This document shows positions 1 through 33,341 of a stretch of DNA of 33,341 nucleotides, piece after piece. The notes below the pieces were generated by a model, which was not told the DNA's origin, searched no databases, and saw nothing but the letters and a program-made list of their open reading frames with translations. The position numbers and the translations under genes were made by a program. The DNA comes from an uncultured Synechococcus sp. (GTDB lineage: Bacteria; Cyanobacteriota; Cyanobacteriia; PCC-6307; Cyanobiaceae), in NCBI GenBank assembly GCA_913052185.1, contig CAJXFG010000005.1, positions 1 through 33,341 of the forward strand, read 5' to 3'. Numbering within the stretch: position 1 is the first letter of the stretch; each line of letters starts with the position of its first letter.

Positions 1-882
1 GTCTGGTTTGATGCCCTGCTCGGCTACCTGACAGCCCTTCTCGATGACGGTGGAGATGTTGATCTAGATCGTCTGAGCACTGCCGGCTGGCCCGTGAGCG
101 TGCATGTCATCGGCAAGGACATCCTGCGATTTCATGCCGTTTACTGGCCGGCAATGCTGATGTCCGCTGGATTGCCGCTTCCCAGGAGGGTCTTCGGCCA
201 TGGCTTTCTGACCCGTGAAGGTCAGAAGATGGGCAAATCCCTTGGCAATGTGCTCGACCCGGAGCTGTTGCTTGAGCGCTGCGGAACGGATGCAGTGCGC
301 TGGTATCTGCTTCGCGACATCCAGTTCGGTGATGACGGCGATTTTCAGCAGCAGCGATTTGTGGATCTGGTGAACAACGATCTCGCTAACACGATCGGAA
401 ATCTCCTCAACCGCACCTCTTCAATGTCCAGAAAGTGGTTCGAGAATGGTTTGCCTCCAGTTGATGAAAAGGTTCGCGCTGATCATGCACTGCGCAGCAA
501 AGCGGAACTGACGATTCAGCAGGTGCGTGAGTCGATGCCGCAGCTCAAGTTTCAAAAGGCAGCTGAAGCGGTTCTTCAGTTGGCGATTGACACCAACGGC
601 TACCTGAACGAACAGGCTCCCTGGAGCCAGATGAAACAACCTGGCCAGGAAGTGCAGGTCGGCGAAGACCTCTATGCCGTGCTGGAGTGTTCCAGGATCG
701 TCGGCCTTCTGCTCCAGCCGATCGTGCCCGAACTCAGTGGACGCATCCTCAGCCAGTTGGGTCTCGGCACGATTCCCGCGTCCTGGAACGACGATCTGAC
801 CTGGGGAAGGCTTGTGCCTGGTACGCCCCTCCCAAAACCGGAACCTGTGATGCAGCGTCTGGAGCTTGAGACACCACTCTGA
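1..882 (+). CDS. metG: Methionyl-tRNA synthetase, C-terminal part (5' truncated by window edge)
   Basis: The frame is open from base 1, so only about 293 C-terminal residues are present. Methionyl-tRNA synthetase charges tRNA-Met (initiator and elongator) with methionine in the cytosol. The fragment begins with VWFDALLGYLTAL, typical of the end of the class I catalytic fold. It carries the signature loop as KMGKS at about fragment residues 76-80 (a common bacterial variant of KMSKS), then the helical anticodon-binding domain. It ends at LELETPL with no C-terminal tRNA-binding extension, as is usual for the roughly 500-residue cyanobacterial form. The ORF-track start at 94 is only an internal GTG. 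The stop overlaps the next start as TGATG, so the downstream lipoprotein gene is probably co-transcribed. Identity is seen from motifs and overall similarity. Confidence 0.95.
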   Translation, partial: VWFDALLGYLTALLDDGGDVDLDRLSTAGWPVSVHVIGKDILRFHAVYWPAMLMSAGLPLPRRVFGHGFLTREGQKMGKSLGNVLDPELLLERCGTDAVRWYLLRDIQFGDDGDFQQQRFVDLVNNDLANTIGNLLNRTSSMSRKWFENGLPPVDEKVRADHALRSKAELTIQQVRESMPQLKFQKAAEAVLQLAIDTNGYLNEQAPWSQMKQPGQEVQVGEDLYAVLECSRIVGLLLQPIVPELSGRILSQLGLGTIPASWNDDLTWGRLVPGTPLPKPEPVMQRLELETPL

Positions 883-2069
883 TGAACCTGATTCGTTCCA
901 GCGTTCGTGTGCGGGTTGCACTGCTGATCAGCTCGCTGATGCTCACGGGCTGCGTCAGTGAGAAACCCGCTTCAACCGTTCAGGCACCACCTTTCGTCTT
1001 CCGCTCGCTGAAGCTCGAACAGAAAAACAAGCAAGGACTCATGGACTGGAGTTTGAACAGTCCCGAAGCCCGCTATGAACTGACCCGGCGTCTGGTGCGT
1101 GCGCGCGAGCCCGTCGGTGTTCTGTTCAGGAACGGCAAACCCTCTTTCAGGGTGCGCTCGGATCTGGCCCTCGTGGTCAATGACGGTGAGCAGATCCTGC
1201 TCGAAGGTGATGTCAGGTTGCAGCAACTCAACGGCTCCAAACTGCTGATTCAGGGAGACCGCCTGCGTTGGCGACCGGAACAGGGGCTGTTACTGATCGA
1301 GCAGCGTCCCAGAGCCACGGACGAAGACTCTCGAATCAGTGCCAGCGAAGCCCAGCTTCTCCAGCAAACCAATGACCTGACCTTGAAAGGTGTTGTTCTT
1401 CTGGAGCGCTGGTCGGGGGACGCCGGTCCATCCAGGCCCGACACAACGCTCAGGACAGGCCTGGCTCAGTGGAATCTTGATTCCGGCCTGCTCAATGCTG
1501 ATGGACCTGTTCTCGCTCAGCGACGCGACAGCGAGGGAACAGTGCTCGAACAGCTTCGGGGACGAGGTCTCCAAGGCAACACGCAGGTGGGTGATCTGAT
1601 GGTCAAAGCCCCCGTCGTGGTGCGGATGCCACGTCAAGAGGGTGTTCTCAAGGCTCTGGACACCACCTGGAATTTCCGAACGCAAACCGTGCGTTCCGCG
1701 CAACCTTTCGAAGCGGAGCTCGGCAAGACCCGGATTGACGGCAGGGGCTTTCAGGCTGAACTCGAGAAGAGCACGGTTGTTGTCAACGGTGATTGCCGGA
1801 TTCAACAACCTGGAGAATCACTGAGCGCACAGACCTGTCAGTGGAACTGGGGTACTGAGGCAGTGCTCGCTGAGGGAAATGTCCAGTTAAGGCGCGATGC
1901 CAATGAGCAGATGACCCGTGCCAGCAGGCTGGAAGGCCAGGTTGGGGAGCAAGGCAGGATCACGTTCCTCGCTCCGGGTGGAAAGGTTGAATCCCAGCTC
2001 AGAGTTCCTTCGCATCGGTCTACTGAATCGAGTCCCCGACCGCGGAAGTCTGCTCCAGTTGCGTTCTGA
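882..2069 (+). CDS. lptC: LptC-like LPS-export lipoprotein
   Basis: A 395-residue protein with a lipoprotein signal: hydrophobic segment about residues 12-22, then the lipobox LTGC with Cys24 as the predicted lipidated residue. The rest is beta-rich, with repeated short strands such as LEGDVRLQQLNGSKLLIQGDRLRW, which fits the OstA/LptC fold that carries lipopolysaccharide across the periplasm from the LptBFG transporter. It is about twice the length of E. coli LptC, as I recall for cyanobacterial members. The start overlaps the metG stop by one base (TGATG). The last 50 bases overlap the convergent gene on the minus strand. Family assignment rests on lipobox and fold pattern, not on a catalytic motif, so it is moderately sure. 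Confidence 0.72.
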   Translation: MNLIRSSVRVRVALLISSLMLTGCVSEKPASTVQAPPFVFRSLKLEQKNKQGLMDWSLNSPEARYELTRRLVRAREPVGVLFRNGKPSFRVRSDLALVVNDGEQILLEGDVRLQQLNGSKLLIQGDRLRWRPEQGLLLIEQRPRATDEDSRISASEAQLLQQTNDLTLKGVVLLERWSGDAGPSRPDTTLRTGLAQWNLDSGLLNADGPVLAQRRDSEGTVLEQLRGRGLQGNTQVGDLMVKAPVVVRMPRQEGVLKALDTTWNFRTQTVRSAQPFEAELGKTRIDGRGFQAELEKSTVVVNGDCRIQQPGESLSAQTCQWNWGTEAVLAEGNVQLRRDANEQMTRASRLEGQVGEQGRITFLAPGGKVESQLRVPSHRSTESSPRPRKSAPVAF

Positions 2070-2664
2070 GCCTTTCGGCCCATCCGGTCAGCCAGCGTTC
2101 ATCGGAACGGGTGAAGCAGCGCTCTGACCAACCCCCCAGCACGATCCATCCACGCTGGCCAAGAGGTTGCACCATCACTGCCGGCAGTCCTGGAAGAACA
2201 GCATCGAATTCCTCTCGGGCTGGATAAAGCGCGGTTTTAACCAGGGAAACCAGAGCCTGACGCTTTGCACTGCGTAGACAGATCTCCCCAGGGCGGAAGG
2301 GATCCTTGCTGATCAGACCTCGCCTCAGCAGAACCGCGCCGTCCCAATGCACGAGGATCGTTGCTGCCGATGTCGCCGTCAGAAATTGGTGGCTCCCCCA
2401 GGCGAGCTCCGTGCGCAGAGCTTCACTGAGGCCATCACCGATCAGGAGGCCTTGCTCGCCCTGGAGGTCGACAGCCTTCGGATTGCGAGGAACAGCTCGG
2501 GTCCAGAGCACAGCCACCAGCATCAGCCCGACTGCCGCCATTCCAGACAACACCTCAGCTCTCTGCAGAGCGGGTGTGAAGGTGTCTGCGGTCACTGCAT
2601 TGAACACAGCCAGCCCCAGCACCAGCAGTCCGGAGATCAGACAGAGACGTGCGGAGCCTGGCAT
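2020..2664 (-). CDS. Cofactor assembly of complex C subunit B-like (CCB2/CCB4, DUF2930) membrane protein
   Basis: A 214-residue protein with two N-terminal membrane spans (about residues 5-25 and 40-57) followed by a soluble domain of about 150 residues. The two-span head, the tail containing FLTATSAATILVHWDGAVLLRRG and PVMVQPLG-type strands, and the length match the CCB2/CCB4 family. That family is needed in chloroplasts for covalent attachment of heme ci to cytochrome b6 (System IV). By inference it serves the thylakoid cytochrome b6f complex here. The start is ATG at 2664, facing away from the TerB-like gene 66 bp off. The 3' end lies inside the convergent lptC-like gene (50 bp overlap). 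Function in cyanobacteria is inferred from the plastid homologues. Confidence 0.7.
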   Translation of the reverse strand: MPGSARLCLISGLLVLGLAVFNAVTADTFTPALQRAEVLSGMAAVGLMLVAVLWTRAVPRNPKAVDLQGEQGLLIGDGLSEALRTELAWGSHQFLTATSAATILVHWDGAVLLRRGLISKDPFRPGEICLRSAKRQALVSLVKTALYPAREEFDAVLPGLPAVMVQPLGQRGWIVLGGWSERCFTRSDERWLTGWAERLRTQLEQTSAVGDSIQ

Positions 2665-2730
2665 GTGATCGGTGTCACGCGGTCAGAAGGGCTCACTCTT
2701 GCTCAAATGGGGCAGCGCTGACCAGTGGTC

Positions 2731-3138
2731 ATGACTGACGCCGAAGCATTTGCCTCCATCGCACTGGCTGCGGTGGCCTGTGACGGCACCCTCGGTCGTG
2801 AGGAAGCGCATGCCCTGCGCCGATCGCTTGAGTACCGCACCCCATACAAGGACCGCACCGAACAGCAGATGGGAGCACTGTTCGATCGGCTGCTTGTCAC
2901 CCTGCGTGAACAGGGCGTGGATCAGCTGGTCACTGAAGCGCTGCCTGTCCTGACAGCCGTCCAACAGGAGACAGCCCTGGCTGTGGCCGTTCAACTGACC
3001 CACGCTGACAGAGAGGTTTCAACAGCTGAGAAGGAATTCCTGAACAAGCTCTGCGCACGTCTCGACCTTCCGGAAGGGCGTGCTGTGGCGGTGAAGGAGG
3101 CCATCATGGCGCTTCATCGCGACAGCCTTTCCGCCTGA
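2731..3138 (+). CDS. TerB-fold (tellurite-resistance-like) small protein
   Basis: A short all-helical protein of about 135 residues. It opens with AEAFASIALAAVACDGTLGREEA and ends with a second helix-turn-helix-like repeat (LTHADREVSTAEKEFLNKLCARLDL). Paired acidic loops of this type (ACDG and HADREV) are the hallmark of the TerB/DjlA-N fold, which is thought to bind metal. The name comes from tellurite-resistance operons, but nothing else of such an operon is adjacent, and stand-alone TerB-like proteins are common in cyanobacteria with unknown role. I start it at ATG 2731 rather than the GTG at 2725, because the family begins close to this methionine. It is followed 30 bp later by the psb32-like gene. 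Confidence 0.75.
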   Translation: MTDAEAFASIALAAVACDGTLGREEAHALRRSLEYRTPYKDRTEQQMGALFDRLLVTLREQGVDQLVTEALPVLTAVQQETALAVAVQLTHADREVSTAEKEFLNKLCARLDLPEGRAVAVKEAIMALHRDSLSA

Positions 3139-3168
3139 AGGCAGACTGGCACGACCATGTGCGTGACC

Positions 3169-3846
3169 ATGAAGCGTTTAAACCAGCTCATTGGTGGACT
3201 TCTGTCCGCTGTTGTCTGCCTGTTGCTGGCTGTCCCGGCTGCCCAGGCGGTTTCAGCGCAGGATTTCCCCCCTTCACTGCCTGATGACGTCGTTCTTGAT
3301 TCAGCTGATGTGCTCAGCAGGGCCAGCAGGAACGAGATCAGCACGCGATTGCAGGAACTCAATCAGTTCCACGTTGATGCCCGTTTGGTGACATTGCGAC
3401 GTTTGGACTATGGCCTCAGCCTGACTGCTTTCGGCGATGAACTTCTTGAGCGCTGGGGGCAGGACTCCAACCTGACTGATCGCCCCTTGCTGATTTTCCT
3501 TGAAGAAACTCAGAGCAAGCAGGCGACGGTTGTTGCAGCAGATCAGCTGCTTGAACAATTGCCTGAATCCCTGTTGCGCAGCACAGGACGGACGACCATG
3601 AGTCAACCGTTGCGTGACGGCGATCGCTTTCGTCAGGCCACCCTTGATGGTGTGACCCGAATCGAAACCGTTCTGAATGGCGGAGAAGATCCCGGACCTC
3701 CTGTTCAGATCGAACGAACCGCAAACCCGACCAACATCCCGACAGCGGAAGAAACTGAGAACAGCAACGCCTTCACATGGGTTGTCGTTCTGCTGGTGGT
3801 CGGCACCATAGTGCCTATGGCGACCTGGTGGATCTTCTCCAGCTGA
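3169..3846 (+). CDS. psb32: TPM-domain protein, Psb32-like (photosystem II repair)
   Basis: A protein of about 225 residues. It has an N-terminal signal peptide (MKRLNQLIGG then a hydrophobic core ending in PAAQA), a TPM domain at roughly residues 30-170 (VLDSADVLSRASRNEISTRLQEL at its start, RPLLIFLEE in the middle) and one C-terminal membrane span (WVVVLLVVGTIVPMATWWIF). This architecture is that of Psb32 and plant TLP18.3, thylakoid lumen proteins involved in photosystem II turnover, also called TPM phosphatase. The signal peptide and C-terminal anchor place the domain in the lumen or periplasm. I use the ATG at 3169, which gives a standard Met-Lys-Arg leader. The upstream ATG at 3157 is possible. 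The pcxA start follows 7 bp after the stop. Confidence 0.8.
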   Translation: MKRLNQLIGGLLSAVVCLLLAVPAAQAVSAQDFPPSLPDDVVLDSADVLSRASRNEISTRLQELNQFHVDARLVTLRRLDYGLSLTAFGDELLERWGQDSNLTDRPLLIFLEETQSKQATVVAADQLLEQLPESLLRSTGRTTMSQPLRDGDRFRQATLDGVTRIETVLNGGEDPGPPVQIERTANPTNIPTAEETENSNAFTWVVVLLVVGTIVPMATWWIFSS

Positions 3847-3853
3847 CGACACG

Positions 3854-5002
3854 ATGGCAGGACGTAACTGGCTCGAGACCTTCGGCAGAACGAAGTCATC
3901 CAATGTGAATGCTGAACTCGATCGTGGTTATGAAGCTGCGCTTCTGATTCAGAGTCTCGAGCTGGAATATTACGGTGATCGCCCCATTCGTCCAGATCTT
4001 GAACTTTCCGTTCCTGCCACGGTTCAGGCAACGATCCTTCGGAAATTCAGAGCTGCGATCAACGTCTGCCGATCCTCGCTGGACAAGCTGGAATACCAGC
4101 GCGCACAGTTCGACACGCAGGAACTCAGACAACTCCAGCTCATCGAAAGCGTTGTCAGTCGCTACACCCCCAGACGTGCCGCCTCAGCGCCCACAATCAG
4201 CCGTGCGCCTGATCCACTTCCGCGCTCACTGCTGGGGATCTTTGACACACTTCGCCGTCAGTTGAATCCTGCCGCTGAAGCAACGCTTGTGGCTGGTTTT
4301 CGACGCCGCAGGGATTCAACACTGATCTCTCTCAAGGTGTTGCTGCTGTTGATCCTTGTACCGCTTTTGGTTCAACAGGTGAGCAGGACTTACATCATCA
4401 GCCCCGCTGTTGATCACTTTGCACCTGAGCTGCCGTTCCTGAGCTATCCCAAGCCTCAACTAGAGGAACGCGCCGTTGAAAAACTGAGGGTTTACAAGGC
4501 CGAGATCGAATTCGATGCTCTTCTGCGCGGTGATTCAATTCCGACCCAGGAACAACTTCAGCAGAAACTATCTGCCAAAGCAGAGGAATTGAAGGAAGAA
4601 GCAGACGCGGAAAGTACTCACGCCGTGAAAAACGTATTGGCAGATCTTGCTGCAACTCTCGCTTTTGTTGTTGTTTGTCTGTTCAGCCGTGAAGAGCTAA
4701 GAGTGCTTCGAGGCTTCTTCGATGAAGCTGTTTACGGTTTGAGCGATTCAGCCAAGGCGTTTGCGATCATTCTTTTCACCGACATTTTCGTTGGCTTTCA
4801 CAGTCCTGAGGGATGGACTGTTCTGCTTGACGGAATTGCCAATCACTTTGGGTTTCCTGCCAGAGAGAACTTCATCCTTCTCTTCATCGCAACATTCCCG
4901 GTCATCCTTGCAACCATCTTCAAGTACTGGATTTTCCGTTATCTCAATCGCGTCAGTCCGTCCTCTGTGGCCACATTGCGCGGCATGAATGGCGGTGGCT
5001 GA
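3854..5002 (+). CDS. pcxA: Proton extrusion protein PcxA (CemA family)
   Basis: A 382-residue member of the PcxA/CemA family. The N-terminal soluble part contains AALLIQSLELEYYGDRPIRPDLELSV (quoted in part, family-typical) and RRAASAP linker sequence. The C-terminal half holds four membrane spans, near residues 154-172, 258-277, 299-315 and 338-358. PcxA supports light-dependent net proton release and acclimation of carbon uptake in cyanobacteria; its plastid homologue CemA sits in the envelope. The 3' end overlaps cobU by 14 bases, so translation of the two is likely linked, although no functional connection between them is obvious. The family call is firm; the exact transport mechanism is not known from sequence. 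Confidence 0.92.
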   Translation: MAGRNWLETFGRTKSSNVNAELDRGYEAALLIQSLELEYYGDRPIRPDLELSVPATVQATILRKFRAAINVCRSSLDKLEYQRAQFDTQELRQLQLIESVVSRYTPRRAASAPTISRAPDPLPRSLLGIFDTLRRQLNPAAEATLVAGFRRRRDSTLISLKVLLLLILVPLLVQQVSRTYIISPAVDHFAPELPFLSYPKPQLEERAVEKLRVYKAEIEFDALLRGDSIPTQEQLQQKLSAKAEELKEEADAESTHAVKNVLADLAATLAFVVVCLFSREELRVLRGFFDEAVYGLSDSAKAFAIILFTDIFVGFHSPEGWTVLLDGIANHFGFPARENFILLFIATFPVILATIFKYWIFRYLNRVSPSSVATLRGMNGGG

Positions 5003-5546
5003 GCCTCTGCATGGACTGGTTCTTGTCACCGGTCCCAGTCGTGGTGGCAAAAGTCGCTGGGCGGAACATCTGGTTGGCTATTGCACACCCGTGACCTACC
5101 TGGCGACATCCGATTCACGTCCTGACGACAGTGCTTGGCAGGAGAGGCTGCAACTTCATCGTGAGCGGCGTCCCGCGCACTGGGATGTTGTTGAAAGCGG
5201 TCCGGACCTGGCCAAGGCTCTGGACGCCATACCCATCGGTCACACGGTTCTGATCGATGCCCTTGGCGCGTTCACCGCCTGGCATCTGGATGCCTCGCCA
5301 GAGCAATGGAGACTGCTGGAAGCGGAGTTGATCAAAAGTCTGCAAGCAAGACGCGAACCGGTGGTGATGGTGATCGAAGAGACCGGCTGGGGCGTGGTTC
5401 CTTCAACTGCGATTGGCGGTCGGTTTCGTGATCGTCAGGGCCACCTGGCACAGAAACTGGAAACGGTTGCGTGCAGGAGCTGGCTGGTTGTCCAGGGACG
5501 CGCTCTGGATCTTCATGCTTTCGGAATCGCCGTACCCGATCGATGA
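4989..5546 (+). CDS. cobU: Adenosylcobinamide kinase / guanylyltransferase
   Basis: A 185-residue bifunctional enzyme of cobalamin assembly. It phosphorylates adenosylcobinamide and then transfers GMP, giving adenosylcobinamide-GDP. Visible motifs are the P-loop GPSRGGKSRWAE near residue 15, the strand VTYLATSDSRPDD (family form YIAT...D), and HRERRPAHWDVVES, matching the family's H...RP..W..vE block that holds the guanylylated His. VLIDALGAFTAW stands for the usual vlvDcLtlW segment. Marine picocyanobacteria make a cobalamin-type cofactor (pseudocobalamin), so this is expected. No cobalamin riboswitch precedes it. The gene starts inside pcxA. It ends inside the trmL start as ATGA. Confidence 0.9.
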   Translation: MAVAEPLHGLVLVTGPSRGGKSRWAEHLVGYCTPVTYLATSDSRPDDSAWQERLQLHRERRPAHWDVVESGPDLAKALDAIPIGHTVLIDALGAFTAWHLDASPEQWRLLEAELIKSLQARREPVVMVIEETGWGVVPSTAIGGRFRDRQGHLAQKLETVACRSWLVVQGRALDLHAFGIAVPDR

Positions 5547-6037
5547 CACTCGCTTTCAAACCTCTCAGGGTTGCATTGTTCGAGCCGAGGATTCCACCCA
5601 ACACTGGCAACATCGCACGGACATGCGCTGCATTTGGCTTACCACTGGCGTTGATCGAGCCTCTCGGTTTTTCGATTGATGATCGTCATCTCAAGCGCGC
5701 CGGTCTCGATTACTGGCCCCATGTGGATCTGTCCGTTCATCGGGATTTTGACCACTTTGCGAAGGACCTTCCTGTTCCTGCAAGGTTGATCGGCTGCAGT
5801 CGCCGCGGCGGTGAGCCGCTTCAGACAATCCGTTTTCAGGAGGGTGATGTGCTGTTGTTCGGCAGGGAGGACAACGGTTTACCCGATGCGATCAGGAATC
5901 GATGCGACCAGATCCTCACCATTCCCATGCCATGCAGCGCTGCTGAGGACGGTCAGGGTGGAGTTCGCAGCCTGAACCTGTCTGTCGCCTGTGCAATCGT
6001 CAGTCACCACGCTGGATTGCAGCTTCAGTTGTGGTAA
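5543..6037 (+). CDS. trmL: tRNA (cytidine/uridine-34 2'-O)-methyltransferase, SPOUT family
   Basis: A 164-residue SPOUT methyltransferase of the TrmL/YibK type, which methylates the wobble ribose at position 34 of tRNA-Leu using S-adenosylmethionine. Visible signatures are VALFEPRIPPNTGNIARTCAAFG at the N-terminus, LLFGREDNGLP (motif 2, SAM knot) and a final IPM...RSLNLSVACAIV motif. The ORF track extends the frame back to 5471. I place the start at ATG 5543, which overlaps the cobU stop as ATGA and begins right before the first conserved strand. The length matches stand-alone TrmL, about 155-165 residues. Substrate is inferred from the family. Confidence 0.9.
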   Translation: MTLAFKPLRVALFEPRIPPNTGNIARTCAAFGLPLALIEPLGFSIDDRHLKRAGLDYWPHVDLSVHRDFDHFAKDLPVPARLIGCSRRGGEPLQTIRFQEGDVLLFGREDNGLPDAIRNRCDQILTIPMPCSAAEDGQGGVRSLNLSVACAIVSHHAGLQLQLW

Positions 6038-6145
6038 TTGGAGATCTGCCACGACAGCCCTTGCGGCGAGGTGTTCCGCTCGCTACCTTCAGCCGAATCC
6101 CGGGCTGTGGCGGCTCCTTTGGGAAAGAACTTCAAGCATGCCTGA
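6038..6145 (+). promoter_or_regulatory. Intergenic region ahead of the M23 peptidase gene
   Basis: This 108-base gap separates trmL from the peptidase gene. The only structure I see is a short inverted repeat, AGCCG at 6091-6095 with CGGCT at 6111-6115, around a small CCCGGG core and followed by CCTTTGGG. It is too weak to call a terminator. The region presumably carries the peptidase promoter, but no convincing -35/-10 pair stands out. Confidence 0.2.
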
Positions 6146-7138
6146 ATGAAGCCCCTCTTCTTAGCTGTAACCGCCATTACGTCCAGCAGTGCGCTGTTTG
6201 CGGTTTCTCAGCTTTCCGGGTATGCCGACTCTGACCATTACACCCCTCAGCAGCTTCTAGCCGCACTGCCCAGTCCTTCAGCCCTGATCTGGGTCAAGCT
6301 TGCGGCAGACAGTGATCTCAGCGTGATCGCCAGAGAACTTGATCTCTCGCTGAGTGAGCTTTCCAAGCTGAATGAGAAGTCAGCTTCGACCATGCTCAAA
6401 GCTGGAACCTTGCTCGTTCTTCCCTCGTCCAGTCGTGATGATGTTGAAGACTCATCGCGTTTTGTGAGTGAATCGCTGCGTACCACTGCGCCGTTGAGTT
6501 CCCCACCCATCCCAAAGGATGTTGTTGAGATCAAATCTGACCAACCGCTGTCTGCTTTTCTCAGAGAGCACGGTCTGACCCTTGAGCAGCTGAAGGAGTT
6601 CAACCCAGGGGTTCAACTGTCCAGAATGCTGGTCATGGGCAGCAAAGTTCGTGTTGCCAATGCCCGTCCTGCCTATGCGATGCGACCCCTGACATCGGGT
6701 GGAGCAAGCTGGCCCGATTTACCCGAGTTTTCTGGACCCGGTGGTTTGCGATCCTCCGACTCCTTCATCTGGCCCACTAAAGGGGTGTTTACATCCGGTT
6801 ATGGCTGGCGCTGGGGGCGCATGCACAAAGGAATTGATATCGCCAACAATGTAGGAACCCCGATTTTTGCTGCGAAGGACGGACTGGTGACCTTCGCAGG
6901 CTGGAGCAGTGGGTACGGCTATCTCGTGGAAATGAGTCATCGTGACGGCTCCTCAACGCGCTACGCCCATAACAGCCGTCTGCTGGTCAAGAAAGGTCAG
7001 CTCGTTCCCCAGGCCTCTCGGATCTCTCTGATGGGAAGCACGGGTCGCAGCACAGGCCCGCATCTGCACTTCGAAATTCGCCGGCCAGGCGGAGCGGCAC
7101 TGGATCCCATGGCCATGCTCCCTCCCCGTCGAAGCTGA
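6146..7138 (+). CDS. LysM / M23 family peptidoglycan endopeptidase
   Basis: A 330-residue secreted or envelope protein. An N-terminal hydrophobic stretch (PLFLAVTAITSSSALFAVSQL) acts as signal or anchor. Two degenerate LysM-like segments follow, near residues 48-93 and 125-170. The C-terminal third is a peptidase M23 (LytM/NlpD-like) domain. Zinc ligands are visible as H227 and D231 in HKGIDI and H308 in HLHFE, with H273 in RYAH, so the enzyme looks catalytically competent. The role is cleavage of peptide cross-links in the cell wall during growth or division; whether it is an enzyme or an amidase activator cannot be told from sequence. No partner gene is adjacent, and a tRNA gene on the other strand follows. 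Confidence 0.88.
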   Translation: MKPLFLAVTAITSSSALFAVSQLSGYADSDHYTPQQLLAALPSPSALIWVKLAADSDLSVIARELDLSLSELSKLNEKSASTMLKAGTLLVLPSSSRDDVEDSSRFVSESLRTTAPLSSPPIPKDVVEIKSDQPLSAFLREHGLTLEQLKEFNPGVQLSRMLVMGSKVRVANARPAYAMRPLTSGGASWPDLPEFSGPGGLRSSDSFIWPTKGVFTSGYGWRWGRMHKGIDIANNVGTPIFAAKDGLVTFAGWSSGYGYLVEMSHRDGSSTRYAHNSRLLVKKGQLVPQASRISLMGSTGRSTGPHLHFEIRRPGGAALDPMAMLPPRRS

Positions 7139-7199
7139 AGTTCAGTCAACCAAAGTTTTAACCGCGTTATAACTCATCTATTCAGACAGATTTGTAAGT

Positions 7200-7219
7200 G
7201 AGCAAATATTAATTTGCTC
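7200..7219. repeat. Perfect 8-bp inverted repeat (hairpin) between M23 gene and tRNA-Met
   Basis: GAGCAAAT and ATTTGCTC are separated by a 4-base loop (ATTA). The repeat lies about 60 bp downstream of the M23 gene and about 25 bp downstream of the 3' end of the minus-strand tRNA. It could mark transcript ends for either or both, but no U-run follows on either strand, so calling it an intrinsic terminator would be a guess. Confidence 0.4.
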
Positions 7220-7243
7220 TGATGATTTACCTTGAAGATTGAA

Positions 7244-7317
7244 TGTCAGAGGAGAGACTTGAACTCTCGACCTCAGGGTTATGAATCCTGTGCTCTAACC
7301 AGCTGAGCTACTCTGAC
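7244..7317 (-). tRNA. trnM: tRNA-Met (CAU), elongator type
   Basis: Read on the minus strand, the sequence folds as a full cloverleaf of 74 bases without encoded CCA. The acceptor GTCAGAG pairs perfectly with CTCTGAC, discriminator A. The D arm is GCTC...GAGC with AGCTGGTTA, the anticodon loop is TTCATAA, and the T arm is GAGAG-TTCAAGT-CTCTC. The CAU anticodon and the paired G1-C72 argue for elongator tRNA-Met rather than the initiator, which has a mispaired first base. tRNA-Ile with a lysidine-modified CAU is the alternative; its usual acceptor (GGGCC-like) differs. One oddity is that anticodon-stem pair 31-39 is A-C, not a Watson-Crick pair. Confidence 0.93.
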
Positions 7318-7369
7318 GAAAGGCCTTCAGGCCAGTTGCCATCATACATCTTGGGATGTCCTGATTGAC

Positions 7370-7651
7370 TTAGCGCATCTCGATGGCGTTCAGCCGTTCC
7401 CGGAAGGATTTTGGTGATGCCTGGGTTGATCCCGCTTCATCAGCAAAGGAGACATGACCCTCCGGAATTGCATTGGGTCGCCGTTGTTGCCTGACGGGCT
7501 GACCGCGGTGTGGTCGTGCTTTGAGCATCAGAGCTCTCGTTTTCGGATCACGCTCCAGTGGTTGGCTGCTGAGCTCGCTGCGCACCTGATTCAACAGGCG
7601 GAAGTGACCGGTGCTGCTGAATTTTCTGAGAAGCGCTGGATCCCAGCTCAT
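7370..7651 (-). CDS. Conserved cyanobacterial hypothetical protein (WDPALLRKFSSTGHFRLLNQ family)
   Basis: A basic protein of 93 residues starting MSWDPALLRKFSSTGHFRLLNQVR, a block I recognise as recurring in cyanobacterial hypothetical proteins. The tail is rich in Arg and Pro (KARPHRGQPVRQQRRPN) and looks disordered. No domain, signal peptide or membrane span is seen. The ORF track extends back to 7702, but the ATG at 7651 sits exactly at the conserved start. The gene is divergent from the peroxiredoxin gene and is followed, on the same strand, by the tRNA-Met gene. A nucleic-acid-binding role would fit the charge but is only a guess. Confidence 0.7.
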   Translation of the reverse strand: MSWDPALLRKFSSTGHFRLLNQVRSELSSQPLERDPKTRALMLKARPHRGQPVRQQRRPNAIPEGHVSFADEAGSTQASPKSFRERLNAIEMR

Positions 7652-7817
7652 TGATGAATGAATCATCCATCGATGATAAGTGTGCGGCATACCGGGCAGC
7701 ATCCCAGTCCTGCCGCAGTCTTTGGGTCAGCCGTGATAACTTGACCCGAGCAATTGGAAGTCGGAACGACTACGACCTAGGCCTGTTCACTTCCTTGCCA
7801 AACCTCGCATCACCAAC
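7652..7817. promoter_or_regulatory. Divergent promoter region between small hypothetical gene and peroxiredoxin
   Basis: This 166-base gap must hold promoters for two divergent genes. An open frame crosses it on the plus strand (7651-8223) but only shadows the peroxiredoxin gene. A TTGACC at 7741 could be a -35 element on the plus strand, but no well-spaced -10 box follows, so no precise promoter is claimed. Confidence 0.3.
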
Positions 7818-8411
7818 ATGTCTTCGCTGCGTGTGGGCCAACAGGCCCCCGATTTCACTGCCACTGCAGTGGTTGACCAGGAGTTCAAGGAAATCACCCT
7901 TTCGCAGTACCGCGGTAAGTACGTGGTGCTGTTTTTCTATCCCCTCGATTTCACCTTCGTCTGCCCTACGGAGATCACGGCATTCAGTGATCGCTACGCT
8001 GACTTCTCCAGCAAAAACACTGAAGTTCTTGGTGTGTCGGTCGACAGTCAGTTCAGCCACCTCGCATGGATCCAGAGCCCGCGCAACCAGGGTGGTCTTG
8101 GTGATATCAACTACCCCCTGGTCGCAGACCTCAAGAAGGAAATCTCGACTGCCTACAACGTGCTCGATGAAGCCGAGGGAGTTGCACTTCGCGGCTTGTT
8201 TATCATCGACCCCGAAGGCGTGATCATGCACGCCACCATCAACAACCTGCCCGTTGGACGCAATGTTGATGAAACCCTGCGCGTGCTGCAGGCGTTCCAG
8301 TACGTGCAGTCCAACCCTGACGAGGTTTGCCCTGCGAACTGGACACCGGGCGAGAAGACCATGAAGCCTGATCCTGTTGGCAGCAAGGAGTTCTTCGCAG
8401 CCATCAACTGA
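7818..8411 (+). CDS. Typical 2-Cys peroxiredoxin
   Basis: A 197-residue thiol peroxidase of the AhpC/Prx1 type, which reduces hydrogen peroxide and alkyl hydroperoxides with thioredoxin as the usual donor. Peroxidatic Cys49 lies in [14 protein letters not shown] and resolving Cys171 in EVCPANW, so it is a typical 2-Cys enzyme forming intersubunit disulfides. The PxxxTxxC pattern is kept as P-L-D-F-T-F-V-C. The family is cytosolic, and there is no signal peptide. It is transcribed alone, with its own terminator hairpin about 25 bases after the stop. In cyanobacteria this protein protects photosynthesis from peroxide made under strong light. Confidence 0.95.
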
Positions 8412-8436
8412 TCATCTGACAGTGGCTGATTTCACC

Positions 8437-8463
8437 AAGGTCCGCCTGAGGCGGGCCTTTTTT
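8437..8463 (+). terminator. Rho-independent terminator of the peroxiredoxin gene
   Basis: GGTCCGCC-TGA-GGCGGGCC forms an 8-bp GC-rich stem (one G-T pair, extendable by A-T pairs) with a 3-base loop, followed directly by TTTTTT. This is the only textbook intrinsic terminator seen in the window. Its T-run contains the stop codon of the convergent UPF0182 gene (8462-8464). On the minus strand the hairpin has no U-run after it, so it should act in one direction only. Confidence 0.88.
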
Positions 8464-11272
8464 ATTGGGTTTCGCGGGTTTCCAGCTGTCGGCTATCAAG
8501 TAGTTCCTTCAAGCCCGTGTCCAGATCAGCAGCCATAGCAACGCGACGTCCGTCACTGACCACGATTCTCGTCAGTGTGGGCAAGCCCCCTTGCTGAGCT
8601 TTCAAATAAATCGGTTCAACATAAAGAAGCGAATCACCCACCGGAACAACAAGCAGATTTCCTTGCACCACCTGAGATCCAGCGCGGTCCCAAAGAGCAA
8701 ATTGCTGACTGATCTCTGGATTTTGATTAATCAGTGCCTGAACTTGTTCAGGCCCAAAAATAGGGACATCACTTGGAAAACGAAGCAAAATCAGTTCACC
8801 GTAATGTTCACCATCACTGCGAGCCGCAAGCCAGGCTGAAAGATTCGGACGTGCCAGCGGCGTGAGCGGTTGCAACAGCAGAAATTCAGATTGCTGACTG
8901 GGCTTTACCTGGGCTGTGATGTGATACGGGGCCACTGGAACCTGCTTTTGACCGTAAAGCTCCATCGGCACCTGCCAGACATCGTCTCCGCTGTAGAAGA
9001 TGCGCGGATTGGTGACGTGATAACGAAGCAGTTGCTGCACCTGAAGCTCAAACTGTGCCTGAGGCACCATCAAATGTCGTCTGAGGCTGGGTGGCATTTC
9101 ATCCAGCGATTCGAACAAGGAAGGAAACACATTGGTCCATCCTTGAATGATCGGATCCTTCGGCTCGTTGATGTAAAGGTGAACTTTTCCGTTATAGGCA
9201 TCAACGACGGCCTTCACCGAGTTGCGCACATATCGAAGAGGTCGACCATCTGGAAGGGTTGCTGCATAGGGAACGGTCCTCGAGGTTGTGAAGCCCTCAA
9301 CAATCCAGTACTGATGTTGACCTTTCTGATATTCACTGGGAGCATCCTCGATCGGAACCGAGACAAGATAAGGCTCACCCATCAACGTGAGAAAGGGTGC
9401 CAGTGTTCTGACCCTTTCTTTGACATCACGGCGCAGAAGCAGTCGAGATTCCTTGGTGAGAGCACCGGTATTCAGAAAACGTGGATCAGCCAGATAGGTG
9501 GCTGCAGTGACCCGTTGCCAAAGATGTTCAAGCGAGACGCCTCCTGAACCTGAGTAATGGTTGTAGGTGTTGTCATCCCCTTCTGGGTAGTCAAATTCCT
9601 CGATGCGCGTGGGGGCAACTGCGTAAGGCGAAGGTAATGCTCCGAAGTAGAGAGCAGCACGACCTATCGGCACTTCCCGTTCAACATCAGCCTTGGTGAT
9701 GCCTAGTGCTTTGTTTCCTTCAATTCTCGTGGATTGACCTAGATCGCTGATGAAGTAAGCCGGCAGACCATCGGGTTCTCTTGTATTGACAGGATTGAGT
9801 GTGAAACCGAAACCATGCGTGAATACAAAATGGCGGTTTTGCCAGGTTCTGGAGCGTGCAGGAAGAGCCGCTTGATCTAATTCACGAGCAGCGATGATCA
9901 CCTGTTGGTTCTCATTGCTTTTCGCATTCAGTGGATAACGATCAACGGAGGCATTCGCGAATTGGTAGTAAACCCTCAGCTGTTGCAGCTGACGGTTGGA
10001 GGCCAGCATCGGTTGACTGTCCCAGAGCCGGATGTTCTGAAGCGTGCTGGCACCTTTGATCAGATCCTCTTCCGTGATCTCCCGTGTTGGCGTGATGCCA
10101 CGGGCCTTGATCGAATCCAGTTGATAAGCCCGGCGCGTTGCCGAAATTGATCGGCTCAAAAAAGGGGTTTCCAGTTGGAGTTCTCTTGGTCTGACGACCA
10201 TCCACTGGACGATGGGAGCCAACAGAAGTTCCGCCAGTACGGCAGTCACGGCAAGCGTGAACATCGCCGTTCGCAACTGACGCCGATGGCGTGCAGCGAG
10301 CAGAGGCAAAGGCACACACGTCCCGGCCATCAAGACCAGCAGCAGGGCGATCCACTGACGCAGTGGAAGTCTCAGATGAACATCGAGCCAACCAGCCCCT
10401 GCAACCAGACCGCTCTGCGTCCAAAGCAACTGGTGACGCACAAGCCATGTCAGTGAAGCCAGCACCAGCAGCAGAACTGCAAGCACAGGTCTCAGCAAGG
10501 CCCGCTCCTGTGCGTTCCAGCCCGGAAACCCCCAATCACTGAGACAGGGTGAACGCGTCAATCGACTCCAGGCCGAACTGCTCAGAGTCAGAAGGATCTG
10601 TAAAAGCACAAGCTCGAGTGCCAGTGCAATCGCAGAAAAACGCCCCAGTCCGAAACTGAGGTCGGCACCAAGGAGTGGATCCGTGATTCCTGAATCAGGA
10701 ATCGTGATCGCCAGGGCCCAGAGTCCCCAGCTCCTGCCAGCCACTGCACAGATGCAGAGACTTCCATAGAGGAAGGCCAGATTGATGCGACGTCTGCGGC
10801 CGAGCCCCAGTGCGATCAGCAGGATCAGCAGAATGCTGAGACTGAGCACCGACCATTCCGGTTGAAACGGAACGCTCCACCAATGGGCGAGCAGAAACGG
10901 TTGTTTCCATGCCAGCCAAGCCAGCCGAGTCGTGATGCCAAGAACGCTGAGAAGAACCGCGAGGCAGGCGATTAAGGAGAGGGAATAGACGCCTCCCCGA
11001 AGGGAGGGTGTCTCACCGCGGGGTGTGGGCACATAGGCCTGCATCCAGCGCCGTCGCCACCAGGCGTTGATCAACACAAACATCAGTGCCAGAACGGCAC
11101 CAAGCAGCTGATAGGCCAGTCGCTGCTCGTAAATTCCCTGCAGCCCGAACTGAGAGAACCAGGACCATTCCACCTGGAGTCTGGCGACCATCCAGAAGGC
11201 AGGGATCACCAGCAGCAACCAGACCGCTGAGGGACGCGACAGATAGGTAAGGCCCCGTTTGAGCAGGCTCAA
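8462..11272 (-). CDS. UPF0182 family large membrane protein
   Basis: A 936-residue protein of the UPF0182 (COG1615) family, function unknown. About the first 330 residues hold seven or so membrane spans, beginning with [23 protein letters not shown]. The remaining 600 residues form a large, presumably periplasmic, domain with conserved stretches such as [22 protein letters not shown] and [16 protein letters not shown]. The start is a TTG at 11272 that overlaps the ftsH stop as TTGA, so translation is probably coupled to the protease gene. The stop lies in the T-tract of the convergent peroxiredoxin terminator. Length and topology match the family. No enzymatic motif is visible to me. Confidence 0.9.
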
Positions 11273-13149
11273 GCCCCGGCCGGCAACTGATCCAGGCTAG
11301 AGCTCCTGGTGGGTACGTCGAGTCCTGCCAGCTCATGGAACCGCTCGGACTGCAGCGTTTCTTCGTCGATCAGAGCCTCCACCAGTCGATCCATGAGCTG
11401 CCGCCTCGGCTTCAGCAGATCGATGGCCTGTTGCAGTGCCTCCTGGGCCAGTGCACGCACGCGACGGTCAATTTCACGGCCGGTGCTCTCCGCATAGGAC
11501 TGTCGTGGGTTGACCAGATCGCGACCCAGGAAAACCTCCTGGTCCTGGCCCTCAAGCGCAACGGGGCCAAGATCCGAAAATCCGAAACGCGTCACCATTT
11601 CCCGGGCCAGCTGAGAGACCATCTGCAGATCGCCACTCGCTCCCTGCGTCACCTCCGAATCTCCGAAGACAACAATCTCCGCTGCGCGACCCCCCAGGGC
11701 CATCACAAGGCGTGCTCTGAGATAGGCACGTGTCACGAGACCGGAGTCGATGATTTCCTCGTCTGGGAAAAATCGGGTGAAACCTCCGACACCGCCGCTG
11801 CGCGGCAGCAAAGTGACCTTGTCGACGGGGTCGGCGTGGGGCGTGAGTGCTGCCACCAACGCATGGCCAATTTCGTGGTAGGCGATCAGCCGCTTTTTCG
11901 CACCGTCCTGGAGCGGGGCTGCAGTGAGCCCCATGGTGATGCGTTCCAGCGCTTCCTCCAGCTCCCTGTTCCCGAGGCAGGACGCTTCGTGACGAGCCGT
12001 GAGAATCGCGGCTTCGTTAAGGAGATTCGCTAGATCCGCGCCGGAAAAACCAGGGGTTCTGCTCGCCCAGTCAGCCAGAGAAACCTCGTCGGCAAGCGGC
12101 CGCGTTCGAGCATGCACGGCGAGAATCGACTCACGACCGCGGCGATCGGGCAGCCCCACCTGAATGCGTCTGTCGAACCGCCCTGGACGCATCAGCGCCG
12201 TATCCAGCACGTCGGGCCTGTTTGTCGCCGCCAGGAGAATCACACCGGAGTTGTCGGCAAACCCATCCATTTCGGTTAGCAGCTGATTGAGGGTCTGCTC
12301 GCGTTCATCGTTTCCACCACCGATCCCTGCTCCTCTCTGACGACCAACGGCATCGATTTCATCGATGAAAACAATGCAGGGCGCTTTTTCCTTCGCCTTG
12401 CGAAACAGATCTCTGACGCGGCTCGCTCCCACACCGACGAACAATTCAACGAATTCAGAAGCTGCGATCGAAAAGAATGGAACACCTGCCTCACCGGCGA
12501 TGGCCTTCGCCAGCAGAGTTTTGCCCGTTCCAGGCGGACCGACCAACAGAACTCCGCGAGGAATCCGAGCACCAAGCTTGATGAAGGTTTCCGGCTGTTT
12601 CAGGAAGGTGACCACCTCCTGCAGTTCTTCCTTGGCTTCACCGATTCCGGCGACATCTTCAAACCGAACTGTGATGTCGTCCTGAGGGCTTGTTCTGGCC
12701 TGGGTGCGTCCGAAGCCCATCGCTTTGTTGGCCGCCTGTGCCGATCGCCGCAGCAGCAACGAGAGCCCCACAACGATCAGCACGATCAGCGCAAGATTTC
12801 CTGCGAGGCCAGCGAGGGCTTGTTCCTGACGGACATCCTTCACATTCAGGGGCGTTCCTGATGCCTCGGCAACTCTGAGGATCTGCTGATCATTCGCCAG
12901 GACTGGGACCGTGACGGTCCTGCCATCCGGATAGGTCACGATCACCTGTCGGCGAGCAGGAACCAGGACCAGTTCTTTGATGGAACCGGAGGAGATTTCC
13001 TTCAGCAGCTTGCTGTAACTCAGATCCGGTTCACTGCGAAACAGATTGAACGGATTGTTCTGTTGCTCCGCAGGCTTTGACGTGGGCGTTGAAGTTCCCG
13101 GTTCTGACTGGGTCGGCTGCTCTGGGCTCACACCGCTGATGCGTTGCAC
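11269..13149 (-). CDS. ftsH: FtsH-type ATP-dependent zinc metalloprotease with a single membrane span
   Basis: A 626-residue membrane-anchored AAA+ protease. Visible parts are Walker A GPPGTGKT at 204-211, Walker B IVFIDEID near 259-266, the second region of homology [10 protein letters not shown] near 307-316, zinc site HEIGH at 425-429 and the third ligand Asp507 in GASGDLQ, so both activities look intact. Standard FtsH has two membrane spans around a small periplasmic domain. Here the N-terminus ([18 protein letters not shown]) is polar and only one span, about 116-134, is found. Upstream codons run to a stop at 13189-13191 with no hydrophobic stretch and no canonical start codon, so the missing first span is not an annotation error. 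The start is GTG. The gene is divergent from rpmF and coupled to UPF0182. Cyanobacterial FtsH proteins act in photosystem II repair and stress; which paralogue this is I cannot say. Confidence 0.93.
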
Positions 13150-13218
13150 AAAGACTAGCGATTTGACGAGTGGCCTCTTCGAAGTGGATCATGGCTGTTT
13201 GGCAGCGAAACGCCCGCG
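13150..13218. promoter_or_regulatory. Divergent promoter region ftsH / rpmF
   Basis: Only 69 bases separate two divergent start codons, so both promoters or leader sequences must be packed here. A TTGACG at 13163-13168 could serve as a -35 box toward rpmF, but the matching -10 is poor. No firm promoter call is made. Confidence 0.3.
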
Positions 13219-13395
13219 ATGGCCGTCCCGAAGAAGAAAACCTCGAAAAGCAAGCGCAACCAGCGGCATGCTGTCTGGAAGGCCAAGGCTGCCACTGCGG
13301 CTCAGCGCGCGCTCTCCATCGGCAAATCCGTACTGAGTGGACGTGCTCAGGGTTTCGTCTATCCAGTTGCTGAAGAGGACGAAGCCGAAAGCTGA
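13219..13395 (+). CDS. rpmF: 50S ribosomal protein L32
   Basis: Not in the ORF track because it encodes only 58 residues. Translation gives [20 protein letters not shown] at the N-terminus, the unmistakable start of bacterial L32, then an Ala-rich helix and an acidic tail ending EEDEAES. L32 is a structural protein of the large ribosomal subunit. This version lacks the zinc-binding cysteine pairs found in some L32 paralogues, as is common for cyanobacteria. The start is ATG at 13219. The last 37 bases overlap the 3' end of the convergent glycerate kinase gene. Confidence 0.96.
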
Positions 13396-14345
13396 GTCTT
13401 CTTGACATGGATCTCATGGACGCTGCGCGACTCTGTGAGATCCATGACCACCTCGGCCAGAGGCAGGTTCCGCAACCAGCCCGGTGGCAGAGCCGCCAGC
13501 ACCATTCGGTTGAAGTCGGCGAGCTCTGTCTTGCGATAACCGACTCCGCTCTGCAGCTCAAGAGTCTCCAATTGCTGTTGCTTCCATCGAGCCGACAGAT
13601 CGTTGCTGAGTGCTCTCAGGTGCCAGAGATCATCCAGCATGCTCCAGACCTCCTGATAAGCAGGCAATAAATTGGCGGTTCTGGATCGCCAGTTCAGTTC
13701 GTCAGAGGACAGGGATTCAAGGATCTCGTTTTCAACAGAAGGCCAAGGAGTTGCTCCCAGAAACCAGCCTTCGATCAACACGATCTGTGGTTGCGAGGTC
13801 GTGCTGCCGACGCGATCACCACGACCGTTCCGGAGCGATTTGTCAAAGCGTGGTGCCGTGATCTGCCCGCTCTGCCCCCAGTCACGGAGCGACTGCAGCA
13901 GTCCAGAGATGTCATGACTGCCAGGGATGGCCCGAGGAACTGCCCAGGGATTGCCCTTCATGCTGTGGTCCAGCTGTTCCGCAGGCCAGTAGAAGTCATC
14001 GATTGACAGATGCTCCACAGGCCAGCCCAGTTGCTCAGAGGCGGATTTCACCCAGCTGCAGAGTGTTGATTTTCCGCAGCCAGGCAAAGCGCTCACACCG
14101 AGGAGAGCACGCTCACCGTGATTCAGGGCCAACTCCACACGACTCAGCAACGGCAGACCCACGAAGGCAATCCAGTCATCACTGACCGGGACCTGCCACT
14201 GATGTCTGGCCAGCTCCAGCCCGTTCACACAATCCCATCGATTCCACCAGTCTTCTGATCTGGACCAGCCGAGGGTGTCCAGCAGAGATGGAAACCCCCT
14301 GGGCGCTTGTGCAAGCACCGCTTTGGTTCGGCGATCAGGATCCAA
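13359..14345 (-). CDS. D-glycerate 3-kinase (photorespiratory, P-loop type)
   Basis: A P-loop kinase of the plant/cyanobacterial glycerate kinase type, which returns photorespiratory glycerate to the Calvin cycle as 3-phosphoglycerate. It shows [12 protein letters not shown] (Walker A), [13 protein letters not shown] (the phosphate-acceptor region of this uridine-kinase-like fold), [15 protein letters not shown] and [10 protein letters not shown], all typical of the GLYK group. The ORF track begins at 14405, inside DUF565. I prefer the TTG at 14345, preceded by GGAGG 9 bases upstream; GTG 14318 and ATG 14372 are other options, so the N-terminus is uncertain. It is third in a tight minus-strand operon with the CbbY-like and DUF565 genes. 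The C-terminus overlaps rpmF by 37 bp. Confidence 0.85.
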
Positions 14346-14673
14346 GCTTGAAGGCCTCCAGCACCACGGCATAAATCGTGCCGATGCGGAGATTGTCCAG
14401 AGCAAGCCAGGGCAGAGGCCAGGGGTCGGAGCGCACCTTGCTGCGTAAACGCACGATCACCTCAATGATCAGCACCATCACCAATACCGCTGCAGGACGG
14501 TTCTGACCCGATTTCTGAAACCAGTACATGGTGACGTTGCTGCCGATGATGAAGCCGAACAACAGGGCGAGCACACCGACACTGCGGCGCCTCCAGGGCC
14601 CAATAAACGCCTGGTTCATATGCACACCGATCCGGCGTTGCAACCGTTCGTAGCGAGTGGCCTGAAGCGTCAT
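14335..14673 (-). CDS. ycf20: DUF565 (Ycf20-like) membrane protein
   Basis: A 112-residue protein with two membrane spans (VGVLALLFGFIIGSNVTMYWF near residues 32-52 and AAVLVMVLIIEVIVRL near 60-76) and a short tail containing [20 protein letters not shown]. The sequence and length match the cyanobacterial DUF565/Ycf20 family. An algal and plant homologue has been linked to non-photochemical quenching, but its molecular function is unknown. The ATG at 14673 overlaps the stop of the CbbY-like gene as ATGA. The ORF-track start at 14733 lies inside that gene and is rejected. The glycerate kinase gene begins within or just after its 3' end. Confidence 0.82.
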   Translation of the reverse strand: MTLQATRYERLQRRIGVHMNQAFIGPWRRRSVGVLALLFGFIIGSNVTMYWFQKSGQNRPAAVLVMVLIIEVIVRLRSKVRSDPWPLPWLALDNLRIGTIYAVVLEAFKLGS

Positions 14674-15428
14674 CGCAGAGGACTGGAAAGCAGCAACTGC
14701 AGGTACTCCAGCGTGATCAGACCTTGAGCACAAGGGGGACCCTTGAAGATCGACGCCGGCTGTACATCCTCGCCGAGCTGATCAACGACCGCATGGGCCT
14801 GATGCTGACAGCGCTCAAGCTCAGTGTCCCAGGGGGATGGGGTCAGCAGACAACGCAGACCGGCTGCCCTTGCAGCTTTCAATCCGGGTGTGGAATCCTC
14901 GAGAACCACAACGGCCTCAGAATTCGCTCCACTGAGATCCAGCGCCAGGAGATAGGGATCGGGATGCGGTTTGTGCTGTTGCACGTCATCAGCAGTCACC
15001 ATGCCCTGAAAGACGCCGGTCAGCTCTCCAGACATGGACTGCAGCAGGGCCTGCACCGAAGACCTGCCACTGCTGGTGACGATCCACTGCTGCACATCGA
15101 CGCTGTGGAGCTCCTCCAGAAGTCTTCGAACACCAGGCCTCAGAGCAACTGCTCCCGAAGCCAAAACATCGAGGTAATGCTGCTGCTTGGCGTGGCGTAG
15201 TCGTGCCAACAATTCGCTATCAACACTTTGACCCAGGCGTTCTGCGTAGTGCCGAATGCGTTGTCGACCTCCCGGGATGCTCAGCAGTTCGGCGTAGAGC
15301 TCTTCGTCCCAGTTCCAGGTCAGGCCACAGTCGGCGAATGCCCGGTTGAATGCGGGCCGATGCCCTTTCAGCTCGGTGTCAGCAAGCGTTCCATCCACAT
15401 CCCAGAAAACAGCCTGCAAACAGGTCAT
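14670..15428 (-). CDS. cbbY: CbbY-like HAD-superfamily phosphatase
   Basis: A 252-residue HAD hydrolase. Nucleophile Asp10 and acid/base Asp12 are seen in WDVDGTLADTE. The following HRPAFNRAFADCGLTWNWDEELY block and GGRQRIRHYAERL match the CbbY branch closely. Ser in IVTSSGRSS, Lys in QQHKPHPDPYLLAL and the Glu-Asp pair in VVLEDSTPGLKAA complete the four HAD motifs. CbbY enzymes dephosphorylate xylulose-1,5-bisphosphate, an inhibitory misfire product of Rubisco; other sugar-phosphate substrates remain possible. The start is set at ATG 15428, directly before the first motif, not at 15554 as in the track. It is the first gene of the operon with DUF565 and glycerate kinase, and is divergent from recJ with about 60 bp between starts. 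Confidence 0.85.
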   Translation of the reverse strand: MTCLQAVFWDVDGTLADTELKGHRPAFNRAFADCGLTWNWDEELYAELLSIPGGRQRIRHYAERLGQSVDSELLARLRHAKQQHYLDVLASGAVALRPGVRRLLEELHSVDVQQWIVTSSGRSSVQALLQSMSGELTGVFQGMVTADDVQQHKPHPDPYLLALDLSGANSEAVVVLEDSTPGLKAARAAGLRCLLTPSPWDTELERCQHQAHAVVDQLGEDVQPASIFKGPPCAQGLITLEYLQLLLSSPLR

Positions 15429-15488
15429 GCCTGCGATCCGATTGGGCACCAGCTTGACCGATCGCTTTTGAAGCGCTGAGGGCCCACA

Positions 15489-17408
15489 ATGCAGCCATCG
15501 AATCTCTTCGGCATGGCAGCGGGAGCCAGTGATCAACAGTGGCGACTTCCCCAACCGATCGAGGGTGATCCTCTGGTCTCAGTGCAACTGCCAACGCCCT
15601 TGAAGGCCGTTCTGTTCAGAAGAGGACTGCAGATTCCAGAGCAGGTGACGCGGCTTCTCGGTGATCAACCGCTGCCTCCTGCTGATCAGCATTTTCCTGA
15701 ACTTGAGGCAGCACTCACACGACTGAAGCAGGCCTGCCTCAACAACGAGGCGGTGGCGATCTGCGGTGATTACGACGCTGACGGCATGACCAGCACGGCG
15801 TTGTTGATGCGCGCTCTTGAGGCCATGGGCGCCTGTCCTCAGGCGGCGATTCCCAGTCGGATGGAGGACGGCTACGGGCTGAACACCGGCATGGTGGAGT
15901 CACTCCACGCCAACGGTGTGCGCCTGCTGGTGACCGTCGATAACGGTGTTGCGGCTCACGATGCTCTCGCGAAGGCTTCCGAACTCGGGGTCGAGGTGAT
16001 CCTCACCGACCACCACACGTTGCCTGCCAGTCGACCGATCGCACTGGCACTCATTCATCCGGCAACCACTCCTGAGAATTCACCTTATGGCTGTCTGGCC
16101 GGTGTTGGATTGGCCTACGTACTGGCCAGAGCCCTTGCGGCGGAGTTGAAGAACCCCCAATCAATCACCACTGCCAGAGATCTCTTCTGCATCGGCACGG
16201 TGGCTGACATGGCACCACTGACAGGTGCCAATCGAACCCTGCTCCGCGAGGGCCTGACCCATCTGCATCGCAGCAGCTGCCCTGGCGTGATGGCTCTCCA
16301 GCAACTGGCTGGCCTTGGCGATCGTCCGCTGCGTGCTGATGACATCGGCTTTCAGCTGGCACCAAGAATCAACGCAGTCGGTCGCATCGGCGAACCCTCT
16401 CTGGTTGTCGATCTGCTCACGGCCGACGACCCCAACCGCGCCTTCGAACTCGGACGTCAGTGCGATGCCCTCAATCGTCAGCGACGTGAACTCTGTGATG
16501 CGATCGAGGCTGAGGCGGTTGCTCTGCTGGAAAGTGATCCTGCACCATTGCCTCCTTTTTTGCTGCTTGCGCAGGGCCACTGGCATCACGGTGTGATCGG
16601 CATCGTTGCAGCGCGTCTTGTCGAGCGTTATCAGCGGCCTGCAGCGCTTCTGGCCAGTGATGCCGATGGGCTGATGCGCGCATCAGTTCGAGCACCCGAC
16701 GGGTTTGCCGTTGATCGTGCCTTGCAGCAGTGCAGCGACCTTCTGGAACGGCATGGAGGCCATCCTGCAGCCGGAGGTTTCACCGTTCGGGTCAATGCCG
16801 TCACTGCACTTCATCAGGCCCTCAATGCGCTGGCCTCAGATTGGCTTCAGGTGCGAGGAGAGGGCTTATTGGTTGAGCCGGAAGCTCTGCTGCAGCTCGA
16901 CCGGATTGATCACGAGTTCTGGGACGCCCTGCAGAAGCTCGAACCATTCGGTGCCGGTCATCCAAAGCCTCTGTTCTGGACAAGGGGTTGCCGCATCACT
17001 GATCAGCAGACGCTGCGTGGCGGACATTTGAGGCTGAAACTCGAACAGAACGGGGTCGAACGACAGGCCATTGTCTGGCGTTGGCCGGCCAACGCTGTGC
17101 TCAGTCAGACGATCGATGCAGCGTTCACCGTCACACAGAATCACTGGCGCGGAGAAACCAGATTCCAGCTGGAGATCCAGGCTTTGCGGCCCCATCATGA
17201 ATCGATGGAACTGCACCGTTCTCGAGGCTCTTACCGTGTGCAGCGCATCGATGATCAGAGCCTGCGGTTAATCAATCCAGACGGTGAAGCACTGGTGAGC
17301 CGTGTCAGTCACGAGGGTGTGCTGGAGAGTGACGACACCCGCGCCACGCACCCTTACGTTGCAGCTTTATTGCAGGAGGCCTGTGTTGGCCTCGGTTTGC
17401 GCCCATGA
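15489..17408 (+). CDS. recJ: Single-stranded-DNA-specific 5'-3' exonuclease RecJ
   Basis: A 639-residue DHH-family nuclease that degrades single-stranded DNA 5' to 3' in recombination and mismatch repair. Metal-binding motifs are clear: ICGDYDADGMTST near residue 92 (motif I), VDNGVAAHDAL, TDHHTLP with D174-H175-H176 (the DHH motif) and IGTVADMAPL. The DHHA1 domain has HGGHPAAGGF. The C-terminal OB-fold part contains FGAGHPKPLFW. Length is somewhat above E. coli RecJ (577 residues) and normal for cyanobacteria. The start is ATG at 15489; an internal ATG eight codons later is also possible. The stop overlaps the ClC gene start by 4 bases. Confidence 0.94.
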   Translation: MQPSNLFGMAAGASDQQWRLPQPIEGDPLVSVQLPTPLKAVLFRRGLQIPEQVTRLLGDQPLPPADQHFPELEAALTRLKQACLNNEAVAICGDYDADGMTSTALLMRALEAMGACPQAAIPSRMEDGYGLNTGMVESLHANGVRLLVTVDNGVAAHDALAKASELGVEVILTDHHTLPASRPIALALIHPATTPENSPYGCLAGVGLAYVLARALAAELKNPQSITTARDLFCIGTVADMAPLTGANRTLLREGLTHLHRSSCPGVMALQQLAGLGDRPLRADDIGFQLAPRINAVGRIGEPSLVVDLLTADDPNRAFELGRQCDALNRQRRELCDAIEAEAVALLESDPAPLPPFLLLAQGHWHHGVIGIVAARLVERYQRPAALLASDADGLMRASVRAPDGFAVDRALQQCSDLLERHGGHPAAGGFTVRVNAVTALHQALNALASDWLQVRGEGLLVEPEALLQLDRIDHEFWDALQKLEPFGAGHPKPLFWTRGCRITDQQTLRGGHLRLKLEQNGVERQAIVWRWPANAVLSQTIDAAFTVTQNHWRGETRFQLEIQALRPHHESMELHRSRGSYRVQRIDDQSLRLINPDGEALVSRVSHEGVLESDDTRATHPYVAALLQEACVGLGLRP

Positions 17409-18769
17409 GTCCGGATAGCCGTCACGAATCAGTCTTGATTCCTGGAACGTTGCCGTCTCAGAGTCGACTCAAAGGTATTGCCCGGCACTTCATCGGCCTC
17501 GTGCTGGTCGGTGTGCTGATCGGTCTGGCCTGTCTACCCCTGAATCTCGTGGATCGCGTTCAGGATCAGCTGTACGCCCTGATGCCGACCTCTGTAAACG
17601 GAAGCTGGACCTGGAAGGGACTGGTTATCGCCTGCATGCCTCTGGTGGTGATGCCGGTCCTGCTGCTGCTTCAAAGCGGTCCCTGGCAAGCGGGTGCCGG
17701 CTCGGGCATTCCCTCAACGATGAATGGGTTGGAGGATCCATCCCGTCTGCCGAAAGCCATGGCAGCACGCGGCACGGTTCAGCGTGGTGTGCTTTGGTCC
17801 ATCGCCACGGTGGCGATGTTCCCGCTTGGCAGGGAAGGTCCGGTCGTGCAGTTCGGGGCTGCGGTGGCACGCGCCTGCCATCGCCGCTTTCGCGACTGGC
17901 TCCCTTCTCTCAATGAACGCCAGATTGTCGCCATTGGAGGTGGTGCTGGACTGGCAGGCGGTTTCAACACGCCGCTTCTCGGTGCCGTGTTCATGCTCGA
18001 GGAACTCACCGCCGAGTACTCGATTGTGACCATCTGGCCAGCGCTCGTGATCAGCGTTGCTGCAGCAGGTCTCTCCAACGTCGGCGGAGAACCGATGTTT
18101 GGACTCGGAGTGCTCAACATCGCTACGCCGGAAGCCGAGCAATTGATGATGGCTTTTCCGATTGGAATCGTCTGTGGGCTCGTTGGTGGATTGTTCAACA
18201 AAGGGTTGGTCTGGCTCACAGGCCGACTGGCTCCCGTTGTGCGTCGCAGGCCCCTCCGGACAGGTCTCTATCTCGGTGCGGGACTCACAACCCTCGCTCT
18301 CCTGAGCTGGGGCACATCCACTGCTGACGGTGAATCACTCGTTCGTCAGCTGATTGAAGAGGGAATGCCCAATGCTCTCGGAGATCAAAACGACTTGATC
18401 ACCGGACTGACGAGCGTCTGGATCACGCTGGTCAGGGTGATTGGGCCGATGCTCGCACTCAGTCCGGGGGTTCCAGGCGGCCTGATTGACCCATCTCTGA
18501 CTTTCGGTGCAGTCCTGGGTTACACAATCTGCGCTGTGGCAGGGATCAGTTCCCAGCTTGGGATCGGCCTGGGGCTGGCGGCAGGTCTCTCGGGCGCCAC
18601 CCAATTGCCCCTTGTTTCGATTGTGTTCTCCTGGCGGCTTGCCGGAGACCAACAACTGTTTGCTGGTGTGGTGCTCGCTTCGGTGATGGCTGCCTACACC
18701 GGACGCCTCGTGTGCAGGGATCCGGTGTATCACGGCCTCAGCAAACTTCAGAGCGCACCACGGCGATAG
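17405..18769 (+). CDS. ClC-type chloride transporter
   Basis: A 454-residue membrane protein of the ClC family with about ten or more hydrophobic helices. The selectivity motifs are visible: [23 protein letters not shown] with the external gating Glu, and [17 protein letters not shown] in place of the usual GGIFAP-type loop. VFMLEELT keeps an acidic residue where H+/Cl- exchangers have their internal proton glutamate, so an antiporter is more likely than a channel; this is an inference. There is no CBS domain at the C-terminus. Its start overlaps recJ (ATGA). Its last 22 bases overlap psb30 on the other strand. The ion carried in the cell is not shown by sequence. Confidence 0.92.
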
Positions 18770-18855
18770 AAGAGAATGAAGATGACAGCGGGGCCGGCCA
18801 GTGTGATCAGGGCCAGTGCCGCGAAATTGGCGATCAGGTGGAAATCGAGTCCCAT
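18748..18855 (-). CDS. psb30: Photosystem II reaction center protein Psb30 (Ycf12)
   Basis: A 35-residue gene missed by the ORF track. The product, [20 protein letters not shown] followed by [15 protein letters not shown], is a single membrane span with the AGP..IF....RRG.L ending typical of Psb30/Ycf12. Psb30 is a small peripheral subunit of photosystem II near cytochrome b559 and PsbJ, supporting stability of the complex in strong light. The start is ATG at 18855 and the stop TGA at 18750-18748 lies inside the 3' end of the convergent ClC gene. The gene stands alone, transcribed away from the YkgJ-type gene. Confidence is high because every codon is clean and the motif is specific. Confidence 0.93.
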
Positions 18856-18990
18856 GAAACGAAAGCAGATGAGCGGCATGTTGCCTTATGCAGGCTACGA
18901 GGCTTTGACCCTCCACGTACAGCCGCAAATGAACCACTGTGATGGCTTGTCACAGCCGCCACCGCTGACCGCTCGCTGTGAGGGTTTCTC
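18856..18990. promoter_or_regulatory. Divergent promoter region psb30 / YkgJ-type gene
   Basis: This 135-base gap holds the promoters of psb30 (minus) and the Cys-cluster gene (plus). It contains a perfect dyad, CTGTGA-N7-TCACAG, at 18937-18955. A TGCATAAGG on the minus strand could be part of a psb30 -10 box, without a good -35. No start-proximal Shine-Dalgarno sequence is obvious for psb30. Confidence 0.35.
18937..18955. repeat. 6-bp dyad CTGTGA-N7-TCACAG, possible operator
   Basis: Perfect inverted repeat about 80 bases upstream of the psb30 start codon and 36 bases upstream of the YkgJ-type start. The half-sites equal those of CRP-family regulators (TGTGA...TCACA), but the spacer is 7 bases instead of the usual 6, so binding by such a regulator is doubtful. 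It could equally be a transcript hairpin. Confidence 0.35.
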
Positions 18991-19359
18991 GTGACGCGCA
19001 CAGGTCAGCGTTGGTCCTGCTTGGAACAGTGCGGTGCCTGCTGCCGACTGGCACCGGATGAACGCCCGGAGGCGGTAGAGGCACTCGATTCCGCACAGCA
19101 ACAGCAATATCTGTCAATGGTGGGTCCCGATGGGTGGTGCATCCATTTCGACAGCGGTTCAAGGCGTTGTCGCATCTATGAATCGCGTCCTGATTTCTGT
19201 CGAGTCAGCAGCCTCTGCAGCTTGTTCGACATCGACCCCGAGCAGGCGGATCCATTCGCAATCGCCTGCTGCCGGCAGCAGATCCGATCCGTCCATGGCG
19301 GTCGCAGTCGCGAACTGCGTAAGTTCGAACGTCTCATCCGCTCCACGGACCCTCTGTGA
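18991..19359 (+). CDS. YkgJ-family cysteine cluster protein
   Basis: A 122-residue protein with the cysteine pattern of the YkgJ (CxxCxxxxCC) family: CLEQCGACCRL near residue 10, then CIHFD....RCRIYESRPDFCR and a later CC in IACCRQQ. Eight or more cysteines suggest a zinc or iron-sulfur site. The family's function is not settled. The start is a GTG at 18991, following the divergent promoter region shared with psb30. The stop overlaps the first UPF0016 gene as ATGA, so the two are probably expressed together, and a link between the metal-binding protein and a cation transporter is a reasonable guess. It is soluble, with no signal peptide. Confidence 0.85.
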   Translation: MTRTGQRWSCLEQCGACCRLAPDERPEAVEALDSAQQQQYLSMVGPDGWCIHFDSGSRRCRIYESRPDFCRVSSLCSLFDIDPEQADPFAIACCRQQIRSVHGGRSRELRKFERLIRSTDPL

Positions 19360-19688
19360 TGACTGATTCCGGCACCACACAACGTCCTGGTTTCGCGACG
19401 GTCCTGCTGACGACGTTCACAACGGTTTTTCTGGCTGAGCTCGGCGATAAAACCCAGCTGGCCACGCTTCTGCTTTCTGCGCAATCAGGGCAGCCCTGGC
19501 TTGTGTTCAGTGGTGCTGCGCTGGCCTTGATCTGTTCAAGCCTGGTCGGGGTGCTGGTGGGCCGCTGGCTCTCCACGGTGATGCAACCTGAGCGGCTTGA
19601 ACAGATGGCAGGCCTGCTGATGCTTGGTCTCGGACTCTGGCTTGGATCCCAGGCCTTGCAGTCACTGATCTCCGCAAACCCTGTCTGA
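19356..19688 (+). CDS. UPF0016 (TMEM165/GDT1) half-size cation transporter, first copy
   Basis: A 110-residue membrane protein with about three hydrophobic helices and one copy of the family signature ELGDKTQ (FLAELGDKTQLATLLL). Full-length members such as Synechocystis Mnx have about 200 residues and two such motifs in inverted repeats. This is therefore a half transporter that must pair with itself or with the next gene. UPF0016 proteins move Mn2+ or Ca2+ out of the cytosol; in cyanobacteria manganese export across the thylakoid membrane is established for Mnx. The start overlaps the YkgJ-type stop (ATGA), and the second half gene follows 40 bp downstream. Confidence 0.88.
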   Translation: MMTDSGTTQRPGFATVLLTTFTTVFLAELGDKTQLATLLLSAQSGQPWLVFSGAALALICSSLVGVLVGRWLSTVMQPERLEQMAGLLMLGLGLWLGSQALQSLISANPV

Positions 19689-19728
19689 AGGGATCCACTG
19701 ACCGATCTGCCTTGAACGTCTCCACTCC

Positions 19729-20034
19729 ATGAATCTGACCCTGCTTCTCTCCACGTTCGCCACAGTCTTCCTTGCAGAGCTCGGTGACAAGACGCAGTTG
19801 GCAACCGTGGCCATCAGTGGCACCTCCAACAGGCCCTTTGCCGTGTTCGTCGGTTCATCCTCAGCGCTTGTGCTGGCAAGCCTGATCGGTGCCATTGCGG
19901 GTGGTTCCCTCTCGAATGTTGTGCCTGCCGACTGGTTGCAGCTTCTGGCATCGCTTGGATTTCTGGGAATCGGAGTGAAGCTGCTTTGGCCGTTGCTCAG
20001 CGGAACGGAGTCTGCTGCGGCCGCTGACGAGTGA
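19729..20034 (+). CDS. UPF0016 (TMEM165/GDT1) half-size cation transporter, second copy
   Basis: A 101-residue membrane protein with three hydrophobic helices and one FLAELGDKTQLATVAI motif, closely resembling the gene just upstream. The pair looks like a split version of the two-domain manganese exporter, forming a hetero-oligomer of two different halves. The opposed topology expected of such halves cannot be proven by eye. A short tail (SAAAADE) ends the protein. The start is ATG at 19729. A 122-base gap follows before the RNase R-like gene. The metal carried (Mn2+ or Ca2+) is inferred from the family. Confidence 0.88.
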   Translation: MNLTLLLSTFATVFLAELGDKTQLATVAISGTSNRPFAVFVGSSSALVLASLIGAIAGGSLSNVVPADWLQLLASLGFLGIGVKLLWPLLSGTESAAAADE

Positions 20035-20121
20035 TCCTGCGCAGGTGCCAGGTGCTCGTAAGATTGAGAAATCAAGGGATGACGCGGTCTTCCGCTGCAC
20101 GCGCACCCGAGATGATTCCTC

Positions 20122-20138
20122 CCGGTCCTGAAGGCCGG
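20122..20138 (+). other. Hairpin in the leader of the RNase R-like gene
   Basis: CCGGTC-CTGAA-GGCCGG forms a 6-bp stem with a 5-base loop (one T-G pair), 19 bases before the start codon at 20157. No T-run follows, so it is not a normal terminator. It could affect ribosome access or be chance. The whole 20035-20156 gap shows no other feature. Confidence 0.3.
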
Positions 20139-20156
20139 TTCCCGTAAAACGCTCCG

Positions 20157-22526
20157 ATGAAATTCACGGTCGCTGACCTGCTCGATCAGGTGCCTGATGA
20201 GGGCAACCTTGAGACCGCCAAGCTTGAAAAGATCCTCCGACTGACCAATCGTTCAGAGAAACAGTCTCTTGAGCTTGCGCTTCAAGGTCTCAAGCGACTT
20301 GGAATCCTCGATCTCGACAGCGATGGGCTCATTTGCCGAGGTGCTGCCGAGGATCTGGTTGAAGCACGTCTTCGCTGCAGCAGCAAGGGATTCTGTTTTG
20401 CGATCCGCGATGACGGTGGAGATGACATCTACATCCGTGACCACCAGCTCAATCACGCCTGGAACGGCGACCGGGTTCTGGTGAGACTGACACGCGAGGG
20501 CGGCCGTCGCCGATCACCAGAGGGAGGTGTGCAGTGCATTCTTGAACGATCCACCACAAGCCTGCTCGCTGCGGTGGAGCAACAGGATGAAAAGGTTGTT
20601 GCCGTTCCACTTGACGACCGCCTTCTGGCCACGATTGAACTCACCCCTGAGGATGCCAGCCATGCCGAAAAACCCATCGGTGAAGCTGTTGCCGAGGTGG
20701 TGCTGGATCGCTATCCGATCGCACAGTTTCCCGCACAAGGCCACGTCGCACGATCTCTGCCTCTTGACGGAGGTTCTGGAGCAGATCGTGAGTTGATGCT
20801 CACGAAGGCCAACCTTCATCAGCGTCAGACGCCGCCCCGCGCAAGTTTCAAAACTCCATCTCCCAAAAAACGCGAGGATCTCAGCGAACAGCCTGCGCTC
20901 TTGCTCAAAGGTTGGTCAGCCGTTGATGCACCAGCACTTCCGGCTGTTCACGTCATTCCGCATGAGGGGGGAACGCGTCTTTGGATTCACACCCCCGCGA
21001 TCGCCGAGCGTCTGAGCCCCGGAAACAGTTACGACCACTGGCTTCTCGATCAATCGGAAAGCCTTTGTCTCGGCGGACACTGGCTGCCTCTGCTCAGCCC
21101 TTCCCTGGCCAAGGCCAGCACATTTGCAGTCGGTGACGTTCAGGACGCTGTTTCGCTTCGTCTGGATGTGGGTCCTGATGGAGAATGGCGTGACTGGGAG
21201 TTCTGCCTGAGCAGGGTTCGCCCTGTTGCGGAAGTCAAGGCCGAAGCCCTCACGGCCCTTGAATCGCGCAAGCCGAAATCCAGAGCTGTTCCTGCCGCCC
21301 TGAAGCCGATCAAGGACCAGATCGGGCAGCTGGAAACACTGCTCTTCTGTGCCAAAAGTCTTGATGAAGCTGATCGTTCGGAAGGCCGGATCGAACTGAA
21401 TCTCAAGCGTGCTCAGGCTGATGATCTGGGTGACCTCAACACCATTTCGCCGGATGGGGATGGTCAGACCTGGGCAACGCCCCTGACAGTGAGTTGCCCC
21501 AATTCGATTCTCTCCGTGCTGATCCGGCATGCCCATCGTGTTTGGGAAGAACACAGTCGGCAGCTCGGTTTGCCAGCGATTCTTCTTGATGCACCACCGC
21601 CGGATGATTCCGCGCTCAATGACGTTGCCAAAGCTGCTGTGGCGCTGGAGGTGCCCCTCCAGCTGGACGAGGATGGAGGAGCTCCGACCCCTTCCGAACT
21701 GGCACTGGCGCTGGCGACGAGCGACTCAAGTCATGTGCTCAATCTGCAGTTGAGGCAGATCCTGCCGGAGAGTTTCTACCGGGTTTCTGACACCATCAAG
21801 GTTGCCAACCCCGATGGATCTGAGGCGTCACCCAGCGACTCCACCAGCGACCAGAGCGCAGCCGAAGAGGAGTGCAGCAGCGACGCCGAAACGTCTGCTG
21901 AACAACGCTTCATTCCTTGCGCGCCTTGGTGCTGCCCGACCCTGCATCAAGCCGACGTCATCAATCAGCAGGTTCTGTGTCTCCTATTGAACGAAGGGAA
22001 GGACAGGCCAACGGTGCGGCACAAAACCAAGGTGAAACTGGGTGCTAAAGGCGTTGCCACGTCCGTCAGCTGGCCTCTGTTCACGGCCTCTCAGGATCAG
22101 AAAATCCTCGACATGCTCCGTGAACGAACGATTCAGCGTTTGAACGCGCGTCGTCGCCAGGTTGATGAACTCAAACGCGATGTGCTGGCCATGACCAAGG
22201 CCCGCAGTGCAGAGCCAATGTTGGATCAACAGCAGACCGGCGTGATCAGTGGAGTTCAGAGCTACGGATTCTTTGTTGAAATTGCACCATCAATGGTTGA
22301 AGGTCTCGTGCACGTCAGTTCGTTGAATGACGATTGGTATGAGTACCGTTCACGGCAGAATCGTCTCGTTGGTCGCAGAAGCCGCCGCGTCTACCAGTTG
22401 GGTGACAGCGTTGATGTGAAAGTTCTCAAGGTCGATGTGCTCAGAAATCAGATCGATCTTGAAGTGGTTCCGACGACGGCACCTGTATCGGACGATCCCC
22501 TGCCGGTGGCTGTGAGCGAGGAATGA
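20157..22526 (+). CDS. RNase II/R-family protein with degenerate active site (Zam-type)
   Basis: A 789-residue protein laid out like RNase R: N-terminal helix-turn-helix (KLEKILRLTNRSEKQSLELA), cold-shock-like region, RNB core and a strong C-terminal S1 domain from about residue 693 (GVISGVQSYGFFVEI...GLVHVSSLNDDWY). In active enzymes the RNB core has DGEDARDFDDA, whose aspartates hold the catalytic metal. Here the matching stretch (residues 249-262) reads LLLKGWSAVDAPAL, so most ligands are gone. The SPIRRYxD motif is also replaced, by CCPTLHQAD at 592-600. The fold around both is well kept. A Ser/Asp/Glu-rich insertion lies near residues 555-582. I think it belongs to the group named Zam in Synechocystis (acetazolamide resistance), probably RNA-binding but not nucleolytic. 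The ubiX start overlaps its stop (ATGA). Confidence 0.82.
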   Translation: MKFTVADLLDQVPDEGNLETAKLEKILRLTNRSEKQSLELALQGLKRLGILDLDSDGLICRGAAEDLVEARLRCSSKGFCFAIRDDGGDDIYIRDHQLNHAWNGDRVLVRLTREGGRRRSPEGGVQCILERSTTSLLAAVEQQDEKVVAVPLDDRLLATIELTPEDASHAEKPIGEAVAEVVLDRYPIAQFPAQGHVARSLPLDGGSGADRELMLTKANLHQRQTPPRASFKTPSPKKREDLSEQPALLLKGWSAVDAPALPAVHVIPHEGGTRLWIHTPAIAERLSPGNSYDHWLLDQSESLCLGGHWLPLLSPSLAKASTFAVGDVQDAVSLRLDVGPDGEWRDWEFCLSRVRPVAEVKAEALTALESRKPKSRAVPAALKPIKDQIGQLETLLFCAKSLDEADRSEGRIELNLKRAQADDLGDLNTISPDGDGQTWATPLTVSCPNSILSVLIRHAHRVWEEHSRQLGLPAILLDAPPPDDSALNDVAKAAVALEVPLQLDEDGGAPTPSELALALATSDSSHVLNLQLRQILPESFYRVSDTIKVANPDGSEASPSDSTSDQSAAEEECSSDAETSAEQRFIPCAPWCCPTLHQADVINQQVLCLLLNEGKDRPTVRHKTKVKLGAKGVATSVSWPLFTASQDQKILDMLRERTIQRLNARRRQVDELKRDVLAMTKARSAEPMLDQQQTGVISGVQSYGFFVEIAPSMVEGLVHVSSLNDDWYEYRSRQNRLVGRRSRRVYQLGDSVDVKVLKVDVLRNQIDLEVVPTTAPVSDDPLPVAVSEE

Positions 22527-23131
22527 TTCCTTATGTGATCGGCATCAGCGGAGCCTCTGCACAACAGCTGGCTGAACGCACACTGCAGTGGATGCTGCGC
22601 CGCGATCTCAGCGTGCATGTGATCCTCAGCAAGGGAGCTCACGGGGTCTGGCGTGCTGAACGATCGATTTCGGTCCCGGTGGATCCAAAACTTCAGGAGC
22701 GTTTCTGGCGGGAGCGTCTTGGCGTCAATCAGGGTCAACTGGTCTGTCACCGCTGGGACGATCAATCAGCCCTTGTGGCCAGTGGCAGCGTTCTCACCAA
22801 AGGCATGGTGGTTGTGCCCTGTTCCATGGGCACCGTTGGTCGTCTGGCAGCAGGTCTGGCGGGTGACCTGCTCGAACGCTGTGCTGATGTGCACCTGAAG
22901 GAAGCTCGCCCTCTCGTGATTGCACCGCGGGAAATGCCCTGGAACCTGCTTCATCTGCGCAACCTCACCACACTGGCGGAAGCGGGAGCCAGAATTGCAC
23001 CTCCGATCCCAGCCTGGTACACCCAGCCGGAAAGCATCGACGACATGCTCGATTTTCTGGTGATGCGTCTGTTTGATTCTCTGGGCGAATCCCTCACTGA
23101 TCAGAAACGTTGGCAGGGTCCTCAGACATGA
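22523..23131 (+). CDS. ubiX: Flavin prenyltransferase UbiX
   Basis: A 202-residue flavoprotein that prenylates FMN with dimethylallyl phosphate to make the cofactor of UbiD-type decarboxylases, here presumably for plastoquinone synthesis. It shows IGISGASA near the N-terminus (FMN phosphate loop), VVVPCSMGTVGRLAAGLAGDLLERCADVHLKE (family core, shown in part), PLVIAPREMPWNLLHLRNL and PPIPAWYTQP at the end. Length and motif order are standard. It starts within the stop of the RNase R-like gene (ATGA). It ends within the start of the two-TM protein (ATGA), so it is the middle of a tightly coupled set. Confidence 0.94.
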   Translation: MIPYVIGISGASAQQLAERTLQWMLRRDLSVHVILSKGAHGVWRAERSISVPVDPKLQERFWRERLGVNQGQLVCHRWDDQSALVASGSVLTKGMVVVPCSMGTVGRLAAGLAGDLLERCADVHLKEARPLVIAPREMPWNLLHLRNLTTLAEAGARIAPPIPAWYTQPESIDDMLDFLVMRLFDSLGESLTDQKRWQGPQT

Positions 23132-23634
23132 CGCCACTGCAACGTCTGCTGCTGATCCCCTGTCTTTCCCCGCTTTTGGTGACGCTGCTGGTTGGCGGTC
23201 TCAATCTCGGAAAGGCAGGAAGCCTTCGCATCCTCACCTGGGAGCTCCCCACACTTCCCATCGGTGTGTGGATGGCTCTCGCTGCAACAACCGGTGCCGT
23301 CCTCGGTTCTGGCGGAGTGTTGGCCGCCGGATCGCCCTCAGCTCAGCAACCCCTGCAGCGTGAGGTGCGTCGCCCCTTCACTTGGGAGGGAGAACCGCCC
23401 GAAACAGATTCTCAGCGAGCAGCCACGTCTGCCGCCACCATGCCCTGGCCCGAGAGGGATGTCCGTGATCCGGCCCCCACTGTGTCCGTGCCGTTCAGAG
23501 TGATCCGTACCGGTCGCTCCACAGGCGAGCGTGTTGTCCGGTCGGATGCGGCCGAACAATCTGGCGAGCAACCAGCTCAGACCTCGGCAACGGCCCTTGA
23601 CGACTGGAATGATCCAATTCCCATGGATTGGTAA
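23128..23634 (+). CDS. Conserved two-transmembrane hypothetical protein
   Basis: A 168-residue protein with two N-terminal membrane spans (LLLIPCLSPLLVTLLVGGLN and GVWMALAATTGAVLGSGGVLAA) forming a hairpin, followed by a polar, Pro/Glu/Arg-rich tail of about 110 residues without visible domain. The hairpin resembles LapA-like membrane proteins, but the similarity is weak and I do not assign a family. The start is ATG at 23128, overlapping the ubiX stop; the ORF-track start at 23110 lies inside ubiX. The tail ends in DDWNDPIPMDW, an acidic-aromatic motif that may be a binding peptide. No function is known to me. Confidence 0.72.
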   Translation: MTPLQRLLLIPCLSPLLVTLLVGGLNLGKAGSLRILTWELPTLPIGVWMALAATTGAVLGSGGVLAAGSPSAQQPLQREVRRPFTWEGEPPETDSQRAATSAATMPWPERDVRDPAPTVSVPFRVIRTGRSTGERVVRSDAAEQSGEQPAQTSATALDDWNDPIPMDW

Positions 23635-23689
23635 AAGCTGGTATCAAGTGCCCAGGTCTGTCTACAGTCCCGCGAGCGATCGTTGTCCG

Positions 23690-24400
23690 GTGAGCGAAAC
23701 CCCCGACACCCCTGCCAAGTCCGAAGCGCCTGCAAAGCCACAGAAGGCTGCTGGGGCCAAGGGTTCATCGGAAAAGGACGTTCCCATTAAGACGGACAAG
23801 TCCAAAACTCCGCCAGCACCGGAACTATCTTCCACGCCCGCAGACGTTGCCAAGCCATCTGAGAAGGCAACTGACGCCAAAGCCGGTCAAGCTGACAAGG
23901 CAGTCAGTGCTCCTAAACAGGCCGCGACTGAGAAAGCCGCTCAACCCAGCAAAACTGTCGAACCCGACAAAGCGGCCAAAGCGGCGAAAGCCGACACTTC
24001 AGACAAACCGGCCAAGCCGGCAAAGCCGGCTGCGAAACCCAAACCTGAAGACAAACCCTTTGCAGCGTTTATTCAGGATGACCTGCTGCCATCTCTGACC
24101 AAAGCCCTCACTGAACGTCAGCATCCGCCAATCAGCCTCGAGCTTGTTGAAGGCGAGCGACCTGTGGTGGGAGGCAACTGCTGGATGGTTCAAGGAGAGC
24201 TCTCAGCAGGACGTCGGTTCTGGCTTTGCTTTGAATCCGATGCGATCACTTCAGGCAAAACAATTGCCCTGGCTGAATCCGGCTCAGATCCCAGCCTGCT
24301 CGAATCGTTCCTGATCGATGAGAAACGCATCAATCAGGCCCTGCTGGAATCCCGATTACTCCAACGCCTGAATGGTCAGAAGTGGTTTGGAGGCAACTGA
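23690..24400 (+). CDS. DUF2996 family protein with Lys/Ala/Pro-rich N-terminal region
   Basis: A 236-residue protein with two parts. The first 120 or so residues are low complexity, with repeated AKP, DKA and KAA units (for example AKPAKPAAKPKPEDKP), likely disordered and basic. The C-terminal 110 residues (KPFAAFIQDDLLPSLTKAL onward) form the globular domain known as DUF2996 in cyanobacteria, function unknown. The ORF track starts at 23531, overlapping the previous gene by about 100 bp in another frame. I choose the GTG at 23690 (MSETPDTPAKSE), since nothing before it looks coding. The gene lies 55 bp after the two-TM gene and 72 bp before acsF. Confidence 0.75.
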   Translation: MSETPDTPAKSEAPAKPQKAAGAKGSSEKDVPIKTDKSKTPPAPELSSTPADVAKPSEKATDAKAGQADKAVSAPKQAATEKAAQPSKTVEPDKAAKAAKADTSDKPAKPAKPAAKPKPEDKPFAAFIQDDLLPSLTKALTERQHPPISLELVEGERPVVGGNCWMVQGELSAGRRFWLCFESDAITSGKTIALAESGSDPSLLESFLIDEKRINQALLESRLLQRLNGQKWFGGN

Positions 24401-24472
24401 TCCAATGGGTAACAGCCACCCCCGTCTGCGTCCTGACTCCACTTACGATGGCTTGAAGACACGCTAGATCCC

Positions 24473-25555
24473 ATGGTGCCTCCTACCGCTGTCACAGACG
24501 CGAAATCCGGGAGCTCCGGTGTTGCCGTGAAGGATCCGGTCAAGGACACGATCCTGACGCCGCGCTTCTACACGACGGATTTTGAGGCCATGGCTGACAT
24601 GGATCTCCGGCCCAACGAGGCCGAGCTCGAAGCGATCTGCGAAGAGTTCCGCAAGGACTACAACCGTCATCATTTCGTGCGAAACGATGAATTTGAAGGC
24701 GCAGCCGACAAGCTTGATCCAGAAACTCGTCGAGTGTTCATCGAGTTCCTCGAACAGAGTTGCACCTCTGAATTTTCCGGTTTCCTGCTTTACAAGGAAC
24801 TGAGTCGTCGCATCAAGGCACGCAACCCACTGCTGGCTGAGTGTTTCGCACATATGGCGCGGGACGAAGCCCGACATGCAGGCTTTCTCAACAAGTCAAT
24901 GAGTGATTTCGGGTTGCAACTCGACCTGGGATTTCTGACAGCCAACAAGAAATACACCTTCTTCAAACCCAAATTCATTTTCTACGCCACCTACCTTTCA
25001 GAAAAGATCGGTTACTGGCGATACATTGCTATTTTCAGGCATCTCGAACAACACCCTGAGAGCAAAATCTTCCCAATTTTCAATTTCTTTGAGAATTGGT
25101 GTCAGGACGAGAATCGTCATGGAGATTTCTTCGATGCGCTGATGAAATCTCAGCCCGACACTGTTCGCGGACTGCGTGCACGACTGTGGTGTCGATTCTT
25201 CCTGTTGGCCGTCTTCGCGACGATGTACGTCCGCGACGTCGCTCGCAAGGAGTTTTATGAAGCACTTGGTCTGGATGCCCGCGAATATGACCGCATGGTG
25301 ATCGACAAAACCAACGAAACTTCAGCTCGTGTATTCCCAGTCGTTCTGGACGTGAAAAATCCACGGTTCTATGAGCGCCTGGAAAACATCGTCAACAACA
25401 ATGAATCTCTGGAATCGGTTGACAAGAGTTCCTCACCTGCACCGTTCAAGTTTGTGCGCAAGCTGCCTCACTGGATCGGTAATGGTATTGAGATGGCGTC
25501 TCTGTTCCTGATGTCTCCCGTTCGCAGCGAGAACTATCAGCCCAGTGTGCGCTGA
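24473..25555 (+). CDS. acsF: Mg-protoporphyrin IX monomethyl ester oxidative cyclase
   Basis: A 360-residue diiron enzyme that uses oxygen to close the fifth ring of chlorophyll, making divinyl protochlorophyllide. The motif set is clear: [12 protein letters not shown] near the N-terminus, the first iron ligand helix in [19 protein letters not shown], the [13 protein letters not shown] type motif in [11 protein letters not shown], and the second in [16 protein letters not shown]. Length is normal. The start is ATG at 24473, with a 72-base leader. The stop overlaps the tldD start by one base (TGATG). The partner subunit Ycf54 is encoded 7 kb away in this window. Marine Synechococcus rely on this aerobic route. 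Confidence 0.96.
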
Positions 25556-27003
25556 TGCAGACAACACTCTCGAAGTCTCAGCCTGGGTTCAATGATCTGG
25601 ACCCAGGCCACCATCCCTGGCGTCAGCGTCTTGATGCCCTGCTGACGTCCGGAGTCAGTGCTGGAGCAGATCTGGTTGAAGTGTTTCTGGAACGCACGGA
25701 CCATCTGGGTGTGCTTGCAGAACAAGACAAGATCACAAGCGTCAGCCCCTCCTTCGGGATGGGTGCCGGCATCCGCGTGTTCCGCGCTGGCAAGGACGGT
25801 TTTGTCAGCACCAATGACCTCAGTGATCAAGGGCTTGCAGAGGCCCTGCAGCAGGCTCTTGCCATGCTGCAGCTCAGTTCATCGACGCTTGCGACAGCAG
25901 GTGGCTTCGATGGTCTTGGTCCTCTCCGTGATTACGGCTCCTCAAAGAACAACTGGCTGAGCAGCACACCCGACATCGTCACCATCACGCAGCGTTTGCT
26001 GGAAGGCACTGACTGTCTTCAGAAACGTGGTGAATATCTGGATGTTCGACGCGGGAGTTTTGCTCGCGACTGGCAGGAAGTGTTGGTTGCAGCCAGTGAT
26101 GGAACTTTTGCCAGAGATATCCGGTTGCATCAATCGAGCGGTCTGAGCGTGCTGGCTGCCGATGGTGATCACCGATCCAGCATCGCCAGGCGTTATGGCA
26201 GCACCGACCGACCTGATGATCTCTGCCGCTGGGATGTGGATGCCTCAGCAAGGGAAGTCTGTGACAGCGCAGCAAAAATGCTGAGGGCCGACTACGTCGA
26301 CGGTGGTCAGATGCCAGTGGTTCTGGCCAATCGTTTCGGTGGTGTGATTTTCCATGAGGCCTGCGGACACCTTCTCGAGACCACACAGGTTGAACGTGGC
26401 TCCACTCCTTTTGCCGACAGCGTTGGCAAAAGCATCGCCCACCCTGCCGTCACCGCGATCGATGAGGGGATGAGCGGTGGTGCCTTCGGTTCGATTTCCA
26501 TGGATGACGAGGGCATGGAGCCGCAGAGAACCGTTCTGATTGAAAACGGCATTCTCCAGTGCTTCCTCAGTGATCGTGCCGGTGAGATGCGAACGGGTCA
26601 CGCTCGAACAGGGAGTGGCCGACGCCAGAACCATGGTTTTGCAGCGGCCAGCCGTATGCGAAACACGTACATCGACGCTGGACCCCACAGCATTGATGAT
26701 CTGATCAGTTCTGTGGATCATGGCCTCTACTGCAAGTCCATGGGTGCAGGAAGCGTCGGTGCCACCGGTCAGTTCAATTTCTCTGTTGAAGAGGGCTACC
26801 TGATCAAGAACGGCCAACTTGGTCAACCCGTCAAAGGAGCCACCCTGATCGGCGATGCCAAGGAGGTCATGCCCAGGATCTCAATGTGTGCGGATGATCT
26901 GGAGCTCGCTGCCGGCTACTGCGGATCGGTGAGCGGAAGCGTGTTTGTGACCGTCGGTCAGCCCCACGTGAAAGTGGATTCGATCACTGTGGGGGGTCGT
27001 TGA
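25555..27003 (+). CDS. tldD: Metalloprotease TldD subunit
   Basis: A 482-residue member of the TldD/PmbA family. The zinc motif HEACGH (residues 267-272, form HExxxH) lies in FHEACGHLLETTQVERG, and a C-terminal AAGYCGSVSGS supplies the expected Cys ligand, so this is the catalytic partner. TldD works as a heterodimer with TldE to cut unfolded peptides, for instance in CcdA antitoxin degradation and microcin maturation in E. coli; the cyanobacterial substrate is unknown. The start overlaps the acsF stop (TGATG). The tldE gene follows with overlap, giving balanced production of the two subunits. Length matches E. coli TldD (481 residues). Confidence 0.94.
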   Translation: MQTTLSKSQPGFNDLDPGHHPWRQRLDALLTSGVSAGADLVEVFLERTDHLGVLAEQDKITSVSPSFGMGAGIRVFRAGKDGFVSTNDLSDQGLAEALQQALAMLQLSSSTLATAGGFDGLGPLRDYGSSKNNWLSSTPDIVTITQRLLEGTDCLQKRGEYLDVRRGSFARDWQEVLVAASDGTFARDIRLHQSSGLSVLAADGDHRSSIARRYGSTDRPDDLCRWDVDASAREVCDSAAKMLRADYVDGGQMPVVLANRFGGVIFHEACGHLLETTQVERGSTPFADSVGKSIAHPAVTAIDEGMSGGAFGSISMDDEGMEPQRTVLIENGILQCFLSDRAGEMRTGHARTGSGRRQNHGFAAASRMRNTYIDAGPHSIDDLISSVDHGLYCKSMGAGSVGATGQFNFSVEEGYLIKNGQLGQPVKGATLIGDAKEVMPRISMCADDLELAAGYCGSVSGSVFVTVGQPHVKVDSITVGGR

Positions 27004-27005
27004 TC

Positions 27006-28373
27006 ATGGCCAACACACCACTCAACGTCAGCTCACTTCAGGATCGGCTCCAGTCACTCGCTGGACGCGAAGGAATCACACAGTGGGATCTCGGAGCCAG
27101 CCGCAGCAGCAGTGCCTCTGTGCAGGTTGATCGCGGAGAAGCCAAGCAACTGAAGGCGGCTCAACGCAGTTCAATCACTGTTCGGGTCTGGAATCAACAG
27201 GGATTGGTTGGCATCACCAGCACATCCGATCTCTCTGATTCAGGTTTGGAGAAAGCCTTGATGGGTGCTCATCAAGCGAGTGTCTTCGGCAATCCAGACG
27301 ATGTTCCAGGTTTTTCCCCCCTTGCCACTGCACCACAACCGGATCTTCATCGACCTCTGCAGGAGGCGCAGGGGATCCAAACCCTGCTGAACGAGCTTCT
27401 TGATGCGGAACAACAACTGCTGGGCCGTCATCCGGCAATCAGCACACTTCCCTACAACGCGCTGAATGAGGGGAGCAGTGAACGCATTTACCTCAACAGC
27501 GAAGGTGCCCTGCGGCAGGCCCAACGCACTCAGGCCAGCATTTTTCTGATGGCGCGTGCCGAGGAAACCGGACGCAAACCCCGCAGCGGTGGGGCAGTGC
27601 GATTAGCTCTCGGTAGTCGAGATCTCGACCTGAAGGGATGCATCGATGAAGCAGCTGAACGCACCATCAGCCACCTGAACTATCAGCCGATCGATACCGG
27701 CCGCTACCTCGTCTGCTTCACGCCTGAGGCTTTTCTGGATCTGATCGGATCGTTCAGCAGCATGTTCAATGCCAGGGCCGTTCTTGATGGTGTGAGCCTC
27801 AGCAAAGCCGATTCAATTGGCAACCAGCTGGCTGTTCCTTTTTTCAATCTCACTGATAACGGTCTTCATCCTGCTCATGTGGGAGCGATGCCGTTTGATG
27901 GTGAAGGCACGCCCACACGGGCACTCCCTCTGATCCGTGAGGGTTGCCTTGAAAGCTTCCTGCATTCCGAGGCAACCGCTCGGCATTTCGGAGTGGATCC
28001 GACTGGTCACGCAGGAATGGGAGCCAAGGTATCCGTCGGTCCTGACTGGTTTGAGGTGAGCCGCACTCCTGCAATGAACACCGGAGCCGACCACCTTGAT
28101 CACACGCTGACCACCGACACGTTCGTTCTGATTGAAAGCCTGAGCGCTCTGCATGCCGGTGTGAAGGCCAGTCAGGGAGCGTTCTCGCTTCCCTTTGATG
28201 GCTGGCTTGTCAGAGGGGGTGAGCGCATCTCCGTCGAAGCGGCAACAGTGGCCGGAGACATCCGTGACCTGTTGCGTTCGATTGTTCACCTTGAATCGGA
28301 ATCCGTGGTCACCCATGAAGGTGTGAGTCCCTACGTGTGGGTGGATGGTCTGGCCATCACCGGTGAAGCCTGA
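27006..28373 (+). CDS. tldE: TldE/PmbA subunit
   Basis: A 455-residue partner of TldD with the same fold but without an HExxxH zinc motif. Family blocks include GVTSTSDLSD-like GITSTSDLSDSGLEKAL, EGSSERIYLNSEG, and the C-terminal GAFSLPFDGWLVRGGE. The ORF track places the start at TTG 27000, within the tldD stop. I prefer the ATG at 27006 (MANTPLNVSS), two codons later. TldE shapes the substrate channel of the TldD/TldE protease. It is followed 24 bp later by fmt. The pair appears to be a core-genome copy, with no peptide precursor gene nearby. Confidence 0.92.
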   Translation: MANTPLNVSSLQDRLQSLAGREGITQWDLGASRSSSASVQVDRGEAKQLKAAQRSSITVRVWNQQGLVGITSTSDLSDSGLEKALMGAHQASVFGNPDDVPGFSPLATAPQPDLHRPLQEAQGIQTLLNELLDAEQQLLGRHPAISTLPYNALNEGSSERIYLNSEGALRQAQRTQASIFLMARAEETGRKPRSGGAVRLALGSRDLDLKGCIDEAAERTISHLNYQPIDTGRYLVCFTPEAFLDLIGSFSSMFNARAVLDGVSLSKADSIGNQLAVPFFNLTDNGLHPAHVGAMPFDGEGTPTRALPLIREGCLESFLHSEATARHFGVDPTGHAGMGAKVSVGPDWFEVSRTPAMNTGADHLDHTLTTDTFVLIESLSALHAGVKASQGAFSLPFDGWLVRGGERISVEAATVAGDIRDLLRSIVHLESESVVTHEGVSPYVWVDGLAITGEA

Positions 28374-28397
28374 AGAGTCCTTCCTGATTGATTGGTC

Positions 28398-29405
28398 TTG
28401 AAGATTCTGTTCTGGGGTACTCCCACCTATGCGGTGCCAACACTCGATGCACTGCATCGCGCAGGACACGAGATCGTCGGTGTTGTGACACAGCCTGATC
28501 GCCGTCGCGGTCGAGGCAAACAACTGATGCCCTCAGCGGTGAAAGCTCGGGCCCTTGAGCTTGATCTGCAGGTGTTCACACCGGAGAGAATCCGCCTGGA
28601 TCACAGCTGTCAACAACACCTGGCTGATCTCGGAGCTGATCTCTCTGTGGTTGTGGCCTTCGGACAGATTCTGCCCACTGAAGTGCTGGTGCAACCACCA
28701 CTTGGTTGCTGGAACGGTCACGGTTCGCTTCTGCCTCGCTGGCGAGGAGCCGGGCCCATTCAATGGTGCATTCTCGAAGGTGATGCTGAAACCGGTGTCG
28801 GCGTGATGGCCATGGAGGAGGGGTTGGATACCGGCCCCGTCCTCCTTGAGCGGACACTCGACATTGGCTTGCTCGAGAACGCGCATCAGCTGGGTGATCG
28901 ACTGAGCCAACTGACAGCAGATCTGATGGTTGAAGCGATCCCCAGAATTCAAGCCGCTGGACCAGGACCGGAAGATGAGCGACATCGCAGGTTGGGAGTA
29001 CGACCGCAGTCAGCGGAGTTCACCTATGCGCGGATGCTCAAAAAAACTGATTATTCAATTGACTGGTCCTGTTCCGCGCTGGCCATTCATCGCAAGGTGA
29101 TGGGCCTGTTCCCAGGGGCTGTGACTCTCTGGAAGGGCAAAAGGCTCAAAATCATGATCACCGAGCCATTGATCGAGAGGCTGCGAGACCAGCTCAGCGC
29201 TGATGTCCGGGATCTGGTGGGGCGGTGGCCAACCGGTGATCATCCAGGCGGTACCGTTCTCGAAAGCAATGCCGCTGGTGTTGTCGTCAGCAGCTCGGGC
29301 TGTCCGTTGCTGATCAGAGAAGCGCAACTGGAAGGCAAAGGGCGCTGCAGTGGCCAGGCTCTTGCTCAGCAATTGCAGGCGACCCCAGGCGACAGGCTGG
29401 GCTGA
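28398..29405 (+). CDS. fmt: Methionyl-tRNA formyltransferase
   Basis: A 335-residue enzyme that formylates the initiator Met-tRNA using 10-formyltetrahydrofolate. It begins MKILFWGTPTYAVPTLDAL and contains QPDRRRGRG (the basic loop) and the catalytic Asn-x-His as WNGHGSLLPRWRGAGPI. The downstream EEGLDTGPVLL holds the catalytic Asp. The C-terminal OB-like domain contains RWPTGDHPGGTVL. The usual VHPS/IHAS wording is replaced by NGHGS, but the Asn, His and Asp are kept. No ATG exists at the N-terminus, so I place the start at the TTG 28398, which gives the canonical MKILFWG; the track uses a TTG two codons earlier. Confidence 0.93.
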   Translation: MKILFWGTPTYAVPTLDALHRAGHEIVGVVTQPDRRRGRGKQLMPSAVKARALELDLQVFTPERIRLDHSCQQHLADLGADLSVVVAFGQILPTEVLVQPPLGCWNGHGSLLPRWRGAGPIQWCILEGDAETGVGVMAMEEGLDTGPVLLERTLDIGLLENAHQLGDRLSQLTADLMVEAIPRIQAAGPGPEDERHRRLGVRPQSAEFTYARMLKKTDYSIDWSCSALAIHRKVMGLFPGAVTLWKGKRLKIMITEPLIERLRDQLSADVRDLVGRWPTGDHPGGTVLESNAAGVVVSSSGCPLLIREAQLEGKGRCSGQALAQQLQATPGDRLG

Positions 29406-29429
29406 CCAGCTGGTGTGACGGCCCCCTGG

Positions 29430-30677
29430 TCAGCGACTGCGTTGACGCGGCCCCGTGGATCCTCCCTTGCGACGTGAGCGGTGTGGGCTACGGCGTTTGC
29501 CGCCGCTGAGGTCCAAGGGAGGTGCCTTCAGGACCGTCGGCTCGAATCCCCTCACATTTTCCTTGCGCAGGGCTTCCCCGGTCAGTCGCTCGATCGCTTG
29601 AAGCAACAGCGATTCCTCCGCGGCAACAAGCGAGATGGCATGGCCGGTTTCTCCGGCACGACCGGTACGACCGATGCGGTGGACATAATCCTCCGCGACA
29701 TTGGGAAGATCCAGATTGACAACATGCGGCAACTGCTGGATATCGATTCCTCGCGCGGCAATGTCAGTCGCCACAAGAACTCTCACACTGCCCTGTTTGA
29801 AGCCCTGCAATGCACGAGTTCTTGCTCCCTGGCTCTTGTTGCCGTGAATCGCTGCTGCTTCGAGGCCTTCCTTGCTGAGTCTCTCCGCCACTCGGTTGGC
29901 ACCGTGCTTTGTTCGCGAAAACACCAACACCTGACGCCAGTTCCCAGTTCTGATGAGGTGACTGAGAAGTTCAGACTTGCGTTTCATGTCGCAGGGATGA
30001 ACCACCTGCTCCACTGAACGCGCTGTCTGGTTTTCAGGTGTGACCTGGATCTGAAGAGGTTGATGCAACAAACCGGTCGCCAGCTTGCGAATCGGTGGAC
30101 TGAACGTGGCAGAGAAAAGCAGGGTCTGCCGCTGCTCCGGCATGAGGCGAATCAATCGGCGGATGTCATGGATGAATCCCATATCAAGCATCCGATCCGC
30201 CTCATCCAGCACGAGGCATTCCAACTGTTCGAATCGCAGAACCCCCTGCTGGTGCAGATCGAGCAGACGGCCTGGTGTGGCCACGAGCAGATCCACACCC
30301 CTCTGCAGTCGTTCAATCTGCGGATTGATCTTCACCCCGCCGAACACCACATCACTTCGCAGGGGAAGGTGACGGCCGTAGGCACGCACATTGTCATGCA
30401 CCTGAGCAGCAAGCTCACGGGTCGGTGTCAACACCAAGGCCCTGACCTGTCTCCGTGCGCACCGTCTGCCATGGCTGAGACGCTCAAGCATCGGCAGAGT
30501 GAACCCGGCTGTTTTTCCAGTGCCGGTCTGCGCAGCTGCCATGACATCCCGGCCACGGATCACTGCTGGAATGGCCTGTTCCTGAATCGGCGAAGGGTGA
30601 CGGTACCCCTTGTCCCTCAGCGCTTTGAGAAGAGGTTCCCCCAGCCCAAGGTCATCGAAGCTGACCTGATGATTGAT
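29430..30677 (-). CDS. rhlE: DEAD-box RNA helicase, RhlE type, with no canonical start codon before its Q-motif
   Basis: A DEAD-box helicase with [10 protein letters not shown] (motif I), [14 protein letters not shown] (motif II), FSATF (motif III) and [13 protein letters not shown] (motif VI), plus a basic tail ([15 protein letters not shown]) typical of RhlE. The ORF track starts at GTG 30563, which leaves out the Q-motif. Reading on, the same frame is open to a TAG at 30723-30725 and encodes [16 protein letters not shown] then [14 protein letters not shown], the standard helicase N-terminus. No ATG, GTG or TTG occurs in frame between that TAG and 30563. I have marked a possible ATC start at 30677, but ATC 30707 or CTG 30644 are equally open. 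It lies last in a minus-strand cluster after terC, DUF6464-like and a small gene. Confidence 0.85.
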
Positions 30678-30776
30678 CGTGACAGTGGACTCGCCGATCG
30701 TGGAGATCTCGAATCTTTCAGCCTAGAAGGCAGCCAACTTGAGCCCTGACCAAGAACCCCATCTCAACCGGGATGA

Positions 30777-31010
30777 TCAGGTGATCTTCCAGACGGCATC
30801 CTCAGGAATATCTGGAGCAGCGTGAGGATCGGATGGTTCCTGCTGGGTCACACGCCAGGAGGGGACTCTGGTGTCGCGGTAGTTGCCATGCTGGATCAGG
30901 ATCCCATCCTGGTCATCCTTGGTGGCATAAAACCCCCCTTCCCAGCGGGATTTCTGATTCAGACCGCCACGAAACCAGACCCAGCAGCGTTCACGTTTCA
31001 TCGATGTCAT
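30777..31010 (-). CDS. Small hypothetical protein
   Basis: A 77-residue protein starting MTSMKRERCWVWFRGGLNQK and containing SRWEGGFYATKDDQDGILIQHGNYRDTRVPSWRV, a pattern that looks like a real small beta-rich domain. It ends in an acidic DIPEDAVWKIT. The ATG at 31010 overlaps the upstream DUF6464-like stop as ATGA, which supports it as an expressed gene. The GTG at 31037 in the track is less likely. No family name or function is known to me. Its position between a DUF6464-like gene and the RhlE helicase suggests co-expression only. Confidence 0.65.
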   Translation of the reverse strand: MTSMKRERCWVWFRGGLNQKSRWEGGFYATKDDQDGILIQHGNYRDTRVPSWRVTQQEPSDPHAAPDIPEDAVWKIT

Positions 31011-31342
31011 GACGACCGGTGGATGCAACGCTCGCACGGACCTTCAGGAATCACAGCGCAGCGCATCAGAGGACTGCGCGCATTGAAACGACAGGTCGGG
31101 TCACCAATCACCCACCCATGCTGAAACCAACGCGCATCGGAGGGTCGCTTCTGAGTTTTCACCATCAGCACGACCGAACTCAGCTGATAACGACCGGAGT
31201 GGAGGCGGTAACGATGGCGACACTGCAACACCAGAAAACTGTTGCTGTCATGAACAAACCAGCGTCCAGGTGAAGGAGGCTCGTCCAATTCGCAGCGGTC
31301 CAGCAGATGCTCACTGCCTGACTGGCGGATCTCCACGAGCAC
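31007..31342 (-). CDS. DUF6464-like small Cys-containing protein
   Basis: A 111-residue protein whose C-terminal third reads WVIGDPTCRFNARSPLMRCAVIPEGPCERC, matching the cyanobacterial DUF6464 pattern (DPxCRyNArSPylRCAVnPxGPCegC). The four cysteines of this block, plus one in LQCRHRY, suggest a metal site. The N-terminal part (RWFVHDSNSFLVLQCRHRYRL) is beta-rich. Function is unknown. The start is GTG at 31342, 4 bases after the terC stop, and the gene overlaps the next small gene by 4 bases, so terC, this gene and the small gene form one transcription unit. Confidence 0.75.
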   Translation of the reverse strand: MLVEIRQSGSEHLLDRCELDEPPSPGRWFVHDSNSFLVLQCRHRYRLHSGRYQLSSVVLMVKTQKRPSDARWFQHGWVIGDPTCRFNARSPLMRCAVIPEGPCERCIHRSS

Positions 31343-31346
31343 GAGC

Positions 31347-32066
31347 TCAGGACTCCTCTGCTGCAGGAGCTTCGCGCAGGGAAAATCCCCAGACCAGCAG
31401 TCCCATCACGGCCGCGAGAGTGAGGAGTTCAGATGGATGAAGCGATGGAAGAGCCATCAATACCAGCAACTTGAGACCAACGAACCCGACTGCCAGGAAA
31501 CCTGCTGTTTCAAGCCTTGGATAGATCTGCAGCCAGCGGATGAACAGACCTGAGGTGAAGCGCAAGGCGACCACTCCGATCAAGGCACCCGTCAACACAA
31601 GTAGCAACTGATCACTGATGGCAACTGCAGCGGCAACACTGTCGATGGAAAAAGCGAGGTCGGTGACCGCCAGCGTGAGCACGGTTCGACTGAACCGAAT
31701 CGGTACGGATGACGTTTCAGCGGATGCATCACTGGTCTGGTCATCAGCTGAATTCCAGTGTCTGAAGCAGAGCCAGAGCAGATATCCACCTGCAATCAGC
31801 TGAATCGGAGGAAACGCGAGTACGTACTGCGCCATCAGAATCAAGCCAACGCGCAGGCCGAAGGCCATCACGATGCCGAGATTCAGAGCCCTGCGTTCAA
31901 GAGCTGGATCGCGTTGCTCCCGCGCGATTGCTGCCAACGCAATCGCGTTGTCAGCTGAGAGCAGCAACTCGAGAGTGACAAGAACCGGTAACAGCGGCAA
32001 CAGCTCACCCAGCTGGTCGACGCCGTCTAACCAGGCAGTGAGTGAAGGCAGTGCAGCTGTATCCAT
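31347..32066 (-). CDS. TerC family integral membrane protein
   Basis: A 239-residue membrane protein with about seven spans. Family marks are LLLSADNAIALA near residue 36 and AVTDLAFSIDSVAAAVAIS in the middle, each with acidic residues inside the membrane that probably bind a cation. TerC-type proteins were named for tellurite resistance, but bacterial members such as YceF/MeeF-like proteins export manganese, and plant TerC is needed for thylakoid assembly. Transport of Mn2+ is thus a fair inference, not shown. The start is ATG at 32066; the DUF6464-like gene follows after 4 bases. It is divergent from the conserved hypothetical at 32104 with 37 bp between. Confidence 0.88.
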   Translation of the reverse strand: MDTAALPSLTAWLDGVDQLGELLPLLPVLVTLELLLSADNAIALAAIAREQRDPALERRALNLGIVMAFGLRVGLILMAQYVLAFPPIQLIAGGYLLWLCFRHWNSADDQTSDASAETSSVPIRFSRTVLTLAVTDLAFSIDSVAAAVAISDQLLLVLTGALIGVVALRFTSGLFIRWLQIYPRLETAGFLAVGFVGLKLLVLMALPSLHPSELLTLAAVMGLLVWGFSLREAPAAEES

Positions 32067-32103
32067 TTCCGCAGCCTAGAAATGGAAGACATCGATCAGT
32101 GGA

Positions 32104-32919
32104 ATGCGAACCCACGCACAGCTCTGCCATGTGAGTTCTGACCACTACGTGGTTCTGGTGGAGGCCTTCGAGGGAACCACACCACTCGGGAGTGCTCTCG
32201 GTGAGGGGCGCACGGCCACCGATGCCGAAGATCAGGCACTTGTTCGATTGCACTCAAGACTCGGCTCGTCCCAGCCGCTGAGGACCAAGCAAGCACCGCT
32301 GAGCGGCAAGACGGAACCCACCGCCTCAAAATCTGATCAGCCCCTCCCGGAGGAGAAGACCAAACCGGACCACGGGGAACGATCAAAACCCTCGGCGCCG
32401 GTGAGGCGCGCGGCCCCGTCGCCCCCAGCAGAGGCCTCTGCGCCAACAGAGTCAGCAACCCACTCCACAGCCGACATCTCGCCACCCCTTGAGAGCGGGT
32501 CTGATCCGCAGCCACCGAGCGAAGCTCCGACAGATCCTGAGGATTGGAGTGAAGAGTTGACCGCGATTGATCTGGAGCTCCAGAGGGTGGGATGGGATCG
32601 CGACAGCGAAAAGATTTATCTCGAGCGTGCATTCGGACATGCAAGCCGCCATCGACTGACGCGCTTCAGTGATCTGATGGCCTATCTCAAACGTCTTCGA
32701 GATCTTTCACCGGGGAGTGATCCACAGCTTGCAACGATTCCTTTGCGCCGTTCTGATCTGGTGATGCAGGGTGACGAAATTCTCGAACGCCTGCAGTGGA
32801 GCCAGCAACAGGCAAAAGACTTTCTGAATCAACATCACCAGGCCAGTTCTCGTCAACAACTCAGCGACGAACAATTGTTGGATTTCAACATGAAACTGGA
32901 GGAGCAACTAATTAATTGA
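32104..32919 (+). CDS. Conserved cyanobacterial hypothetical protein with disordered linker
   Basis: A 271-residue soluble protein in three parts. Residues 1-55 (HYVVLVEAFEGTTPLGSALGEGRTATDAEDQALVRLHSRL, shown only in part) look like a small alpha-beta domain resembling a double-strand RNA-binding or similar fold; this is uncertain. Residues 60-150 are a Pro/Ser/Glu-rich disordered linker. Residues 150-271 are helical (DLELQRVGWDRDSEKIYLERAFGHASRHRLTR), with a C-terminal coiled section ending in LEEQLIN. I recognise such proteins in marine picocyanobacteria but know no function. The start is ATG at 32104. It is divergent from terC, and ends convergent to ycf54 with a 72-base gap. Confidence 0.7.
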   Translation: MRTHAQLCHVSSDHYVVLVEAFEGTTPLGSALGEGRTATDAEDQALVRLHSRLGSSQPLRTKQAPLSGKTEPTASKSDQPLPEEKTKPDHGERSKPSAPVRRAAPSPPAEASAPTESATHSTADISPPLESGSDPQPPSEAPTDPEDWSEELTAIDLELQRVGWDRDSEKIYLERAFGHASRHRLTRFSDLMAYLKRLRDLSPGSDPQLATIPLRRSDLVMQGDEILERLQWSQQQAKDFLNQHHQASSRQQLSDEQLLDFNMKLEEQLIN

Positions 32920-32961
32920 CTAACACCAATCACACCTGTAGACAAAACAAAGCCGTGAACG

Positions 32962-32978
32962 AACCTTGATTTCAGGTT
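32962..32978. other. Weak hairpin between convergent hypothetical gene and ycf54
   Basis: AACCT-TGATTTC-AGGTT can form a 5-bp stem in the 72-base AT-rich gap between two convergent genes. There is no U-run on either strand. It is the only candidate for a transcript end here and it is poor. Confidence 0.2.
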
Positions 32979-32991
32979 GATCAGAGTTGTG

Positions 32992-33312
32992 TTAATTAGA
33001 GGATGCAATCGCATCGGGAATGTCAGCGCTGGGAGACTCAAAGCGACCTTCGAGAACGAACTCCAGACGCAATTTCATGAAGGTGATGAAATTGGAATCC
33101 GTGGAGACCACCGCCGCTGACGGTTGCGGCACCTGATCACGAATCGCCGTCATGGCAGGGCTGTTCAGAAATGCCGGTTGGCGAACCAGCCAGAAATCGA
33201 TTTCCTTGCCTTTTTCCGCATAGTGGCGACGTCGCTCCTTGAGAACTTCCTCAAGCGGCTCCTCCTGGGTCAGAAACCGTTCGCTTGCAGCAACGAAGTA
33301 ATAGGTGCTCAT
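32992..33312 (-). CDS. ycf54: Ycf54, MgPME-cyclase complex protein
   Basis: A 106-residue protein beginning MSTYYFVAASERFLTQEEPLEEVLKERRRHYAEKGKEIDF (quoted here as two blocks: the YYFVAASERFL start and the EEPLEEVLKERRRHY block), followed by FWLVRQPAFL, PQPSAAVVSTDSNFITFMKLRLEFVL. These match Ycf54, the small partner that stabilises the aerobic MgPME cyclase AcsF and is needed for normal chlorophyll levels. The start is ATG at 33312; the track uses the TTG one codon earlier. Its partner gene acsF lies at 24473-25555 on the other strand, so they are not one operon. A short Ser/Asn tail (AIASSN) ends the protein. Confidence 0.93.
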   Translation of the reverse strand: MSTYYFVAASERFLTQEEPLEEVLKERRRHYAEKGKEIDFWLVRQPAFLNSPAMTAIRDQVPQPSAAVVSTDSNFITFMKLRLEFVLEGRFESPSADIPDAIASSN

Positions 33313-33341
33313 CAATCCTGGCTGGCGAACAAGGGCTCACG

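Follow-up and report, generated by a model that had tools for sequence, protein, structure and literature searches.

A gene of the 33,341-nucleotide window, by which we mean the whole stretch of DNA analysed here (an uncultured Synechococcus sp.; assembly GCA_913052185.1, contig CAJXFG010000005.1), encodes a Zam protein of marine Synechococcus. The explanation that best accounts for its features taken together, and which we consider probable, is that this protein is a dead descendant of RNase R that acts as a redox-gated modulator of RNA turnover.

The pseudo-nuclease part of this explanation is supported and, in substance, has been known since 2022: Zam proteins were described as a clade of their own within the RNB family, lacking the canonical active site and conserved chiefly in their OB-fold domains (Thomas et al. 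2022, PMC9145284). Because Zam has already been described in these terms, our finding carries over to a new lineage what had already been concluded in print. It confirms, over many genomes and for one further lineage, that selection maintains one of the cyanobacterial RNB proteins as a pseudo-nuclease, and this protein often carries an exonuclease annotation. Additionally, three features of the picocyanobacterial proteins—a conserved replacement of the catalytic pocket, an invariant third cysteine (C127), and two lineages that naturally lack C74—allow the published redox-switch model to be put to concrete tests.

The zam gene and its assignment

The zam open reading frame starts with ATG and is uninterrupted by frameshift or break, and its homologues can be aligned with it from residue 1 to the C-terminal end (features are collected in Table 1). 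Pfam places RNB at residues 239–611 (E 2e-30), OB_RNB at 71–126, and S1 at 687–769, and a phmmer match to Bacillus subtilis RNase R begins at residue 18; together with the structural model, these results give the domain order of RNase R (N-terminal helical domain, CSD1, CSD2, RNB, S1). Among solved structures, the RNases R of B. subtilis and Escherichia coli are the best sequence matches. The AlphaFold model, built on an alignment of sixty sequences, has a mean pLDDT of 88.3 and a pTM of 0.87. RNase R also leads its fold matches in the PDB (5xgu, TM 0.82 by target; the top match is 8cdu, RNase R on a 30S intermediate), which include the yeast pseudonuclease Ssd1. The sequence-only reading of this DNA had claimed an intact HTH, RNB, and S1 layout, a strongly RNase R-like S1 part, and a frame without frameshift, and all three claims hold: the Pfam domains, the RNase R alignment, the model, and the fold matches agree with one another, and the best NCBIfam match, to RNase R (TIGR02063), covers residues 657–771.

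Fold, domain order, and S1 sequence are therefore those of RNase R as known from E. coli (Rnr) and B. subtilis, but the window protein has neither the catalytic acids nor the SPIRR motif, and its TIGR02063 score of 167.1 bits lies below the equivalog cut-off of 597.85. Membership in the Zam family was assigned by the published hallmarks and by clade, the Zams of PCC 6803, PCC 7002, and PCC 7120 being compared by description. All the hallmarks listed in PMC9145284 are present: R73, C74, S, S, K77, G, F79, C80, and F81 in loop L12 (the cysteines spaced by 5), W102 in L34, and R117–R119 in L45. In a tree of 69 proteins, from which the two motif regions were left out, the 58 Zam rows fall on one side of a single branch (SH-aLRT 98), with the canonical RNB proteins on the other, and the window protein is nested within the picocyanobacterial clade with support of 100. 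The link to Zam proposed in the sequence-only reading is thereby borne out.

Domain order, the CSD1 cysteine pair, the RNA-contact residues, and the lost site are common to the window protein and published Zam (Sll1910 of Synechocystis PCC 6803 and A1543 of Synechococcus PCC 7002; PMC9145284). The differences are a more complete loss of the site than in most non-picocyanobacterial Zams, conserved replacement residues and the extra invariant C127 on the picocyanobacterial side, and an acidic disordered insertion before the second catalytic motif (motif II). This insertion, too, had been noticed from the letters alone as a lineage feature. The acid-rich stretch between the last core helix and motif II comprises about 30–59 residues in most marine Synechococcus and their relatives and 22–23 residues in most other Zams. 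No other part of the protein evolves as fast: identity is 33–40% between relatives that are 83–84% identical overall, and the stretch is best regarded as a linker of the marine lineage, with no function indicated.

Table 1. Features of zam and its downstream neighbour, in window coordinates.
Feature	Position	Strand	Basis
zam gene, 789 aa, RNase R-like protein, catalytically dead as judged from sequence	20157..22526	+	ORF, Pfam, NCBIfam, homologue alignment, tree
N-terminal helical (winged-helix/HTH-like) domain, aa 1–65	20157..20351	+	Secondary structure of model; phmmer
CSD1 (OB_RNB) domain, aa 66–135	20352..20561	+	Pfam OB_RNB 71–126; dN/dS
Redox cysteine pair C74 and C80, L12 loop, motif RCSSKGFCF (C73/C79 in PCC 7002)	20376..20396	+	Alignment; PMC9145284
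C127, third CSD1 cysteine	20535..20537	+	Conservation counts
CSD2 region, aa 136–235	20562..20861	+	phmmer alignment to RNase R; model
RNB domain, aa 239–611, active site lost	20871..21989	+	Pfam RNB
Replaced metal-ligand motif KGWSAVDAPALPA, aa 251–263, family consensus W-x(5)-P-x-L-P-A	20907..20945	+	Alignment
C304, replacing RNase II Tyr253 (RNA 3'-end clamp)	21066..21068	+	Alignment
Disordered acidic insertion, aa 548–581	21798..21899	+	pLDDT < 50; length and charge by lineage; fast-evolving
Replaced SPIRRYxD motif, CCPTLHQAD, aa 592–600	21930..21956	+	Alignment
S1 domain, aa 686–772	22212..22472	+	Pfam, NCBIfam, phmmer; dN/dS
ubiX-like flavoprotein gene	22523..23131	+	Pfam Flavoprotein

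The lost active site and its replacement

Alignment with E. coli RNase R and RNase II places K251, P259, L261, and P262 of the window protein at the positions of the metal ligands D272, D278, D280, and D281, and L596, C304, and A362 at those of RNase II Arg500, Tyr253, and Tyr313. The roles of these catalytic residues in RNase II are well established. Both motifs had been read correctly by eye, and the loss of metal ligands is real, but the earlier count of three was too low, as all four are replaced. Lacking both the metal-binding acids and SPIRR, the protein is not expected to cleave by the known two-metal mechanism and is, as far as its sequence can tell, catalytically dead.

The genome also encodes a second, 656-aa RNB protein on another contig (C116), and this protein has all four acids (in DAETSDIDDA) and SPIRR, so that the search for another RNB protein with an intact site, which the sequence-only reading had suggested as a check, succeeded. 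Like the cyanobacterial RNase II of the Sll1290 type generally, this copy shares the RNB domain with Zam but has D/D(E)/D/D and SPIRRY, lacks CSSKGFCF, and falls in a separate clade.

None of the sampled Zams retains all four acids. Non-picocyanobacterial Zams have partial sites, with D-A-D-D the most complete and E/x/E/N frequent, and SP[LV]RRY or APLRRY persists in most of them; in every picocyanobacterial Zam examined, both motifs are gone. As this loss is common to 135 distinct picocyanobacterial orthologues, it is not due to chance. The replacements are themselves conserved: W253 (128/135), P259 and L261 (127/135 each), P262 (122/135), and A263 (124/135) in motif I; H278 and E284 (both 135/135) and C304 (115/135) beyond it; and W591 (130/135), H597 (114/135), and N603 and Q604 (both 135/135) in the region of motif II. 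H278 is conserved in other Zams too, but most of the remainder differ there, E284, C304, H597, and N603 among them. The site has been called poorly conserved (PMC9145284), which does not hold for the picocyanobacterial clade.

The gene as a whole is under purifying constraint, with a dN/dS of 0.07–0.09 between the window zam and relatives 83–84% identical to it. By domain, near relatives give 0.01–0.02 for CSD1, 0.02–0.05 for S1, and 0.07–0.14 for RNB (about 0.02 for S1 and 0.07–0.11 for RNB in pairs that include the window gene; up to 0.14 for RNB between two close relatives that belong to a different genus within the family). Conservation across Zams likewise peaks in CSD1 and S1. The assertion that the lost motifs lie in well-kept surroundings is thus right for these two domains but not for the RNB core, which is among the less conserved regions. 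Zam was found in 198 of 200 genomes of the order, the other two being assemblies of 95–96% completeness. What had been called a maintained pseudo-nuclease can accordingly keep that name, given this constraint, the single Zam clade, the intact RNase R fold, the second RNB protein with its full site, and the published work (PMC9145284).

The conserved replacements are most plainly read as the repacking of a pocket that has closed, or they may form a new site. In its stronger form, the latter idea holds that the picocyanobacterial pocket was rebuilt into a functional site, whether by plugging the RNA channel, by taking on a ligand, or by using cysteines for redox chemistry. The conserved residues themselves speak for this, as does the strong selection on both replaced motifs (dN/dS about 0.04–0.10 in measurable pairs), but the packing of a closed pocket may alone explain the conservation, and we regard a rebuilt site as unlikely, if the most serious of the alternatives. 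We also considered whether C304 and C592/C593 are coupled, either through a disulfide or as ligands of a metal. The association appeared strong for C592 (Fisher p about 1e-6) but vanishes when phylogenetically independent pairs are compared, which counts against a rebuilt site, and no coupling is claimed.

Redox cysteines and a proposed role in RNA turnover

In PCC 7002, the CSD1 cysteine pair (C73/C79) is redox-active and required in vivo, and exchange of Cys for Ser phenocopies the deletion; deletion of zam shifts the phycocyanin level, the PSI:PSII ratio, and acetazolamide tolerance (PCC 7002 and PCC 6803; PMC9145284). The first of the two cysteines was published as invariant and essential (PMC9145284). 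Among the 135 picocyanobacterial Zams, however, five have Ser in place of C74 (window 20376–20378; loci L088, L089, and L205–L207) and keep the gene; they come from one genome of one genus and from all four sampled genomes of another. A C74–C80 switch therefore cannot be universal. C80 is never lost in this set, and C127 is Cys in 135/135, against Leu, Val, or Ala in other Zams. From these patterns, a C80–C127 pairing is conceivable. Extending this to a combined proposal, in which the dead picocyanobacterial pocket would have been rebuilt as a conserved Trp/Pro/Cys site and C127 could take the place of C74 as the partner of C80, we arrive at something rather speculative that we would not expect to hold. 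If it did, the C74-less lineages would still have a working redox switch, and Zam would be a redox sensor in which the pairing of cysteines has changed in evolution.

The most likely mechanism is that Zam would be a redox-gated protein that binds RNA or modulates RNase E. The window protein, a descendant of an RNase R-like exonuclease, would now serve as a scaffold binding nucleic acid or protein; the C74–C80 disulfide would switch the CSD1 loop; and Zam would bind RNA and/or RNase E and so, probably, modulate RNA turnover, linking the photosynthetic redox state to RNA decay. Catalytic 3'–5' decay would be the task of the other RNB protein that the genome encodes. The putative role of RNA-binding regulator put forward in the sequence-only reading fits the hypothesis of PMC9145284, which proposes modulation of RNase E by Zam. 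In the same study, PCC 7002 Zam displayed neither nuclease nor RNA-binding activity in vitro, the preparation being prone to aggregation. Further, two publications state that Alr1240 of Anabaena binds and stimulates RNase E (PMC10989914, PMC9145284), and the second equates Alr1240 with Zam.

Alternatively, Zam might act through S1 and CSD1 on the ribosome or on a specific set of mRNAs, independently of RNase E. These two domains are the conserved parts of the protein, the top fold match (8cdu) is RNase R with a 30S intermediate, and the fungal RNB pseudonuclease Ssd1 binds RNA (PMC8097288). Ssd1 lost its active site independently and kept its cold-shock domains, as did Zam, but it derives from eukaryotic Dis3L2 and is a parallel only, the two being kin solely through the RNB family (PMC8097288). 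RNase E, on the other hand, is the sole partner reported for a Zam-like cyanobacterial protein in the sources consulted, and we rate action apart from RNase E as improbable, a little more so than a rebuilt pocket.

The main conflict in the literature is between an active Alr1240 (PMC10989914) and a Zam site that is universally dead (PMC9145284), and the details of picocyanobacterial Zams bear on this choice between an active RNase II and Zam. A review describes Alr1240 as an active RNase II-like enzyme that degrades unstructured RNA (PMC10989914); with the equation of Alr1240 and Zam in PMC9145284, and with the three of four acids plus SP[LV]RRY that some non-picocyanobacterial Zams keep, this would suggest that the window Zam might still be an active exonuclease, working through other acids or a non-canonical site. 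Against this, none of its four ligand positions is acidic, the position of R500 is Leu, and the acids newly conserved in picocyanobacterial Zams (E284, E301, D337, D387, D426, E498) lie spread out over the sequence; moreover, the knock-out data reported for PCC 7002 do not fit nuclease redundancy (PMC9145284). Residual exonuclease activity is thus very improbable. That zam is a decaying pseudogene, as the missing active-site residues might imply, is refuted by a frame that is open over its full length in nearly all relatives and constrained (dN/dS about 0.07–0.09), and by conserved synteny.

Gene neighbourhood

Directly 3' of zam, and overlapping its stop codon by 4 bases in the window, lies the ubiX-like gene. 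It holds this place at 98/98 other picocyanobacterial loci with room downstream, outside two genera, and at 13/20 non-picocyanobacterial loci; the adjacency is gone in a Prochlorococcus-like genus (1.7 Mb) and in the C74-less genus. Just upstream (19356–20034) are two tandem genes for single-domain GDT1 proteins (divalent cation/proton antiporters), an arrangement found at nearly all examined picocyanobacterial zam loci and absent from the examined non-picocyanobacterial ones. Downstream in the same direction is a gene (24473–25555) that we take to be acsF-like, which stays near zam in most picocyanobacterial loci. Farther upstream, on the opposite strand, the window holds a gene for a large UPF0182 protein of 936 aa (8462–11272), adjoined by an FtsH-type AAA/M41 protease gene (11269–13149), also on the minus strand.
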